Shown here: in pieces, positions 1 to 64,000 of the stretch
How the letters are laid out: the number at the start of each line of letters is the position of its first letter
How positions within the stretch are numbered: the first letter of the stretch is position 1
NCBI RefSeq assembly: GCF_000196315.1
Contig: NC_014230.1
Span: 372,001 to 436,000, forward strand
Length of the DNA: 64,000 nt
Direction: 5' to 3'
Source of the DNA: Croceibacter atlanticus HTCC2559
GTDB lineage: Bacteria; Bacteroidota; Bacteroidia; Flavobacteriales; Flavobacteriaceae
Program-made: the position numbers and the translations under genes
The notes under the pieces: model-generated
Seen by the model: only the letters and a program-made list of their open reading frames with translations
Databases searched by the model: none
What the model was told of the DNA's origin: nothing

Positions 1-1900
1 CTGTAACTGAAAAATCATCTGCATCTTCACCTGAAAATGAGATGCCTGTAATCTCTAATCCTGTATTACCCATATTACCTACACTAACTAATTCTGTTCT
101 TGTATTTGTAATAATTTGAGTGTCTTGAAAATTTATCATAGCGCGATTAACAGTAAGTAATGCCTCAAGTGCATTTCCTGAAAGTGATACTGTATTTGGA
201 GAACTATCGTCATCACTCACAACACTTAGCGTCGCTGTTTTTTCCCCTATCTCTGAAGGCTCGAATGTAATAGGAACCATTATGTTATTTCCTGGAGAAA
301 TACTTATAGGTAACGTGACGCCTCCGATATTAAACTGAGTAGTTTCTCCAGATAAGTTTAATTCTGACACAACCAAATCGACCGAAGCTTCTTCAGTATT
401 TGAAATGATTAAGTTTTGCGTAGCTGGCGTGCCTACATTGGTATCGCCAAAATCAATACTGTTTGTTGAAAGTTCGATAAATGTTTCTGCGCCATTACCA
501 AGCAATGGAATCACGTGAGGACTGCTTGGTGCATTGCTTGTATAAGTTAAGGTTGCCGTCCTGTTACCTACCCCAGAAGGTGTAAATAAAACTTGTAAAA
601 TCACAGTATTTCCAGTACCAATAGTTAAAGGCTCATTGCTTGTGGTAATTTCAAAATCTGATGCGTGTGCTCCTGATATACTTCCAGAAGACAACTCTAA
701 ATCTGCAGTTCCTGTGTTTTCAATATTAAAGTTTTCTGCACTAAAACTACCAAAATCAACATCTGCAAAATCTATAGGGTTTGGAGTGATGGAAATACCG
801 CTTTCTTGACCGAAGCCTCTTGTAAAAATTGAAGATAAAGCATCACTGTTTACGGTTTCAATTCTAAAAAACGTAGAGCGCTCGCCTGTAGCAGAAGGCG
901 TAAATTGAACCTCAACAGGATACGTACTATTACCAGGAATATTAAACGGTAAACTTGATGGGTCTGTAACTATAAAATCATCATTTGCTCCTGTAGAAGG
1001 TGAACCTGCAGAAAAATATAGGTTACTCAAAACTAAAGTACCGTCACCTGTATTGTTAACATCTACCGTTCTGGTTGTTGGCACTCCAACTTCTTGACCA
1101 TCAAATTCAAAAGGACTCATTTGTACTTCTATTTGCGGTAATAGGATTTCGGCTTGCAAATTTGAAAAGATGGTTGGGTTATTTGGGTCGTTAGTGTCAA
1201 TTTGAATATCTATTCCTCTAACTGCTGTATTGGGCGAACTTGTTTGCTCACGTGCTATGGCATTAAAAGTAACTTCAAAATTTCGTGATTCTCCTTCAAT
1301 TAAAGTAAACGGAAATGAAATTCCAGATTCTAGGCTAAAGTCTTCAATAAAATTTGCATCTGTTGTAAAATCTAAACTAGAAACCATTAAATCTGCATTA
1401 CCTGTATTAGATAGTGTTATCTCATCTGTAACATTCACAAAAATATCGTGTGTGCCAAAATTTACATTAGTCACCTCTGCAATAGGCTCAAAAATTTCGC
1501 CAGCACTTCCGCTCAGAGGAATATCTACAGTTCCTACAGGTGTACTAAAATCTGTTCCATAAGTAACTATGAGGGTTGCATTTTTATTACCAGGTGTAGT
1601 AGGATTAAAATTTGCCTCCACAATAACTTCTCCTTCCGGCCCAAAAGGAGCGCCTGGATTGTTGGATTGACCAAATTGATTAGCATCTGGACCAGTAATA
1701 TCAAACTCAATAATTGTCCAATTGTTTGAGGTGTTATTGGTTAAAAATGTAACCTCGGTAGATTGTTGACCTACGTCTAAGTTTCCAAATTCTATAGAAG
1801 ATGGATTAGCAGTAGCATCTTGAGCATTAGATTGTTGTATACTTAAAAAGACAATGCAAACAACAAGTAAATATTTAAACATTAAGTAAGTGTGCTTCAT
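1..1900 (-). CDS. Secreted repeat protein with choice-of-anchor D (ASH-like) domains, 3' end beyond the window
   Basis: About 633 residues are visible and the frame is still open at the left edge. The ATG at 1900 (alternative at 1882) opens a signal peptide with a hydrophobic core near residues 8-22 and likely cleavage before Gln after SNA. The mature part holds at least six beta-sandwich repeats of about 105 residues, each with a strand like IDFG..NVG followed by NTG..DL and a closing SG..A..F.I. This is the choice-of-anchor D / ASPM-SPD2-Hydin-like pattern common in large Bacteroidetes surface proteins. The C-terminus, where a type IX sorting domain would sit, is not visible. It lies downstream of the two-component genes and is preceded by the 38-bp phased element. 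Role inferred: surface or adhesion protein. No enzyme motif is seen. Confidence 0.85.
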   Translation of the reverse strand, partial: MKHTYLMFKYLLVVCIVFLSIQQSNAQDATANPSSIEFGNLDVGQQSTEVTFLTNNTSNNWTIIEFDITGPDANQFGQSNNPGAPFGPEGEVIVEANFNPTTPGNKNATLIVTYGTDFSTPVGTVDIPLSGSAGEIFEPIAEVTNVNFGTHDIFVNVTDEITLSNTGNADLMVSSLDFTTDANFIEDFSLESGISFPFTLIEGESRNFEVTFNAIAREQTSSPNTAVRGIDIQIDTNDPNNPTIFSNLQAEILLPQIEVQMSPFEFDGQEVGVPTTRTVDVNNTGDGTLVLSNLYFSAGSPSTGANDDFIVTDPSSLPFNIPGNSTYPVEVQFTPSATGERSTFFRIETVNSDALSSIFTRGFGQESGISITPNPIDFADVDFGSFSAENFNIENTGTADLELSSGSISGAHASDFEITTSNEPLTIGTGNTVILQVLFTPSGVGNRTATLTYTSNAPSSPHVIPLLGNGAETFIELSTNSIDFGDTNVGTPATQNLIISNTEEASVDLVVSELNLSGETTQFNIGGVTLPISISPGNNIMVPITFEPSEIGEKTATLSVVSDDDSSPNTVSLSGNALEALLTVNRAMINFQDTQIITNTRTELVSVGNMGNTGLEITGISFSGEDADDFSVT

Positions 1901-1975
1901 AATAATAGGTTTTCAGAGATATAACAATACATACATAAACTTTATGCAATGTATAGTCTACCTTAACCTCTTACA

Positions 1976-2013
1976 ATACGTATAAGCACGAATAAACTAC
2001 GTGTTACTACGTA
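1976..2013 (-). promoter_or_regulatory. 38-bp phased ACGT-box element, copy 1
   Basis: Read on the minus strand this segment has TACGT, ACGT, CGTG and TACGTA boxes starting near element positions 1, 12, 24 and 32, roughly one helical turn apart. It aligns without gaps to the copy at 2436-2473 with 29 of 38 identical bases, in the same orientation. It overlaps the end of the degenerate receiver gene, including its stop codon, and lies 76 bp ahead of the start of the repeat protein. Spacing and placement suggest tandem operator sites for a dimeric regulator, most simply the LuxR-type regulator at 2475-3128. The binding protein is inferred. Confidence 0.55.
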
Positions 2014-2389
2014 GCTGTTTATTTTGAGAGCTGTTAGTCACCAAAACATCATTTACACACTTAGAGATTGACTCAAATGTATCTGTAGGAAACACATAAC
2101 CCTTAATATGATCAAACTTTAATATAGACAAATCATTATTTAAAAAACCATCTTCTATAATAATCATATTTAATGAAGCTTTAGACTGCTTTAAATATTT
2201 TTGAGAGTTTTGATATAGTTTTCTTTCAAGCAATACAATATCTACGTTAGGTAAGTTTGTAAAAGTAATTCCATCTGTAGATTTTAAGCAAAAACCAGTA
2301 GCTATATAACCTTTAGTATTAAGATATTGCGTTACAGAATAGGCGTATAATTCTGAAGAGTGGTAAACAGCTACGGTATGTAAATTCAT
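1997..2389 (-). CDS. Degenerate response-regulator receiver (pseudo-receiver) protein
   Basis: A stand-alone protein of 130 residues with the alternating strand-helix pattern of a CheY-like receiver but without its active site. Where a receiver has its acidic pair, this protein reads VAVYHSSEL (near residue 10). At the phosphoacceptor position the strand ends VDIVLLER, so Asp is replaced by Glu. The conserved Lys late in the fold is absent in GYVFPTDTF. It has no output domain. It sits directly downstream of a LuxR-type regulator gene with an 85-bp gap that carries a 38-bp phased element. A Glu at this position can mimic a phosphorylated state, so a constitutive partner-binding role is possible. 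The fold is inferred from pattern; the function is unknown. Confidence 0.7.
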   Translation of the reverse strand: MNLHTVAVYHSSELYAYSVTQYLNTKGYIATGFCLKSTDGITFTNLPNVDIVLLERKLYQNSQKYLKQSKASLNMIIIEDGFLNNDLSILKFDHIKGYVFPTDTFESISKCVNDVLVTNSSQNKQLRSNT

Positions 2390-2435
2390 AGTATATTTTA
2401 TACTTGAAAGGTATAACTAGTATACAAAGCTGTAT

Positions 2436-2473
2436 ATACGTAGTACCACTAATAAATTACGTATAATCACGTA
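2436..2473 (-). promoter_or_regulatory. 38-bp phased ACGT-box element, copy 2
   Basis: This is the second copy of the element at 1976-2013, same orientation, in the gap between the LuxR-type regulator gene (stop 2 bp away) and the pseudo-receiver gene. Boxes read TACGT, ACGTA, a weaker AGTG and TACGTA. Just downstream on the minus strand is CAGCTTTG, one base away from the Bacteroidetes -7 consensus TAnnTTTG, which would place the element directly upstream of a promoter like an activator site. No further copy was seen upstream of the kinase gene. Confidence 0.55.
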
Positions 2474-2474
2474 A

Positions 2475-3128
2475 CTATAATGCTAAAATTATAACCTTAT
2501 TTGTCATTGCCCAATTAGATAGTTTAGTGTTAACCTGCTTGAGCCCTAACTTTTCTATAATATTGCTTCTGTGCTTTTCTATAGTTCTTGAAGAGACGGA
2601 CAGTTGCTCTGCAATAGCATTAGTTGAATTTTGGTTTGCTATTTTTTTTAATATTAGAGTTTCAGAAGGTGTAAGTAGCTTTAGTTTTCCTAATTCGTCT
2701 TCTGCATCAATTATGGCTTTTGTATCAAACGACTTGCTAAAGCACGTTTTTCCACTTAAAACTGTTTGAATACATCGTTCTATTTCAAAAAACGAATCTT
2801 CTTTTAGTAAATAACCTTCTATCTGTAAGGATTTTGCCTGTGCTACATATTCACTTTCCTTATGAAATGACAACACAATAAATTTAGTTAACACACCTTT
2901 CTCCTTTGCCATCTTTACAACATCGAACCCAGTAAGCAAAGGCATATCTATATCTAACAAGGCTACATCGGGACGCTCAGACAATACAGCTTCCAGTGCT
3001 TGCATACCTTGTAAAGCCTGAGACACAACATTGTAGTTATGTTTAGTTAACTCATCATATAAACCTTTTAGTAACATAGGATGATCATCTGCAATGACAA
3101 TTGATATTTCTGAAGGTTTTAATGGCAT
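2475..3128 (-). CDS. LuxR/NarL-family response regulator
   Basis: A full-length regulator of 217 residues. The receiver domain (about 7-125) has the acidic pair Asp14-Asp15, phosphoacceptor Asp59 in ALLDIDMP and the conserved Lys in YLLKED. The output is a GerE-type helix-turn-helix at about 153-205, with LTPSE at its start and SSRTIEKHRSNIIEKLG in the recognition region. The start codon overlaps the stop of the upstream kinase, so the two are translationally coupled and almost certainly cognate. The protein is the natural candidate to bind the phased elements at 2436-2473 and 1976-2013, which precede the next two genes; that link is inferred. Confidence 0.93.
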   Translation of the reverse strand: MPLKPSEISIVIADDHPMLLKGLYDELTKHNYNVVSQALQGMQALEAVLSERPDVALLDIDMPLLTGFDVVKMAKEKGVLTKFIVLSFHKESEYVAQAKSLQIEGYLLKEDSFFEIERCIQTVLSGKTCFSKSFDTKAIIDAEDELGKLKLLTPSETLILKKIANQNSTNAIAEQLSVSSRTIEKHRSNIIEKLGLKQVNTKLSNWAMTNKVIILAL

Positions 3129-5134
3129 TATTTTACGGGTATTGTTAGTGAGATGGTTGTTCCTTTTTGAGGTTCACTATTAATTGTAAGAATACCCTTT
3201 ATAATCTTAGCTCTTTCAAAAAGGGTTTTCATTCCTAAACTATTCGAAGTTAATAATTTATTGGCAGTACTAAATCCTATTCCATTATCTTTTATAAGCA
3301 CGACTATGGTTTTATCTTTATTGAAAACCTTTACCGATGCAGATGGCGATTTAGAATGCTTTACTATATTTCCTAGGGCTTCTTGTATAATCCTATATAT
3401 ATGTAACGCTTGGTCTTCACTTATTTTATGATCTATATTTTCAATATCATTAGTAAAAAAAATATCTGTATTTGCATCGGTTTCATTTACCAAGGATGTT
3501 ATTGCAGATGTAAGTCCTAAACGATTTAAAATTGATGGATGCAATCCTCTAGAAATACTTCTTAACTCTTCTAAAGTTGTATTTGCGAGAGTAAGCATTG
3601 GCGTATCTCCAAACGTTTTAGTCTGTCTTGTAAGAAGCATTAATTTTTGCCCAACACTATCGTGCAGTTCTCTTGCTACACGTGTTCGCTCAGCTTCTCC
3701 AGCCTCGATTAACTCTTGAGAATATTGCTCTTGTTGTTGTTTTTCTTTTTTAGCAAAATTTCTTGAACGTATAATAACCACTAAACAAAATGCACCTAAG
3801 AGGCCTAAACCTCCAAAAATTATCCACTGAGATTTTACTTTATTTTCTGAGTCTAATAGCTCAATATTTTGCTTTTGGGTTTCAATCTCTAAATCTTTCT
3901 TAGCTGTTTCAAACTGTGTTTGTACATAGGCAAATCGGTTACGTGTAGATGCTGTTTTTATTGAATCGTTTACTTTAGAGTATACTTTATAGTATTCTAA
4001 AGCTTTTGCATTGTTCCCTTTACGTTCATAAATTATAGACAACAAACTGTTTATTTTAAGAGAAAGACCAGCATCCTTACTGTTTTGTATATGTTTTACC
4101 AGCTCTAAACCTATACGTTCTGCATCTTGCAATCTATTTTCTGAAAGCGCTATATAAGCTTTGGCAAAATCGTAATTGGTTTTTAATTGGGAATTAAAGG
4201 ATTTCCCTTCCATAATTTTATTAAGCCTCCTTAAATATACTTTTGCCGTATCTATTTTATTTGCTCTAGCATATGCCTCAGAAGCATAGCTTAAAACGAG
4301 AACACTCACAATTTCCTGAATGTCTGACTTTTCATTTTTAAATTTAAGTGCCTCTCTGTAATGGTATAACTCTTCGTGATCATCTAAAAAAACAGCCTCG
4401 ACACCAGCTTGTAAATGAGCCATGGCAACCACTTGCTCTTCGCCTATTTTAGGTCCTTGTTCGTAAATGACTTGTCTTGCTTTTTTAGCCTGATCATTTA
4501 GTCCATTTCTCCCAAACAAAGTAGCCAACCCATTTTGGGACCATAAATAAAACAAAGTATCCTTTTGGTGTATAAATAGTGCAGATGCTTTCTCGAAATG
4601 TTCCGCACTTTCAGATATTTCATTAAGCTTAGATAGATTTTCAGCAGATTTAAGGTACAAGTATCCATACTCATAAAGTGACGAATCTTTAACTTTTTCC
4701 AAATATGTAATACCTTGTTTAGATAACAATACTGCGTTTTGCAGTTGCTCTAAATATCCTGCCGCCTCTGAGTATGCTACGTAATATTTACCAATCTCAG
4801 AAGGTATTGTTACGTTGGCTAGGTGCTTTTCAAAATTATTTAATGTTTTAAAAGCTTCTTTATGCTGAAGCGTTTTATAGATATAGAAATTACTTAACAC
4901 ATTGGAATAAACTAAGGCCTCATCATATCTCTCAAGGTTTATATATACTCTCGAGTATTTCTTAATTGAATCTAAGTGAAACACTCCAAATTTATCTTCA
5001 GACATTACAAAATGCTCATCTACATTTCTTGTTTCTGATAATTTTAAAGCAAAGCTGTCATTTAAATTAGCTTGCTGTGCAGAACTATTTAAAAAAGATA
5101 ACAAGACAAGTATGTACCAAAGAAAATTCTTCAT
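3128..5134 (-). CDS. TPR-repeat sensor histidine kinase (HisKA_3 type)
   Basis: The ATG at 5134 is chosen because it opens a signal peptide (FLWYILVLLSFLNSSAQQ); the frame extends 29 codons further but that would overlap radA. The product has 668 residues: an outer sensor of TPR-like helical repeats (about 50-420), one membrane segment (about 437-456), a dimerisation helix with phospho-acceptor His491 in ARELHDSVGQ, and an ATPase domain with DNGIGF and a glycine-rich end. This architecture is typical of Bacteroidetes kinases paired with LuxR-type regulators, and the partner gene follows with a stop/start overlap. The ligand is unknown; the TPR sensor suggests protein or peptide recognition. 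Confidence 0.93.
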   Translation of the reverse strand: MKNFLWYILVLLSFLNSSAQQANLNDSFALKLSETRNVDEHFVMSEDKFGVFHLDSIKKYSRVYINLERYDEALVYSNVLSNFYIYKTLQHKEAFKTLNNFEKHLANVTIPSEIGKYYVAYSEAAGYLEQLQNAVLLSKQGITYLEKVKDSSLYEYGYLYLKSAENLSKLNEISESAEHFEKASALFIHQKDTLFYLWSQNGLATLFGRNGLNDQAKKARQVIYEQGPKIGEEQVVAMAHLQAGVEAVFLDDHEELYHYREALKFKNEKSDIQEIVSVLVLSYASEAYARANKIDTAKVYLRRLNKIMEGKSFNSQLKTNYDFAKAYIALSENRLQDAERIGLELVKHIQNSKDAGLSLKINSLLSIIYERKGNNAKALEYYKVYSKVNDSIKTASTRNRFAYVQTQFETAKKDLEIETQKQNIELLDSENKVKSQWIIFGGLGLLGAFCLVVIIRSRNFAKKEKQQQEQYSQELIEAGEAERTRVARELHDSVGQKLMLLTRQTKTFGDTPMLTLANTTLEELRSISRGLHPSILNRLGLTSAITSLVNETDANTDIFFTNDIENIDHKISEDQALHIYRIIQEALGNIVKHSKSPSASVKVFNKDKTIVVLIKDNGIGFSTANKLLTSNSLGMKTLFERAKIIKGILTINSEPQKGTTISLTIPVK

Positions 5135-5173
5135 TAGTTTCGTAAATATATTTTTTTTAGCTGACTTTCTATT

Positions 5174-6535
5174 ATGGCCAAAACTAAAACTACCTTTTTC
5201 TGCCAAAACTGTGGCACACAATATTCAAAATGGCAAGGCCAATGTTCTGCTTGTAAAGAGTGGAATACTATTGCCGAAGAGGTCATCCAAAAAGCTGAAA
5301 AAAGTGATTGGAAAACTGCTACAGCACCTAAGAAAAGAGTGGCTAAGCCACAAAAGGTTGCAGATATCTCTTACACTCAAGAACAACGCTACAATACTAA
5401 AAACAATGAGCTAAATCGTGTTTTAGGTGGTGGCTTAGTGCCAGGAAGCTTAACACTTCTTGGTGGTGAACCTGGTATAGGTAAAAGTACCTTAATGCTT
5501 CAAATAGCGTTACAGCTTCCGTTTAAAACTCTTTATGTTTCCGGAGAAGAAAGTGCTCAACAAATAAAAATGAGGGCAGAACGTATAGATAATTCAGAAA
5601 GTAATTGCTTTATCTTAACTGAAACTAAGACACAAAACATTTTTAAGCAAGTAGAAGCTATTGAGCCAGATATTGTGGTTATAGACTCTATACAAACACT
5701 TCATTCAGATTATATAGAAAGTAGCGCAGGTAGTATTTCTCAAATTAGAGAGTGTACTACAGAGCTTATAAAGTTTGCTAAAGAAACAGCTACACCAGTT
5801 ATTTTAATTGGTCATATTACCAAAGACGGAAACATTGCTGGACCAAAAGTCTTAGAGCATATGGTAGATACTGTTTTGCAGTTTGAAGGCGACAGAAATC
5901 ATATTTATAGAATTCTTAGAGCTCAAAAAAACCGTTTTGGAAGTACTCACGAACTTGGTATTTATGAAATGCAAGGCTCTGGTTTGAGAGAGGTTGCCAA
6001 TCCTAGTGAAATATTACTATCTAAAAATGAAGATGACCTAAGTGGTACTGCTATTGCAGCAACTCTTGAGGGTATGCGCCCATTAATGATAGAGATACAA
6101 GCCCTAGTAAGCTCTGCTGTTTACGGTACTCCACAACGAAGCGCTACAGGATATAATGCCAAACGACTTAATATGCTTTTAGCTGTTCTAGAAAAAAGAG
6201 CTGGATTTAAATTAGGTGCAAAAGATGTCTTTTTAAATGTAACCGGTGGAATTTCTGTAGATGATCCTGCAATTGATCTCGCTGTGGTTGCAGCTGTTTT
6301 ATCCAGCAATGAAGATATTCATGTTCCTAAAGATATTTGTTTTGCAGCAGAAGTGGGTTTAGCAGGAGAAATAAGACCTGTACCAAAGATAGAGCAACGA
6401 ATACTAGAAGCTGAAAAACTAGGCTTTGCATCAATTATGATTTCACGCTATTGTAAACTTCCGAAGGAAACCTATGGCATCAACGTAGTAAAAGCAGCGA
6501 AGATTACAGATGTTGTGCATTATCTTTTTGGATAG
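5174..6535 (+). CDS. radA: DNA repair protein RadA
   Basis: Complete RadA of 453 residues, normal length. It starts with a four-cysteine zinc finger (Cys10, Cys13, Cys24, Cys27), has the Walker A motif GEPGIGKST at 98-106, a Walker B strand ending VVIDSIQT, and the RadA-specific KNRFG motif at 252-256. The C-terminal third is the Lon-protease-like domain. RadA is a RecA-like branch-migration helicase acting in recombinational repair. It is divergent from the TPR kinase, with only 39 bp between the two starts, so the promoters must overlap or lie within the coding ends. Confidence 0.97.
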   Translation: MAKTKTTFFCQNCGTQYSKWQGQCSACKEWNTIAEEVIQKAEKSDWKTATAPKKRVAKPQKVADISYTQEQRYNTKNNELNRVLGGGLVPGSLTLLGGEPGIGKSTLMLQIALQLPFKTLYVSGEESAQQIKMRAERIDNSESNCFILTETKTQNIFKQVEAIEPDIVVIDSIQTLHSDYIESSAGSISQIRECTTELIKFAKETATPVILIGHITKDGNIAGPKVLEHMVDTVLQFEGDRNHIYRILRAQKNRFGSTHELGIYEMQGSGLREVANPSEILLSKNEDDLSGTAIAATLEGMRPLMIEIQALVSSAVYGTPQRSATGYNAKRLNMLLAVLEKRAGFKLGAKDVFLNVTGGISVDDPAIDLAVVAAVLSSNEDIHVPKDICFAAEVGLAGEIRPVPKIEQRILEAEKLGFASIMISRYCKLPKETYGINVVKAAKITDVVHYLFG

Positions 6536-6713
6536 CACCAAAATGAAGTTGAAATTGAATTCGAAATCGAAATTGATATATTTTTTAGTACAGCTATCTC
6601 AATTAAGGCACTAATAGCCCATAGCTCACCACTCATAGATTAAAATACTAATACCTTACACCTATTCCCTAACGCCTATTTTTGGCATAATTTCTGTTTA
6701 ATTTATAGCTGCT

Positions 6714-7847
6714 ATGAATAAACAGATTTTTATTACTTTAAGTGTATGTTTAGTAATTGTTTCTTGCAAGCAACTTACCAAAGCAACAGATTTTATTACG
6801 CAACCAACTGCAAAAGAAATATATGCGCGTGATTTTGAAGACACAGATGTTGTTTTTAATACTTGGACCAAAAACTTCGAGGTTTCAAAAAATGATTCTC
6901 TAAAAATTAATTTACCATACTTAGAGCAAGTACAATTACACAGCACTAATCTTCAGTCATATTCATATAACATAAATCTTTCTGAAGGTGAGTTATTTAA
7001 CCTTCAAATTGAAAGTGATGTAGATTCAATTCAATTTTTCTCTGAATTATTTAAAATTGAAGGTGACTCTATAACATCATTCAAATCATTAATAAAAAGC
7101 AAGCCTAATGAGACAAATATGTCTGTCCCAATTAAAGAGAGCGCTACTTATAAACTTATAATACAGCCAGAAATCTATGCTTCAACAAAAGCATCTTTAA
7201 AAATATTTACATCGCCTACCTATTACTTTCCTGTAGCTGGCAAAACTAGTAAGGCCATACAAAGTTTTTGGGGTGCAAGTCGCGATGGCGGTAAACGCAG
7301 CCATAAAGGTGTAGATATTTTTGTAGAAAGAGGCACACCTGTAATTGCAGCTGTTGATGGCTATGTAAGTTCAACTGGAAATAAAGGATTAGGCGGAAAA
7401 CAAGTTTGGTTGAGAGACGGTCTTTTTGGAGCTTCACTTTACTATGCACACTTAGATAGTATTGCTACGCAGTCTGGTAAAAAAGTAAAAATAGGAGATA
7501 CTCTAGGTTTTGTAGGTAATACTGGCAATGCAAAATACACACCACCACATTTACATTTTGGTATTTACAAAGGCTATAATGGCGCTGTAAATCCACTGCC
7601 GTTTATTAAAAATGCTGAAATCCCAGAAACAGATAATTTATTTGTTGCTATAACACCTAAGGCTATAATTAAAAACAGCGTAGCTAATATAAGAATAGGA
7701 CCATCTTCAAAATTTGATAAAATAACCCAACTTAAGCGTAATGATACTATTACAGTTCTGGGTAAACAGGATGATTGGTTACATATTAAAACAGGTGACG
7801 GACAAAAAGCTTTTGTGTTTAAAACGCTTACACAATCACTGCCTTAA
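6714..7847 (+). CDS. M23-family peptidase lipoprotein with SH3-like domain
   Basis: A lipoprotein of 377 residues: the signal ends in LVIVSC, so Cys18 is the likely lipidated residue. After a beta-rich N-terminal domain comes a LytM/M23 zinc peptidase domain (about 170-300) with His197 and Asp201 in SHKGVD, His246 in YYAHL and HLHF at 279-282, a complete metal and catalytic set. The last 60 residues form a bacterial SH3-like domain (IRIGPSSKF, VLGKQDDWLHIK). The family cuts peptide cross-links in peptidoglycan, so an envelope-anchored endopeptidase is expected. It is separated from radA by 178 bp of AT-rich DNA in which no convincing promoter was identified. Confidence 0.93.
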   Translation: MNKQIFITLSVCLVIVSCKQLTKATDFITQPTAKEIYARDFEDTDVVFNTWTKNFEVSKNDSLKINLPYLEQVQLHSTNLQSYSYNINLSEGELFNLQIESDVDSIQFFSELFKIEGDSITSFKSLIKSKPNETNMSVPIKESATYKLIIQPEIYASTKASLKIFTSPTYYFPVAGKTSKAIQSFWGASRDGGKRSHKGVDIFVERGTPVIAAVDGYVSSTGNKGLGGKQVWLRDGLFGASLYYAHLDSIATQSGKKVKIGDTLGFVGNTGNAKYTPPHLHFGIYKGYNGAVNPLPFIKNAEIPETDNLFVAITPKAIIKNSVANIRIGPSSKFDKITQLKRNDTITVLGKQDDWLHIKTGDGQKAFVFKTLTQSLP

Positions 7848-7922
7848 AATTTAGAATTTACATTAACATTCCTTTGTTAACAGAATTAAATAGCTCTGGT
7901 TATCTTTAAAAGAAAAAACCAT

Positions 7923-9284
7923 ATGTCATTATTCGGTAAAATTAAAGGCACATTATCTCTTTTAAAAGATATAGATATAGAAGCTATTGCCAAGCTAAAT
8001 TCTAAGATAGACTTAAAAGAAGTTATGGATAAGGTTGGCAGCTTAGATGATGACCAGCTTAATGGCTTAATGAAAATGCTTACTCGAAAAGCAAAAAGAG
8101 GCCAGCACAAATTACCGCCTATTGATGGAGATTTTTATGACCTTAGCCTTAAGCTAACTCCAGAGCAACGAGAGATACAGCTCAAGGTGCGTAATTTCAT
8201 GGAAGATGAAGTGAGACCCATTGCCAATGAGTATTGGAAGAAAGCAGAATTTCCGCAACAGATTATCCCAAAATTAGCCACTTTAAATATTGCCGGCATA
8301 GCTTATAAAGGCTATGGTTGTCCAGAACAAAATTTTGTGATGGAAGGTATAATTGCTATTGAAATGGCACGAGTAGATGTTTCGATGTCTACATTTTTTG
8401 GCGTGCATAGCGGTTTAGCTATGGGAAGTATTTACCTATGTGGTAGTGAAGAGCAAAAGTTAGAATGGCTTCCTAAAATGCAACGAATGGAAGCTATTGG
8501 CGCCTTTGGTTTAACAGAACCAAATGTAGGTTCTGCCATTTCTCAAGGTATGGAAACCACCTGCCAACGTGATGGTGATACTTGGATACTAAACGGTCAA
8601 AAAAAATGGATTGGTAACGCCACATTTGCAGATGTAACAATAGTTTGGGCTAAAGATGTAGATGATAAGCAAGTAAAAGGATTTTTGGTAAGAAAAGGCA
8701 CGCCTGGTTTTTCACCTGAAAAAATTGAAGATAAGATGGCGTTGCGTACTGTAGAGAATGCCTTAATTACTATAACAGATTGTCGTATTTCAGAAAGTGA
8801 CCGTTTACAAGAGGCTAATAGTTTTAAAGACACCGCAAAGGTTTTAAAAATGACACGTGCTGGTGTTGCTTGGCAAGCAGTAGGTTGTGCTAGAGGTGCC
8901 TATGAAAGTGCAGTTAAGTATTGTAAAAAACGTGAACAATTTGGGAAGCCAATTGCAACTTTTCAACTTATACAAAATCATTTGGTAGAGATGCTCGCTA
9001 ATCTTACAGCTATGCAAACCCTATGCTATAGACTTTCTGAACTCCAAGACGAAGGATTATTAAAGGATGAACAAGCCTCTTTAGCTAAGGTATTTTGTTC
9101 TATGCGCACACGAGATGTTGTAAGCAGAGCAAGAGAAGTTATGGGTGGCAATGGTATATTGTTAGAACACGATGTTGCTCGTTTTGTAGCAGATGCCGAA
9201 GCAATTTATAGTTACGAAGGTACCAAAGAGATTAACTCATTAATTGTTGGGCGCGCAATTACTGGATATTCGGCGTTTGTGTAA
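7923..9284 (+). CDS. Acyl-CoA dehydrogenase family protein
   Basis: A flavin enzyme of 453 residues. The dehydrogenase fold starts near residue 78 (LTPEQREIQ) and has the family signatures FGLTEPNVGS, GQKKWIGN and VMGGNGI, plus Glu432 in YSYEGTKEI, the catalytic base position of the short-chain and glutaryl-CoA branch. The combination resembles glutaryl-CoA dehydrogenase-like members, but substrate cannot be read with certainty. An N-terminal extension of about 77 residues (MSLFGKIKG onward, helical, charged) is outside the domain. It stands alone, closed by a strong terminator. Confidence 0.9.
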   Translation: MSLFGKIKGTLSLLKDIDIEAIAKLNSKIDLKEVMDKVGSLDDDQLNGLMKMLTRKAKRGQHKLPPIDGDFYDLSLKLTPEQREIQLKVRNFMEDEVRPIANEYWKKAEFPQQIIPKLATLNIAGIAYKGYGCPEQNFVMEGIIAIEMARVDVSMSTFFGVHSGLAMGSIYLCGSEEQKLEWLPKMQRMEAIGAFGLTEPNVGSAISQGMETTCQRDGDTWILNGQKKWIGNATFADVTIVWAKDVDDKQVKGFLVRKGTPGFSPEKIEDKMALRTVENALITITDCRISESDRLQEANSFKDTAKVLKMTRAGVAWQAVGCARGAYESAVKYCKKREQFGKPIATFQLIQNHLVEMLANLTAMQTLCYRLSELQDEGLLKDEQASLAKVFCSMRTRDVVSRAREVMGGNGILLEHDVARFVADAEAIYSYEGTKEINSLIVGRAITGYSAFV

Positions 9285-9317
9285 TCCTTATTTATTAGAC
9301 AGTTAACATAATAAACT

Positions 9318-9352
9318 AAAAAAGCAGGTTTTCTAAGAAAACCTGCTTTTTT
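9318..9352. terminator. Bidirectional intrinsic terminator
   Basis: Perfect inverted repeat with arms AGCAGGTTTTC and GAAAACCTGCT flanked by A-tract on the left and T-tract on the right, so it can end transcription from both the acyl-CoA dehydrogenase (plus) and greA (minus). Confidence 0.9.
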
Positions 9353-9380
9353 ATTAAATGTAGGAGCTTGAGAGCAATTA

Positions 9381-9857
9381 TTAGTCTCTCCAAACTTTAA
9401 TCACGTCAAATTTTATGGTACCGTTAGGTGTTGTTACTTCTGCAACATCTCCTTCTTGTTTACCTAGTAAACCTTTCCCTATTGGAGAGTCCACAGATAT
9501 TTTACCTGATTTTAAATCAGATTCACTTTGCGCAACTAGTTTATAGGTCATTTCCGCACCATTTCCTTGGTGTTTTATCTTAACACTTGAGTGGATTAAT
9601 ACTTTAGAGGTGTCTAGTTGAGAATCATCTATCACTCGTGCATTAGATAGTACTCCTTCAAGCTTAGAAATTTTCATCTCTAACATACCTTGCGCTTCCT
9701 TTGCTGCATCATACTCAGCATTTTCACTTAGATCACCTTTATCTCTAGCCTCTGCAATAGCTTGAGACGCTTTAGGGCGCTCTACATCTCTAAGAAGATC
9801 CAGTTCATCTCTCAACTTCTTTAATCCTTCTTCTGTATAATAATTTACTTTACTCAT
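9381..9857 (-). CDS. greA: Transcription elongation factor GreA
   Basis: GreA of 158 residues, standard length. The N-terminal coiled coil (about 1-75) begins YYTEEGLKKLRDEL and carries the acidic tip DLSENAEY, whose Asp and Glu coordinate the Mg2+ used for transcript cleavage in RNA polymerase. The C-terminal FKBP-like domain ends with DSPIGKGLLGKQEGD and a V.TPNG strand. It rescues backtracked RNA polymerase. The 5' leader is more than 130 bp from the next gene and includes a weak hairpin at 9995-10015. A second Gre-like protein is encoded at 26257-26757. Confidence 0.97.
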   Translation of the reverse strand: MSKVNYYTEEGLKKLRDELDLLRDVERPKASQAIAEARDKGDLSENAEYDAAKEAQGMLEMKISKLEGVLSNARVIDDSQLDTSKVLIHSSVKIKHQGNGAEMTYKLVAQSESDLKSGKISVDSPIGKGLLGKQEGDVAEVTTPNGTIKFDVIKVWRD

Positions 9858-10081
9858 AATGTTGTTTTCTTAATCTTAATAAAAAAGCCTTCTTTAGTTT
9901 CATTTGGCTTCTAAATACTCTTATTAAATAGCGGTTAAAAACACAATAACAATAGAAGCATTACGTTATAATCAACTGATATTTAAACACAAAAAATCCC
10001 ATACACGACGGGATTAGATGTTCAAATATACATAATTTTTAGATGCTTGTCAATTATACTAACTTGCACAATTAAATTTTG

Positions 10082-10519
10082 ATGATGAAAAACCTATTTA
10101 TAGCTACACTTTTAATAGCAATACTATCTTCTTGCTCAACAGATGATTCTGCAAGAGATAATAATCCTAATTTAGTTGACTTAAACTTTGGGGCAGTTTA
10201 TAACTTAACCTTACCACAATACAACCAATTAAATTTTGAAGGCAATAGTTTTCAAGACTATTCGGTTGGTATTTCTGGAATTAATATCTTTTATATAGGT
10301 AACGATCAATACTTAGCTTTTGAGCTTTCAGACCCAAATCATCCAGTTAGCGATTGTTCCAGGTTGGTAGTTACTGGTCTTACTGCAAGATGCCAATGTG
10401 ATGATAACAATGCATACAACCTTACCAACGGACAACAAACAGAAGGTGGTCCTGGAACATACAGTTTAAGGATGTATCGCGCTGAGCTTAACGGAGACAT
10501 CCTTACTGTATCTAATTAA
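10082..10519 (+). CDS. Small lipoprotein, function unknown
   Basis: About 145 residues. Starts are possible at the ATG at 10082 or 10085; both give the same lipoprotein signal, FIATLLIAILSSC, with the lipidated Cys near residue 18. The mature part has no family I recognise. It contains a Cys cluster (SDCSR, TARCQCDD) and is predicted mostly beta. It converges on the thiamin TonB receptor gene, with one base between the two stops, so no terminator fits between them. Probably an envelope lipoprotein. Confidence 0.75.
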   Translation: MMKNLFIATLLIAILSSCSTDDSARDNNPNLVDLNFGAVYNLTLPQYNQLNFEGNSFQDYSVGISGINIFYIGNDQYLAFELSDPNHPVSDCSRLVVTGLTARCQCDDNNAYNLTNGQQTEGGPGTYSLRMYRAELNGDILTVSN

Positions 10520-10520
10520 G

Positions 10521-12932
10521 TTAAAATTTAAGTGTTGCTCCTAATAAAAAGTTAGCTTTTGCTTGCGGGAAAAATCCTGCTCCTTCAAAAGTTGTAATGC
10601 TACCGTCTTCATTTCCTCCATCGAAGGTGAAGTAATACCCATTATTTACATACTCTTCACTAAAGATGTTGTTTACCAATCCTGTTATCACTATTTCTTT
10701 AAACAGACTGTTTGTAGAGAAAGTATATTGCACATTTAAATCTGTTGTGAAATAGCTATCTAGTTTAGATAAAGGCGCTTCTACATTACTTAAATATTGT
10801 TCTCCTACATATTTATTAAGCATCTGTAACTCTAAGTTTTTAACCGGTATGTATTTAATTGCGTTTCCAGCTATAACATTAGGCGAATACGAAATTTCTG
10901 TATTGCCTAGGTTTACTAAGCTGCCGTCTAGACTAGTTACAAAATCTCTGTTTTTATTGGTACTTATAGCCATATTAGGATTCCATATTAGGTTTTTCAA
11001 AATTTGAACAGATGCATCTACCTCTAACCCTAATCTATAGCTTGAGCCACTATTAGCTCTAATTGGTGATCCTACATCATCTATTTCTCCAGTAAGCACA
11101 AGTTGATTGTTATAATTCATATAATACACATTAGTACTTATTTGAAATTTAGGATTGTTTAATCTCCAACCTAACTCAAAATCATCTAACTGTTCTGGCT
11201 CTGGATTACCGTTTTCAAAATCTGTGCGGTTTGGTTCTCTATTAGCTCGTGCATAAGATAAATACAAACTGTTTTCTGTATTTAACTTATAGTTTGTTCC
11301 TAATTTAGGATTAAAGAACGTATAGCTTTCATCTACATCTAAGTCGTCACTACCACCAATAGCTTCGTAATCTACTAGGCGTATTTGTGCGTCTCCATAA
11401 ACACTCCATTTATCGCCAAACTTTAAAGTAGCTTTACTAAAGGCAGAAAATTCATTTTTTTCACTATCGCCATCATAATATCTGTCATAAGGTAAAAACC
11501 CAATAGGGATTTCTGTAGATAATATTTCGCCATAGTGATCTCCTTTATAGGTGCTATAAAAAGCTCCTGTTGTTACATCTAAACTTTCATTTTTGTAGTT
11601 TACACTTGCATTTACAGCTAAGAAATTATTATCTAACCAACGACGTCTTACATAATCTGTAGTTGTAAACTCTTCGCCATCTATGGTTACAGGATCTACG
11701 CCAAAAAAGTCTAATTGTGCATCTCCTGAAAATAAGATGTTTGAATAATAAAATTCATCTACATACTGCTCAAAATATCCTGCACCTCTAGTGTAGTTAA
11801 GTGCTACGTTAGTACTCCAGTTATTATTGTAACGCTCATTCCAAAGTAATTGATAATGATCTTGACGGTAATTATCTACTTCATTTTCATAAAACCCTTC
11901 AAAGTTTCCTTCGCGGTCAAATTGTTGTCCTACGGTATTAAATGTTCTGTCGCTTTGTAGCGTTGCCTCATCGACACCATAATAGGCCTGATAAGTTTCT
12001 TCAAAACCACCAAAGGTTATAGCTTTTATTAGTGTGTTATCATCTTTATAAGCTGCTTGTAAAAAATAACCCTTAAGATCAGATGTTGCACGATCTATAT
12101 AACCATCTGAATCTATTTTGGACAAACGCCCTGAAACTGAAAAATGATCACTTAATGTTCCTGTTCCAAATCTAAGTGTTGCTTTACGAGTGTTAAAACT
12201 ACCTACAGATCCAGACAGCTCACCATAAGCTTCATCTTTTACAGCATCTGTCAAGATATTTAAACTTGCACCAAAAGCACCAGAGCCATTTACAGATGTA
12301 CCAACACCGCGTTGTAATTGGATGTTCTCTGTAGAAGAGGCAAAATCTCCTAAATTAACCCAAAATGTGCCTTGGCTTTCTGCGTCGTTATAAGGAATCC
12401 CGTTAATTGTTACATTTACACGAGTAGCATCACTACCACGCACACGTATTCCTGTATAACCAACACCAGCACCAGCATCACTAGTTGTTACAACTGCAGG
12501 TTGGTAGTTTAAGAGTATAGGAATGTCTTGTCCTAAGTTACGGTCTTCAATCTCTTCTTTAGAAATGTTTGAATACGTAATTGGTGAGTCTGCAGTAACT
12601 CTTACAGAACGCACTAAGACTTCATCTAAAATCTCAGAGTCTTCTAATAAGACAAAATTTGCAGTTACATCTTCTTCAAGATTAATAGTCTGCTCTTGTG
12701 TAATCATACCAACATAACTTACAACTATTGTATACTGCTCTTTTTCTAAAGAGAAGTTATAGTTACCTAGTGCATTGGTTTCTGTGCCTGTAGTTATTCC
12801 TTTAATAAAAATAGAAACACCTTCAATAGGCTCATTTTTAGAGTTTGTGACATTACCAGAGAGTTGAAATTCTTGCGCAAATGTGCTGGCAGACACAAAT
12901 AATGCGCATAGTAGAATAGATACAGTTTTCAT
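10521..12932 (-). CDS. TonB-dependent receptor, predicted thiamin transporter
   Basis: An outer-membrane receptor of 803 residues starting at the ATG at 12932, which opens a signal peptide ending STFAQ. Residues about 20-105 form a CarboxypepD-like domain (VTNSKNEPIEGVSI, DFNG-like NALGNY). The plug follows (about 120-235, with GIRVRGSDATRVNVTINGIPYNDAES), then a 22-stranded barrel ending in the aromatic residue Phe. The ligand is assigned from regulation: a TPP riboswitch occupies the leader (13112-13199), and TPP-controlled TonB receptors in Bacteroidetes are known thiamin uptake candidates. There is no SusD-like partner. The inner-membrane partner is probably the PnuT-like gene at 20707-21339. 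Confidence 0.88.
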   Translation of the reverse strand: MKTVSILLCALFVSASTFAQEFQLSGNVTNSKNEPIEGVSIFIKGITTGTETNALGNYNFSLEKEQYTIVVSYVGMITQEQTINLEEDVTANFVLLEDSEILDEVLVRSVRVTADSPITYSNISKEEIEDRNLGQDIPILLNYQPAVVTTSDAGAGVGYTGIRVRGSDATRVNVTINGIPYNDAESQGTFWVNLGDFASSTENIQLQRGVGTSVNGSGAFGASLNILTDAVKDEAYGELSGSVGSFNTRKATLRFGTGTLSDHFSVSGRLSKIDSDGYIDRATSDLKGYFLQAAYKDDNTLIKAITFGGFEETYQAYYGVDEATLQSDRTFNTVGQQFDREGNFEGFYENEVDNYRQDHYQLLWNERYNNNWSTNVALNYTRGAGYFEQYVDEFYYSNILFSGDAQLDFFGVDPVTIDGEEFTTTDYVRRRWLDNNFLAVNASVNYKNESLDVTTGAFYSTYKGDHYGEILSTEIPIGFLPYDRYYDGDSEKNEFSAFSKATLKFGDKWSVYGDAQIRLVDYEAIGGSDDLDVDESYTFFNPKLGTNYKLNTENSLYLSYARANREPNRTDFENGNPEPEQLDDFELGWRLNNPKFQISTNVYYMNYNNQLVLTGEIDDVGSPIRANSGSSYRLGLEVDASVQILKNLIWNPNMAISTNKNRDFVTSLDGSLVNLGNTEISYSPNVIAGNAIKYIPVKNLELQMLNKYVGEQYLSNVEAPLSKLDSYFTTDLNVQYTFSTNSLFKEIVITGLVNNIFSEEYVNNGYYFTFDGGNEDGSITTFEGAGFFPQAKANFLLGATLKF

Positions 12933-13111
12933 CCGTAACAAAAATTACGAATAAAAGGGGCGATTATTCTTAGGTTTAAAAAAATTAAATTATAAAGCTA
13001 TTATAGCTTCTTGTGTTATTAAAACAGTAAAATTTTAGTCTATTTCGCAAAAAAAATAACCCATTGCAATATGCTTACAACAACTTAATTTGACTAAAAA
13101 AATATGTTTTA

Positions 13112-13199
13112 AAAATTTCCCTAAACAGCATTACCTGTTCTAGGTTCATTGGGTGTAATCTCAGCCGTATTAAAATACAGCACCCCTTTGAGATTTTGC
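13112..13199 (-). promoter_or_regulatory. TPP (thiamin pyrophosphate) riboswitch
   Basis: Read on the minus strand, the segment carries the THI-box hallmarks in order: AAAGGGGTGC, a variable P3 hairpin (TGTATTTTAATACGG), CTGAGATTACACCC, AATGAACC, the AGAACAGGTAATGCTG helix and closing TTAGGGAAA. The ends can pair to form P1 (AAAATCTC with GGGAAATTTT). It begins a few bases downstream of a perfect promoter and lies about 180 bases ahead of the TonB receptor start. The family represses on TPP binding. In the rest of the leader only a weak 5-6 bp hairpin followed by T-rich sequence near 12980-13009 could be the expression platform. Nothing else was seen in the 357-base gap apart from the two promoters. 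Confidence 0.95.
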
Positions 13200-13200
13200 G

Positions 13201-13229
13201 CAAAGATAGACATTGGTTTTAATCTGCAA
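13201..13229 (-). promoter_or_regulatory. Promoter of the riboswitch and TonB receptor transcript
   Basis: On the minus strand: TTG at 13229-13227, an 18-bp spacer, then TATCTTTG at 13208-13201, an exact match to the Bacteroidetes primary-sigma pattern TTG-N17-21-TAnnTTTG. Transcription would start at about 13196, immediately before the riboswitch P1 stem. Confidence 0.8.
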
Positions 13230-13275
13230 AATCAATTTTATTAATTCCTTAGCATATCGCTATAAGAACTCTCTG

Positions 13276-13283
13276 TATTTTTG
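13276..13283 (+). promoter_or_regulatory. -7 promoter box of the hybrid kinase gene
   Basis: TATTTTTG matches TAnnTTTG and ends six bases before the ATG at 13290. It covers the alternative TTG start at 13281, which is therefore unlikely. No clear upstream TTG is seen. The leader would be only one to three bases. Confidence 0.5.
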
Positions 13284-13289
13284 AAGCCT

Positions 13290-15731
13290 ATGGATAAGAC
13301 CAAAAATAGGTTTACTTTTAAAATCATACTTAGTTATGTGACCTTAGGGGTTTTAGCCCTTGTTGTAGGTTTTTTCTTGTATTCTGAATTTAAGTTTCTG
13401 CTTAAAACCAATACGACTACAACAGAAGATGAAAAATTTATAGAAACCGGAACACTTATAAATCAAGTTTACGAAACCGATGGCTTTTCCAGGCTTGCCT
13501 TGCTTACTGGTGAAGAGTCTGATTTTGAGTTATATCAACAAAAAGCAGACTCACTTTTTAATAAAATTGAGGAAATAAAAACCTTAACAGACATCCAATT
13601 TCAAAAGCAACAATTGGATTATGTTAAAGAGCTACTGCTTCAAAAAACTAAGAATATTGAGCAGCTACGCATTCTTAAACTTACCAATAGTAAAGACTCT
13701 TCTTTTGATGATATAGCAGAAGAATTTAATAAGCTAGAATCCTCTATGGGGAAACTCACAGTTGAAACGTTTATTAATAACCCCAATGATCTTACAGAGC
13801 GAGAACGTAGAATTTGGAGTAATTATGTAGAATACCTAAATCAATCTGAAGAGCGAGACACTGCCACTGTAAAGACAAAAGTTGTAGACTCTATGATTAC
13901 TGCAACAAGATTTATCCTGGCTGAAGCTAAAAGAGAAAATTCAAAATCTAGAGAAGCGCTACAGCAAAAAGAGAATGAGTTAATTAGGAACGATCTAAAT
14001 ATTTCTGCACAATTGCGCCAAATAATTACTGCGTTTGATGCAGAGATAGCACGAAAAAATCAAATACAAGCGACCAAGAAAAGTGCTTCTGTAGATAGGA
14101 CAAGTACAATATTAAAGTACTCAGGTGTTTTAGGAATATTTATCATACTCCTATTTACCTACATTATTTTAAATGATTTCTTTAAAGCAGAGCGCTTTAA
14201 AATATCACTCAAAAAATCTAAAGATTATTCTGAAGAACTTTTAAAAAGTAGGGAACAACTTATCTCAACTGTAAGTCACGATTTAAAAACACCCTTAAAT
14301 ACAATTGTAGGTTACTCTGATCTTATTGAAAATACAGACCTTACAGAAAAGCAACTATACTATGTAAACCAAATAACCAACAGCTCATTATACGTGACCA
14401 AGTTAGTTGATGACCTTTTAGATTTCTCTAAACTAGAAGCTGGTAAACTACATATTGAAACTATACCATTTTCTCTAGAAAGCATAATACAGCAAACTGT
14501 TGAAACCTCTAAAGATGTGCATCAACAAAAAAATGTAGCCATCCATCTTTATGTGGACCAAGCTATAAGCAATCAAGTTTTTGAAAGCGACCCACTACGT
14601 ATTCGCCAAATATTAAGTAACCTAATTGGTAATGCATTTAAATTTACCGAAGAAGGTTCTGTTACAGTTTATGCTAAAATATTAGAGCAAAAAGCACAAG
14701 AATTTGAGATAGAAATAAAGGTAGTAGATACCGGAATAGGTATTTCTAAAGAAAAACAAGAACTTATATTTAAAGAATTTCAGCAAGCTGAAGCAGATAC
14801 CATAAAACGCTTTGGCGGTAATGGCTTAGGTCTTGCCATTAGCAGGAAACTTACCAACTTATTACATGGAACCTTAACTGTAGATAGTACTCCAAACCAA
14901 GGTAGTACGTTTACATTAGTATTACCTCTCAAACTTTCTGAGAGTAAACTTAAGTCTGAAATTACCACGTTAACTAAAGCGGTAAAGTCTTTAACTGTTG
15001 TGGTTATAGATGATGATACAAGTATGACTAAGTTATTAGAAGAGCTTTTTGGCCAAATGAATATTACTTGCCACAGCTTTAATGCTTTTGAAGATTTTGT
15101 TGCTTCGCAAAATTTTGAATACGATTTTGTACTTACAGATGTTGAAATGCCAAAAACAAATGGTTTTCAGGTTTTAGAACAACTAAAGCGACACTTTAAA
15201 GCAAATTATAACGGACAGCCAATTGTAGCTATGACAGGTAGTAGAGAATACACCGTAAGATCTTTTAAAGAACAAGGTTTTTCTGGATTGTTGCACAAAC
15301 CTTTTCCTAAGGAGAAGTTATATTCTGCCTTAAATCAATTATTTCCAGAACATATGGGAATACCTATTAAAATTGAAAGCGAAAAGGAAACAACACAACA
15401 AAGCACATTATTTAATTTAAGCTTGCTCAACTCTTTTCTTAGTACAGAAGACGCTTTAGAAGAAGTTTTGTTTTCGTTTTATAATGAAGTGAATATAGAT
15501 TTACAACGTATGGCACTAGCCGTAAAAACAGAAGATTATACCGCCGTAAATGACATAGCACACAAAATGCTTACACTAACCAGACAATTAGAAGCTAAAG
15601 AGGTTGTAAAAATTTTAGATGTGTTAGAGTATGTAACTCAAGAAAACTTAAGGCAAGAAACATTAACGTCTCTATTTAACTCATTACAAGAAAAAGTAGA
15701 AAATTTAGTGACAGCTTTAAAGAATAGATAA
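13290..15731 (+). CDS. Hybrid sensor histidine kinase with receiver and HPt domains
   Basis: A membrane kinase of 813 residues. Two membrane segments (about 11-30 and 278-296) flank a helical periplasmic sensor rich in coiled-coil stretches. Next come the HisKA domain with His330 in STVSHDLKTPLN, the ATPase with NLIGNAFKF, DTGIGIS and GGNGLGLAI, a receiver with the acidic run IDDD, phosphoacceptor Asp617 and Lys670 in LLHKPF, and a C-terminal HPt domain with His758 in IAHKML. All relay residues are present. It converges on a sigma-54 response regulator gene with no base between the stops; HPt-to-NtrC phosphotransfer is the likely output, inferred from adjacency. The start is the ATG at 13290 because the upstream TTG lies in the promoter box. 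Confidence 0.92.
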   Translation: MDKTKNRFTFKIILSYVTLGVLALVVGFFLYSEFKFLLKTNTTTTEDEKFIETGTLINQVYETDGFSRLALLTGEESDFELYQQKADSLFNKIEEIKTLTDIQFQKQQLDYVKELLLQKTKNIEQLRILKLTNSKDSSFDDIAEEFNKLESSMGKLTVETFINNPNDLTERERRIWSNYVEYLNQSEERDTATVKTKVVDSMITATRFILAEAKRENSKSREALQQKENELIRNDLNISAQLRQIITAFDAEIARKNQIQATKKSASVDRTSTILKYSGVLGIFIILLFTYIILNDFFKAERFKISLKKSKDYSEELLKSREQLISTVSHDLKTPLNTIVGYSDLIENTDLTEKQLYYVNQITNSSLYVTKLVDDLLDFSKLEAGKLHIETIPFSLESIIQQTVETSKDVHQQKNVAIHLYVDQAISNQVFESDPLRIRQILSNLIGNAFKFTEEGSVTVYAKILEQKAQEFEIEIKVVDTGIGISKEKQELIFKEFQQAEADTIKRFGGNGLGLAISRKLTNLLHGTLTVDSTPNQGSTFTLVLPLKLSESKLKSEITTLTKAVKSLTVVVIDDDTSMTKLLEELFGQMNITCHSFNAFEDFVASQNFEYDFVLTDVEMPKTNGFQVLEQLKRHFKANYNGQPIVAMTGSREYTVRSFKEQGFSGLLHKPFPKEKLYSALNQLFPEHMGIPIKIESEKETTQQSTLFNLSLLNSFLSTEDALEEVLFSFYNEVNIDLQRMALAVKTEDYTAVNDIAHKMLTLTRQLEAKEVVKILDVLEYVTQENLRQETLTSLFNSLQEKVENLVTALKNR

Positions 15732-17105
15732 TTACAACTCTAAATTATAATGCTCCATCTTATTATAAAGAGTCTTTCTGGTAACATTTAGCAACCTAGC
15801 CGCTTTACTCTTATTGTAACCGGCTTCTTTAAGTGCATTAATAATAAGTTGCTTTTCATTAGTGTCTTTAGAAAAATCTTGAGTTGTTATTGGCGCTTGT
15901 CCCTTAAAGTTAACTACTTCTCTAGGAATTACATCTATTGGCACCAACTGCCCAGTTGTAAGTAAAACAGCTCTTTTAATAATGTTTTTTAATTCTCTCA
16001 AGTTACCAGGCCAGTTGTAGGATTTAAAAGCTTCTTCAACTTCCTTAGACAGGCCTACAACATTTTTATCTAAAGCTTTGTTAGCCATTTCTAAAAAGAA
16101 CTCTGTAAATAAGAATAAATCGTCACTACGCTCTTTTAAGCTAGGTATATGTACAGAAAACTCATTTAGCCTATGGTATAAATCTTCTCTAAACTTACCA
16201 TCTGCAACTGCTTTTAAAAGATCTTCATTAGTGGCAGAAATAATTCTAACATCTACCTCTATCTCTTTGTTGCTGCCTACAGGTTTTATTTTTCTTTCTT
16301 GTAAGGCACGCAAAAGCTGAACTTGGTTTTCGTAAGACAGATTACCAACCTCATCTAAAAATAATGTGCCTTTATGAGCAGCTTCAAAATGACCTTTTTT
16401 GTCATTTATTGCGCCTGTAAAGCTTCCTTTTACGTGTCCAAAAAACTCACTTGCAGCAATTTCTTTAGGGATAGCACCACAATCTACAGCTACAAAATTT
16501 TCGTTACTGCGTTTGCTAAAGTTATGAATAGCATTTGCGGCAACCTCTTTACCAGTACCACTTTCACCTTGTATAAGCACGCACATATCTGTTGGTCCTA
16601 CAAGTTTTAGGTACTCATTAAATTTCTTAGAAGATTCACTAATACCTTTCACAAATGAAGAAGAGTCTGGAAGCTCACTCGTTTTGTGCTTTACGGTTTT
16701 AGCTTTAGGACTTGTTTCAACATTAAGTGTAGCATTTGTTTTAGATTTATTTTCTGCCTGCTCAATAACCATTAGCAATTCTTCTGGTCTAAACGGTTTT
16801 GAAATATAATCTAACGCCCCTTTTTTAATAGCTTCAACAGCTGTTGAAACTTCTGCATAACTTGTCATTAAAATAATGTTAGTATCTGCAGATACGCTTT
16901 GGCAATACTCCAAAAGATTAAGGCCGCTATCATCTGGAAGCTTTAAATCTGTTATAAGCAATTCATACTTTTGTTCTTCCATCTGCTTTCTAGCATGATT
17001 TCCGTTTAAGGCAGTACTTACCTGAAAACCCTTTCGTTCTAGAAACTTAGAAAGCATTTTACCAAAAGCAACGTCATCTTCTACGACTAATATTCGTTGT
17101 ATCAT
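15732..17105 (-). CDS. Sigma-54-dependent response regulator (NtrC family)
   Basis: An activator of 457 residues from the ATG at 17105, which opens the receiver MIQRILVVEDD; a longer reading frame adds a non-conserved 21-residue leader. The receiver has Asp53 as phosphoacceptor and Lys103. The AAA+ domain (about 150-380) has Walker A GESGTGKE at 180-187, the sigma-54 contact loop as GSFTGA (consensus GAFTGA), and an intact arginine-finger region. The C-terminus is a Fis-type helix-turn-helix (NKSKAARLLNVTRKTLYNKM). The protein opens RpoN promoters. A sigma-54-like promoter stands 0.9 kb upstream in front of the PepSY-like genes, so these are candidate targets. Confidence 0.95.
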   Translation of the reverse strand: MIQRILVVEDDVAFGKMLSKFLERKGFQVSTALNGNHARKQMEEQKYELLITDLKLPDDSGLNLLEYCQSVSADTNIILMTSYAEVSTAVEAIKKGALDYISKPFRPEELLMVIEQAENKSKTNATLNVETSPKAKTVKHKTSELPDSSSFVKGISESSKKFNEYLKLVGPTDMCVLIQGESGTGKEVAANAIHNFSKRSNENFVAVDCGAIPKEIAASEFFGHVKGSFTGAINDKKGHFEAAHKGTLFLDEVGNLSYENQVQLLRALQERKIKPVGSNKEIEVDVRIISATNEDLLKAVADGKFREDLYHRLNEFSVHIPSLKERSDDLFLFTEFFLEMANKALDKNVVGLSKEVEEAFKSYNWPGNLRELKNIIKRAVLLTTGQLVPIDVIPREVVNFKGQAPITTQDFSKDTNEKQLIINALKEAGYNKSKAARLLNVTRKTLYNKMEHYNLEL

Positions 17106-17167
17106 TTCATATATGTATGAATTGTAAAAATAGAAAGTCTCCACACCTTTTGTCTTTAAAGTTATCA

Positions 17168-17200
17168 TAAAAAAAAGACACCCATTTTACTGAGTGCCTC
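17168..17200 (-). terminator. Terminator of the PepSY-like gene pair
   Basis: On the minus strand the arms AGGCACTC and GGGTGTCT pair over eight positions, two of them G-U, with an eight-base loop and a run of eight T after the stem. Confidence 0.75.
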
Positions 17201-17229
17201 TTCAACGTATTAAAAACTAAATCCTGCTT

Positions 17230-17553
17230 CTATTGCTTTTTAATCCACTCGCCTTTGCTATTTGCATAAACGGTTTTTTCAGCTTTATCTGCAGTAGTTA
17301 TGACAAGCTTGTACTCGTCCTTGTCATTTGCAAAGGCTTTAGTAAGAGTTGCCCCTTTAAAATCTGATGCAAATGCTTCTTTAACGGCTTGTGGTAATTT
17401 CTCTGCAGTAATTGCTTTGTAATTATCCTGAACAGCAACTGTAGTCTTCACTTCAGTCTTTGTCATTGCCATTGTTTCAGTTTTCTTTTCCTGTGCATTC
17501 ATTGCTGTTAGTGTACCTAGAGCAATTGCAGCTGTTAATATGATCTTTTTCAT
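17230..17553 (-). CDS. Secreted PepSY-like protein, copy 2
   Basis: A secreted protein of 107 residues with signal MKKIILTAAIALGTLTAMNAQ. The mature part ends with one PepSY-like (beta-lactamase-inhibitor-like) unit: LPQAVKEAF..DFKGATLTKAF, a DEYKLV strand, VYANSKGEWIKK. It is a paralogue of the gene at 17593-17919; the two share order and motifs over the whole mature region and differ mostly in the linker after the signal. The gap is 39 bp, so both belong to one transcript. The family is periplasmic and of unclear biochemical role. The neighbouring sigma-54 activator suggests regulated expression under envelope or nutrient stress; this is an inference. Confidence 0.85.
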   Translation of the reverse strand: MKKIILTAAIALGTLTAMNAQEKKTETMAMTKTEVKTTVAVQDNYKAITAEKLPQAVKEAFASDFKGATLTKAFANDKDEYKLVITTADKAEKTVYANSKGEWIKKQ

Positions 17554-17592
17554 AACATTTTTTTTGTAGTTAAACTATAATCTAGTTGGTGG

Positions 17593-17919
17593 TTATTTTT
17601 TCTTAATCCACTCTCCTTCTGCAGTTGCATAAACAGTTGCTTCTGTATCTTCTGCAGTAGTAAGGGTTAATTTATATTCGTTTTTACTGTTTATGTACGC
17701 CTTATTTAAGGTTGCTCCTTCAAAATCTTTTGATAGTGCAGTTTGAACCTCTTGTGGTAAATCTGTAGCTTTAATTTCTACATATTTTTCCTGTAATAAA
17801 GACTCTGCTTTTACCTCAACAGAAGCTTCTGTATTTGCTGCTACTGGTGTTGTAGCTTGTGCATTTGTAAATCCTATTGCTCCTAATGCGATTACCGCTG
17901 TATATATGATCTTTTTCAT
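17593..17919 (-). CDS. Secreted PepSY-like protein, copy 1
   Basis: First gene of a tandem pair, 108 residues, signal peptide MKKIIYTAVIALGAIGFTNAQ. The mature unit reads LPQEVQTALSKDFEGATL, then NEYKLTLTT and VYATAEGEWIKKK, the PepSY-like pattern of alternating aromatic and charged residues. Similarity to the downstream copy points to local duplication. It begins 38 bases after the expected start of transcription from the sigma-54-like promoter at 17969-17983. No catalytic residues are recognised. Confidence 0.85.
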   Translation of the reverse strand: MKKIIYTAVIALGAIGFTNAQATTPVAANTEASVEVKAESLLQEKYVEIKATDLPQEVQTALSKDFEGATLNKAYINSKNEYKLTLTTAEDTEATVYATAEGEWIKKK

Positions 17920-17968
17920 GATATCTAATTTTAGATTTATTTAATATTTCAAAGTTGTTAGGTATAAG

Positions 17969-17983
17969 GCTACAATTATACCA
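17969..17983 (-). promoter_or_regulatory. Candidate sigma-54 (-24/-12) promoter
   Basis: On the minus strand the sequence is TGGTATAATTGTAGC: GG and GC elements separated by exactly ten bases, with TGGYRYR satisfied and one mismatch in the TT before GC. The implied start of transcription is about 38 bases before the PepSY-like gene at 17919. A weak primary-type box (CAACTTTG) lies further downstream and is an alternative. The rest of the 294-base gap holds only a short hairpin, GTGTAA-TTG-TTACAC, at 18183-18197. Confidence 0.45.
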
Positions 17984-18213
17984 AGGCTTTAAAAAATTAA
18001 TTATTAAGTAAGTTTTGATAGAATATTATAGATAAAAAAGTACATACCAGTACTTATAAAACAATAAAAACCAATGTATTACAGGTTTTGTTTTATATGT
18101 AGTTTATAAAAACACAACTAATTAGGTACAAAATATATGAAAGTTGAAAATTGGATATCAGGTGTGTAAACTTTAAAATTGTGTGTAATTGTTACACAAA
18201 AGATCTGTATAGT

Positions 18214-18621
18214 TTAGTAATCTAATCTTGGCTTCTGTCTATTTGCTTTTTTCTCAGATGTTTTTTTCTTTGAATTTAGGCGTTTTAGTTTGGCCATTTT
18301 AGAAGGTCTTGTCTTTTTTCTAGGAGGTTTTTGCTTAGCGTTCTTTTTGATAAGCTCTAAAAAACGTTTAATAACTATATCCTTATTTTTGTGTTGACTT
18401 CTTGAGTCTTGAGCCACAATAATAAGGACGTTATCTTTAGTTAGCCTTGAGGAAAGCTTTTCTAACAATATAAAACGTTCTTTTTCTGAAATTGCTTGAG
18501 ATGAGTTAATATTCCACCTAAGCTCAACTGCTGTTTCTGTTTTATTAGCGTGTTGGCCGCCAGGTCCAGAACTTGTGGTAGTGTTAAACTCTACCTCTTC
18601 TATAAGTTGAGAGGTATTCAT
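18214..18621 (-). CDS. arfB: Alternative ribosome-rescue factor ArfB
   Basis: A release-factor-like peptidyl-tRNA hydrolase of 135 residues. The catalytic GGQ motif is at 21-23 in SSGPGGQHANKTET, the core domain is complete, and the long C-terminal tail is very rich in Lys and Arg (PPRKKTRPSK), the part that enters the empty mRNA channel of stalled ribosomes. The length fits the stand-alone rescue factor, not RF1 or RF2. Its ATG overlaps the last base of the DUF4301 gene, so it is the last gene of the series that begins at era. Confidence 0.95.
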   Translation of the reverse strand: MNTSQLIEEVEFNTTTSSGPGGQHANKTETAVELRWNINSSQAISEKERFILLEKLSSRLTKDNVLIIVAQDSRSQHKNKDIVIKRFLELIKKNAKQKPPRKKTRPSKMAKLKRLNSKKKTSEKKANRQKPRLDY

Positions 18622-20207
18622 TAATTACTTATTTGGTGTGATTCTTTTAATAGATCTACCACAGTTTTTACAGGGTTAAATGTAGATAAGGGAACTTCTA
18701 CAAAAATTGTATTCCAATGTGCCATAGAGCCATTCCACAAACCAGGACGTTCTAATGCTTTTATATCTTGGCCATTTATGGTCTTTTGATTTATAAAGCC
18801 TGCTTTATAATCTACATATTTAAGTAAGTCGAATTTTTCTCCTTTATAATTTCTTACGCTGCAAACAATATCTACAGGATTAAAATGTGTTGCATCATTA
18901 AGGCAACTCAACTGTCTTGGGTCTTCTTTGTTAATTTGAACAGATTCTACAATCTGAAGAGATATTTTACCGCTTTCATGTTTAACCCAAAAAGGACCGC
19001 CACCTGGCTCTCCTTCGTTTTTAACCATCCCACAAACACGAATAGGTTTATCAAGTTGTTCCCTCAAATATTCAATTTGATATTTTAAAGAGAACTTCTC
19101 AAAATCTTCGGACAGTATATTATTAAAGTTGTCTTGTAAAAAGTAAACAATCTCGTGTATAAATTCTTCTGTAGGGTTCGCGTTTTCATCTAACATCTCA
19201 AGAAACTTGAACGATGTTTGTCTTTGCTCTAAAAGCAAACCACCTAACATTTTCTTATAGTTGGCCACATCTTCTTCATATTGATATGTGACTACATTGT
19301 CTATATTTTTAATAAATATGATATCTGCATCTTGTTCATTTAAATTTTCAATTAATGCACCATGACCGCCAGGTCTAAATACCAGATTGCCATCGTCATC
19401 TATAAATGGTGTATTATCTAAATTAACCGCTACAGTGTCTGTACTTTTCTTTTGGTAAGACTCTGTGGTAATAAATGTCGTGTCAGTTTTATTAGAGACT
19501 ATGTCTTTTATACGATCATACTCAGATTTAAACTTATTGTAATGGTTATTTGATATGGTAAAATGAAGATGCGCCTTTTTATTTGGAGCAGCATACTTAG
19601 AGGCCTCAAATAAATGTTCTGCAAAAGCAGATGCAGTATGTTCTTTATATTTATGAAAAGGCACCAATCCTTTAGGGAGATTTCCGTAGTTAAGTCCAGT
19701 TTCGCCTAATAAACACTCTACAATGCACACTTTTTTATCATCATCAGAAAGTGAATTATAATTTGGACAAGTTTTCTTTAGCTGCTGAAGTATAGCCTCA
19801 TAAAATGGAAATTTTTCTAAGCCGACAAAAAAGAGCTTAAGTGTATTGTCTTTTGTTTTATTTATAAAGGCATTAATACTTTCTTTTGAAGGATTATAGG
19901 TGTCTAAAAACCGGTATAATGACTTAAACATTCTTGTAGCAGCGCCTGAAGCAGGAACAAATTTGATGACTTCAATATCATCTAGTTTTGAATTGTATAA
20001 CTTAATATACGTCTGTTTCTTATCGTCTGAGATTTGAAGGATTCCGTTTTCTATTGTAGCACAGTCTGTCAAATTTATAAAAGGAATACCTTCCATGAAG
20101 GTTTGCAACTGGTTCTCAACCTGTTTTAACGTTAAACCGTGATTTTCTATTTGCTTAAGTTGCTGTGCTGTAAAATCCAAAATATTTGCTTTTATAGTGC
20201 CTCGCAA
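18621..20207 (-). CDS. DUF4301 family protein
   Basis: About 528 residues of a Bacteroidetes family of unknown function (DUF4301). Recognisable features are FVPASGAATRMFK near residue 82-95, NLPKGLVPFHKY in the middle, RPGGHGALIENLN and GGPFWV; the SGAATRM and GGHGAL stretches look like nucleotide- or sugar-phosphate-binding loops of a nucleotidyltransferase-like fold, which is inference. No ATG is available at the start. The TTG at 20207 overlaps the kinase gene; TTG at 20180 would give MDFTAQQLKQIE and fit the usual family N-terminus better. It is co-directional with, and overlaps or abuts, both neighbours. Confidence 0.85.
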   Translation of the reverse strand: MRGTIKANILDFTAQQLKQIENHGLTLKQVENQLQTFMEGIPFINLTDCATIENGILQISDDKKQTYIKLYNSKLDDIEVIKFVPASGAATRMFKSLYRFLDTYNPSKESINAFINKTKDNTLKLFFVGLEKFPFYEAILQQLKKTCPNYNSLSDDDKKVCIVECLLGETGLNYGNLPKGLVPFHKYKEHTASAFAEHLFEASKYAAPNKKAHLHFTISNNHYNKFKSEYDRIKDIVSNKTDTTFITTESYQKKSTDTVAVNLDNTPFIDDDGNLVFRPGGHGALIENLNEQDADIIFIKNIDNVVTYQYEEDVANYKKMLGGLLLEQRQTSFKFLEMLDENANPTEEFIHEIVYFLQDNFNNILSEDFEKFSLKYQIEYLREQLDKPIRVCGMVKNEGEPGGGPFWVKHESGKISLQIVESVQINKEDPRQLSCLNDATHFNPVDIVCSVRNYKGEKFDLLKYVDYKAGFINQKTINGQDIKALERPGLWNGSMAHWNTIFVEVPLSTFNPVKTVVDLLKESHQISN

Positions 20208-20746
20208 TGCTCTATTGCAGTTTTTAAACGAGTTTCTACATTACCTTGTAATATTACATAATTACAATTATTTGCATCTAACTCATCCTTAAACTTTAAA
20301 AACATAGCTTTACGTTCATCAGGTTTATCCCTAAGATCGTCTGCTTCCCAAGGTGTATCAATATAGGTTAATAGATATAGGTGGTAATGGTGGTCATTAA
20401 CAGCACCTAAGATTTCTTTGGGGCAATATTCGTTATAATATGCTTTGGAGTAAACTTTTATCTCACGAAGATTAGTATCACAAAACAAATATTTATTTGC
20501 AACGTTGGAAAGTTCATTCTCCGTATTAATTTGCCCTTTTGCAATTGGGATTAAATCTTCCTTTTCACAAACTGTTTGTGTCCTATCCCATTTGTCTTGT
20601 AAATATATTCTCATAAACTCAGGCACAGAAACTGTTTTAAAATGTTCTGCCAAAAGGTTTACTAAAGTAGTTTTTCCTGAAGATTCAGGACCGTAGAGAA
20701 CAATTTTTAGGCAGTCTGAAGTCTGTTGTTTAAAATATTTTTCCAA
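20192..20746 (-). CDS. NadR-like ATP-dependent vitamin kinase (AAA ATPase)
   Basis: A P-loop kinase of 184 residues resembling the ribosylnicotinamide-kinase domain of NadR. The P-loop is GPESSGKTT at 19-27; later come FCDTNL, the strand LYLLTYIDTPWEADDLRDKPDER and a C-terminal ETRLKTAIE helix, all typical of that domain. It lacks the NadR nucleotidyltransferase part. No ATG is available before the P-loop; the TTG at 20746 is the best start and overlaps the transporter gene by 40 bp. Such kinases trap vitamins imported by PnuC-type carriers. Next to PnuT and a YkoF protein the substrate may be thiamin; nicotinamide riboside is the alternative. Confidence 0.85.
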   Translation of the reverse strand: MEKYFKQQTSDCLKIVLYGPESSGKTTLVNLLAEHFKTVSVPEFMRIYLQDKWDRTQTVCEKEDLIPIAKGQINTENELSNVANKYLFCDTNLREIKVYSKAYYNEYCPKEILGAVNDHHYHLYLLTYIDTPWEADDLRDKPDERKAMFLKFKDELDANNCNYVILQGNVETRLKTAIEHCEAL

Positions 20747-21339
20747 GCTAAGTATCCAAATATTGAGATAATGACAAATATAACGTAAAGAAAACTGCTC
20801 AATGTTAAACCCTTGTAAAAATAGAGCGGCACACTAATTACATTTCCCATTAATAAAAACAGCCAGTTTTCTAGTTTCTTTTTGGCAAGCATCCACATAC
20901 CTACAAAGAACAATCCTGTTGTAAGTATATCTATATAGGATACCCAACCCTCAAACTTTTCAAACACATAATATATTATGTATATAAACAACATTGTACT
21001 TAAAAATATTCCTAAACTATTCGTATAGTCATTTTTAGTAGCCTTTGTTATAGGTGTTGTTTGCGTTGGTGTAACTTTTCTTGTCCAAATATACCAGCCG
21101 TAAATACTCATTACAAAGTAGTAACCATTAATTATGGTATCACCTAGTAAATTGAATTTTAATAAGATGTAAACAAAGATTAAAGTACTTACTATTCCTG
21201 TAGGATACACCCAAACACTGTTGCGCATAGAGCAAATAGAAGATATTAAACCGAATACAATACCGGCAACTTCAAGACCTATAATATGTGTTTCGTAACC
21301 TCGATATTGCCCGAAGAAAAACTCAAAAATGGGGCTCAT
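20707..21339 (-). CDS. pnuT: PnuC-family vitamin transporter, probably PnuT (thiamin)
   Basis: An inner-membrane carrier of 210 residues with about seven hydrophobic segments. The PnuC-family signature of aromatic residues is seen in YYFVMSIYGWYIWTRK. Family members import a vitamin by facilitated diffusion and rely on a cytosolic kinase to trap it: PnuC for nicotinamide riboside, PnuX for riboflavin, PnuT for thiamin. The gene overlaps the YkoF-type thiamin-binding gene by 17 bp and the kinase by 40 bp. That context and the thiamin TonB receptor elsewhere in the window favour PnuT. No TPP riboswitch precedes this set. Confidence 0.8.
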   Translation of the reverse strand: MSPIFEFFFGQYRGYETHIIGLEVAGIVFGLISSICSMRNSVWVYPTGIVSTLIFVYILLKFNLLGDTIINGYYFVMSIYGWYIWTRKVTPTQTTPITKATKNDYTNSLGIFLSTMLFIYIIYYVFEKFEGWVSYIDILTTGLFFVGMWMLAKKKLENWLFLLMGNVISVPLYFYKGLTLSSFLYVIFVIISIFGYLAWKNILNNRLQTA

Positions 21340-21583
21340 AATCGTGACGATCAGATTTTACGATTTTAATATAAAGTAAACCTCTCTCAACAGCCTCTAA
21401 AGCTATTTTCATTTCTTTTTGAAGAATACCCATCACCTCGTCATACTCTCCATATACTTGCGTACTTAAAGGGTTCTCCAATACTTTTAACCCTGAAGCT
21501 CTTAAGGATTTAATGAAGTTTATTATTGCTGGTTCAAAATCGTCTTGTAGTGGAGTTAGCGTTAGCTCGACTGAAATATTCAT
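21323..21583 (-). CDS. YkoF-like thiamin/HMP-binding protein (DUF77)
   Basis: A protein of 86 residues with the ferredoxin-like fold pattern of the thiamin-binding MTH1187/YkoF family. The conserved region is NPLSTQVYGEYDEVM, preceded by a VELTLTPL strand and followed by an IALEAVERG helix. The family binds thiamin or its pyrimidine precursor in the cytosol. It begins 20 bp after the era stop codon and overlaps pnuT, so it is the first of the transport genes. It is the main reason to read the carrier as a thiamin transporter. It is a single-domain version; Bacillus YkoF has a fused pair. Confidence 0.88.
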   Translation of the reverse strand: MNISVELTLTPLQDDFEPAIINFIKSLRASGLKVLENPLSTQVYGEYDEVMGILQKEMKIALEAVERGLLYIKIVKSDRHDYEPHF

Positions 21584-21603
21584 TATGGTTGGTTTGGTTT
21601 CAG

Positions 21604-22488
21604 TTATTTGTTTAGATAGCCAAATCTACGTAATTGATTATCGTTACTACGCCAGTTTTTGTTCACTTTTACATATAACTCAATATGGACTTGTTTGCCA
21701 AAAAACTTTTCCAAATCTTTTCGTGCTTCAACTCCTACTCGTTTTAAAGCACTTCCTTTGTGACCTATTATAATTCCTTTTTGAGAATCTCGCTCAACCA
21801 TAATAATGCTTCGCATTTTTATGATTTCTTCTTCTTCAAAAAACTCTTCGGTATCTACCTCTACACTATATGGAATCTCTTTTTTGTAATGCATTAGAAT
21901 TTTTTCTCTAATAATTTCATTTACAAAAAAGCGTTCTGGCTTATCTGTTAATTGATCTTTAGGGTAAAATGCCGGAGACTCTGGCATTACTTCAATAATT
22001 CTATTTAATACTTCAGAAACATTAAAACCTTCTAAAGCTGAAATTGGGTAAATTTCTGCAGTTGGCACTTTTTCTTTCCAATACTGCATTTGTTCTTCTA
22101 ATTGATGCTGGTCTGAAGTATCAATTTTATTAAGTAATAATAATACAGGAATTTCTGCATTTGTAATTTTCTTGAAAAAGGCTTCATCTTTAAGACTTTG
22201 CTCTCCAATCTCCACCATATAGATAAGTACATCTGCATCTTCAAAAGCAGACTTTACAAAATCCATCATATTTTCTTGAAGTTGATATGCTGGTTTTATA
22301 ATTCCTGGCGTATCACTTAACACAATTTGAAAATCTTCTCCATTTACAATTCCCAAGATACGATGTCTTGTGGTCTGAGCTTTGCTTGTTATGATGCTTA
22401 GCTTTTCTCCTACAAAGGCATTCATTAATGTGCTTTTACCCACATTTGGGTTTCCAATTATATTTACAAATCCTGCTTTATGAGCCAT
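21604..22488 (-). CDS. era: GTPase Era
   Basis: A ribosome-assembly GTPase of 294 residues starting at the ATG at 22488 (a TTG six codons earlier is not needed). Motifs are complete: GNPNVGKST at 12-20, TTRHRI for the switch, DTPG and NKID. The C-terminal KH domain has GIIIGHKGSALKRVG. Era binds the 3' end of 16S rRNA during 30S maturation. A TATCTTTG promoter box lies 15 bases ahead of the start (near 22504-22511). The thiamin transport genes follow after 20 bp and probably share the transcript. Confidence 0.97.
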   Translation of the reverse strand: MAHKAGFVNIIGNPNVGKSTLMNAFVGEKLSIITSKAQTTRHRILGIVNGEDFQIVLSDTPGIIKPAYQLQENMMDFVKSAFEDADVLIYMVEIGEQSLKDEAFFKKITNAEIPVLLLLNKIDTSDQHQLEEQMQYWKEKVPTAEIYPISALEGFNVSEVLNRIIEVMPESPAFYPKDQLTDKPERFFVNEIIREKILMHYKKEIPYSVEVDTEEFFEEEEIIKMRSIIMVERDSQKGIIIGHKGSALKRVGVEARKDLEKFFGKQVHIELYVKVNKNWRSNDNQLRRFGYLNK

Positions 22489-22532
22489 ATTAAAACTTTT
22501 ATACAAAGATACATTTTATTGCTCTAGTGTTC

Positions 22533-23399
22533 CTAAGGTTTTATGTCTTCTATAAGTGTTGTAATGAGCACTTCTATTTCGGGCTTTACGAGTTCTGGTG
22601 TTTGCCAGGCAATTTCATGTCCTGCATTTGAAATTGGAATTACAGTTATATTTTCGAAAACTTCTTTAGAGTAATTTATATTTCCAAATGGCACTACTTT
22701 ATCTTCTGTTCCGTGAATATGAACTACGGGAATTTTTAATGTTTCCCAACCATCTTCAATCTTTTCTAATTCTTTAGCGTGCGTCGTCTTTTCATCTCCA
22801 GCAACACGGTAACCTGTTGGCACCAACCAACGCGTGAGCCACCATTGCGTTAGCCTAGATGCCCAAATTTTCTTTTCCTGATTTGGGTCTAATGCTGGAG
22901 ACACCATAATTAGTGCTTTTACGCGTGTATTTAAAACAGCTATCCTTGCTGCTAATGGACCACCATAAGATGTTCCTACCAAAATAACATTCTCTAAGTT
23001 ATAGTCATTAATTAACTCGTTCATAACTTTGGCTTGAGTTTTAATAGATGTAAGCTCATCTCCAAAACCAGAATATCCATAACCTGGCCTATCTACTGCA
23101 TATAAGTTAGCTTTCTTTACTAATGAAGTGTCTATTAAATAATCTCGCCAAGCAGCCATTGAGCTAGGTGAACCGTGAAAAAAAATAACATTAATGTTAT
23201 TGTTAGATTCTTTTACTGCTTGTACCCTAATGTTTCTATCTATTACTTTTGAATTGAATGTAGTAATTTCTGTAGGTATGTTTATAGCTTTATGCCTAAG
23301 GTAAACCTCTTCTGTAGTTTCTCTATATTGTAATGCTGTGCAAGAAGCGAATAAGACTCCTATAAGTATTAGTACTAATAACTGGGTTTTGGTTTTCAT
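22533..23399 (-). CDS. Alpha/beta-hydrolase lipoprotein
   Basis: A lipoprotein of 288 residues with signal ending GVLFASC, Cys20 lipidated. The alpha/beta-hydrolase fold has the oxyanion HGSPSS at 75-80, nucleophile Ser144 in GTSYGG, acid Asp233 in HGTEDKVVP and His261 in NAGHEIAW, a full triad. Substrate unknown. Such enzymes cleave esters; being tethered in the envelope and following a TonB receptor gene on the same strand, with a terminator between them, it may process an imported ligand. The link is weak because the terminator separates the transcripts. Confidence 0.88.
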   Translation of the reverse strand: MKTKTQLLVLILIGVLFASCTALQYRETTEEVYLRHKAINIPTEITTFNSKVIDRNIRVQAVKESNNNINVIFFHGSPSSMAAWRDYLIDTSLVKKANLYAVDRPGYGYSGFGDELTSIKTQAKVMNELINDYNLENVILVGTSYGGPLAARIAVLNTRVKALIMVSPALDPNQEKKIWASRLTQWWLTRWLVPTGYRVAGDEKTTHAKELEKIEDGWETLKIPVVHIHGTEDKVVPFGNINYSKEVFENITVIPISNAGHEIAWQTPELVKPEIEVLITTLIEDIKP

Positions 23400-23439
23400 C
23401 TTCTTTTTGAATTCAGTTTTTATCTTGACTTTACAAATT

Positions 23440-23472
23440 AAAAAACTCTCAACTAGTGTTGAGAGTTTTAAG
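23440..23472 (-). terminator. Terminator of the second TonB receptor gene
   Basis: Arms AAAACTCTCAAC and GTTGAGAGTTTT form a 12-bp perfect stem with a four-base loop; on the minus strand a T-run follows. Confidence 0.85.
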
Positions 23473-23497
23473 ACTAATTTTTAACTATTTAAATAAC

Positions 23498-26122
23498 TTA
23501 GAATGTGAAATCTAGACGTGTATAGTAGTATGCACCGCCAAATCCCATTTGAACTGAATCCCAATAACCACCACCTTCGGTTTCGCCATCATTTTGCTGG
23601 TCTGGATATTCATTAAATAAGTTATTACTACCTATACTAAGCTTAACTTGGTCTGTAATTTCATACCCAAAGTTTAAGTCAACAGTAAATTTTGCATCAT
23701 ATACATCTTCTGTTTCTGCAAAATCGATTAAAGTTATTTCTGAATATCTTGTAATCCCTAATGCTGTATTAAACTTATTTTTTACATAAGACATGTTTAA
23801 AGCAAACTTGCTATCTGGTGCAGAAGCTAATAAGAATGCTCGCTCTCTCGCACCGAAAAATGTATCTTCATCTAAGTTGCCATTATTTACATCCTTAATT
23901 TCAATACTGTTTATATTACCTAGTAAAGTGGCAGAAATTGAGCTGTCATCTAAAAGTTTCCTGTAAGAAAGTATAATATCTACACCTGTAGTTTCTGTAT
24001 CTACGCCATTTACAAAAAACTGAGCTTCATTAACGTTGTCTATTTGTGGAGCATCAAAAGTACCAGTTAGTACTATACGGTCTTTAACACTCACAAAATA
24101 ACCATCTATAGTAGCTGTAAAATCTCCAGCTTTAGCTGTAAACCCTAAAGATGCATTTGTAGCTGTTTCTTCTTTTAACTCTCCAATACCAAATGATCTG
24201 GTTACAGGACTATTATTTGCAGATAGTAGTGACTCTGTTGCGGTTCCACCTTGAAAATCTGTAAAGCGCAAGTTGTAATATACTTGTGCTAAAGATGGCG
24301 CCCTAAAGCCTGAGCTTAAAGATCCTCTTAAATTTATATTATCTGTAAGCTTATATCTTGAAGCCAATTTACCATTAAATGTGCTTCCGAAATCACTGTA
24401 GTTTTCAAATCTAACTGCGCCGGCTAAAAGAAACTTTTCTGTAACGTCTAATTCTGTATCAACATACAGAGAAACGTTAGACCTACTTCTATCTACTACG
24501 TTTTCCGGGCTATAGCCTGGAAAACCTTGTGAGCCACCAGGTCTTGGGTTACCAGTTCCTGGATCTATAGGTTGTTGTTGTGTTTGAGGATCTGTTATGG
24601 GTTGCCCATTGGTGTCGTAGGTTGCATAAGAACCTGTTTCTCCAGCAAAAATTGTAAATGTTTCTGTTCTGTACTCTGTACCAATTGCTAAGTTAAAACC
24701 ATTAGCTATGTCTGCGTAATATTTTGAAAAGTCTAAGTTTATTGTGTTTTGTGATAAAGAATGACCACCAGCATCAAACTCTGTAGGAGAGTTTTCTTCT
24801 AAAGATGCATTTAGGGTTCCTTTTATGTAATAATGAAAGACATTTTTTCCGTAAGTATTACTTAAATCTACTTTCCAATCGTTTCCTAACTCAGATCGTA
24901 CACCTGCTGCAAAAGAATTATCTGTAATTATAGATGTTATTCTTGGCGTAAAACCATTTGGATATATTTCTGTAACAACACGTTCTCCTCCATTTCTTGT
25001 AAATGCATAGGCATCTGTATCTCTATAATTTCGACCACCAAAGGCATAAACTTCGGTTTGGTCTGACACTGGGAAACTCAAGTTTCCGAATATATTAAAT
25101 CCTTCAATCGCAGCTTCACCAAAACCTCTTCTAAAGTCATAACCTGGTCGTAGGGTCTTATTTTTATTTACATATTCTGTTGTAAAGTTTGCATAACCTT
25201 CCTCTCCAATTGCAACACCATAATTACCTGACACTTTTAGAGAACCACCATCTAAGCTTTGATCGTCTCCAATAGCATTTCCATCTCTATCTGTATCTAG
25301 CCTATTGCCGTCTGTGTTTGGAGTGCCGTCTGGAAAATCTCCTTTTGCATTTGTGTTATATGCACCATAGCTTACACTTCCAGAAAATTCATCTACATTA
25401 TCTTTTAATACAATGTTTATAACACCTGCAATTGCATCTGACCCGTATTGTGCTGCTGCACCATCTCGTAAAATTTCTATTCGTTTAATTGAAGCTGCTG
25501 GAATGGTATTTAAATCTGTTCCTGTATTACCACGACCTCTAGTTCCAAAAATGTTTATTAAAGAAGATTGGTGCCTACGTTTCCCGTTTACTAATACTAG
25601 CGTTTGATCTGGGCCAAGACCTCTTAATGTAGCAGGATCTATATGATCTGCACCGTCTGAACCAGATTGCTTGTTGGCATTAAATGAAGGCGCTGCGTAT
25701 TGAAGAAGCTCATTAATTTCAATTTTACCAGCTTGAGTTACTATGTCTGAAACTTCAATAACATCGATTGCCACTGGTGTATCTGTTGCTGTTCTTTTAG
25801 GGCTACGTGATCCTACAAGCTGGACAGAGTCTAAGGTATTACCTTCTTGAAGTGTTACATTAATTGTTGTTTGTGAGTTTACTGAAATTTCTTGAGTTTC
25901 AAAGCCTACAAAGCTTATTACAAGGACAGCATCATTTGGTACTGTAAGCGTGTAATTTCCATCAAAATCTGTGGATGTACCATTAGAAGTGCCTTTTTCA
26001 ATAATATTGACACCTGGTAAAGGGCCGCCGTTAGAGTCTGTAATTGTTCCCGACACAGAACTTTGAGCAAATGTAAAGGCTGTTATAAATAAACAGCCCA
26101 GTGTAAAAATTAGTGTTTTCAT
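23498..26122 (-). CDS. TonB-dependent receptor, ligand unknown
   Basis: An outer-membrane receptor of 874 residues. Signal peptide MKTLIFTLGCLFITAFTFAQ, CarboxypepD-like domain (about 22-105, with PLPGVNI and TSTDFDGNYTL), plug (about 120-245; LRGLGPDQTLVLVNGKRRH, RIEILRDGAAAQYGSDAIAGVINI) and a long barrel ending in Phe. The plug resembles receptors of the kind found in Caulobacter and Xanthomonas lineages for iron chelates, vitamins or glycans. No SusD-like partner gene is adjacent and no riboswitch was seen in the 375-bp region around the start; ligand cannot be deduced. An own terminator closes the gene. Confidence 0.9.
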   Translation of the reverse strand: MKTLIFTLGCLFITAFTFAQSSVSGTITDSNGGPLPGVNIIEKGTSNGTSTDFDGNYTLTVPNDAVLVISFVGFETQEISVNSQTTINVTLQEGNTLDSVQLVGSRSPKRTATDTPVAIDVIEVSDIVTQAGKIEINELLQYAAPSFNANKQSGSDGADHIDPATLRGLGPDQTLVLVNGKRRHQSSLINIFGTRGRGNTGTDLNTIPAASIKRIEILRDGAAAQYGSDAIAGVINIVLKDNVDEFSGSVSYGAYNTNAKGDFPDGTPNTDGNRLDTDRDGNAIGDDQSLDGGSLKVSGNYGVAIGEEGYANFTTEYVNKNKTLRPGYDFRRGFGEAAIEGFNIFGNLSFPVSDQTEVYAFGGRNYRDTDAYAFTRNGGERVVTEIYPNGFTPRITSIITDNSFAAGVRSELGNDWKVDLSNTYGKNVFHYYIKGTLNASLEENSPTEFDAGGHSLSQNTINLDFSKYYADIANGFNLAIGTEYRTETFTIFAGETGSYATYDTNGQPITDPQTQQQPIDPGTGNPRPGGSQGFPGYSPENVVDRSRSNVSLYVDTELDVTEKFLLAGAVRFENYSDFGSTFNGKLASRYKLTDNINLRGSLSSGFRAPSLAQVYYNLRFTDFQGGTATESLLSANNSPVTRSFGIGELKEETATNASLGFTAKAGDFTATIDGYFVSVKDRIVLTGTFDAPQIDNVNEAQFFVNGVDTETTGVDIILSYRKLLDDSSISATLLGNINSIEIKDVNNGNLDEDTFFGARERAFLLASAPDSKFALNMSYVKNKFNTALGITRYSEITLIDFAETEDVYDAKFTVDLNFGYEITDQVKLSIGSNNLFNEYPDQQNDGETEGGGYWDSVQMGFGGAYYYTRLDFTF

Positions 26123-26256
26123 AATTTAGTTGGTTACGGTTAATTGCCTTTGAAATTACCCAAAAATTATGACTTTCACTAAAATATTATTGTTTTACCT
26201 GTATTTACTTAAGGCAATCTTACACAACCAATCAATAAAACATAAGATTTTAAAAT

Positions 26257-26757
26257 TTAATACGTGATTGATAAAATTTCCAATTCACGAACCTCGCCAC
26301 CTAAATTAAAACTCACATTTTCATTCACTTTTGCACCAATAATTGCAGAAACCAATGGCGCAACAAATGCTATTTTCTGTTTTTTAATATTTGCTTCATC
26401 CACACCAACTATTTGAAATTCCTGAACCAGGTTAGATGTTTTGTTCTTTAGCTTTACTGTAGCCCCAAACCTAACCTCATCTTTTGGTTGGTCTTTAGGA
26501 TCTAATAACCTTGCTGAAGCCAAGCGTTCTTTAAGCTGATTCATCTTTGCAGTAATTACGGCTATTGCGCGTCTTCGTTCCTGGTCGTCTTTAATGCCTA
26601 GATTAGCTTGCTCTTCTGCCAATTGCTTAAGTTCTGTTTTTAATTCTTGCAGGCCATTTGGCGTTACATAGTTAGTTACACCATTTGGCAAAGCTGCTCT
26701 TGGTGGTATAATTGGTGCTTCTTCCTGATCATCTTCTTTTACAAATCCTCTACTCAT
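26257..26757 (-). CDS. GreA/GreB-family protein with atypical coiled-coil tip
   Basis: A Gre-like protein of 166 residues. A 30-residue Pro/acid-rich leader precedes a coiled coil that starts YVTPNGLQELKTELKQL. The C-terminal FKBP-like domain (about 90-166) is recognisable: VRFGATVKLKNKT, IAFVAPLVSAIIGAKV. The coil differs from GreA: the tip DLSEN is replaced by KDDQERRR and the second helix is about six residues shorter. It may bind the secondary channel of RNA polymerase without the same cleavage chemistry; acidic residues are still present. Five bases separate it from the SpoU gene, which lies upstream in the same transcript. Confidence 0.85.
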   Translation of the reverse strand: MSRGFVKEDDQEEAPIIPPRAALPNGVTNYVTPNGLQELKTELKQLAEEQANLGIKDDQERRRAIAVITAKMNQLKERLASARLLDPKDQPKDEVRFGATVKLKNKTSNLVQEFQIVGVDEANIKKQKIAFVAPLVSAIIGAKVNENVSFNLGGEVRELEILSITY

Positions 26758-26762
26758 AACGT

Positions 26763-27224
26763 TTATTGAAATGGTTTATTCCTACTTCTATCATACAACA
26801 CAATGCTTCCTGCAACAGCAACATTTAGACTAAATTCAGATTTAAATTGAATTAAGAAGTGTGACCTGTCTATAGCTTCTCGAGTTAACCCATGATCTTC
26901 TGCCCCTAATAAGTATACACAGCGTCTTGGATGTTCAAAATCTTCTAATTGTATTGCTGTTTCAGTTTTTTCGACACCTACAATTCTTACACCTTTTGGA
27001 AGGTGGTCAAAAAAATCATTAAAATCTTTATAATGATAATACGGCATAGATTTCACCGAATTGTGTGTGTCACTTGCTTGATGGGCATATCTCTTACCTA
27101 TTGTAAAAATAAAGCTAGCGCCTAAGTTCTGGGCTGTTCGCCATAAAACACCTAAATTTTCTGGAGTCTTGCCATTTAAGATTCCTATTCCAAAAAAGTC
27201 TGTTGTAAAGTTGTTCGGTTGCAT
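26763..27224 (-). CDS. SpoU/TrmH-family RNA methyltransferase
   Basis: A small SPOUT methyltransferase of 153 residues without an N-terminal RNA-binding extension. The three family motifs are seen: NLGVLWRTAQNLG (about 18-30), LLGAEDHGLTREAID and SLNVAVAGSIVLYDR near the C-terminus, which form the trefoil-knot SAM site. The size is like TrmL-type ribose 2'-O-methyltransferases acting on tRNA, but the target nucleotide cannot be read. A TATCTTTG box ends four bases before the ATG, so the transcript should be leaderless. Confidence 0.9.
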   Translation of the reverse strand: MQPNNFTTDFFGIGILNGKTPENLGVLWRTAQNLGASFIFTIGKRYAHQASDTHNSVKSMPYYHYKDFNDFFDHLPKGVRIVGVEKTETAIQLEDFEHPRRCVYLLGAEDHGLTREAIDRSHFLIQFKSEFSLNVAVAGSIVLYDRSRNKPFQ

Positions 27225-27228
27225 CTTA

Positions 27229-27236
27229 CAAAGATA
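27229..27236 (-). promoter_or_regulatory. -7 promoter box of the SpoU gene
   Basis: TATCTTTG on the minus strand, an exact TAnnTTTG match, ends four bases before the ATG at 27224. No TTG is found at the usual distance upstream. Confidence 0.5.
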
Positions 27237-27291
27237 AGTATAGTTTGCAACACCCTATAAATACTAAACTATTATAGGTTTGATATCTTAG

Positions 27292-27510
27292 TTACTTCTT
27301 TTTTATAAAAAGATAATATCCATTTACTAATAAAATAGCAACATTGGTAATTATAATGGGAATGCTACCTAGCAAAATGCCGTAAACCACAAAAAATGCG
27401 CAACCAAAGGAGTTAACTATTCTTAACCTTATAATGTTTCTAAAGAAAAAAGAAAATAACACTAATGCACTCGCAATGTAACCTATAAGCTCTATGTAAT
27501 TGAAATCCAT
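27292..27510 (-). CDS. Small membrane protein, YgjV-like
   Basis: A membrane protein of 72 residues with about three hydrophobic segments. The sequence YIASALVLFSFFFRNIIRLRIVNSFG resembles the first half of YgjV/Imp-type inner membrane proteins and ends in a short Lys-rich tail. Biochemical role unknown. It lies between the tRNA and the SpoU gene. Confidence 0.7.
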   Translation of the reverse strand: MDFNYIELIGYIASALVLFSFFFRNIIRLRIVNSFGCAFFVVYGILLGSIPIIITNVAILLVNGYYLFIKKK

Positions 27511-27527
27511 AGTTTAAATATTAGAGA

Positions 27528-27558
27528 TAAAAAAAGCTCCAGATTTCTCTGAAGCTTT
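27528..27558 (-). terminator. Terminator downstream of the initiator tRNA
   Basis: On the minus strand AAGCTTCAGA and TCTGGAGCTT pair over ten positions (one G-U) around a GAAA tetraloop, followed by T7. It begins six bases after the tRNA 3' end. Confidence 0.85.
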
Positions 27559-27563
27559 GCTAG

Positions 27564-27636
<73 letters not shown>

Positions 27637-27781
27637 ATTTGTATGTCTGTTTTTTACTTGGTTTTGCAACCTTCAAATCATAAGCTTGACAAAAAACAAT
27701 TCCCTTTCGTTTGATTGGGATGGCAAATATACAACCTATTCACAATCTGACGAAATATTTTGACTATTATTTTTGAAAATA

Positions 27782-27964
27782 TTATTGCCCTAAATTTTGA
27801 GGCTCAAATTGTACTAATTCGTGATTTTCGAACTTCACTTCGACTTCAATAGGGTTGCAGCACACTTCGCAATCTTCAACATAAACTTGCTGTCTTACAG
27901 AAGTGTCTAAGAGCATTGAAATTGTTTCCCAGCAATAAGGGCATTGAAAGAAGTGTTCGTACAT
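27782..27964 (-). CDS. CPXCG-motif cysteine-rich protein
   Basis: A protein of 60 residues. Cys8 and Cys11 (CPYC) and Cys32, Cys35, Cys36 (CEVCC) form a probable zinc-ribbon; acidic and aromatic residues surround it. This matches the family named for its CPXCG motif, widespread in gamma-proteobacteria and Bacteroidetes, function unknown. It lies immediately downstream of the efflux operon in the same direction, 29 bp after the TolC gene. Confidence 0.8.
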   Translation of the reverse strand: MYEHFFQCPYCWETISMLLDTSVRQQVYVEDCEVCCNPIEVEVKFENHELVQFEPQNLGQ

Positions 27965-27993
27965 ATCTTAAAGTTATGAATAAAATAAGACAC

Positions 27994-29352
27994 TTAAAAC
28001 TCTACATTTAAAAGCTGGCCTGTAAGCCTTAGCAGCTCTAGCTCGGCTAACTTAGCATCATATTTCGCTAAGTTTTTATTGGTCTGAACGTTTATTAAGT
28101 TTATTTGTGCCTGCCTAAATTCAATAGAAGAAATTTGACCCAGATTTAAACGTTCTCTGGAGCGCTCAAGGTTATTTTGATTGGTCTCAACGTTTTGCTC
28201 TTGTATCTTATAAATTTTCAGAAGGTTTCTATAATTTCCTAAGGCATTTGCTATATCTCTGTTTACCTGTAATTCAAATTGCTGTTCTTGCAATTTCTGA
28301 GAATCATTTAAAATCTTAGCGTTCTTTATACCTACAATGCTTCTACCACCATCAAATAAGTTCCAGGTTAAATTTGCGCCTACAGTTAAATTATTTCCTC
28401 TAGATACAGAACCTGGAAAAAAAGCTGATGCTGGACTGTTAACCCTGTTCCAACCGTAACTTCCTGTTAAGCCCACACTAGGTAACAACAAGGCTTTATT
28501 CGCTTTAATTTCAAAATCGCTAATTCGTGTTTGGCTTTCAGCTTGTAATAGCGTAACATTATTAAATTCTGCTTTTTCAACAAAGCTTTCTAAAAGCAAA
28601 TCGTTTTCAAACTCCACTAATGTGTCTACTTGAAAACCTATAGTTTCTAATTCGCGGTTAAGCACAACATTTAAATCTCTTTTTGCATTTAATAACTGTT
28701 GTTTTGCATTTAAGACAATTACAGAGTCTGTCACTACATCCACTTCTGCTTGGAGGACTTCTAACTTGGTACTTTGCCCATAATCAAACCCATATTGTGA
28801 TCGTGTAACGCGTTTTTGAGAAATTTCTAAGGCTTGTTTAAATACTTCTAAATTTTCTGTTAATCTAGCTACATCAAAATAAACCGAAAATAATTGCAAG
28901 GTTGTGTTTTCAATAGTTTCGCGCGCTTGAAGCTCTGTTAAGTTGTAAGTTTCTTTAAGTTGCTTGTAGTTATAAAAACGTCCTAACCCATCAAAAAGCA
29001 AATAATTTACATTAAGTGATGCATTGTAGCTTTGTGATTCTGCTCCTTCTATCTCTGTATTAGGTCTTGGACTACCATCTTCATTGAAGGCACCTGGAAA
29101 CTCTCTTGTTTCGTTAGACCTATCATATTGAGCATTAGCATTTCCTGTAAGTGTTGGCAGGTATCCTGAGTTTAAAACACTTTGGTTGTTATCTGCAACC
29201 TCTACTTGATTTTCAGCAATTTTAATCCCAAAATTATTAACTAGCATTTGAGATATAGCTTCTTCCTTACTCAACAAGTCCTGACTAAAACTTGTTACAG
29301 AAAAAGTTATAGCCAATAACAGAAATGCTGACATGTTTTTATACTTCATCAT
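27994..29352 (-). CDS. TolC-family outer membrane efflux protein
   Basis: An outer-membrane channel of 452 residues with signal peptide cleaved near SFSQ. Long amphipathic helices alternate with short strands in two repeats, as in TolC: for example LNAKRDLNVVLNRELE at about 220-235 and RSRERLNLGQISSIEF near 405-420. It forms the outer duct of the tripartite pump with the RND and adaptor genes upstream. Its ATG overlaps the stop of the RND gene (ATGA), so it is translationally coupled. TolC is the last gene of the operon, the order usual in flavobacteria. Confidence 0.95.
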   Translation of the reverse strand: MMKYKNMSAFLLLAITFSVTSFSQDLLSKEEAISQMLVNNFGIKIAENQVEVADNNQSVLNSGYLPTLTGNANAQYDRSNETREFPGAFNEDGSPRPNTEIEGAESQSYNASLNVNYLLFDGLGRFYNYKQLKETYNLTELQARETIENTTLQLFSVYFDVARLTENLEVFKQALEISQKRVTRSQYGFDYGQSTKLEVLQAEVDVVTDSVIVLNAKQQLLNAKRDLNVVLNRELETIGFQVDTLVEFENDLLLESFVEKAEFNNVTLLQAESQTRISDFEIKANKALLLPSVGLTGSYGWNRVNSPASAFFPGSVSRGNNLTVGANLTWNLFDGGRSIVGIKNAKILNDSQKLQEQQFELQVNRDIANALGNYRNLLKIYKIQEQNVETNQNNLERSRERLNLGQISSIEFRQAQINLINVQTNKNLAKYDAKLAELELLRLTGQLLNVEF

Positions 29353-32300
29353 TGTACCTCATCATTTGTATTAGTATTGCGTTCTGAAATACTGTTACCG
29401 TTTGCCTCATCTAATTCTTTTTGCCTTTTCTCTTCATCATTCTTTTCCATTATTGCTCGCTCAACAGATTCTTTACTGTACGTTTTCCCTGTAAGCAACC
29501 ATTTCCCTTTTGTCTTTGCTGAATTGGTTAAAGAGATTAATAGTGGCAAAATTAATAACGTGAGGAATGTTGCAATAAAAATACCATAAGAGATAGATAT
29601 TGCCATTGGTTTTAAAAACTGGGCTTGTCTACTTTTCTCAATTAATAAAGGTGCAATACCTGCTATAGTTGTAAGTGATGTTAAGAAAATAGCTCTAAAA
29701 CGAGATTTACCTGCTTCTGTAAGTGCTTTATCAAAAGACATGCCTTCCCGTAGATAACTATTAAACTTACCTATTAACACCAAGCCGTCATTCACCATAA
29801 TTCCAACTAAGGCAATTATTCCTAATAGTGATAAAATATTTACAGGGAAACCGTGTAGGTAATGACCCCAAGCAACTCCAATTATACTAAAAGGTATCAT
29901 AATTATAAGTAGCAAGGGCTGGCTATAACTTCTAAAGGTAAATGCTATAACAGCATAAATTAAAAACAAGATAACTGGAAATACATTTATAGCTGAATTA
30001 GTTAACTTTTCTGCTTCTCTATTTTGACCTTCATAAGACACTGAAACACTTGGATACTTAGAGAGAATTTCTGGTAAAATATTTTCATCTATATCTGCAA
30101 GAATATCTGTTGCACTTGCATTTGGGTCACCCAAATCTGCATTTACCTGAATTTCTCTTAAACCTTCTAAGTGAGCTATAGATTCTGTTCCTCTTCTAAT
30201 TGTATAATCTGCTATTTCACCAAATGGCACTCTATTACCATCTTGGGTTATAATGCGCATATCATCTAAATCATTTATAGACTCTCTGTTTTCTCGATCA
30301 TACCTTACCCAAACTTTAATTTCATCTTGCCCACGTTGAAAACGTTGTGCTTGCAGGCCAAAGAAACCAGCTCGAACTTGGCTCATAACTTCTCTTAAAT
30401 TAAGGCCCAAAGCATAAGCATTATCATTTAATGTGATACTTATTTCTTTTATTCCTTCTGGGTCTGTATCAGTAACATCTTTTAAAGTAGATTTTTCTTG
30501 AAGAATTGTCTTTAACTCTTCTTTGGCACCCTCTAATTCTTCCAAATTATTTCCTAAGAGTGATACAGAAATAGGGCTTCCGCCAAAGTTACCGCCAGAA
30601 CCAAAGGTTAGTTGCTCTACACCATAAACTTCGCCAACTTCATCTCTTATAGCATTTGTTATTTCTGGAGAACCAAAATCACGTTCTTCGCCAGGCAATA
30701 AGTTTACCCGTAGCGAAGCTTTATTATTTCCAGGACCTACTCGACGTACAATGTTTTTAACCACATCTATATTTCCTGTTTGTCGCTTTGTAAATTCTTC
30801 ATTTACTCTCCAGGCAGCATCTTCAACCAAAGAAATAATACTATCTGTCTTTCTTGGATTTGTGCCTTCTGGCATTAATAAGTTTATGCTAACACGATCG
30901 CTAGCTATACTTGGAAAAAGTGTAACCTTTACAACACTTCCCATTAAGGAACCAATAGTTAACAATAACAACGTCCCTAAAATGGCGAAACTTAAGAAGC
31001 GGTTTTTTAGTGTTGCTCTTAATACAGGTTCGTAAAGTTTATCACGCAAATAGCTCATAAACTTATCACCATACTCATTAAACTTTCGCATTTTAAGAAA
31101 GAATTTTGCTATGCCTTTCTTATTGCGCTTTTCTTCTTCAGTCTCTCTAACTAATGCTTTTGAATGGGCTATGTGTGCCGGTAAGATAATTAGTGCTTCA
31201 ACCAACGACACCACAAGTGTTAGGATTACAACGGTAGAAACTTCTCCAAAAAACTGGCCTATTCTACTATCTAAAAACAAGAATGTAGAAAATGCTAAAA
31301 TAGTGGTAATTATAGCAGATAGTATTGGTGGCAACACTTCTAAAGTTCCATCTATGGCTGCTTGTACAGGCTTTTTGCCCATTTCATAATGCTGGTAAAT
31401 ATTTTCTGAAATAACAATACCATCATCTACAAGAATACCTATAACGATAATCATCCCGAATAATGATAATACATTAATCGTAACCCCAAATGATCCAGCG
31501 AACATAAACATTCCTAAAAATGCAATTGGTAACCCGAAAGCTACCCAAAATGCGAGTCTCGTATTTAAAAATAAAGACAGGAAAAACAATACCAGCAAAA
31601 TACCTACTGCGCCATTCTCAATTAAAAGCTGTGTTCTTTGGTTTAACGTAATACTTCTGTCATCTTCAATTATAATTTGAAGTGCTGTATATTTTTCATT
31701 AAACTCTTCTGTATAAGCTCTTACTTTTTCTGCTGCAGAAATTAAGTCTTCATTATTTGTGGTTGAAATATTTACACTTACTGCAACCCTTCCATTTATA
31801 TACGAAGCATTTGGAGTTTCTGAAAACCGGTCTTTTACCGTGGCAACATCTTCCAGGTATATCTGTGTGCCGTTAGGTTGAGATTTTACAATTAGTTTAT
31901 TTAACTCATTACCGTAGTAAGATCGATTGTCTGCTCTAATAAGAAAATCTTCAGCATCTGTTTTTATATTACCACCAGTTGTAATTATGTTAGCTCTAGA
32001 AACAGCGTCTGCAACTTCTGCAAACGATAAGTTGTAGGCTAGCAAATCATTCTCTCTAACTGCAATCTCAATTTCCTCGTCTGGGTAACCATCGATAGTT
32101 ATTTGTGACAAGCCATCCATTGCACGTAAATCATACTCTACCTGTCTTGCAATTTGTTTTAACGTTGCAAGATCTACATCATCTCCACTAATAAAGAAAT
32201 CTATTGTTTCTCTTATATTTTCCTGTTTTGCAACCACTAAAGGTTCCATACCCGTTGGAAAATTAGGAACACGATCTACAGCATTCTTAACTTCAGAGAG

Positions 32301-32615
32301 CATGACGTCTATATTCTCATCTGGATCTATCTCTACAGTAATGCTACCTCCATTTTCTCGAGATGTAGAGGTAACGCGATCTACACCTACCAAGCCTTTA
32401 AGGTTGTCTTCAATTTTTAAAACAATACCTTCCTCAATTTCCTCTGGCGCTGCACCAGGATACGTTACACTTATTGTTATAATTTCAGATTCTAATAACG
32501 GAAAAAATGAGGACTGCATTCTTAGCATGCCTACAACACCAAAAATGATAAATGCGATGATCATTATATTCACCGCAACGTGATACTTTATAAAGTAACT
32601 TATGACATTTCTCAT
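29349..32615 (-). CDS. RND-family efflux transporter permease
   Basis: A proton-driven inner-membrane pump of 1088 residues, typical of the family. An N-terminal membrane helix (about 12-32) is followed by a large periplasmic domain, then a block of membrane segments with ILVDDGIVISENI and LVEALIILPAHIAHSK; the second half repeats this layout with GIMVNDGLVLI and MPSFDKAL-type loops. The motif set (VDDG, VNDG) fits the proton relay helices. It exports drugs, bile acids or metals; the substrate cannot be read. The C-terminal tail is hydrophilic and acidic. Two bases separate it from the adaptor gene. Confidence 0.95.
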   Translation of the reverse strand: MRNVISYFIKYHVAVNIMIIAFIIFGVVGMLRMQSSFFPLLESEIITISVTYPGAAPEEIEEGIVLKIEDNLKGLVGVDRVTSTSRENGGSITVEIDPDENIDVMLSEVKNAVDRVPNFPTGMEPLVVAKQENIRETIDFFISGDDVDLATLKQIARQVEYDLRAMDGLSQITIDGYPDEEIEIAVRENDLLAYNLSFAEVADAVSRANIITTGGNIKTDAEDFLIRADNRSYYGNELNKLIVKSQPNGTQIYLEDVATVKDRFSETPNASYINGRVAVSVNISTTNNEDLISAAEKVRAYTEEFNEKYTALQIIIEDDRSITLNQRTQLLIENGAVGILLVLFFLSLFLNTRLAFWVAFGLPIAFLGMFMFAGSFGVTINVLSLFGMIIVIGILVDDGIVISENIYQHYEMGKKPVQAAIDGTLEVLPPILSAIITTILAFSTFLFLDSRIGQFFGEVSTVVILTLVVSLVEALIILPAHIAHSKALVRETEEEKRNKKGIAKFFLKMRKFNEYGDKFMSYLRDKLYEPVLRATLKNRFLSFAILGTLLLLTIGSLMGSVVKVTLFPSIASDRVSINLLMPEGTNPRKTDSIISLVEDAAWRVNEEFTKRQTGNIDVVKNIVRRVGPGNNKASLRVNLLPGEERDFGSPEITNAIRDEVGEVYGVEQLTFGSGGNFGGSPISVSLLGNNLEELEGAKEELKTILQEKSTLKDVTDTDPEGIKEISITLNDNAYALGLNLREVMSQVRAGFFGLQAQRFQRGQDEIKVWVRYDRENRESINDLDDMRIITQDGNRVPFGEIADYTIRRGTESIAHLEGLREIQVNADLGDPNASATDILADIDENILPEILSKYPSVSVSYEGQNREAEKLTNSAINVFPVILFLIYAVIAFTFRSYSQPLLLIIMIPFSIIGVAWGHYLHGFPVNILSLLGIIALVGIMVNDGLVLIGKFNSYLREGMSFDKALTEAGKSRFRAIFLTSLTTIAGIAPLLIEKSRQAQFLKPMAISISYGIFIATFLTLLILPLLISLTNSAKTKGKWLLTGKTYSKESVERAIMEKNDEEKRQKELDEANGNSISERNTNTNDEVQ

Positions 32616-32617
32616 AA

Positions 32618-33790
32618 CTACTTAGTTGTTTCTGTAACAGTTAGAGAATCTTGTTTTACACTATTTGTTTCTGCAGAAGGTTCGTTAGACACTACTTTTA
32701 CAAGCATACCATTATAAGCTCCAGATACTGGTTTAGACAAAATAACCTCGCCATTTGGAACACCTTTCACTACTGCCTTTTTATCTGAAAAATAAACTGG
32801 GTTAACAGTTAGGCTAACTAATGTGCTATCTTTTACTGTAAAAATTTCATTACGGTCATTAACTAAACCACGATCTATAGATATTGCATTTTTAATAGTT
32901 CTTGCTTCTAATTCAGCTTGCAAATACATGCCTTCTTTCAATGTATTATTAGACACTTCGATAAATGCACTAACTGTTTGTGTTGCTTGATCTATACTAG
33001 CATTTACTCGACTTACTTTTCCTTTATATGTTTTTGTCTTATTAATGTTAGATAGCTCTACATTTTCTCCAACTTCAAGTAAATCTGCATAATCTTTATT
33101 TAAGGATACTTGTAATTCATAAGTGCTTGTATCTATAAATTCACCTAATTTTTGTCCAGCTCTAATTAGTGTTCCTTCTGTTACTAAAGCTTCTGTAAGC
33201 ACACCTGTAAAAGGTGCTGAAATTCTATACTTGCCTAAACGCTGCTCTAAGTTTTTTACGTTGTAATATGTTGTTAGGATACCACGCCCATTTATAAAAT
33301 ATTTTTCTTTATCGTTGGAAATCTCTGGTAGTTTAGGCGTTGTTTCATTTATGTTGAAACTATTTAAATACGCTTCCCATTTAGGAAACACATCTGGATA
33401 GTCTAATCGCAAATCTGGCATAATTGCCGTGATTTGATTGTATAAATTACTTTTTGAAGATTGAACAGATGCATAATATTCTGAAGCATCTATACTAATT
33501 AAAGTTTGACCTCTTTTATATTCTTGACCAGCTTTAAATAAATTAGAGCTGTTCTTAAATATACCTTGTACCTCTGCATAAAGCTCTACTCTACGCTTAG
33601 CCACTAAATTACCATTAGCTGGTATAATTATAGGGACATCTGTGTTTTTAATAGTATCTACAAAAACTGTTTTTACTACTTTTTTTATTTTAGGAGCCTC
33701 TTTGTCTTTACTATCGGCAATAGCTCTCATAGCAAAGAATGCAGCAATTAAGAGCACTCCTGCTATAATATATAATATAGTTTTACGCAT
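32618..33790 (-). CDS. RND efflux periplasmic adaptor subunit
   Basis: A membrane-fusion protein of 390 residues with one N-terminal hydrophobic segment (about 4-22), a short alpha-hairpin, a lipoyl-like domain split around it (VELYAEVQGIF, and the later RISAPFTGVLTEALVTEGTLIRAGQ) and a beta-barrel domain. It bridges the RND pump and TolC and is the first gene of the operon adaptor-RND-TolC. No repressor gene is adjacent, so regulation is not visible. The hairpin segment looks shorter than in AcrA. Confidence 0.93.
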   Translation of the reverse strand: MRKTILYIIAGVLLIAAFFAMRAIADSKDKEAPKIKKVVKTVFVDTIKNTDVPIIIPANGNLVAKRRVELYAEVQGIFKNSSNLFKAGQEYKRGQTLISIDASEYYASVQSSKSNLYNQITAIMPDLRLDYPDVFPKWEAYLNSFNINETTPKLPEISNDKEKYFINGRGILTTYYNVKNLEQRLGKYRISAPFTGVLTEALVTEGTLIRAGQKLGEFIDTSTYELQVSLNKDYADLLEVGENVELSNINKTKTYKGKVSRVNASIDQATQTVSAFIEVSNNTLKEGMYLQAELEARTIKNAISIDRGLVNDRNEIFTVKDSTLVSLTVNPVYFSDKKAVVKGVPNGEVILSKPVSGAYNGMLVKVVSNEPSAETNSVKQDSLTVTETTK

Positions 33791-33903
33791 GTATAGTTGG
33801 TCTTTGAAGCTTAGATGTGTAAAAATAAAGAGGGTTTAATGCAGAATTGTTAATGTTATCCTAAAACCCTAAGGCTTCATTAGGATTTAACGGTTGTTAA
33901 GCC

Positions 33904-35130
33904 TTAATTTTTAAACCTATAAGTATAACCTAGGCTAATTTCAGAAAAATCTGCCTGACCTAAGTTCGCATTAATATGTGCAGACAAAAACAAGTTATGT
34001 TGTGGCGACTTGTTATTAGTAATCAAATAATATTTTACACCTAGCCTACTTGAAATGGTTCGTTTTAATTTATAATACGAATCTAAATCTGCATATACAT
34101 AATTTCCGCTATCTGCTCTGTAGCCTTGTGTTATTTGCCACTCTAACTTATAAAACGGTTTATATAGATTTAAACCCAGATCTAGCTCTACACCAAAATG
34201 ACCTAGAAGTAGCTCTGCAGTTCCAAATACTCCATAATTTGTTGAATAAGCAAAAGCGTTGTCTTTAAAGTTTGGGTATTGACTATTAATTAAAGCTTCT
34301 TCATCTTTAATATAATCATAGAAATGTTGATAATAACGCGCATAGAAACCACCGCCAAATTTAAAGGTTTTATTAATTACTTTCCCTATTTCAAAAGCTA
34401 CCGTATACACTTCTTTCTTGGTGTTTATTGAGTCTGAAAGTGTGTTATAACCTAATCCAAATCTACTTGATGTGTATGTTTCGCTTTTTTGCTCAAGTTT
34501 GGGTTTGTGTGGTTTTACACTCTCTACTTTTGAAGTGTTAATAGTAGCAGACACACTTGCCAACAAAGAATTTAATCCTTGGTTAGGTAAGCGCGTGTGG
34601 CCATTGGAGTGATGAATGTACCCTAAACCTAGACGCCAGTTGGTAAGTTTATCTTTTAATACATTGTAATATAAAAATGATCTAAATGACCAATTAACTT
34701 TAGTTGTAATTGCTCTGTTTAAAGGATTTGCTTCAAAATCATATTGGGTGTTCATATATGAGGCTCCATAACCAACGTTGAGATTAAAGTTGTCTGAATG
34801 TTTTTTAAACACAGAAAACTCAACAAATGGCATAACAGTAATTGCTTGGCCAACTTGATCTGGGTTACCAAAATCTATAACAGCTAAAGAGAGTCCTGTT
34901 TTAGGGTAGTTTAATCTTACAGCCCAATCTTGCTCGTTATCTAAATTGTACATTCCAAAACTAAAAAATAAAGCCGTCTGTAAATTTGTATTAGGAAAGT
35001 CTGTATTGGCTGGAAGTGTTTTACCAACTAAGATTTCTGGAGACAAGTAATATAAATTATCAACATTTTGAGACGATAATACATTACTGATAATCAATAG
35101 CGCTATGACAAAAAGAATTGTTTTTCTCAT
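33904..35130 (-). CDS. Acyloxyacyl hydrolase (PagL-like lipid A 3-O-deacylase)
   Basis: An outer-membrane beta-barrel of 408 residues with signal peptide cleaved near LSSQN. The catalytic motif is HHSNGHTRLPNQGLN (about 190-205): the His and Ser match the His126-x-Ser128 pair of PagL and the N.G turn follows. PagL removes the 3-linked acyl chain of lipid A. The protein is longer than Pseudomonas PagL, with an added C-terminal barrel segment, as in Bacteroidetes homologues. It lies 113 bp upstream of the RND adaptor gene in the same direction; no clear terminator separates them. Confidence 0.85.
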   Translation of the reverse strand: MRKTILFVIALLIISNVLSSQNVDNLYYLSPEILVGKTLPANTDFPNTNLQTALFFSFGMYNLDNEQDWAVRLNYPKTGLSLAVIDFGNPDQVGQAITVMPFVEFSVFKKHSDNFNLNVGYGASYMNTQYDFEANPLNRAITTKVNWSFRSFLYYNVLKDKLTNWRLGLGYIHHSNGHTRLPNQGLNSLLASVSATINTSKVESVKPHKPKLEQKSETYTSSRFGLGYNTLSDSINTKKEVYTVAFEIGKVINKTFKFGGGFYARYYQHFYDYIKDEEALINSQYPNFKDNAFAYSTNYGVFGTAELLLGHFGVELDLGLNLYKPFYKLEWQITQGYRADSGNYVYADLDSYYKLKRTISSRLGVKYYLITNNKSPQHNLFLSAHINANLGQADFSEISLGYTYRFKN

Positions 35131-35224
35131 CTATTTCCTACGATGTCTTGTAAATAAACAACTTTAGATGAAATAAAATTGAAACAACTTTATTAATTTT
35201 AAAAATTAAACCAACCATACCCCT

Positions 35225-35596
35225 ATGAAATCATATTACAACATTGGTCTATTTATTTTGAGAGTAGGCTTTTCTGCATTGATGCTAACTCACGGCATCC
35301 CTAAATTCTTACAACTTGTACAAGGAGATTTTTCTTTTGGAGATCCATTAGGCATTGGCGCTACTATCTCTTTCTTTCTTACTGTGTTTGCAGAATTTGT
35401 TTGCTCAATTCTTGTACTTATAGGCTATAAGACAAGATTGGCGTGCATCCCTTTAATTGTCACAATGCTGGTTGCAGTGTTTGTAGTACACTTAAATGAC
35501 CCTATAGGCTCTAAAGAACTTGGTCTTGTTTACTTGTTAGCTTTTACAGCTATCGCATTAATGGGTCCTGGTAAATTTGGGTTTGACAGAAGATAA
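35225..35596 (+). CDS. DoxX-family membrane protein
   Basis: A membrane protein of 123 residues with four hydrophobic helices; GLFILRVGFSALMLTHGIPK at the start, PLGIGA after it, and the final GPGKFGFDRR are typical of DoxX proteins. Members are linked to respiratory chains and thiol or sulfur redox control. It stands alone, divergent from the deacylase gene by 94 bp, and is closed by a strong hairpin. Confidence 0.9.
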   Translation: MKSYYNIGLFILRVGFSALMLTHGIPKFLQLVQGDFSFGDPLGIGATISFFLTVFAEFVCSILVLIGYKTRLACIPLIVTMLVAVFVVHLNDPIGSKELGLVYLLAFTAIALMGPGKFGFDRR

Positions 35597-35622
35597 CTTA
35601 CTTCCTATATATTAAACATAAA

Positions 35623-35649
35623 AAAACAGCTACCGATGGTAGCTGTTTT
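35623..35649 (+). terminator. Terminator after the DoxX gene
   Basis: AAAACAGCTACC pairs with GGTAGCTGTTTT around a three-base loop, a perfect 12-bp stem. It is symmetrical and may also work on the minus strand. Confidence 0.8.
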
Positions 35650-35780
35650 AAGACCTAATATTATTTAAATTTTGAAAAGCCCCAATTTTCCAAAATCGTT
35701 ATAATAAGGCTAGTCTAGTCAAATTATAAGAAATTTTTACTTAAACTTATAGTGTAAACTTACGCTCATATAAGACATAA

Positions 35781-35806
35781 AAAAATACCCAATAAAGGGT
35801 ATTTTT
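35781..35806 (-). terminator. Terminator after the 157-residue hypothetical gene
   Basis: AAAAATACCC pairs with GGGTATTTTT around AATAAA; T or A runs flank both sides. It lies six bases beyond the stop codon of the minus-strand gene at 35813. Confidence 0.8.
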
Positions 35807-35812
35807 TGTGTT

Positions 35813-36286
35813 TTAATCTAATTCTTCAATAAGAATCCGATAATCATACTGTAAGTCTTCGTGTAGTTTATCTATTGCATTTAATGCCATAGTTAATTGC
35901 CGCTCATATGTGTTTGCTAAAACTCTATTCTTAAATACAGAAGGAGAAAATGTTTTCATCTTCTTACAGAAATATATTAACAACTCTGCTTCTGTCTCTT
36001 TCTTGCCAGAATAGCGAATATAAGTTTTAAGTCGTTTTAATATTTTCCGGATTCCCTTCTTTATAAAATAACCTCGAGACGTATTAATTTCTGAAAAAGC
36101 TTCGTCTACCTCAACTTTTATTTCTTTAATATACTCTTCTTCATCTGCAGCTTCAAACAACAAATAAGTAAGTAGTTCTTTATTTTCTTTCTTAAATTTA
36201 GAAAGCCTCAATGTTAACTGCATTAACTCCACTGGAGAGCGCATCTCCAATTCATCTTTTAGTTGTTTAACAGTGGCTGCCTTCAA
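35813..36286 (-). CDS. Conserved hypothetical protein (Flavobacteriaceae)
   Basis: A cytosolic, helix-rich, highly charged protein of 157 residues. It begins MKAATVKQLKDELE; there is no ATG before it, and an in-frame stop lies four codons upstream, so the TTG at 36286 is the likely start. The middle part is basic (IKKGIRKILKRLKTY), the end acidic. I do not recognise a known domain. It precedes a terminator and follows tyrS on the same strand with a 29-bp gap, so the two may share a transcript. Confidence 0.75.
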   Translation of the reverse strand: MKAATVKQLKDELEMRSPVELMQLTLRLSKFKKENKELLTYLLFEAADEEEYIKEIKVEVDEAFSEINTSRGYFIKKGIRKILKRLKTYIRYSGKKETEAELLIYFCKKMKTFSPSVFKNRVLANTYERQLTMALNAIDKLHEDLQYDYRILIEELD

Positions 36287-36315
36287 ATGAGTTGTTTAAT
36301 GAGTTAGTGTTTCTC

Positions 36316-37611
36316 TTAGCTTACTTTTAAAATATAGGTATTCTTCTTACCTACATTTAATATCACATAATTATCATTAATAATATCATCTGTAGTAAGT
36401 GTATAGGCTTCTGTTACCTTTTCTTTATTTACAGCAACAGAATTTGCTTTTAAAGCTCTTCTTGCTTCACCATTACTCTTTAAGAAGTTAGTTTCTGCAG
36501 AGAGTGCTGCAATCATATCTAAACCTTCTTCTAATTTAGCTTTAGAGATTTCAGTTTGAGACACACCTTCGAACACATCTAAAAACGTTGCTTCATCTAA
36601 TTGTGAAATATCGTTTTTAAAGGTTTTTGAAAATAAAACTTGACTCGCTTTAATTGCATTGTCTAAATCTTCTTGACCGTGTACCATTTTAGTTACATGT
36701 TCTGCTAAAGTTTTTTGCAATAGCCTTAAATGTGGAGCTTCATTATGTTTTAAAACCAACTCAGAAATTTCTTCCTGACTTAAAAATGTAAAGATTTTAA
36801 TGAAATTTTCTGCATCTTCATCTGTTGCATTTACCCAATATTGGTAAAATTTATAAGGCGATGTTCTGTTTTTATCTAACCAAACATTACCTCCTTCAGT
36901 TTTTCCAAACTTTGTACCATCTGCTTTAGTTAACAATGGAGATGTCATAGCATAAGCTTTGCCTCCAGCCACACGTCTCACCAACTCAGTACCTGTGGTA
37001 ATATTTCCCCATTGGTCACTACCTCCTAATTGTAACAAACAATTTTTCTCTCTATAAAGGTGAAGAAAATCATAGCCTTGAAATAATTGGTAGGTAAACT
37101 CTGTAAAACTCATTCCTACAGTAGACTCAGAACTTAAGCGTTTTTTCACGCTATCCTTAGCCATCATATAGTTTACAGTAATATGCTTTCCTATATCTCT
37201 AGCAAACTCTATAAAACTAAAATCTTTCATCCAGTCGTAATTATTTACCAGCTCTGCTTTATTTTCAGAATTTTCACTAAAGTCTAAAAAGCGAGACAGT
37301 TGCTCTTTTATTCCTGCTACGTTTTTAGCTAATGCTTCTTCATCTAGCAAATTACGTTCTGCAGATTTTCCTGAAGGATCACCAATCATACCTGTAGCAC
37401 CACCCACAAGCGCAATAGGAATGTGCCCAGCGCGTTGGTAATGCATTAAGATTACAATTTGCACTAAACTCCCTATGTGTAAAGAGTCTGCAGTAGGATC
37501 AAATCCAATATAAGCCGCAGTTGGTTCTTTTAAAAGTTGTTCTTCGGTACCTGGCATAACATCATGCAACATACCTCTCCAAGTCATTTCGGCTACAAAA
37601 TTGGTCTTCAT
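36316..37611 (-). CDS. tyrS: Tyrosyl-tRNA synthetase
   Basis: Class I synthetase of 431 residues, normal length. The HIGH signature appears as HIGS at 45-48, the KMSKS loop as KFGKT at 234-238, and [11 protein letters not shown] around 193-203 is the tyrosine-pocket signature. The C-terminal S4 domain (about 365-431) is present. It charges tRNA-Tyr. Divergent from the epimerase gene; a TATCTTTG box lies in the 82-bp gap on the minus strand, giving a leader of about 20 bases. Confidence 0.97.
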
Positions 37612-37693
37612 TATATAATTTTTTTAAGGAGACAAAGATAAAAATCCAATTTCGATAACGCATTGTTAGGTGCAGAAAAACTATCTTCGAAAT

Positions 37694-38695
37694 ATGATTT
37701 TAGTTACAGGAGGAACAGGCTTAGTAGGTTCTCATTTATTATTTCAGCTTTTACAAAACTCAACCGAGACTATAAGAGCCATACACAGACAGGACAGTAA
37801 CTTAGAGCACGTATTGTCTGTTTTTAAATTGTATGATGAAGAACAAGCAGAAAAGCTATTTAAAAAAATAGATTGGGCAGAAGCAAATATACTTGATATA
37901 CCACTTTTGTCTGAAGCTTTTAAAGGTATTACGCATGTATATCATTGCGCTGGCTTTATATCATATGATGTGAGAGACGCCAAAATCATGCGTCGTATAA
38001 ATATTGAAGGCACAGCAAATGTTGTTAACCTATGCTTACACCATGATATTAAAAAACTTTGTCATGTAAGCTCAATAGCTGCTATAGGGTCTACTATTAA
38101 CGATAAACCTATAACAGAAGATACTGTTTGGAACCCAGAATTATCTCATTCTCATTATGCTTGGTCTAAATATGGTGGTGAAATGGAAGTTTGGCGCGGC
38201 TCTCAAGAAGGATTAAATGTTCTAATTGTTAATCCTGGTGTTGTTATTGGTCCTGGTTTTTGGAAATCTGGAAGTGGCCTTTTATTTACAAAAGTTGCCA
38301 ATGGCTTAAAATATACACCTATACTCACTACAGGATTTGTAGATGTTTTTGATGTTGTAAAACCTATGATTTCCTTAATGGAAAGCAATTATCAAAAAGA
38401 ACGCTACATACTGGTTTCGGAAAGTCTGCGTTTTGATAGTGTTGTAAATAAAATAGCAAATGCCCTACAAAAACAACCACCAAAAAAGACACTTGAGTCT
38501 TGGATGGTATTTATGGGTTGGGCATTTCAAAGTATAGGACATACACTTTTTAACACTAAAAAAACTATAACCTACGACTCAATAAAAGGTGTTTTTAGCA
38601 AAAGTGTTTACTCAAACAACAAACTTAAAGATGCCTTAAATTATAATTTTAAATTAATAGATGAAAGTATCAAAGATACTGCAGCACACTACTAA
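37694..38695 (+). CDS. NAD(P)-dependent epimerase/dehydratase family protein
   Basis: An extended short-chain dehydrogenase of 333 residues from the ATG at 37694; a GTG eight codons earlier is less likely. The Rossmann motif GGTGLVG is at 6-12, Tyr and Lys are in HYAWSKYGGE with Ser-Ser of VSSIAAIG as third catalytic residue. Such enzymes act on nucleotide sugars or aldehydes and the substrate is not determined. A TATCTTCG box ends four bases before the start, again a near-leaderless layout. The stop overlaps that of the convergent DUF4296 gene by four bases. Confidence 0.88.
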   Translation: MILVTGGTGLVGSHLLFQLLQNSTETIRAIHRQDSNLEHVLSVFKLYDEEQAEKLFKKIDWAEANILDIPLLSEAFKGITHVYHCAGFISYDVRDAKIMRRINIEGTANVVNLCLHHDIKKLCHVSSIAAIGSTINDKPITEDTVWNPELSHSHYAWSKYGGEMEVWRGSQEGLNVLIVNPGVVIGPGFWKSGSGLLFTKVANGLKYTPILTTGFVDVFDVVKPMISLMESNYQKERYILVSESLRFDSVVNKIANALQKQPPKKTLESWMVFMGWAFQSIGHTLFNTKKTITYDSIKGVFSKSVYSNNKLKDALNYNFKLIDESIKDTAAHY

Positions 38696-39168
38696 TTGCG
38701 GTCTCTACCTTCTGAATTAGAAATTTTGGAATTTAACTTTTTAGCAATTTCTAAAGAACTGGAAAGCGAGTCTTTTCTAACATTTTCCGCAGCTCTTTTT
38801 AAGGAGTCTTTTTTTCTGTTTTCTTTAGACCTAAGAGAATCTAATTCTGTTTTCAAGACTTTTAAGCGGTTTTCTACTCGTGCAAAAACACTTTTAAATT
38901 TGGGTATGTTATCTGAATAGTACGTTGTATTCTGAACAAGTTGTGTACTATCTATATCATACTTCTCATATATAAATGTATTAAGGTCTAATTCTTTTAC
39001 ATCTACATCATGATTTCCTAAACGCTTTGATGCTTCAATTAAACTTAAGTCGTAAAATATATCTACCATCCTATCTTCGGCAATAAGCTTGTCTGGCTTA
39101 GAGGAACGCTCTATAGATTGGCAAGACACTGCCAGAGCAGCACATAATATGATGAGTTTATATTTCAT
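38692..39168 (-). CDS. DUF4296 lipoprotein
   Basis: A lipoprotein of 158 residues: signal ALAVSC with Cys16. The DUF4296 core follows, IAEDRMVDIFYDLSLIEAS, YEKYDIDSTQLVQNTTYYSDN; the last 60 residues form a charged helix. The family is confined to Bacteroidetes and its function is unknown. The start overlaps the dihydroorotase stop (TAATG), so both genes are in one transcript with the glycosyltransferase upstream. Confidence 0.88.
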   Translation of the reverse strand: MKYKLIILCAALAVSCQSIERSSKPDKLIAEDRMVDIFYDLSLIEASKRLGNHDVDVKELDLNTFIYEKYDIDSTQLVQNTTYYSDNIPKFKSVFARVENRLKVLKTELDSLRSKENRKKDSLKRAAENVRKDSLSSSLEIAKKLNSKISNSEGRDRN

Positions 39169-40508
39169 TAACGGTCAAAAGTTAAACGTTCACCTTTTAA
39201 AACGTCATAATGTCTAAAATTCTTATATACCAGATTACCATTTACAAATGTGTGAGTAATACGTGATCTAAACGTAGAGCCTTCAAAAGGAGACCAACCA
39301 CATTTAGAAAAGATGTTGTCTTCCTGCACTGTCCAAGGTGCATTTAGATCTACCATTACTAAATCTGCTTTATATCCTTCTTTTATATATCCTCTTTGTT
39401 CAATATCAAAAAGTATTGCTGGATTATGGCACATTTTCTCTACAATTTTCTCTAATGAAATTTTACCTTCATGATAAAATTCAAGCATTGCCGGTAATGC
39501 ATGTTGTACCAAAGGACCACCACTTGGTGCTTTTGTATAAGGGTTCTTTTTTTCTTCTTTAGTGTGAGGTGCGTGGTCTGTAGCTAAAACATCTAACTTA
39601 CCATCTAACAACCCTTTTAAAAGTGCATCTTGATCTTTTTTAGTCTTTACAGCAGGATTCCATTTTATTAGTGTGCCTTTAGCGTCATAATCGCTATCAT
39701 TAAACCAAAGGTGATGAATACAAACCTCTGCTGTTATTTTTTTATCTTTTAATGGCTTTTTAGAGTCGAACAACTCCAGTTCTTTTGCGGTAGAAACGTG
39801 AAATACGTGTAATTTAGCGCCGGTTTTCTTAGCTAATTCTACAGCTCTAGAAGATGATTTATAACAAGCTTCTTCAGACCTAATTATAGGATGAAACTCA
39901 ATTGGAATATCATCACCATAGCGTTCTGTATATGTGGCCAGATTTGCTTTAATTGCATCTTCATCTTCACAATGAGCACAAATCATTAAAGGACTGTTTT
40001 TAAATATTTTTTCTAAAACAGTTTCATCATCTACAAGCATATTACCTGTTGATGAACCTAGGAATAATTTTAAAGCAGCTGTTGTCTTAGGGTTAACCTT
40101 AACAATTTCATCTAAATTGTCATTAGTCCCACCAAACATAAATGAATAGTTTGCATAAGAGGTTTTTGCTGCTATCTCAAATTTCTCCTCAAGCTTTTCA
40201 ATAGTTGTAGTTTGAGGATTAGTATTTGGCATTTCCATAAATGATGTAATTCCTCCAGCCACAGCAGCTTTAGAGCCTGTGTGTATGTTTTCTTTTTGAG
40301 TAAGACCTGGCTCTCTAAAATGAACTTGATCATCTATAACTCCTGGCAAAAGGTAATTTCCTTCTGCATCGAAAACATTTACATCTGGAGATTTTGCACT
40401 TATGTGATCTGCAACTTCTTTAATAATACCAGACTCTATGTAAACATCTCCTAAAAGGATTTTACCGTCTGAAACAATATGTGCATTCTTTATTAAAATC
40501 TTATCCAT
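39168..40508 (-). CDS. pyrC: Dihydroorotase
   Basis: A zinc amidohydrolase of 446 residues converting carbamoyl-aspartate to dihydroorotate in pyrimidine synthesis. The binuclear-metal site shows DDQVHFREPG (about 58-67), a KLFLGSSTG stretch around the bridging lysine region, and CAHCED, HVFHVST and ATDHAPH for later ligands. The long type, as in Bacteroidetes and class I enzymes. Two bases separate it from the glycosyltransferase gene; the downstream DUF4296 gene is coupled by TAATG. Confidence 0.95.
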   Translation of the reverse strand: MDKILIKNAHIVSDGKILLGDVYIESGIIKEVADHISAKSPDVNVFDAEGNYLLPGVIDDQVHFREPGLTQKENIHTGSKAAVAGGITSFMEMPNTNPQTTTIEKLEEKFEIAAKTSYANYSFMFGGTNDNLDEIVKVNPKTTAALKLFLGSSTGNMLVDDETVLEKIFKNSPLMICAHCEDEDAIKANLATYTERYGDDIPIEFHPIIRSEEACYKSSSRAVELAKKTGAKLHVFHVSTAKELELFDSKKPLKDKKITAEVCIHHLWFNDSDYDAKGTLIKWNPAVKTKKDQDALLKGLLDGKLDVLATDHAPHTKEEKKNPYTKAPSGGPLVQHALPAMLEFYHEGKISLEKIVEKMCHNPAILFDIEQRGYIKEGYKADLVMVDLNAPWTVQEDNIFSKCGWSPFEGSTFRSRITHTFVNGNLVYKNFRHYDVLKGERLTFDR

Positions 40509-40510
40509 TG

Positions 40511-41230
40511 TTATTTTTTAAACAGGCTTTTAAACTTCATTTTAAATACCCCAAAAACAGCTTCATATATAATATTGCCACTCATTTTTGATTCTCCTTT
40601 TGTTCGGTCTGTGAAAATGACAGGAACCTCTACTATTTTAAACTTTTTTAAATAGGCCTTAAACTTCATCTCTATTTGAAATGCATAGCCTACAAAAGCA
40701 ATCTTATCCAAATCTATCGTTTCAAGTACATTTCTTGTATAACAAACAAATCCTGCTGTAGTATCATGAATATTCATACCAGTAATGAACCTTACATACT
40801 TTGAAGCAATGTAGGAAAGCAAAACTCTTGACATAGGCCAATTTACAACATTAACTCCTGTAACATAACGAGAACCTATAGCCAGATCTGCCTGCTGTTT
40901 TACACAAGCATTATACAGTCTGTGTAAATCGTTTGGGTTGTGACTAAAGTCTGCATCCATTTCGAAGATTAAATTGTAATCTCTTTTAAGCGCCCACTTA
41001 AAGCCATGTATGTATGCTGTTCCTAAACCTAGTTTTCCTTGGCGTTCCTCAATAAATAATTGATTTGGAAACTCTTCCATTAAAAACTTAACTGTAGCTG
41101 CAGTGCCGTCTGGTGAATTGTCATCTACCACCAACACATCAAATTTTCTTTGTTGAGAAAAAATGTTACGCAACAACCTTTCTATATTAAGGTTCTCATT
41201 GTAAGTTGGTATAATGACTAAACTTTTCAA
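40511..41230 (-). CDS. Polyprenol-phosphate mannosyltransferase-like glycosyltransferase
   Basis: A GT2-family enzyme of 239 residues without a membrane anchor. The nucleotide-sugar site has PTYNENLNIERL and DDNSPDGT; the metal-binding acidic motif is EMDADFSHNP and a conserved TAGFVCY segment follows. This resembles bacterial dolichol-phosphate mannose synthases, which load a sugar onto polyprenol phosphate for use in protein or lipid glycosylation. No ATG is near; TTG at 41230 gives the family N-terminus MKSLVIIPTYN. Confidence 0.92.
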   Translation of the reverse strand: MKSLVIIPTYNENLNIERLLRNIFSQQRKFDVLVVDDNSPDGTAATVKFLMEEFPNQLFIEERQGKLGLGTAYIHGFKWALKRDYNLIFEMDADFSHNPNDLHRLYNACVKQQADLAIGSRYVTGVNVVNWPMSRVLLSYIASKYVRFITGMNIHDTTAGFVCYTRNVLETIDLDKIAFVGYAFQIEMKFKAYLKKFKIVEVPVIFTDRTKGESKMSGNIIYEAVFGVFKMKFKSLFKK

Positions 41231-41285
41231 AAAAGCTTTTTTTTTGCAAATGTACTTAAAATAACTACCGTAAACATCTAAGAAA

Positions 41286-41317
41286 TTGCAATAGTCTTTT
41301 TCATTACATTACTTTTG
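41286..41317 (+). promoter_or_regulatory. Promoter of the DUF4271-hemD operon
   Basis: TTG at 41286-41288, a 21-bp spacer and TACTTTTG at 41310-41317, an exact Bacteroidetes promoter. Its -7 box ends five bases before the ATG, so transcription should start at or next to the start codon. Confidence 0.65.
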
Positions 41318-41322
41318 CAACA

Positions 41323-41994
41323 ATGAAAGATTTACAGGCAATTCCTCTTCAAGAACCCACAAATTTATGGATCACAGCATCTATAATGATATGTCTTGGC
41401 CTTATTTGTCTTTGTAAGATATTATATGAAGAACGCTTTTTAAGGTTTTTAGCATTACCTATAGAGCCAAGATATTTCATCATAAAAAAGAACGAACATA
41501 AATTAAGTTTTCTATTTAATACATTACTGTTCACATTTAACTGTTTGGTTGCTGGTATTGTTTTAAATCTTATTGCAAGAGATCATTATCCTGAATTACT
41601 TACTCGGGAATTTATTTTTTTTATTCAGGTAGTATTTGGTTTTGGCGTTTTAATGCTTGTAAAGTATTTTGCAGAGAAAATGTTGGCTAATCTTTTTTTA
41701 ATGGAAAACATTATCGAGGATTACCTATTCTTCAAGTTTAGCCACAGACATTATTTAGCACTTGCTATATTTCCACTGTGTATTATAGACGTATATACGC
41801 ATCTTTTAGGAGGTTACGCGTTTTTAATAATTTCCGTTGCATTTTTAATAATTAACCTATTATTTATCTTAAAATATTATAGAAAAAAGGGACTTCTAAT
41901 TTTCAATAATTTATTCTATTTTATTTTATATCTTTGCGCACTTGAAATTGCCCCCTATTTTATTCTATATAAAGTAGTAACAATTTTGAATTAA
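41323..41994 (+). CDS. DUF4271 membrane protein
   Basis: A membrane protein of 223 residues with about six hydrophobic segments and a cytosolic basic loop EERFLRFLALPIEPRYFIIKK. It matches the Bacteroidetes family DUF4271, typically located just before hemD, as here (18 bp gap). No catalytic residues known; an accessory role in haem or respiratory-membrane function has not been shown. Confidence 0.85.
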   Translation: MKDLQAIPLQEPTNLWITASIMICLGLICLCKILYEERFLRFLALPIEPRYFIIKKNEHKLSFLFNTLLFTFNCLVAGIVLNLIARDHYPELLTREFIFFIQVVFGFGVLMLVKYFAEKMLANLFLMENIIEDYLFFKFSHRHYLALAIFPLCIIDVYTHLLGGYAFLIISVAFLIINLLFILKYYRKKGLLIFNNLFYFILYLCALEIAPYFILYKVVTILN

Positions 41995-42012
41995 CGTATT
42001 TAAACACCGTCT

Positions 42013-42759
42013 ATGAAAGTGAAAACAATTTTGGTTTCCCAACCTGAACCTAAAATAGAAAATTCACCTTACTTTGAGCTTGAGGAAAAGCAAAAAGTAA
42101 AAATAGATTTTATTCCTTTTATACATGTTGAAGGCGTCTCTTCTAAAGATGTAAGACAACAAAAGGTTGATCTAAAGAATTACACAGCAATTATACTTAC
42201 TAGTAGAAATGCAGTAGATCATTTTTTCAGAATAGCTGAAGAATTAAGATACACTGTACCAGATTCTCTTAAGTATTTTTGCCAAAGTGAAGCTGTTGCC
42301 TATTACCTACAAAAATATGTAGTGTATAGAAAACGAAAAATCTATGTTGGTAAAAGAACATTTCAAGAGTTAACTCCTCTTATTAAGAAACATAAAAACG
42401 AGAAGTTTTTATTACCTTCTTCAGATATGCTAAAACCAATGGTTCCAGAAACATTAGATGAACTAGGTGTTTCTTGGAAACAAGCTATTTTCTACAAAAC
42501 TGTAGTTAGTGACCTTTCTAATTTAAGAGATGTATTTTATGACATCTTAGTATTCTTTAGCCCAAGCGGCATAAAGTCTTTATTTGAAAACTTTCCAGAT
42601 TATCAGCAAAACAATACACGCATTGCTGTTTTTGGAAACACTACAATTAAAGCTGCAGAAGATCACGGCTTAAAGGTAAACATTAAAGCACCTTCACCAG
42701 AAACACCATCTATGACAATGGCTTTAAAGAAATACATTACAGAAGTTAATAAGAAGTAA
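42013..42759 (+). CDS. hemD: Uroporphyrinogen-III synthase
   Basis: A two-lobe HemD-fold protein of 248 residues. The first lobe has FIPFIHVEG and the strand TAIILTSRNAVDHFF; the second FFSPSGIKSLFE and the final AVFGNTTIKAAEDHGLKV with SPETPSMTMA, the HemD signatures. It cyclises hydroxymethylbilane to uroporphyrinogen III in tetrapyrrole synthesis. It follows DUF4271 in the same transcript and ends at a bidirectional terminator shared with pckA. Confidence 0.93.
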   Translation: MKVKTILVSQPEPKIENSPYFELEEKQKVKIDFIPFIHVEGVSSKDVRQQKVDLKNYTAIILTSRNAVDHFFRIAEELRYTVPDSLKYFCQSEAVAYYLQKYVVYRKRKIYVGKRTFQELTPLIKKHKNEKFLLPSSDMLKPMVPETLDELGVSWKQAIFYKTVVSDLSNLRDVFYDILVFFSPSGIKSLFENFPDYQQNNTRIAVFGNTTIKAAEDHGLKVNIKAPSPETPSMTMALKKYITEVNKK

Positions 42760-42783
42760 TTACTTCACTAACTTTTAAACATA

Positions 42784-42819
42784 AAAAAACCCGATGATAA
42801 AAATATCATCGGGTTTTTT
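42784..42819. terminator. Bidirectional terminator between hemD and pckA
   Basis: AAAAAACCCGATGAT pairs with ATCATCGGGTTTTTT around a short A-rich loop; A and T runs flank the stem so it works in both directions. Confidence 0.9.
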
Positions 42820-42838
42820 GTTTTTACTTAATTGAGCT

Positions 42839-44449
42839 TTACTTAACGTTTGGAGCGCCTGCTAATATTTCTTCATTAGCGTACTCTTCAAATTTTAAGA
42901 AGTTCTGTCTAAAGCTTTCTGCTAAAGTATAAGCCTTTTTGTAGTATCCTTGATCATTATTCCAAGTCTTACGAGGACTTAAAACATCTGTTGGCACGTT
43001 AGGACAAGTTCTTGGTTGTTTAACGCCAAATACTGAGTGTGTGTGGTAATTATCTTTATTTGCTTCCTCTAAAGAACCATCCATAGCAGCAGAAATCATA
43101 GCTCTAGTATACTTTAAAGCCATACGTTTTCCAACACCATAAGGACCGCCAGTCCAACCTGTGTTTACCAACCAAACATTTACGCCAGAATCTTTCATTT
43201 TCTGACTTAGCATTTCTGCATAACGTGTTGGGTGTAAAGGCATAAATGGTGCTCCAAAACACGCAGAGAACGATGGCATTGGCTCATCTACACCAGCTTC
43301 TGTACCAGCAACCTTTGCCGTATAACCACTAATAAAGTGATAAGCAGCTTGACCTGGAGATAGCTTACTAATAGGAGGCAGTACACCAAAAGCATCTGCG
43401 GTTAAGAAAAATATGTTTTTAGGATTCTTTCCTATTGAAGGCTCCTGAATATTATCTATATGATAAATTGGGTAACTAACTCTTGTATTTTGAGTAATGC
43501 TAGTATCAGCAAAATCTACATCTCCATTTTCATCTAACACAACGTTTTCAAGAATAGCTCCTGGTTTAATTGCATTATAAATATCTGGTTCGTTTTCTTT
43601 TGAGAGGTTTATAACCTTTGCATAACAACCGCCTTCAAAATTAAAGATGGTATCTTCTTTTGTCCAGCCGTGCTCATCATCTCCAATAAGTTTTCTATTA
43701 GGATCTGCAGACAATGTAGTTTTACCTGTTCCAGAAAGACCAAAAAAGATTGAAGTATCTCCATCTTCTCCTACATTAGCAGAGCAGTGCATTGGTAAAG
43801 TTTCCTTTTGTACTGGCAATATAAAATTAAGCGCAGAGAAAATCCCTTTTTTAATTTCACCTGTATATCCAGTACCACCAATAAGCGCTATTTTCTTTCC
43901 AAAATTTAAAATTGCAAAGTTGTGCTGTCGTGTTCCATCTACTTCAGGATCTGCCATAAAACCTGGTGCATTTACAATAAGCCATTCTTCTTTAAAGTTT
44001 TTAAGCTCATCTTCTGAAGGTCTTAAAAACATATTATAGGCAAACATATTGCTCCAAGGATATTCGTTTACAACACGAATATTTAATTTATATTTTTCAT
44101 CTGCACAAGCGTAGCTATCTCGCACAAAAACTTCTTTTCCAGATAAGTAATCTGTGACTTTATCATAAAGTGCATCAAACTTATCTGCATCAAAAGGGAT
44201 ATTTATATTTCCCCACCAAATCTCATCTTTAGTAACATCGTCTTTAACGATAAAACGGTCTAAAGGAGAACGTCCAGTAAACTCGCCAGTGTTAATTGCA
44301 AGAGCGCCGCTGCTAGCTTCTTGGCCTTGGCCGTTTGCTATTGCTGTCTCATGTAATTGTGATGGCGTAAGTTGATAATGGGTCGTTGTGTCCTTGATTC
44401 CGTAAGGTTCTAGCGAAATCGATTTCGTAGTGTTGGTATTTGTAACCAT
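42839..44449 (-). CDS. pckA: Phosphoenolpyruvate carboxykinase (ATP)
   Basis: The ATP-dependent enzyme of gluconeogenesis, 536 residues, converting oxaloacetate to phosphoenolpyruvate. The P-loop FGLSGTGKTTLSA lies at about 236-247, followed by the DDEHGW metal-binding stretch, and the substrate region has RSPLDRF near 60-66. It is complete. The leader is 34 bases from a strong promoter on the minus strand, so a longer 5' untranslated region is present, unlike several other genes here. Confidence 0.97.
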   Translation of the reverse strand: MVTNTNTTKSISLEPYGIKDTTTHYQLTPSQLHETAIANGQGQEASSGALAINTGEFTGRSPLDRFIVKDDVTKDEIWWGNINIPFDADKFDALYDKVTDYLSGKEVFVRDSYACADEKYKLNIRVVNEYPWSNMFAYNMFLRPSEDELKNFKEEWLIVNAPGFMADPEVDGTRQHNFAILNFGKKIALIGGTGYTGEIKKGIFSALNFILPVQKETLPMHCSANVGEDGDTSIFFGLSGTGKTTLSADPNRKLIGDDEHGWTKEDTIFNFEGGCYAKVINLSKENEPDIYNAIKPGAILENVVLDENGDVDFADTSITQNTRVSYPIYHIDNIQEPSIGKNPKNIFFLTADAFGVLPPISKLSPGQAAYHFISGYTAKVAGTEAGVDEPMPSFSACFGAPFMPLHPTRYAEMLSQKMKDSGVNVWLVNTGWTGGPYGVGKRMALKYTRAMISAAMDGSLEEANKDNYHTHSVFGVKQPRTCPNVPTDVLSPRKTWNNDQGYYKKAYTLAESFRQNFLKFEEYANEEILAGAPNVK

Positions 44450-44483
44450 AACTAGGTTTTGAAGTTGTGTTTTGTTTATAAAG

Positions 44484-44511
44484 CAAAAGTACAGAAATCA
44501 CTCCTAACCAA
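44484..44511 (-). promoter_or_regulatory. Promoter of pckA
   Basis: On the minus strand: TTG at 44511-44509, a 17-bp spacer, TACTTTTG at 44491-44484. Exact match to TTG-N17-TAnnTTTG, 34 bases ahead of the start codon. Confidence 0.8.
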
Positions 44512-44527
44512 GAGAATTAAATTCTAT

Positions 44528-44917
44528 TTATTGATTTTTTAACGTTAATGCTTTGTAAAATATGAGTGCCCAAGCTGTTATGAGCAATGTACCTCCTAAT
44601 GGTGTTAAAATTGCGATTTTTTTAAAATTAAAGCCTGTCAAGCTATTTGTGGCAAGCCCAAAAATTGACCACGAAAATAAAATTACTCCTATAATTAATA
44701 ACCAAAGCAATACAGTTTTAGATTTAGATGTCTTTACACTAAACAATCCTAAAAAAACTAAAAGTAATGCATGATACATTTGGTATTTCACTCCTGTTTC
44801 AAATGTATTTAATTGTGCCACATCTAATACTTTTTGCAAAGCGTGAGCTCCAAAAGCACCTATAATTACAGCTGTTAGTCCAAAAAAGGAACCTGCAATA
44901 AGAAATCTTTTATCCAT
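44528..44917 (-). CDS. DUF423 family membrane protein
   Basis: A protein of 129 residues with four hydrophobic helices. MDKRFLIAGSFFGLTAVIIGAFGAHAL is the typical DUF423 start, and PLGGTLLITAWALIF the usual end. The family (YwdK/YgdD type) is small and membrane bound, function unknown. It is followed on the minus strand by the pckA promoter region; its own stop codon is 17 bp from that promoter. Confidence 0.9.
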   Translation of the reverse strand: MDKRFLIAGSFFGLTAVIIGAFGAHALQKVLDVAQLNTFETGVKYQMYHALLLVFLGLFSVKTSKSKTVLLWLLIIGVILFSWSIFGLATNSLTGFNFKKIAILTPLGGTLLITAWALIFYKALTLKNQ

Positions 44918-44986
44918 GTTTAAATTTTTTAGGTTGTAGCCAATTCATTACTTTCGTCTTACTACAAATCTAACCAACTAAACTAA

Positions 44987-46357
44987 ATGCGTAAAATATT
45001 AATTATAGGAGCAGGAAAATCTACAAGTTATTTAATGTCTTACTTGTTAGATCATGCAGAGAAAGAACAATTAGAAATTACTGTAGGAGATTTATATGTA
45101 GCTAATGCTCAAAAAGCTATAGGAAATCATAAACATGCCAAAGCTATAACTCTTGATGTCTTCAACAAAAAAAACAGACAAGAAGCAATAGACCAAGTAG
45201 ACCTTGTTATATCTATGCTTCCTGCACGCTATCATATTGAAGTTGCAAAAGACTGTATAACCTTTGGAAAACATATGGTTACCGCATCTTATGTAAGCCA
45301 AGAAATGGAAAGCTTAAACCAATCTGCAATAAATAAAGGGTTGGTGTTTATGAATGAAATAGGTGTAGATCCAGGTATAGACCACATGAGTGCTATGCAG
45401 GTAATTGACAGAATAAGAGACAAAGGCGGAAAAATGCTGTTGTTTGAATCTTTTACAGGAGGCTTAGTGGCTCCAGAAAGTGATAACAATTTATGGAATT
45501 ATAAGTTTACCTGGAATCCAAGAAATGTTGTTGTGGCCGGCCAAGGTGGTGTCGCAGAGTTTATTCAAGAAGGCCAATATAAATACATCCCTTATAATAA
45601 ACTTTTTAGAAGAACAGAATTTTTAGAAGTTGATGGGTATGGCAGGTTTGAAGCTTATGCCAATAGAAACTCTTTAAAATATAGAAGTATTTATAAATTA
45701 GAAGACGCTCTTACATTATATAGAGGTACTATGCGTCGCGTAGGGTTTAGTAAAGCCTGGAATATGTTTGTTCAACTTGGTATGACAGACGATAGCTACA
45801 CCATGGAAGATACTATGGATATGAGCTACAGAGAGTTTGTTAACTCTTTTCTTCCGTATTCTCCATCAGATTCTGTAGAGCTAAAAATGAGACATAGTCT
45901 TAAGATAGATCAAGATGATATTATGTGGGATAAATTATTAGAGCTTGACCTATTTAACGACAAAAAGAAAATAGGATTAAAAAGTGCTACACCTGCCCAA
46001 ATTCTTCAGAAGATATTAATGGAAAAATGGTCTTTAGCACCAGATGATAAGGATATGATTGTTATGTATCATAAGTTTGGCTTTGAGTTAGATGGCAAAA
46101 AACATCAAATAGACTCAACAATGGTAGCTTTGGGGCAAGATCAAACCTATACTGCTATGTCTAAAACAGTTGGCTTACCAGTAGCTATAGCAGCACTAAA
46201 AATATTAAATAAAGAAATTACCACGCCTGGTGTTCAAATACCAATTACTAAAGAGGTATATGAACCAATTTTAAAAGAACTGGAAGAGCACGGAATTACC
46301 TTTAAAGAAACAGAAAGAAAATATTTAGGTTATAATCCAGATGGCGTTTCTGCATAA
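44987..46357 (+). CDS. Saccharopine dehydrogenase-like protein
   Basis: A dehydrogenase of 456 residues. The Rossmann motif is IIGAGKSTSYL at the start; VISMLPARYHIEVAKDC and MNEIGVDPGIDHMSA are the conserved motifs of the saccharopine reductase/dehydrogenase family, and the C-terminal domain is present. Members convert saccharopine to glutamate and aminoadipate semialdehyde, or related reactions in lysine breakdown. An Lrp-type regulator follows on the same strand 45 bp later. Substrate assigned by family only. Confidence 0.9.
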   Translation: MRKILIIGAGKSTSYLMSYLLDHAEKEQLEITVGDLYVANAQKAIGNHKHAKAITLDVFNKKNRQEAIDQVDLVISMLPARYHIEVAKDCITFGKHMVTASYVSQEMESLNQSAINKGLVFMNEIGVDPGIDHMSAMQVIDRIRDKGGKMLLFESFTGGLVAPESDNNLWNYKFTWNPRNVVVAGQGGVAEFIQEGQYKYIPYNKLFRRTEFLEVDGYGRFEAYANRNSLKYRSIYKLEDALTLYRGTMRRVGFSKAWNMFVQLGMTDDSYTMEDTMDMSYREFVNSFLPYSPSDSVELKMRHSLKIDQDDIMWDKLLELDLFNDKKKIGLKSATPAQILQKILMEKWSLAPDDKDMIVMYHKFGFELDGKKHQIDSTMVALGQDQTYTAMSKTVGLPVAIAALKILNKEITTPGVQIPITKEVYEPILKELEEHGITFKETERKYLGYNPDGVSA

Positions 46358-46402
46358 TGTTTTTTAATTAATTCTTATATTTCGGTTTTAAACTGAAAGC
46401 TG

Positions 46403-46873
46403 ATGAAACTAAAAAACGAACAAGTTGTTATTGATGGTATTGATAAAAAAATACTTCGCTCTTTAATCTCCGATGCGCGTACACCTATTTTAGAGATTGC
46501 AAGAAATGTTGGTATAAGTGGTGCTGCAATTCATCAGCGACTACGAAAATTAGAAAAAAGTGGGCTTATTGCTGGTTCTAAATTTGTTATAAACCCTAAA
46601 GTTCTAGGTTATCATACAATGGCTTTTATTGGGGTGTTTTTAGATAAAGCTATGAGTAACCCAAAGGCTGTAAAACAGTTAGAGGCGATACCAGAAGTAA
46701 TAGAGTGCCATTACACCACTGGAAACTGGTCTATTTTTCTTAAAATTCTGTGTCGGGACAACTCCCATTTAATGGAGGTTTTAAATAAAGAAATACAAGC
46801 TATTTCTGGAGTATCCAGAACAGAAACATTTATCTCTTTAGAACAACAGATAGAACGACAAATAAAAATATAA
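46403..46873 (+). CDS. Lrp/AsnC-family transcriptional regulator
   Basis: A regulator of 156 residues with an N-terminal winged helix (about 10-60: DKKILRSLISDARTPILEIARNVGISGAAIHQRLRKLEKSG) and the RAM amino-acid-binding domain (about 75-150: AFIGVFL, VIECHYTTGNWSIFLKI). It responds to an amino acid, and the neighbouring saccharopine dehydrogenase gene suggests lysine metabolism; this is inference. A TATATTTC box lies in the gap before it. Confidence 0.93.
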   Translation: MKLKNEQVVIDGIDKKILRSLISDARTPILEIARNVGISGAAIHQRLRKLEKSGLIAGSKFVINPKVLGYHTMAFIGVFLDKAMSNPKAVKQLEAIPEVIECHYTTGNWSIFLKILCRDNSHLMEVLNKEIQAISGVSRTETFISLEQQIERQIKI

Positions 46874-46876
46874 AAA

Positions 46877-46908
46877 ACACCCAAAGCACTACAAAATGCT
46901 TTGGGTGT
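46877..46908 (-). terminator. Terminator of the DUF3127 operon
   Basis: ACACCCAAAGCA pairs with TGCTTTGGGTGT, a perfect 12-bp stem with an eight-base loop. On the minus strand it is followed by a T-run; on the plus strand the run is weak, so the main direction is minus, though it also ends near the Lrp gene. Confidence 0.85.
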
Positions 46909-46939
46909 CTTACTTATAAAACAACTTTAATTTATCGTA

Positions 46940-47326
46940 TTAAAACGGTAAATCATCGTGATCATCTTGATTTAAATTGTTTCCAGCTGGCTCAAATTCA
47001 TCAACTGGTGGCATTGGAGCTGCATTACTAGAACCTGCATTGTTTTGCGGCTGCAAGTTTTCTATTCTCCAACCTTGAATACTGTTAAAGTACTTAGTTT
47101 CTCCTTGAGGGTTTACCCACTCACGACCTCTTAAGTTAATACTAATTTTTACCTGTTGTCCAACATTAAAGTTATCTAACAAATTAGTTTTGTCTTGAAC
47201 AAACTCAATCATTATATGTTGAGGATATTGCTCTTCTGTAGTAACAACAATCTCTCTTTTTCTAAAGCCATTGCTACCAAATGTTTGTGTGTCGTTAATT
47301 AACTTAACTGTTCCTTGTACTTCCAT
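46940..47326 (-). CDS. DUF3127 protein with SSB-like C-terminal tip
   Basis: A protein of 128 residues of the DUF3127 family. The first 90 residues form an OB-fold-like beta barrel (VQGTVKLINDTQTFGSNGFRKREIVVTTEEQYP, WVNPQGETKYFNSIQGWRI). A flexible linker of Gln/Asn and Pro residues leads to DQDDHDDLPF-like acidic end, here DDHDDLPF, which looks like the protein-interaction tip of single-stranded DNA-binding proteins. Nucleic-acid binding is therefore a reasonable inference. It overlaps no neighbour but follows the flavin reductase gene by nine bases, so both are one transcript. Confidence 0.85.
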   Translation of the reverse strand: MEVQGTVKLINDTQTFGSNGFRKREIVVTTEEQYPQHIMIEFVQDKTNLLDNFNVGQQVKISINLRGREWVNPQGETKYFNSIQGWRIENLQPQNNAGSSNAAPMPPVDEFEPAGNNLNQDDHDDLPF

Positions 47327-47335
47327 CTTCTTCTG

Positions 47336-48214
47336 TTATTTTGCTAATAAAATATACCACGCATATGTGGTGTTATTGTTTTCTAAATGTTGCTTGGCTT
47401 GCTTGTGCAAATCTTCTACTGTTGCATTTTTCACAAACTCTCCTAAGCTATTTTTTATAATATAATCTTCAATTAATTCTTTAGTTGGTAGCGTTTCAAC
47501 ATTTCCAAGTCTACCTAAATCATTACCGGTTAAAATTTTACTTTCTCTAATAGTTTGCGGTAAATTATCTACTCCAATTCCTAGTGTACGAAGTGGTTTT
47601 TCAACTTCAAACATTCCCATATTTGCCCTAGAGTACCAATTACCACCCATTCTAGCTACAGTATCAATTTTATGTTGATCTATGCTTCCGTTTTTATCTA
47701 ACACATTTTTATTAATATGTATTTTCACTACTTCACAAATAATAAGGTTACCTGCGCCACCTTCAGTTCCGGTTTCAACAATCTGTTTCACCTTGCATTC
47801 TAATTGTACTGGAGACTCTGCTACTCTAAACGGTTTAACCAAGTCACTTTTAAGCATTGTAAGTCCTGCTTTTTCAAATTCATTTACACCTTCTGCATAC
47901 TCTGTACTACTAAGAGACATTTGTTGCACCATATTATAATTTACAATATTGATAACAACCTCATCTACTTCTTTAGCATTCTCTAAGGTATGCTTAGTGG
48001 TGTTACCTCTTACTCGTCTTGCAGGAGAGAAAATAACTATTGGCGGATTTGCACCAAAGACATTAAAAAAACTAAATGGAGATAAATTTGGTCTTCCTTG
48101 AGCATCTACAGTACTTGCAAATGCAATTGGACGTGGACTAATGGCACTTAGTAAGTGGCCATGAACTGTACCAACAGTTTCATTTTTAGGGTCTATAGAC
48201 AAGATGTTCTCCAT
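47336..48214 (-). CDS. Flavin reductase-like FMN-binding protein
   Basis: A protein of 292 residues from the ATG at 48214. The FMN-binding split barrel has SAISPRPIAFASTVDAQGRPNLSPFSFFN and VFGANPPIVIFSPA, typical of the flavoredoxin/flavin reductase family. These enzymes reduce FMN or transfer electrons; the substrate is open. A TACCTTTG box ends four bases before the start, so the transcript should be leaderless; the longer frame that begins fifteen codons upstream is ruled out by this promoter. Confidence 0.92.
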   Translation of the reverse strand: MENILSIDPKNETVGTVHGHLLSAISPRPIAFASTVDAQGRPNLSPFSFFNVFGANPPIVIFSPARRVRGNTTKHTLENAKEVDEVVINIVNYNMVQQMSLSSTEYAEGVNEFEKAGLTMLKSDLVKPFRVAESPVQLECKVKQIVETGTEGGAGNLIICEVVKIHINKNVLDKNGSIDQHKIDTVARMGGNWYSRANMGMFEVEKPLRTLGIGVDNLPQTIRESKILTGNDLGRLGNVETLPTKELIEDYIIKNSLGEFVKNATVEDLHKQAKQHLENNNTTYAWYILLAK

Positions 48215-48218
48215 ACGG

Positions 48219-48226
48219 CAAAGGTA
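48219..48226 (-). promoter_or_regulatory. -7 promoter box of the flavin reductase gene
   Basis: TACCTTTG on the minus strand, exact TAnnTTTG match, ending four bases before the ATG at 48214. No upstream TTG at the right spacing is clear. Confidence 0.5.
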
Positions 48227-48310
48227 ACAATTGCAAATGCGTTTTAAAACCGAACACACAATAATTTGATGTGAACACGTTTATAAGTAACTTGGTCTTT
48301 TTAATCAACT

Positions 48311-49474
48311 ATGAACTTTTCTAACGAACGTAATATACAACGCTGGCTTATTCTTGTCTCTGCCTTAGTGTTTATTGGCCTTATCTTTTTTAATGCCTCT
48401 TTATTTTTTCAGCAGCTAAAAAATGATGAGCGTAATAAAATGCGAATCTGGGCTATGGCTCTAGAAGAATTTATAAGTTTTGATATAGACAATCCTAATG
48501 ATGGCGCCAACCTAGATTTAGTTACAGAAATTGTAACAAGCAACGTTACAATACCATCTATAAACACAGATGGCAACGGTAACATTATGCAGTCTGCAAA
48601 TATTTCTGAAGAAGATGAAAGCAACCCAGATCGTATGCAGCGTATACTTTTAGAAATGAAGTCTGAAAATGACCCTATAAAAGTAAATTTAGGCGATGGC
48701 GAAATTCAATATGTGTATTACGGCAACAGTCCTACTCTAAATCGCTTAAAATACTATCCTCTAGCATTAATAGTATTCTTGTTATTACTTATAGGAGTTA
48801 TCTATTTCTTTTACAGAACTGCACGATCAAGTGAGCAAAATAAATTATGGGCAGGAATGGCCAAAGAAACCGCACACCAAATTGGTACGCCATTAAGTTC
48901 ATTAGTAGGTTGGACAGAAATTTTAAAAACCGAACATGTTAATCCTGAGTATATTGAGGAGATAGAAAAGGATATTGAACGGCTAAAAGTTATTACAGAC
49001 AGATTTAGTAAAGTTGGCAGTAAGCCAACCCTATCCAAGGTCGATATTGTTAAAGTAACCGAAGAAACTTTTGGCTACTTAAAAAACAGAAGCTCTAAAT
49101 TAATTGAATTTAAAAGTGAGATTCCTAATAGCTCAATTGAAGTTATGCTAAATGAACCTCTGTTTAGTTGGACTATTGAAAATTTAGTTAAGAATGCTAT
49201 AGATGCTATGAAAGGAAAAGGGCAACTCTCACTTCGTCTTATTGAAGATCAAAAAGTAGTGAAGATCGAAATTTCTGATACTGGCAAAGGAATTCCTAAA
49301 AGTAAATTTAAAAAGGTTTTTGAAACCGGTTATACCAGCAAAAAAAGAGGTTGGGGATTAGGATTATCTTTTGCAAAACGTATTATTGAAGAATACCACA
49401 ATGGAAACATTAAAGTTTTAAAAAGTGATCTCGGAAAAGGTACTACCTTTGGCATAAAATTGAGAAAAGTATAA
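48311..49474 (+). CDS. Orphan membrane sensor histidine kinase
   Basis: A kinase of 387 residues: membrane helices at about 11-33 and 149-168 frame a small extracytoplasmic domain, followed by HisKA with His189 in ETAHQIGTPLSSLVGW and an ATPase with NLVKNAIDAM, DTGKGIPKS and GWGLGLSFAKRI. There is no HAMP domain and no response regulator in the neighbourhood. The His motif HQIGTPLSS differs from the common H-E/D-L-K/R-TP form, as in some Bacteroidetes kinases. Signal and partner are unknown. Confidence 0.9.
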   Translation: MNFSNERNIQRWLILVSALVFIGLIFFNASLFFQQLKNDERNKMRIWAMALEEFISFDIDNPNDGANLDLVTEIVTSNVTIPSINTDGNGNIMQSANISEEDESNPDRMQRILLEMKSENDPIKVNLGDGEIQYVYYGNSPTLNRLKYYPLALIVFLLLLIGVIYFFYRTARSSEQNKLWAGMAKETAHQIGTPLSSLVGWTEILKTEHVNPEYIEEIEKDIERLKVITDRFSKVGSKPTLSKVDIVKVTEETFGYLKNRSSKLIEFKSEIPNSSIEVMLNEPLFSWTIENLVKNAIDAMKGKGQLSLRLIEDQKVVKIEISDTGKGIPKSKFKKVFETGYTSKKRGWGLGLSFAKRIIEEYHNGNIKVLKSDLGKGTTFGIKLRKV

Positions 49475-49500
49475 GTCAACTATTGTTGCAGTTAACAGCT

Positions 49501-49851
49501 ATGAAAGAATTATTTTCAACATTACGAGAAGCTCCGCTAAATAATCATTGCCCTAAATGTTTTTCAAGAGATGGCCTGCAGGTTACCTTTAAACAAAAGC
49601 ACTTAAAGACAATGTGGTACAACAAACGTACAGACGAAGTAACTAGTACGTTATTCTGCAATACATGTAATCAGCAAATTTTTCCTGTTGATTGGGATGA
49701 AGATATTGAGCGCGTTTATGAATACCAAAGAAAAGCATCACCTCCAAAACCTTCTTACTTTAAGCCTTCAAAAAATTTATATATAGCTATTGGCTTAAGT
49801 TTAGTTGCCTTAGGTGGTATAGCAGCCTACGCGTTTATTGCTATGGTGTAA
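49501..49851 (+). CDS. Zinc-ribbon membrane protein, unknown function
   Basis: A protein of 116 residues from the ATG at 49501. Two Cys pairs, CPKC and CNTC, form a probable zinc ribbon; a single membrane helix lies at the very end (about 92-114), so it is tail-anchored. No named family is recognised. It begins 26 bp after the kinase gene and may be co-transcribed with it. The stop lies three bp from the convergent thioesterase gene's stop. Confidence 0.75.
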   Translation: MKELFSTLREAPLNNHCPKCFSRDGLQVTFKQKHLKTMWYNKRTDEVTSTLFCNTCNQQIFPVDWDEDIERVYEYQRKASPPKPSYFKPSKNLYIAIGLSLVALGGIAAYAFIAMV

Positions 49852-49854
49852 AGA

Positions 49855-50268
49855 TTAGGAGAACTCTTCCATCTTTTCACGCAACCATTCTGGAATTTCA
49901 AAGGTTTTTTGAGTATTAAAATCAAAACATACAGCTACATCTTGACCTATGGCACTAACTTGATTTGATTCATTTAAAATATAGTGTTCTAAACTAAAAC
50001 TTGTAGTGCCTATATGAGTAACCCTTGTTTTAATAATTACGTTTCCTGGATAGGTTAATTGTTGTTTAAAATCACATTTAGTAGAGACCAACATTGGTCC
50101 TTTATTAGTATCTGTATGGTAAGTTGCAAGTCCTGTTTCTTCCCAGAAATTAACTCTAGCAGATTGCATGTATTTAATGAATGTTACATTATTTACATGC
50201 TTATAAGCATCTGTTTCACTCCAATCTATTCTTAAGGTTAGGGTTAACGGAAATTTTTCAGCAGACAT
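49855..50268 (-). CDS. Acyl-CoA thioesterase (4HBT hotdog family)
   Basis: A hotdog-fold thioesterase of 137 residues. The family motif around the catalytic Asp is RIDWSETDAYKHVNNVTFIKYMQSAR (about 12-37), followed by the FWEETGL helix. Such enzymes hydrolyse acyl-CoA thioesters. The start overlaps the last base of the HIT gene, so the two are translated together. Confidence 0.9.
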   Translation of the reverse strand: MSAEKFPLTLTLRIDWSETDAYKHVNNVTFIKYMQSARVNFWEETGLATYHTDTNKGPMLVSTKCDFKQQLTYPGNVIIKTRVTHIGTTSFSLEHYILNESNQVSAIGQDVAVCFDFNTQKTFEIPEWLREKMEEFS

Positions 50269-50657
50269 TACAAGAAAGTTCTTATGCGTTCTGCTATAGC
50301 TTTAAACTCATCTTCCTCCAAAGAGACTTTATGTTTAAAGGACATCTCTTTCATATCATTTAAAGGTATAAGGTGTACATGAACATGAGGAACCTCCAAC
50401 CCTATCACCGCTACACCAACACGCTTGCAGTTAATAGCTTTTTCAAGAGCAATTGCTACTTTTCTAGAGAATGACATTAACCCATTGTACGTTTCTTCAT
50501 CTAAGTCGAAAACTTTATCAACTTCCTTTTTAGGAATACAAAGTGTGTGACCTTTAGCATTTGGGTTAATATCTAAAAATGCAAAGAAATTTTCATCTTC
50601 TGCAATTTTGTAAGACGGTATTTCTCCATTTATAATTTTAGTGAAAATTGAGGCCAT
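50268..50657 (-). CDS. HIT-family nucleotide hydrolase
   Basis: A HIT protein of 129 residues with the histidine triad HVHVHLIP at about 97-104 (H-x-H-x-H) and the usual N-terminal FTKIINGEIPSYKI. Members cleave nucleotide phosphoramidates or dinucleoside polyphosphates. The position between ferredoxin and thioesterase genes gives no further clue. It is 48 bp from the ferredoxin stop. Confidence 0.95.
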   Translation of the reverse strand: MASIFTKIINGEIPSYKIAEDENFFAFLDINPNAKGHTLCIPKKEVDKVFDLDEETYNGLMSFSRKVAIALEKAINCKRVGVAVIGLEVPHVHVHLIPLNDMKEMSFKHKVSLEEDEFKAIAERIRTFL

Positions 50658-50705
50658 AATGTTAGTTTTAAGGATATAAAAATACAGAATTTAAAACCGA
50701 CGACA

Positions 50706-51029
50706 TTAGTCTGCTTGAGGTGCCAATTTTATTTCCATACCATCCAACTCTTTTGTGATAGGTATTTGGCAGCCTAACCTACTATTATCTTCAACAAAAA
50801 ATGCTTGATCTAGCATATCTTCTTCATCATAGCTTTTTTCTTGTAAGACGTGTGCTTTATCTAAGATATAGCAATGGCATGAAGCACACATTGCCATACC
50901 ACCACAAGTTCCTTCAACTGGCAATTCATGCATTTTACAAACCTCCATAAGATTCATATTCATGTCTGTAGGCGCATCTACCACATGAGCTTCACCTTCT
51001 CTATCTATAATGGTAATCTTAATATCCAT
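50706..51029 (-). CDS. Adrenodoxin-type 2Fe-2S ferredoxin
   Basis: A ferredoxin of 107 residues. The cluster ligands are seen in TCGGMAMCASCHCYI (C-x5-C-x2-C) and RLGCQIP. The C-x5-C spacing belongs to the adrenodoxin/Isc-type group used in Fe-S assembly or P450 electron transfer. It overlaps the DUF983 stop by one base, so it is in that transcript. Confidence 0.95.
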   Translation of the reverse strand: MDIKITIIDREGEAHVVDAPTDMNMNLMEVCKMHELPVEGTCGGMAMCASCHCYILDKAHVLQEKSYDEEDMLDQAFFVEDNSRLGCQIPITKELDGMEIKLAPQAD

Positions 51030-51415
51030 TAGTGTTTTGCTTTTTGTTTATCGTAGCTAAAGAAAAAATTAATCCAGATGTTTCTAGACAAACGCATTAT
51101 TAAAGGCATAAAAACAATCATTGTAGCAACAATTACAAAGAATGAGTTTAGTAAACTTACGTTAAGCATATAATATGCTATTACAAATGCAGCTGTTGCA
51201 AATGCAATACCAACCGGGTAACTTACATACATAGCGCCATAAAAAAAAGATGGTTCTATTTTATATTTTGTACCACAATTAGAGCAACGCTCGTGCATAT
51301 GCATGATTTTTGTAATCTTATACGGGTTAGGTTCCTTGTACATAGATTCCTCATGACAAACAGGGCAAACGCCTCCTAAAATAGAATAGATCTTTGTGCC
51401 TTTAAATAGTTTCAT
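51029..51415 (-). CDS. DUF983 family protein
   Basis: A protein of 128 residues with two zinc-ribbon Cys pairs (CPVC and CSNC) in the first 45 residues and two hydrophobic helices later. It matches DUF983, common in bacteria as a small membrane-associated protein of unknown function. Divergent from the ABC-F gene by 44 bp. A TATTTTTG box on the minus strand lies 19 bases ahead. Confidence 0.88.
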   Translation of the reverse strand: MKLFKGTKIYSILGGVCPVCHEESMYKEPNPYKITKIMHMHERCSNCGTKYKIEPSFFYGAMYVSYPVGIAFATAAFVIAYYMLNVSLLNSFFVIVATMIVFMPLIMRLSRNIWINFFFSYDKQKAKH

Positions 51416-51421
51416 TCCCTT

Positions 51422-51452
51422 TTGATTTACAATACAAAAATAATCATCTTTG
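51422..51452 (+). promoter_or_regulatory. Promoter of the ABC-F gene
   Basis: TTG at 51422-51424, a 20-bp spacer and CATCTTTG at 51445-51452 (one mismatch to TAnnTTTG). The -7 box ends seven bases before the ATG. Confidence 0.55.
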
Positions 51453-51459
51453 CACGGCT

Positions 51460-53391
51460 ATGCTTAACATTCACGAATTATCTATATCATTTCAAGGCGA
51501 ATTCCTTTTCGAGGACATAACTTTTAGGCTTAATGCGGGAGATCGCGTAGGTTTAGTTGGTAAAAATGGCGCCGGAAAATCTACAATGCTCAAAATCTTA
51601 TCAAAAGATTTAGAACCAGATACTGGTCAAATTGCAATTGAGAAAGACATAAGCATTGGGTTTCTTAGACAGGATATAGATTTTGTAGAAGGCCGAACTG
51701 TATTAGAAGAGGCTTATCAAGCTTTTGAAGAGATAAAGCGCCTCGAAAAACAAATAGACGACATTAACACACAGCTTGCTGAACGTACAGATTACGAAAG
51801 TCAAGGTTACGAGCAGTTAATGATAGATCTTAATGATATACAACATCAATATGAAATAATTGGTGGTTATAATTATCAAGGAGATACAGAGCGCATCTTA
51901 CAAGGATTAGGATTTAAACGAGAAGATTTCAACAAAAAAACAGACACCTTTTCTGGAGGTTGGCGTATGCGTATAGAGCTGGCAAAGCTCTTATTGCAAA
52001 ACCATGACATCATGCTTCTAGATGAGCCTACAAACCACTTAGATATAGAAAGTATTCTATGGTTTGAATCTTTCTTAAAACAGTTTTCTGGAGTTGCGGT
52101 CGTAGTCTCTCACGATAAGATGTTTTTAGATAATGTGACTAATAGGACTATTGAAATATCTTTAGGTAAGATTTACGACTACAATACCTACTATTCAAAA
52201 TACTTAGTACAACGTAAAGAGTTACGTGAACAACAGTTGGCCACTCAAAAAAACCAACAAAAACAAATTGAGCACACCGAAAAGCTAATTGAAAAATTTA
52301 GAGCAAAAGCATCTAAAGCTACAATGGCACAATCTCTAATTAAAAAATTAGACAAGGTTGAGCGTATTGAGGTAGATGAAGATGACAACTCTGTTATGAC
52401 TGTTAGCTTCCCTGTTTCTGTAAGACCAGGAAAAGTTGTAATTGAAGCAGAAGGCATTTCAAAAAGTTACGGCGACAAACAAGTACTTAAGAATATAGAT
52501 TTACTTGTAGAGCGTGAAAGTAAAATAGCATTTGTAGGTCAAAACGGACAAGGAAAAACAACATTAGCAAAAATTATAGTCGATGAGATTTCTCATCAGG
52601 GTCATTTAAAGCTTGGACATAATGTACAGATAGGATATTTTGCCCAAAACCAAGCAGATTATTTAGACGGCACTAAAACAGTACTCCAAACTATGGAAGA
52701 TGCTGCTAATGAAAAAAACCGCACCAAAGTAAGAGACATTTTAGGGTCATTCTTATTTAGAGGTGAAGAAGTAGATAAATACGTTCGTGTACTTTCTGGA
52801 GGTGAACGTAACAGGCTAGCATTAGCCAAAATGCTTTTATCACCTTTTAATGTCTTGGTTATGGATGAGCCAACAAACCACTTAGACATTAAATCTAAGA
52901 ATGTTTTAAAAGATGCTTTAGAAAATTTTGAAGGCACGTTACTTTTAGTTTCTCACGATAGAGACTTTTTGCAAGGACTCACATCTTCTATCTATGAGTT
53001 TAAAGATCATAGGATAAAAGAATACCTAGGAGATATAGACTATTACTTAAGTGAACGAAAGGTTGAGGATATGCGTGCTGTCGAAAAAAGAGACAAGCAA
53101 CCTACAGCTTCTAAAAATACAGATGATACTACTGCTTCTCAAGACAACAAACAATCTTACGAAGACCAAAAAAAGGTAAAGTCGCTTTCTAACAGACTAA
53201 GCAAGGTTGAAAAGAATATTAACCAATTAGAGAAAGAAATTAAAGCTATAGATCTTGAACTAGAGCTTAATTACGACAAAACCATTGCTCAAGATAATTT
53301 CTTTGACAACTACCAGGCAAAAAAGAAAAAACTAACCACCTACATGCAAGATTGGGAAACAATACAACTAGAGCTAGAGCAATTTAGTTAA
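51460..53391 (+). CDS. ABC-F family ATPase
   Basis: A cytosolic protein of 643 residues with two ATP-binding domains and no membrane part. Walker A loops are GKNGAGKST (about 35-43) and GQNGQGKTT (about 363-371), each followed by a signature (SGGWRMR, SGGERNR) and the DEPTNHLD Walker B. The linker between the domains is a charged helix pair, and the C-terminal coiled coil (about 560-640) resembles Uup. ABC-F proteins act on stalled ribosomes or DNA. Nothing here marks it as an antibiotic-resistance type. Confidence 0.95.
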   Translation: MLNIHELSISFQGEFLFEDITFRLNAGDRVGLVGKNGAGKSTMLKILSKDLEPDTGQIAIEKDISIGFLRQDIDFVEGRTVLEEAYQAFEEIKRLEKQIDDINTQLAERTDYESQGYEQLMIDLNDIQHQYEIIGGYNYQGDTERILQGLGFKREDFNKKTDTFSGGWRMRIELAKLLLQNHDIMLLDEPTNHLDIESILWFESFLKQFSGVAVVVSHDKMFLDNVTNRTIEISLGKIYDYNTYYSKYLVQRKELREQQLATQKNQQKQIEHTEKLIEKFRAKASKATMAQSLIKKLDKVERIEVDEDDNSVMTVSFPVSVRPGKVVIEAEGISKSYGDKQVLKNIDLLVERESKIAFVGQNGQGKTTLAKIIVDEISHQGHLKLGHNVQIGYFAQNQADYLDGTKTVLQTMEDAANEKNRTKVRDILGSFLFRGEEVDKYVRVLSGGERNRLALAKMLLSPFNVLVMDEPTNHLDIKSKNVLKDALENFEGTLLLVSHDRDFLQGLTSSIYEFKDHRIKEYLGDIDYYLSERKVEDMRAVEKRDKQPTASKNTDDTTASQDNKQSYEDQKKVKSLSNRLSKVEKNINQLEKEIKAIDLELELNYDKTIAQDNFFDNYQAKKKKLTTYMQDWETIQLELEQFS

Positions 53392-53441
53392 TAGTGTTTT
53401 TAGTTTATTATATTTAAACTGAATTTAAAAACACTTGTGCT

Positions 53442-54218
53442 GTGCAAGACTCCCTAAATGTTACCATCATACAAACCCATTTAGCTTGGGAAAACCCAAT
53501 TGAGAACCGTTCTCATTTTGATATGCTTTTAACTAGTTTAAAAGATACTCATTTAGTGGTGTTGCCAGAAATGTTTACTACTGGCTTTACTATGAATGCA
53601 GAACAGGCTTCAGAAATTTCTGAAGGTGAAACTTTAGCTTGGCTTCAACAATGGGCAAAAAGAATAAACGCTGCTATTACTGGCAGTGTTGCTGTAAATG
53701 AAAATGGGAACTATTACAACAGACTATATTTTGTATACCCAGATGGCAGCTTTAAAACCTATGACAAAAAGCATTTATTTACTCTTGCTAATGAGCACCA
53801 TACTTATGATGCTGGAAAAGAACGCTTAATTGTTGAGTATTTAGGGTGGAAAATTTGTCCGTTGGTGTGTTATGATTTAAGGTTTCCTGTTTGGGCAAGA
53901 AATACAGAAGATTATGATGCTTTAATTTATGTTGCCAATTGGCCTAAGATAAGAACGCACGCTTGGGATACACTTTTAAAAGCTAGAGCAATAGAAAATA
54001 TTAGCTACTGCATAGGTGTAAATAGAATAGGCCTAGACGGCAATGGCTATGAATATGTTGGACATTCAGCAGTTTACAATTCACTAGGGGAACTAGTATC
54101 ATCAGAAGAACTAGAGACAGACTTGTTGCAAACAGTAACCTTAGAAAAGTCTCATATAAATAAGACTAGATCTCATTTAAAGTTTTTACAAGATAGAGAT
54201 GCGTTTACTTTAAAATAA
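53442..54218 (+). CDS. Omega-amidase (nitrilase family)
   Basis: A nitrilase-superfamily enzyme of 258 residues. The triad is Glu43 in LPEMFTTGF, Lys109 in YDKKHLF and Cys143 in CPLVCYDLRFPVW. The motif set and size match omega-amidase/NIT2 and MtnU-like enzymes that deamidate alpha-ketoglutaramate or alpha-ketosuccinamate. The start is GTG at 53442. Its stop overlaps the convergent lipoprotein gene by 14 bp. Confidence 0.93.
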   Translation: MQDSLNVTIIQTHLAWENPIENRSHFDMLLTSLKDTHLVVLPEMFTTGFTMNAEQASEISEGETLAWLQQWAKRINAAITGSVAVNENGNYYNRLYFVYPDGSFKTYDKKHLFTLANEHHTYDAGKERLIVEYLGWKICPLVCYDLRFPVWARNTEDYDALIYVANWPKIRTHAWDTLLKARAIENISYCIGVNRIGLDGNGYEYVGHSAVYNSLGELVSSEELETDLLQTVTLEKSHINKTRSHLKFLQDRDAFTLK

Positions 54219-55818
54219 ACGTCTGGTAAATTTCACTATTTGCTCTAATTTCAATCTCTTCAGGATAAAACACTACGGGTTCTGGCTGTCTTTTATCTAA
54301 ATAACTTCCGGTATCCCAATAACCGTTAGCGTTTGTGTCGTAAATAATTCTAATAAAATACTTTTTAGGGTCTATTTTAGTAAACTCGAAAACGCTTTCA
54401 GTCTCTTTATATTTTTCATAAATAACTTCACCTTTATTGTCTAAAAGCTGAGCAATTATTGGATAAGATTTTACATTCTGAACGGTTAGGAATAAATCGC
54501 CATAATCTGAAAATTCTTTTGTTGGCACACTATAACTTAAACTATCATTAGTAGCGTTAAAAAAATCTGTTATAGCCTCAGGTAGAAATGTTATCTGGTA
54601 TCTATTACTTTCTGTAGGTTCAAAATTTACATTTACAGTATTCTTTATTGTATCCAGAGAAGCTTCAAACGGTATGTTTAAAGTGTCTTTATCTACAACA
54701 GAGATTAACTCTGGATTTATTAAAGCTAAAGGCGTATTGCCACTTACTGTAAAAGCTTTGTTTAATAAAATATTTATATTATCGGCTTTTGCTATTTCTA
54801 AAGTATCTGCAAACTGATCTTTAAATCGAGTAATTAATGTATCATTATATGTGCCGCTTTCAACCTTAAACACCAAACTATCTGTTTCTTCTAAAAAGGG
54901 TTTAAACCAATAATGTAAGGAGTCTGTAGTTCTATCTTTTAATACTCTATATTCAAAATTATCAGGTGTATCTGTTAGCAATGTTATATTAGTATTGCTT
55001 GGTCTACCTTCATAACCAAAAAGTATATGTTGCTTCCCTATTTGTTTAGGTTTCAAAAATTTTAAATCGAGTTCTTCTTTAAAAACGGTTAGTTCATAGG
55101 TTTTATCTGTAGGTAAAGTTATAGTGTCTTGTAAATATGCGACCTTATCTACTTTAGGTTCAAATTTATAATTGTTGTTATTGTCCTTAAACGCTACTAA
55201 TTTATAGGTGCCCTCTTTAAGGTTTTCAAATTGAAATGTTGTTGCACTGTCTAACGTGTTGGTTATATAACGTGGTATTTCATTATAAATAATAGAGTCT
55301 TTGTAGTTTTCATTAAGCTCATATAAAGCAACTGTAATAAATTGTTCTGGCACTCTTTTAAATGCATCTTTAACAGAGCCTTCAAGCTTTAATGAATCTA
55401 TATAAGCTCCTGTTGAAAAAACGTATTTAAAAAACTCAAGCGGATTACCTTCATTATTGTCTTCTATGCTTCTGCCAAAATTTACCGTGTACGTCGTATT
55501 TGGTTTTAAGACAGAGTCATTAAAGTTAATCTTAACCACTTTATTAGGACTACCTAAAGGAGTAATATATGGTGCAGGATCTATTGGCGGAGAAATTACT
55601 ATTTGCTGTTGAGAGTTTTTAAGCTTAACATATTCATTAAAAAATATTCTAATTTCATCTTCATTAAAATTTGTGGTAAACGGTTCTGGATTTGCCTTCA
55701 CAAACTTGGGAGGTGTCTCATCTTTATCTCCACCAGACGGCGAGCCACGTTTAGCACATGAAACTAACACAGCAGACAACAAAACAACCGTAAAAATAAA
55801 CCTAAAAAAAACGCTCAT
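54205..55818 (-). CDS. Lipoprotein with SbsA-type Ig-like domain
   Basis: A lipoprotein of 537 residues starting at the ATG at 55818; the longer frame adds eleven residues that would spoil the signal. Signal ends AVLVSC (Cys21). The first part has PPKFVKANPEPFTTNFNEDEIRIFFNEYVKL, the bacterial Ig-like (Big_5/SbsA) fold, followed by beta-rich segments and a CarboxypepD-like turn DNNNNYKF and DTNANGYWD at the end. The role is unclear, presumably envelope structural. The tail overlaps the omega-amidase gene on the other strand by 14 bp. Confidence 0.9.
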   Translation of the reverse strand: MSVFFRFIFTVVLLSAVLVSCAKRGSPSGGDKDETPPKFVKANPEPFTTNFNEDEIRIFFNEYVKLKNSQQQIVISPPIDPAPYITPLGSPNKVVKINFNDSVLKPNTTYTVNFGRSIEDNNEGNPLEFFKYVFSTGAYIDSLKLEGSVKDAFKRVPEQFITVALYELNENYKDSIIYNEIPRYITNTLDSATTFQFENLKEGTYKLVAFKDNNNNYKFEPKVDKVAYLQDTITLPTDKTYELTVFKEELDLKFLKPKQIGKQHILFGYEGRPSNTNITLLTDTPDNFEYRVLKDRTTDSLHYWFKPFLEETDSLVFKVESGTYNDTLITRFKDQFADTLEIAKADNINILLNKAFTVSGNTPLALINPELISVVDKDTLNIPFEASLDTIKNTVNVNFEPTESNRYQITFLPEAITDFFNATNDSLSYSVPTKEFSDYGDLFLTVQNVKSYPIIAQLLDNKGEVIYEKYKETESVFEFTKIDPKKYFIRIIYDTNANGYWDTGSYLDKRQPEPVVFYPEEIEIRANSEIYQTFILK

Positions 55819-55875
55819 AATCGTGTAAATATACATGACAAAGAAACGCATTTTTTAACTATCTATTTTGAGATG

Positions 55876-56556
55876 TCATAATGTAATTGCCATAGTAGCC
55901 ACACTAAGTTTTAAGTTTTCTGTTTCTAAAAGTTTAGCACCACAAGCTTCAATAGTAGCACCCGTTGTAATAATATCATCTACTAAAAGTACGTGCTGTC
56001 CTTTTAAAGAATTTAAATCATTAATTGTTAAGGTGTTATCCAATTGTCCCCAACGTGCAATTCTTTTTTTAAACACCTGAGTCTTAGTAATTCCTGTTTT
56101 TATTAAAATTTGATCTTCGTAAGGAACATTTAACGCAGATGCTATAGCTTTTCCAAATAATGTAACTTGATTGTAACCTCTTTTCTTTTTACGTTTAGGA
56201 TGTATTGGTACAGGAACCACTGCAGTTATTGTCTTGTGCCATTCTGTTTTTAAAAGCTTTTGAGCCATCCATTTACCTAAGTATTCGCTAATTTGTTCAT
56301 CACCTCTGTACTTAAGCTGATGCATTAACTTTTGAGTTGTTCCTTTTTTCTCAAATGTTAAAAGTGAAACTCCATGTTCCAAAGGTAGTCTTCCATAAAA
56401 CATTTTCTCAACCTGAGTTGGACTATTGTAAAACATTGGAGCTTCAGGAAGGTCGTCACTACACGCCACACACAACGTATTAAGGTCTTTAGGCAAAGTT
56501 GCATTACAGACCACACATGCATTAGGAAATAAAAGCTGAATAAAATCGTTTATCAT
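55876..56556 (-). CDS. ComF-family phosphoribosyltransferase-like protein
   Basis: A protein of 226 residues beginning at the ATG at 56556. The N-terminal zinc finger has CVVC and a second Cys pair (CVAC); the PRTase-like PRPP loop is VLLVDDIITTGATIEAC near the C-terminus, as in ComF. The family helps in natural DNA uptake; its occurrence does not by itself prove competence. It lies 57 bp upstream of the lipoprotein on the same strand. Confidence 0.93.
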   Translation of the reverse strand: MINDFIQLLFPNACVVCNATLPKDLNTLCVACSDDLPEAPMFYNSPTQVEKMFYGRLPLEHGVSLLTFEKKGTTQKLMHQLKYRGDEQISEYLGKWMAQKLLKTEWHKTITAVVPVPIHPKRKKKRGYNQVTLFGKAIASALNVPYEDQILIKTGITKTQVFKKRIARWGQLDNTLTINDLNSLKGQHVLLVDDIITTGATIEACGAKLLETENLKLSVATMAITL

Positions 56557-56627
56557 CAATAACAATAATACAACTTTACCTTAAATTCATTACTTTTAGC
56601 ATCCTAATAAAGCAACCATCATCATAA

Positions 56628-57512
56628 ATGACTGAAGAAAAGAACAGCAAGGCATTAAAAATACTTACTGCGGTACTCACTATAGGAATAATTGCACTTG
56701 GTGTTTATACCATGAAGTTTTACAATGAAAACCAGCAAACAATTTCTAGGCTGGAAAATGAAAAAGCAGATCTTGAGTCAGACCTTAGCGAACTTATCAT
56801 TAAATACGATACTGCAATTTCAAAGAATGATGTCATGGCCAAAGACCTTTATGAAGCTAAGCAGCGCATTGAGCGTCTGTTAGATTCCATTAAAGGATTA
56901 GACAATACAAATTATGCAGCTATTAGTCGCTTTAGATCTCAAATTAAAAAACTAGAACGAGAAAAGGATAAACTGTTTAAAACTGTTGACAGCTTAAGCA
57001 GACAAAACCAAAGATTAGCAACAGCTGTAGACAGTACAAACTCTGTACTTAAAGAACGCATTGTACTTACAGACTCTTTAGTACAGCAAAATGAAATTTT
57101 AAATGAAAAAGTTGCTGCTGGTTCTAAAATGCAGCTTACAAAATTATCTGCAGAAGGCGTTATCATTAAAAACTCTGGTGATATTGCTAACACAAAAAGG
57201 CATCGCAGAGCAGATAAAATAAGAACCTGCTTTACTATTGCTAAAAACCTAATAGCAGAACCTGGCGAAAAGAAATTATACGCACAAATTATAAACCCTA
57301 AGAACAACCTTATTGGAGATAACAAACAAGAAATGTTTGAAGAAAAAGTTCTTATGTACAGTGCTACTACTAAAGTATTTTATGAAAATGAAGAGTTAGA
57401 CATTTGTATTCTTGTTGATGCAGATGAGAATAACATTATCTCTGGCGTTTATCAGGTTAATATTTTTCAGGATGCAGATTTACTGGCAACAACTTCCTTT
57501 ACATTAAAATAA
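56628..57512 (+). CDS. Membrane-anchored coiled-coil protein, function unknown
   Basis: A protein of 294 residues: a membrane helix at about 9-27, an extended coiled coil (about 35-165, with many charged heptads such as RSQIKKLEREKDKL) and a C-terminal beta domain (about 175-294). It reads as a type II membrane protein with an outer coiled coil, or one that spans the periplasm. I do not recognise a named family. It is divergent from comF by 71 bp and precedes glyS with a 67-bp gap that carries the glyS promoter. Confidence 0.8.
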   Translation: MTEEKNSKALKILTAVLTIGIIALGVYTMKFYNENQQTISRLENEKADLESDLSELIIKYDTAISKNDVMAKDLYEAKQRIERLLDSIKGLDNTNYAAISRFRSQIKKLEREKDKLFKTVDSLSRQNQRLATAVDSTNSVLKERIVLTDSLVQQNEILNEKVAAGSKMQLTKLSAEGVIIKNSGDIANTKRHRRADKIRTCFTIAKNLIAEPGEKKLYAQIINPKNNLIGDNKQEMFEEKVLMYSATTKVFYENEELDICILVDADENNIISGVYQVNIFQDADLLATTSFTLK

Positions 57513-57546
57513 TCTATCCATCTCTGAAATATTCAAGGTTTCAGAA

Positions 57547-57575
57547 TTGTATTTATAATCAACTTTCTATTTTTG
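57547..57575 (+). promoter_or_regulatory. Promoter of glyS
   Basis: TTG at 57547-57549, an 18-bp spacer and TATTTTTG at 57568-57575, exact consensus. The box ends four bases before the ATG, so transcription should start at or beside the A of ATG. Confidence 0.7.
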
Positions 57576-57579
57576 CGCT

Positions 57580-59115
57580 ATGGCAAACCAAGACACAACA
57601 TTTAAGAATGTAATTTCTCATGCTAAAGAGTATGGGTATATTTTTAGTTCAAGCGAAATATATGATGGTTTAAACGCTGTTTATGACTATGGTCAAAATG
57701 GAGTTGAACTAAAGAAAAACATCAGAGAATACTGGTGGAAGAGTATGGTACAAATTCATCAAAACATTGTAGGTTTAGACGCTGCTATACTTATGCACCC
57801 AACTACCTGGAAGGCTTCTGGTCACGTAGATGCATTTAACGATCCTTTGATAGACAACAAAGACTCTAAAAAACGTTACCGTGCAGATGTTTTAGTTGAA
57901 GACTACGCAGAAAAAATACACCAAAAAGCCGAAAAAGAAATTGCAAAAGCTAAGAAACGTTTTGGTGATGCTTTTAATGAAGAAGAGTTTGTAACAACAA
58001 ACCCACGCGTATTAAGATACAGACAAGAACAGAAAGAAATTTTAGAACGCCTTGCAAAGTCCTTAACAGATGGAGATTTAGCAGATGTAAAGCTTTTAAT
58101 CGAAGAGCTTGGCATTGCTTGTCCTGCTTCGGGATCTAAAAACTGGACAGACGTAAGACAGTTTAACCTTATGTTTGGCACAAAGTTAGGCGCAGATGCA
58201 GAAACGGCCACAGACTTATACCTAAGACCAGAAACAGCACAAGGTATATTTGTAAACTTTTTAAATGTACAGAAGTCTGGGCGCATGAAGATTCCGTTTG
58301 GTATTGCGCAAACAGGAAAAGCCTTTAGAAACGAAATTGTTGCAAGACAGTTTATATTTAGAATGCGTGAGTTTGAACAAATGGAAATGCAATTCTTTGT
58401 ACGTCCAGGAGAAGAACTTAAATGGTACGAGCATTGGAAAGAAACTAGACTTAATTGGCATTTATCTTTAGGTTTAGGAAAAGAAAATTATAGATTTCAC
58501 GATCACGAAAAGCTAGCACATTACGCAAATGCTGCTGCAGATATAGAGTTTGATTTTCCTTTTGGCTTTAAGGAATTAGAAGGCATACATTCTAGAACAG
58601 ATTTCGATTTAAAAGCTCACGAAGAGCATTCTGGCAAAAAGCTTCAATTTTTTGATCCAGAATTAGGTGAGAATTATGTACCATATGTAGTCGAAACCTC
58701 AATTGGTTTAGACCGTATGTTTTTAGCTGTACTTTCTAAGTCTTTAGTAGAAGAAGATTTAGGTAACGGAAACTCTAGAACAGTATTAAAGCTTCCTTCT
58801 ATTTTAGCACCTACAAAAGTTGCCGTTTTCCCGTTAGTGAAGAAAGATGGATTACCAGAGTTGGCAGAACAAATTGTTGAAGATCTTAAGTGGGACTTTA
58901 ATGTACTTTATGACGAGAAAGATGCAGTAGGAAAACGCTATAGACGCCAAGATGCTGCCGGCACACCATTTTGCATCACTGTAGACCATGATAGTTTAGA
59001 GGATCAAACTGTTACAATACGTCACAGAGACAGTATGGAGCAAAGCCGAGTAAACATTTCCGACTTAAAATCAATTATTGGCAAGGCTTTAGATTTTAAA
59101 ACTTGGTTAGGTTAA
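57580..59115 (+). CDS. glyS: Glycyl-tRNA synthetase
   Basis: The single-chain, class II glycyl-tRNA synthetase of 511 residues, the dimeric type of eukaryotes, archaea and Bacteroidetes. Class motifs are present: YRPETAQG is seen as LRPETAQGIF, FRNEIVARQFIFRMREFEQMEMQFFV is motif 2, and the final TSIGLDRMFLAVL is motif 3. The C-terminal anticodon domain is complete. The stop overlaps the convergent lipoprotein stop by four bases. Confidence 0.97.
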   Translation: MANQDTTFKNVISHAKEYGYIFSSSEIYDGLNAVYDYGQNGVELKKNIREYWWKSMVQIHQNIVGLDAAILMHPTTWKASGHVDAFNDPLIDNKDSKKRYRADVLVEDYAEKIHQKAEKEIAKAKKRFGDAFNEEEFVTTNPRVLRYRQEQKEILERLAKSLTDGDLADVKLLIEELGIACPASGSKNWTDVRQFNLMFGTKLGADAETATDLYLRPETAQGIFVNFLNVQKSGRMKIPFGIAQTGKAFRNEIVARQFIFRMREFEQMEMQFFVRPGEELKWYEHWKETRLNWHLSLGLGKENYRFHDHEKLAHYANAAADIEFDFPFGFKELEGIHSRTDFDLKAHEEHSGKKLQFFDPELGENYVPYVVETSIGLDRMFLAVLSKSLVEEDLGNGNSRTVLKLPSILAPTKVAVFPLVKKDGLPELAEQIVEDLKWDFNVLYDEKDAVGKRYRRQDAAGTPFCITVDHDSLEDQTVTIRHRDSMEQSRVNISDLKSIIGKALDFKTWLG

Positions 59116-59564
59116 TATCCCGCTAAGTTTTTTATCATATTAGTTAACGGCACAAGTGTTTTTGGCGGTTGTGTCTTATCAAACTCAGACGATGTAAAGC
59201 TGGCAGAATTTGTATTTATTTCAATTTTGCTAGCTAAGTCTGCATCTGCAAATCGTTTTTGTGAAGGTGCTTCCAAATTAGATATTTCATTTAAATCTAA
59301 TTTTTCAACAAGGCTATTTAATGCTTTCCAATCTTCACTAGTAATATTCTTTTCTTTCGTAACTGTTCCGTTTTCATTTACAACCAAGCTAATTTCTGTA
59401 ACAGAAATTAATTCTTGCTTTCCTCTTGTATAGGCACTCCAGCTAATCTTTTTCAAATTGTTTTGTGTTTCTACTTTAGCAGTTTCTGCAGTAGCTTTTT
59501 TACCACTTTCGCAAGCTCCATTAACAATTGTTACGAATCCTAAAATGACTATTAAAAATTTCAT
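59112..59564 (-). CDS. Small lipoprotein, function unknown
   Basis: A lipoprotein of 150 residues: the signal ends FVTIVNGAC with the Cys near residue 18. The mature part is a small beta-rich domain (ISWSAYTRGKQELISVTEISLVV, NLEAPSQKRF, TSSEFDKT), with no recognised family. It converges on glyS with a four-base overlap and is divergent from the metalloprotease gene by 96 bp. Confidence 0.8.
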   Translation of the reverse strand: MKFLIVILGFVTIVNGACESGKKATAETAKVETQNNLKKISWSAYTRGKQELISVTEISLVVNENGTVTKEKNITSEDWKALNSLVEKLDLNEISNLEAPSQKRFADADLASKIEINTNSASFTSSEFDKTQPPKTLVPLTNMIKNLAGY

Positions 59565-59660
59565 GTTGTATATTTAGATGTTAAAAATAAGATTTTATTA
59601 GTGATTTATCGTAAATTTTGTACTTTCCCCGATTGATAAACTTAACTTAATTATAAATTT

Positions 59661-61670
59661 ATGAAAAACTTTACTCGTTTAGCCTGTTTTTCGCTTTGCT
59701 TTATTCTTAGTCTAAGTGCTTGGGCACAGAAAGATCCGCAAGGTGTTAAAGGTCCCAATGGACTAGTACGTTGTTTAACAACAGAAATGGATACAGAACT
59801 TTCTAATCGTTATCCAGAACAAACTATTTCTAAAGAAGAGTTTGAAGAGTGGCTAGCTCCAAAAATTGAAGAATTTAAAGTGAATCAAGCTTTAACTAGC
59901 TTACAGCAACCAGTATTAACCATACCAGTTGTCATTCACATTATACATGATGGAGATCCTATTAATGTTGCTGGCGGAGAATTATCTGAGAATATTTCTT
60001 ACGCACAAGCTGTATCTCAAGTAGATGTATTAAACGAAGATTTTAGACGCCTTATGGGAACACCTGGCGCTGGAGAAACTAATTACAATGCAGGTGTAGA
60101 TGTTGAGATAGAATTTTGTCTTGCTACACAAGACCCTAACGGTGCAGCATCTAACGGTGTAAACCGTGTAAACCTTTGCCAAGAAAGTTGGTCTACAGCA
60201 GATATAGATGGTATTGTAAAGCCTGAAACTATTTGGGATCCTACTAAATATATGAATATGTGGTCTGTAAACTTTACAGACTCTTCATTATTAGGATATG
60301 CTCAATTTCCTAACAGCTCAGGATTAGGTGGATTAAACACAAATAATGGTCCTGCAGATACAGATGGTGTTGTTTCAAACTATAATGCATTTGGAACTTT
60401 AGCACAAGATGACGGATCTTTTATCTTAAACAACACTTATAACTTAGGAAGAACTATGACTCACGAAGTTGGACACTACCTAGGCTTAAGACACATTTGG
60501 GGAGATGGCGCTTGTAGTGTAGATGATTTTTGTGATGACACTCCAAACTCAGATGGCGCAAACTTTGGTTGTGCTATGGATTCTTCTTGTGGCTCTATGG
60601 ATATGTCTGAAAACTACATGGACTACTCAGACGACTCTTGTATGAATACATTTACAGAAGACCAAAAAACACGTATGCTTACTGTAATGATGAACTCTCC
60701 AAGACGTATGGAGCTTCCAACTTCAATAGGGTGTTCTGCAGGTACTGCTAGCACTAATGATATTGAAGTTAGATTAACTTGTTTCACAGAAAATATTTGT
60801 GAAGTAGGATTCTCTCCAGGAATTGAAATTATAAATAAAGGTACAGCTGCAGTAACTGAAGCTACAATTACCTATTCTGTAAATGGTGATGCTGCTCAAA
60901 CTTATGAGTATACAGGAAACCTTAATCAGTTTGATATAGCTTCAATTAATTTACCTAGCGTAGATGGCATTAATGGTAATAACACTGTAAATGTATCTGT
61001 AACTGATGTTAACGGCACTACAGATGAAGTTGCTAGTAACAACTTAGATAGTGATGAATATATTTATGCGAACGACGGTGATATTACTGAATACAACGCA
61101 ACAACGTATTTCTTAGAATTAGTTACTGATGATTATGGTAGCGAAACAACTTATGAAGTAACAGATGCAAGTGGTAATGTATTGTACGAAGGCGGTCCAT
61201 ATGAGGATAACACAACTATAAACGATGAATTTACAGTAGAAAATAATGAGTGCTTCCAGTTTACTATTTTCGATGCATTTGGCGATGGTATCTGCTGTGG
61301 CTATGGTGATGGTAGCTATTCACTAACAACAGGTGACGGTACTGTGGTAATTGAAGGTGGACAATTTGAAGATTCTGAAAGCGTTGCCTTTAGAGCTAAT
61401 CAATCTCTATCTGTTAAAGAGAATGCTTTTGCAAACTTTGCTATTTACCCTAATCCTGCAGATAATGTTTTAAACATCTCATTAAACAATACTAATGAGT
61501 TGCCAGAAACTGTAAAAGTATTTAATACTTTAGGGCAAGCTGTTGTTACTAAGTCTGTAACCAATAGCTCAGATTTAAATGTAAATGTTTCTAGCTTACA
61601 AAAAGGAATTTACTTTGTAAGAATAGAGAATGAAACTACTAGTGGTGTTGTTAAGTTTGTAAAGAACTAA
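59661..61670 (+). CDS. Secreted M43-family metalloprotease with T9SS sorting domain
   Basis: A protein of 669 residues: signal peptide ending SLSAWAQ, a pro-region, then a pappalysin-type zinc protease with HEVGHYLGLRH starting at His268 (ligands His268, His272, His278; catalytic Glu269) and the Met-turn ENYMDYSDDSCM. A beta-sandwich region follows (about 360-590). The last 75 residues are a type IX secretion sorting domain (YPNPADNVLNI, GQAVVTK, GIYFVRI, final Lys-Phe-Val-Lys-Asn). The protein is exported by T9SS and likely surface attached or released; substrate is unknown. Confidence 0.95.
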   Translation: MKNFTRLACFSLCFILSLSAWAQKDPQGVKGPNGLVRCLTTEMDTELSNRYPEQTISKEEFEEWLAPKIEEFKVNQALTSLQQPVLTIPVVIHIIHDGDPINVAGGELSENISYAQAVSQVDVLNEDFRRLMGTPGAGETNYNAGVDVEIEFCLATQDPNGAASNGVNRVNLCQESWSTADIDGIVKPETIWDPTKYMNMWSVNFTDSSLLGYAQFPNSSGLGGLNTNNGPADTDGVVSNYNAFGTLAQDDGSFILNNTYNLGRTMTHEVGHYLGLRHIWGDGACSVDDFCDDTPNSDGANFGCAMDSSCGSMDMSENYMDYSDDSCMNTFTEDQKTRMLTVMMNSPRRMELPTSIGCSAGTASTNDIEVRLTCFTENICEVGFSPGIEIINKGTAAVTEATITYSVNGDAAQTYEYTGNLNQFDIASINLPSVDGINGNNTVNVSVTDVNGTTDEVASNNLDSDEYIYANDGDITEYNATTYFLELVTDDYGSETTYEVTDASGNVLYEGGPYEDNTTINDEFTVENNECFQFTIFDAFGDGICCGYGDGSYSLTTGDGTVVIEGGQFEDSESVAFRANQSLSVKENAFANFAIYPNPADNVLNISLNNTNELPETVKVFNTLGQAVVTKSVTNSSDLNVNVSSLQKGIYFVRIENETTSGVVKFVKN

Positions 61671-61691
61671 ATACAAATCACTAATAAATAT

Positions 61692-61717
61692 AAAAGGCTG
61701 CCAATTGGCAGCCTTTT
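61692..61717. terminator. Bidirectional terminator
   Basis: Palindrome AAAAGGCTGCCA/TGGCAGCCTTTT with flanking A and T runs, between the convergent metalloprotease and outer-membrane barrel genes. Confidence 0.9.
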
Positions 61718-61722
61718 TTTAT

Positions 61723-64000
61723 TTAAAAATATGCCCTAAGTTGTACGCTTCCTGTATGTATAGCATCTAGGTTTTCACTCTTTCTTCCATTATAACTTAG
61801 ATTAAGGTCTAAGTACTTAGTAAGTTTTTTCTGTGTTAAAAACTGCCAAGTATAATTTTTATCAGGCTGTAATCCTTCTAACATTTGATATGCAACTGGC
61901 GAAAATGCACTACCAGAGAAATCATTTTGTATGTAATTAAACTCTCCACTTATAGCAAATTGTTGTTGGTTGGCATAAGAAAACCCTAACCCAAATTTTT
62001 GTTGATCTAACTGTTCTTTACCTCCAATTAAATTGTCTTGAAAATTGTAATTATAAAAGATATCAAAACGAGTTTGTCTGCTTAAAAGGTAGGACAGCTT
62101 GGGATCTATTGAAACGCCTTCAATATTAAAATTTCTACTTTCAAAATTTTGAGAAATACTTTCAGTGGTACTTAATTGATTTTCTATTGAAATTAACCAG
62201 CTTTCTGCAAATTTGTGATTAAAATTTATTTGGTGGCTCTGCTGTATATTTTCTTGTAAACCAGTAGAGAGAAGGTTTTTAGCTTTAGTTGATACGTAAC
62301 TATAGGATGTAGTATACTTTTGTTTACCTCTATTAAAAAAGATACTGTTTCTAAAGCTAAGATTGAGTGCTAATTCCTTTTCATCGTTATCATTAAAAGG
62401 ATTAATATCAAAAGCCTCACCATCTCGGCGAATCTTCCTGTCTATTAAATAGGCTGTCTGATTGTAAAAATGAGACATAAACTTTTTAAACCCATTAGTT
62501 TCTTTTTCCCAAGACCTCAAGTTTAAGGACAATGTCTGGCTAAACTTGTTTTGGTGTGTTCTTATAAAAACCTGATTTGGTAACAACACTCTTATAAACC
62601 GTGCTTCATCTTGAAATTGGGCAATTTCAAATTCTTCCAATTCTTGAACACCGTTATTATTATAATCGTTCCAGGTATATTGCCCTTCACCTGTATCAAC
62701 CTCAACATAAGTAAATTCCTGTTGTGGCAAAGTACCACTGTTGGTTTCAAACGTAGTGTTTAAAGAGATTTTCTTATTGGCTATAAACTGGCTATATACA
62801 ATTCTGGAATTTAAAGAGACATCATCATTATCATCTTCAGTTTCATCTTCTAAAACTCTATAATTTGCAAAAACTGCTAATTTTGTATTACTAGTATTAA
62901 TTAGCCTAGACTTTAAATAATAGTTGTTTGAGTTACTAACACGAGTTAGCTCATTACTTTGTACACTATCATTTACGCGATACCTATACCCTATTTCTGC
63001 AAACACATTTGTACTATCTCCAACACCAGTATACACTTCATAATTCATAAATCTTTGACTATCTCCCGTTAAAGAGTCTGTTGCCACTTGGCGCTGCTGA
63101 TTATTTTCTGCACTATATTTTGCTCCAATCCAAGACTTTTTGAACCCATATACTGCGTTAATATTTGCTCTTAGGAACTCTGAATCTATCTCTGAACCTT
63201 CACTATTTAAGTAACTTGAGTTTACAAAGGTTTTAAGCCTACCAAAAGTTAATGCCGAATTAAACACGTGTCTAGAACCACTAAAATTATCCTTATAATC
63301 TAACTGCTGAAAACTATAGTTAACAATACCTTGCTTTTGGTTAGACAACTCTAAACCTCCTATTACATAGGCTTGGCTTCCTATAGGTGTCTGTAAATTC
63401 CAATCGCGTTCAAATTCTATATTATAAATACGCTGTATACTTTGATATTCGTCTTGTATGTAGTTAAATGTTCCGAAGGCATCTAAATTCCAAAGCGAGT
63501 CATTGGTAACTATACGTTGTCTGAAATCAAATTTTGTTGCCACACCATCATTATCATCATCATCTATATCTGAAAAAAGATTTAAGTCATTTTTACTACC
63601 TGCAATCTCAAAATATAAATTTGTTTTTTCTGAAGGTTTATATCTCCCATTTACAACACCTATCTGCAATTTGGTAGGCGCCTCTAACTGTATAACAGGC
63701 GCAAAACTACCTTGAGGAACGCCATTTACTGGAGCTACATATTCATAAATTCTATTTATTGCAGAGGCATCACTTAAAATATAATCTCCGTTATTTGCGC
63801 CCACATTACTAAACTGTATTTGAAACAACTCATCTTCAGCATTTGTAGAGAACACATAAACTGGCTGGTTATTTATAGTTTCTAACCTGTACAACACTCG
63901 GTTTTCACTAAATTCAGAAGGTTGCACACTAGAGGTAAACATTTGGGACATATCATCTCCAGCATCTGCCAATATTGCTACTTGCTGCGCGTTAAGGTTT
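61723..64000 (-). CDS. Large outer-membrane beta-barrel protein, 5' end beyond the window
   Basis: About 759 residues are visible and the frame is open to the right edge; the protein start is not in the window. The visible part is a succession of alternating polar and aromatic beta strands (for example QFLTQKKLTKYLDLNLSYNGRK) ending in Phe, the mark of an outer-membrane barrel. Between strands lie acidic turns rich in DDDND and YNNNGVQELEEFEIAQF, which resemble calcium-binding loops. It does not show a TonB plug in the visible part. The family is not known to me. Confidence 0.85.
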   Translation of the reverse strand, partial: NLNAQQVAILADAGDDMSQMFTSSVQPSEFSENRVLYRLETINNQPVYVFSTNAEDELFQIQFSNVGANNGDYILSDASAINRIYEYVAPVNGVPQGSFAPVIQLEAPTKLQIGVVNGRYKPSEKTNLYFEIAGSKNDLNLFSDIDDDDNDGVATKFDFRQRIVTNDSLWNLDAFGTFNYIQDEYQSIQRIYNIEFERDWNLQTPIGSQAYVIGGLELSNQKQGIVNYSFQQLDYKDNFSGSRHVFNSALTFGRLKTFVNSSYLNSEGSEIDSEFLRANINAVYGFKKSWIGAKYSAENNQQRQVATDSLTGDSQRFMNYEVYTGVGDSTNVFAEIGYRYRVNDSVQSNELTRVSNSNNYYLKSRLINTSNTKLAVFANYRVLEDETEDDNDDVSLNSRIVYSQFIANKKISLNTTFETNSGTLPQQEFTYVEVDTGEGQYTWNDYNNNGVQELEEFEIAQFQDEARFIRVLLPNQVFIRTHQNKFSQTLSLNLRSWEKETNGFKKFMSHFYNQTAYLIDRKIRRDGEAFDINPFNDNDEKELALNLSFRNSIFFNRGKQKYTTSYSYVSTKAKNLLSTGLQENIQQSHQINFNHKFAESWLISIENQLSTTESISQNFESRNFNIEGVSIDPKLSYLLSRQTRFDIFYNYNFQDNLIGGKEQLDQQKFGLGFSYANQQQFAISGEFNYIQNDFSGSAFSPVAYQMLEGLQPDKNYTWQFLTQKKLTKYLDLNLSYNGRKSENLDAIHTGSVQLRAYF

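Follow-up and report, generated by a model that had tools for sequence, protein, structure and literature searches.

A four-box TACGTA array in fixed register with -7 boxes of Flavobacteriaceae: a probable operator of the adjacent NarL-type two-component system

Introduction

To our knowledge, operator sequences are known for few two-component regulators of Bacteroidota. ComA of Bacillus subtilis belongs to the NarL class. Its boxes are described as an inverted repeat of hexamers with a 4-nt spacer, with a second, more degenerate pair toward the promoter (PMC4797271). For Bacteroidota, a link between two-component control and type IX secretion is described in the case of PorXY / SigP.

The vegetative -33 element is TTTG-like and lies about 19 nt upstream of the -7 box. 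The mapped -7 boxes of F. psychrophilum are TAnnTTTG for sigma-A and TAnnTTGY for the motif SM5 (PMC9723704).

Here we analyse a window of 64,000 nucleotides from Croceibacter atlanticus HTCC2559 (NC_014230.1, positions 372,001 to 436,000), in which two copies of a four-box array lie beside the genes of a sensor kinase and a NarL/LuxR-type response regulator (RR). With a probability of about 0.82, we consider the element to be an operator-promoter of this kinase/RR system, at which the adjacent RR would bind.

The array resembles the ComA boxes in its 6-N4-6 dyad, in having a second pair on the promoter side and in the greater degeneracy of that pair. It differs in its self-palindromic hexamer TACGTA, where ComA has TTGCGG, and is not a ComA site; in its second pair, which is N4-spaced here whereas that of ComA is a direct repeat with a 5-nt spacer; and in abutting the -33 position at a nearly invariant distance, in a Bacteroidota promoter. 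Two-component control linked to type IX secretion is shared with PorXY / SigP, but the window RR reaches 34.3 bits against the NCBIfam PorX cut-off of 300, PorX being a different regulator, and the apparent target here is a cargo gene and not the secretion machine. Compared with the flavobacterial sigma-A and SM5 promoters, the -7 boxes at the arrays are mostly of the same types, whereas here the -33 is weak and the array lies directly upstream; what is new is a core promoter in fixed register with the array. An OmpR-type system (PMC5399024) was set aside as irrelevant to the array. In the open-access literature, preprints excluded, we found no description of the site or of the putative small RNAs (sRNAs) reported below.

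Results

Two arrays on the minus strand

The original prediction was of a duplicated 38-bp element with ACGT-like boxes close to one helical turn apart, lying before two adjacent genes, with the neighbouring LuxR-type regulator as the candidate to bind it. The two copies (1976-2013 and 2436-2473) indeed share 29 of 38 bases without gaps, and 76% when the pair is extended to 41 nt, while the best 38-mer pairs in 20 dinucleotide shuffles of window positions 1-4000 share 24-27. The ACGT-like cores are found at zero-based element positions 2, 12, 23 and 33, with a spacing of 10-11-10 bp in both elements; the first, second and fourth are as predicted, and the third moves from about 24 to 23. Each copy does lie at the end of one gene and before the next, but the direction had to be corrected: the genes here lie on the minus strand, which is therefore also the reading direction of the elements and places them downstream of the regulator and upstream of the targets (Table 1). 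The 130-aa gene runs 17 nt into the copy at 1976-2013 (1997-2013), with its stop codon inside the overlap, and array 1 starts 1 nt past the regulator stop codon (2477-2475).

The minus-strand consensus is TACGTR-N4-YACGTA-N5-TACGTR-N4-YACGTA, that is, two dyads of hexamers, with a weaker third box in the window copies (TTAGTG in array 1, TTCGTG in array 2). A four-box pattern derived from both copies and allowed up to 3 mismatches finds nothing but the two copies, either in the window (against 0 matches in 100 shuffles) or in the whole 2.95-Mb genome. A held-out profile, trained on 43 promoters from outside the window, ranks the window sites first in the genome among 150 scored out of 2758 first-look candidates (array 2, E 1.4e-10; array 1, E 1.9e-6); the next-best place has an E of 0.015, and the window pair alone lies below 0.01. 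The two-box pattern with one mismatch gave 75 matches in the same genome against 95 for the control per strand; thus, only the full array is informative there.

Table 1 Features of the locus, in positions of the window.
Feature	Position	Strand	Description
Sensor histidine kinase	3128..5221	-	HisKA_3 and HATPase_c above cut-off; TPR-like region below Pfam cut-off
NarL/LuxR-type response regulator (RR), 217 aa	2475..3128	-	Putative DNA-binding protein
Array 1	2437..2473	-	TACGTG 2473-2468, TACGTA 2463-2458, TTAGTG 2452-2447, TACGTA 2442-2437; 10-11-10
-7 box TACCTTTC	2406..2413	-	Starts exactly 60 nt from array 1 start; putative promoter of receiver-like gene
Receiver-like protein, 130 aa	1997..2389	-	Putative array 1 target; receiver fold (model)
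Array 2	1977..2013	-	TACGTA 2013-2008, CACGTA 2003-1998, TTCGTG 1992-1987, TACGTA 1982-1977
-7 box TACATTGC, TAnnTTGY type	1946..1953	-	Starts exactly 60 nt from array 2 start; putative promoter of giant secreted protein
Giant secreted protein, 5' part	1..1900	-	Putative array 2 target; runs beyond the window; complete at L173:9182-15901

Genes of the window

In minus-strand order, the sensor kinase gene is followed by the RR gene, the 130-aa receiver-like gene and the giant gene. The kinase reading frame is called from a TTG, and its true start is probably further in. The RR matches Response_reg (PF00072, 70.7 bits, 1.4e-19) and GerE (PF00196, 43.9 bits, 1.8e-11), both above the gathering scores, and its residues D14, D15, D59 and K109 (acidic pair, phospho-Asp and Lys) are invariant across 20 aligned sequences. 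With a receiver, a C-terminal GerE helix-turn-helix and the conserved acidic pair, Asp and Lys, the RR is by its predicted domains a regulator of the NarL/FixJ (LuxR-type) class. The gene at 5174-6535, which we take to be radA-like, is divergent from the adjoining kinase gene, and a very similar radA-like gene flanks the kinase in loci L078, L079, L080, L081, L083 and L084.

The 130-aa protein has no Pfam match above cut-off, and no DNA-binding domain was detected in it. Its AF2 model reaches a pLDDT of 81.8 with a 9-row alignment, against 43.4 from the single sequence, and retrieves mostly receiver domains in Foldseek (best E 8.5e-5); by this model, the protein has a receiver fold. In the sequence as read, His-Ser replaces the acidic pair and Glu the phospho-Asp. 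Relatives encode at this position anything from a bare receiver to a full receiver-GerE regulator, so the 130-aa gene looks like a decaying second regulator. As a search handle it proved too diverged, with matches at E<=0.001 in 1 of 397 family genomes, its own.

As completed in L173, the giant protein is 2239 aa long. Its N-terminus reads as signal-peptide-like, its repeats are Ig-like and of the choice-of-anchor D / ASH-Hydin kind, and it ends in a T9SS type A sorting tail.

A fixed promoter register

To define the register we used 72 distinct arrays (up to 4 mismatches, identical arrays counted once), which were chosen irrespective of the -7 box. The 45 with a gene start called within 130 bp are the promoters analysed here, and 43 of them, leaving out the two of the window, trained the profile of 74 positions. 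In 41 of the 45, the distance from the array start to the start of TAnnTT is exactly 60 nt, while the next-best offset accounts for 3/45. Over all 72 arrays, 60 have a -7 box at +60 and 12 are without it, 4 of these among the 45; both window copies keep it. Of the two dyads, the one nearer the gene extends as far as the -33 position; the start of the -7 box lies 23 nt past the array. Because conservation is low from the array to the -7 box, the register reflects more than homology of the whole region.

The boxes at +60 are TAnnTTGC in 19 of the 45 promoters, TAnnTTTG in 11, TAnnTTTA in 6 and other types in the rest. At the -33 position, TTTC or TTTT is present in 24/45 and the rest are mixed, not TTTG; the window arrays have TATA and TTGT there, likewise not TTTG. 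The called start codon follows the array by 44-64 bp in 30/45. In genome G095 the arrays precede different genes, and each of the 13 examined (13 of 13) has the -7 box in register in one of its two orientations, the background being 0.8% for each position and orientation.

Conservation in Flavobacteriaceae

RR matches at E<=1e-25 occur in 191 of 397 family genomes, paralogs included. We analysed 79 RR loci, 48-69% identical to the window RR and drawn from the best 80 of 540 candidates, and in 35 of them the array (up to 5 mismatches in 24) lies within 400 bp after the RR stop; it was found in 0/79 upstream stretches, which are coding, and in 0/395 shuffles of the downstream stretches. The helical-turn spacing is kept in these relatives, as distances between TACGTA-like boxes up to 900 bp downstream of the RR peak at 10, 11, 21 and 31 (62, 25, 40 and 19 pairs), against 12, 5, 7 and 5 pairs in three times as much upstream sequence. 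The four-box pattern (up to 3 mismatches) is present in 14/397 family genomes, with a reversed control of 0 in every genome. Twelve of these fall among the 41 genomes with a close RR relative, hand-picked from the RR search at >=200 bits, and 2 (G345 and G379) among the 356 others (Fisher p 2.3e-11).

Copies had also been expected ahead of the corresponding pseudo-receiver and repeat-protein genes of relatives, and by position this is what we observe. An RR gene, an array, a receiver-like gene, a second array and a giant-protein gene follow one another in the same way in G078 (L078), G336 (L077), Kordia (L103), a Flavobacteriaceae (L104), Psychroserpens (L105), Winogradskyella (L108) and Lacinutrix (L110), and in L078 the second array overlaps the receiver gene end as in the window. 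With only 10-21% identity between the receiver-like proteins of relatives and that of the window, it is by position that they are taken as orthologs; the L076-L078 proteins fall short of the Pfam receiver cut-off.

The proposed search of this and related genomes with a profile was carried out for the family with 12 candidates scored per genome and strict filters. Thirty of the best 44 matches lie 0-1500 bp downstream of an RR, and 9 of the other 14 are the dispersed regulon of G095. This tally sets the first 44 profile matches, one array appearing on both strands, against 57 hand-entered RR entries; some RRs (e.g. that of L213) are absent from the list, and the non-adjacent count is therefore too high.

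Genome G095 (L066-L072, L091, L093) holds 9 arrays at up to 3 mismatches and 12 profile matches, 12 being the number of candidates scored per genome. Several of its arrays stand before different large secreted genes on different contigs, some near contig ends, as in an expanded regulon.

Targets and their link to the regulator

Downstream of the arrays lie receiver-like genes and genes for giant secreted proteins; six loci (L105, L111, L112, L117, L120 and L133) have an array 61-246 bp before the kinase gene, which suggests autoregulation of the kinase operon. Targets of at least 800 aa are enriched (19/45 vs 20/275, p 1.5e-8, with some reading frames cut by locus ends), and signal peptides, by a crude rule of our own, weakly so (29/45 vs 125/275, p 0.024).

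Of the 46 loci with a co-directional next gene, 42 have a four-box array or perfect dyad, as opposed to 3 of the 33 with a convergent one; for the four-box array alone the counts are 33/46 and 3/33. The exceptions are arrays despite a convergent next gene (L097, L137, L141) and co-directional genes without a site (L156, L157, L167, L170). Counting against binding by the adjacent RR, 44 of the 80 RRs in the tree have no four-box array within 1 kb; 20 of these 44 are from Aequorivita. In Aequorivita and others a convergent gene directly follows the RR and the array is absent there, so that the array seems tied to the target gene and not to the RR 3' end. In the genome of Aequorivita aquimaris (G027), a four-box match at up to 3 mismatches was found nowhere, and the profile gave one partial match (E 3.7e-5). 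The RR tree requires at least 10 changes of the array label; with phylogeny counted, the association between array and gene direction comprises 5 independent pairs and is not significant (median p 0.5, or 0.25 with the wider label).

Near-perfect arrays follow the RR in L097 (7646-7682) and in L137 (Altibacter) with the next called gene convergent, and there either the target gene was lost or a short transcript is unannotated. A variant site, TACGTA-N4-TACGTA, follows RRs that are 48-53% identical in L161, L163-L166, L168, L169, L171 and L172; its N4 is C- or G-rich (CCCC, CCCA, CCCT, CCCG, ACCC, GGCC), and several of these sites have a further TACGTA about two turns on.

A paralogous regulator and tandem putative sRNAs

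The family scan also matched loci beside a paralogous RR of 210-213 aa, which has a similar recognition helix (RTVDKHRSNI vs RTIEKHRSNI) and single dyads in the same register. In these loci, tandem units, numbering about 2-8 by eye, follow one another at intervals of 130-290 bp. Every unit has one dyad, a -7 box at +39 (by eye), a conserved GCTATTAATT...TTCTTAGGGAGAATT stretch and a terminator-like hairpin; +39 is the register of boxes 3-4 of the arrays. Among 40 distinct units, selected by a -7-like box just upstream and not by the dyad, 38 have the TACGTA dyad, and in 36 it lies exactly 51 nt upstream of GCTAT. The consensus fold keeps the terminator-like hairpin alone, a second hairpin appearing in the one single-sequence fold. 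The conserved stretch (up to 2 mismatches) is present in 87/397 family genomes, with a control of 0, and absent from the genome of the window. On the ten loci tried, Rfam matched only tRNAs and not the putative sRNAs. These tandem units look like sRNA genes driven by the paralogous RR.

Tandem units with a conserved 5' GCUAUUAAUU occur in L208, L209, L211, L213-L216 and L220-L229, in most cases next to a paralogous LuxR-type regulator. In L209 the sRNA-linked regulator is directly preceded by a gene of 146-148 aa (2228-2668), with similar ones in L213, L215, L216, L220-L222, L225 and L227; the L209 product, the one gene scanned, is similar to clan AA aspartic proteases, at a score short of the family cut-off (27.5 vs 57.95 bits).

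Discussion

In the mechanism that we propose, each element would fuse an operator to a core promoter. The sensor kinase would phosphorylate the NarL-type RR, whose dimers would bind TACGTR-N4-YACGTA dyads, two of them side by side on the 37-bp array and, judging by the spacing, with all four boxes on one face of the helix. Because the gene-proximal dyad abuts the -33 position and the -7 box follows 23 nt on, bound RR would be placed to touch RNA polymerase directly, and from the observed register we infer that the promoter would be switched on by class II activation. The outputs within the window would be the receiver-like protein and the giant protein with its type IX secretion tail; speculatively, the former may feed back on the circuit.

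It is unlikely that the operator-promoter is bound mainly by another NarL/LuxR-type regulator, or by the second LuxR protein that some relatives encode next to it, instead of the adjacent RR. The recognition helix is largely common to the paralogous RRs, some receiver-like neighbours keep a GerE domain (L076, L078), and two array-bearing genomes have no close RR, all of which fits such a protein. The arrays remain, however, where the receiver-like protein shows no DNA-binding domain, as in the window; moreover, the RR is their usual neighbour, and in six loci they also stand ahead of the kinase-RR operon.

A role of the RR as a repressor that covers the -33 region and blocks the promoter is improbable in our view. 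Box 4 does end directly before the -33 position, which speaks for it, but the mixture of -33 sequences described above, without TTTG, is as expected for an activator-dependent promoter, and two dyads directly upstream of a core promoter resemble activator sites such as those of ComA.

We reject as very improbable that the repeat serves the preceding gene as a transcription terminator or 3'-terminal RNA hairpin. Although both copies lie at gene ends and one hairpin with a T-rich tail was flagged on the plus strand (1997-2014), the genes here run on the minus strand, Rfam gave no match up to E 1 in window positions 1-6000, and the site keeps a fixed -7 register and goes with the downstream gene, being rare before convergent genes and present far from any RR. 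Chance similarity of two AT-rich stretches, to which the mere two copies in the genome might point, is already refuted by the shuffles of the window pair, pattern and loci, by the reversed control in 397 genomes and by the held-out profile.

A wider arrangement appears somewhat more plausible than its absence. Paralogous NarL-type regulators of Flavobacteriaceae would use one cis code, a TACGTA dyad in fixed -7 register. A two-dyad branch, of which the window would hold a member, would drive genes for giant type IX-secreted proteins and for a degenerate receiver and, in some cases, the operon of its own kinase. A one-dyad branch would drive about 2-8 tandem small RNAs beside the regulator gene, in a layout reminiscent of Gac/Rsm.

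Since the putative operator can be paired with a likely regulator, a promoter geometry and a set of targets, it makes the control of giant type IX-secreted proteins directly testable. The profile of 74 positions provides a searchable code for regulon annotation, and the work on the array points to a paralogous circuit that seemingly controls tandem small RNAs.
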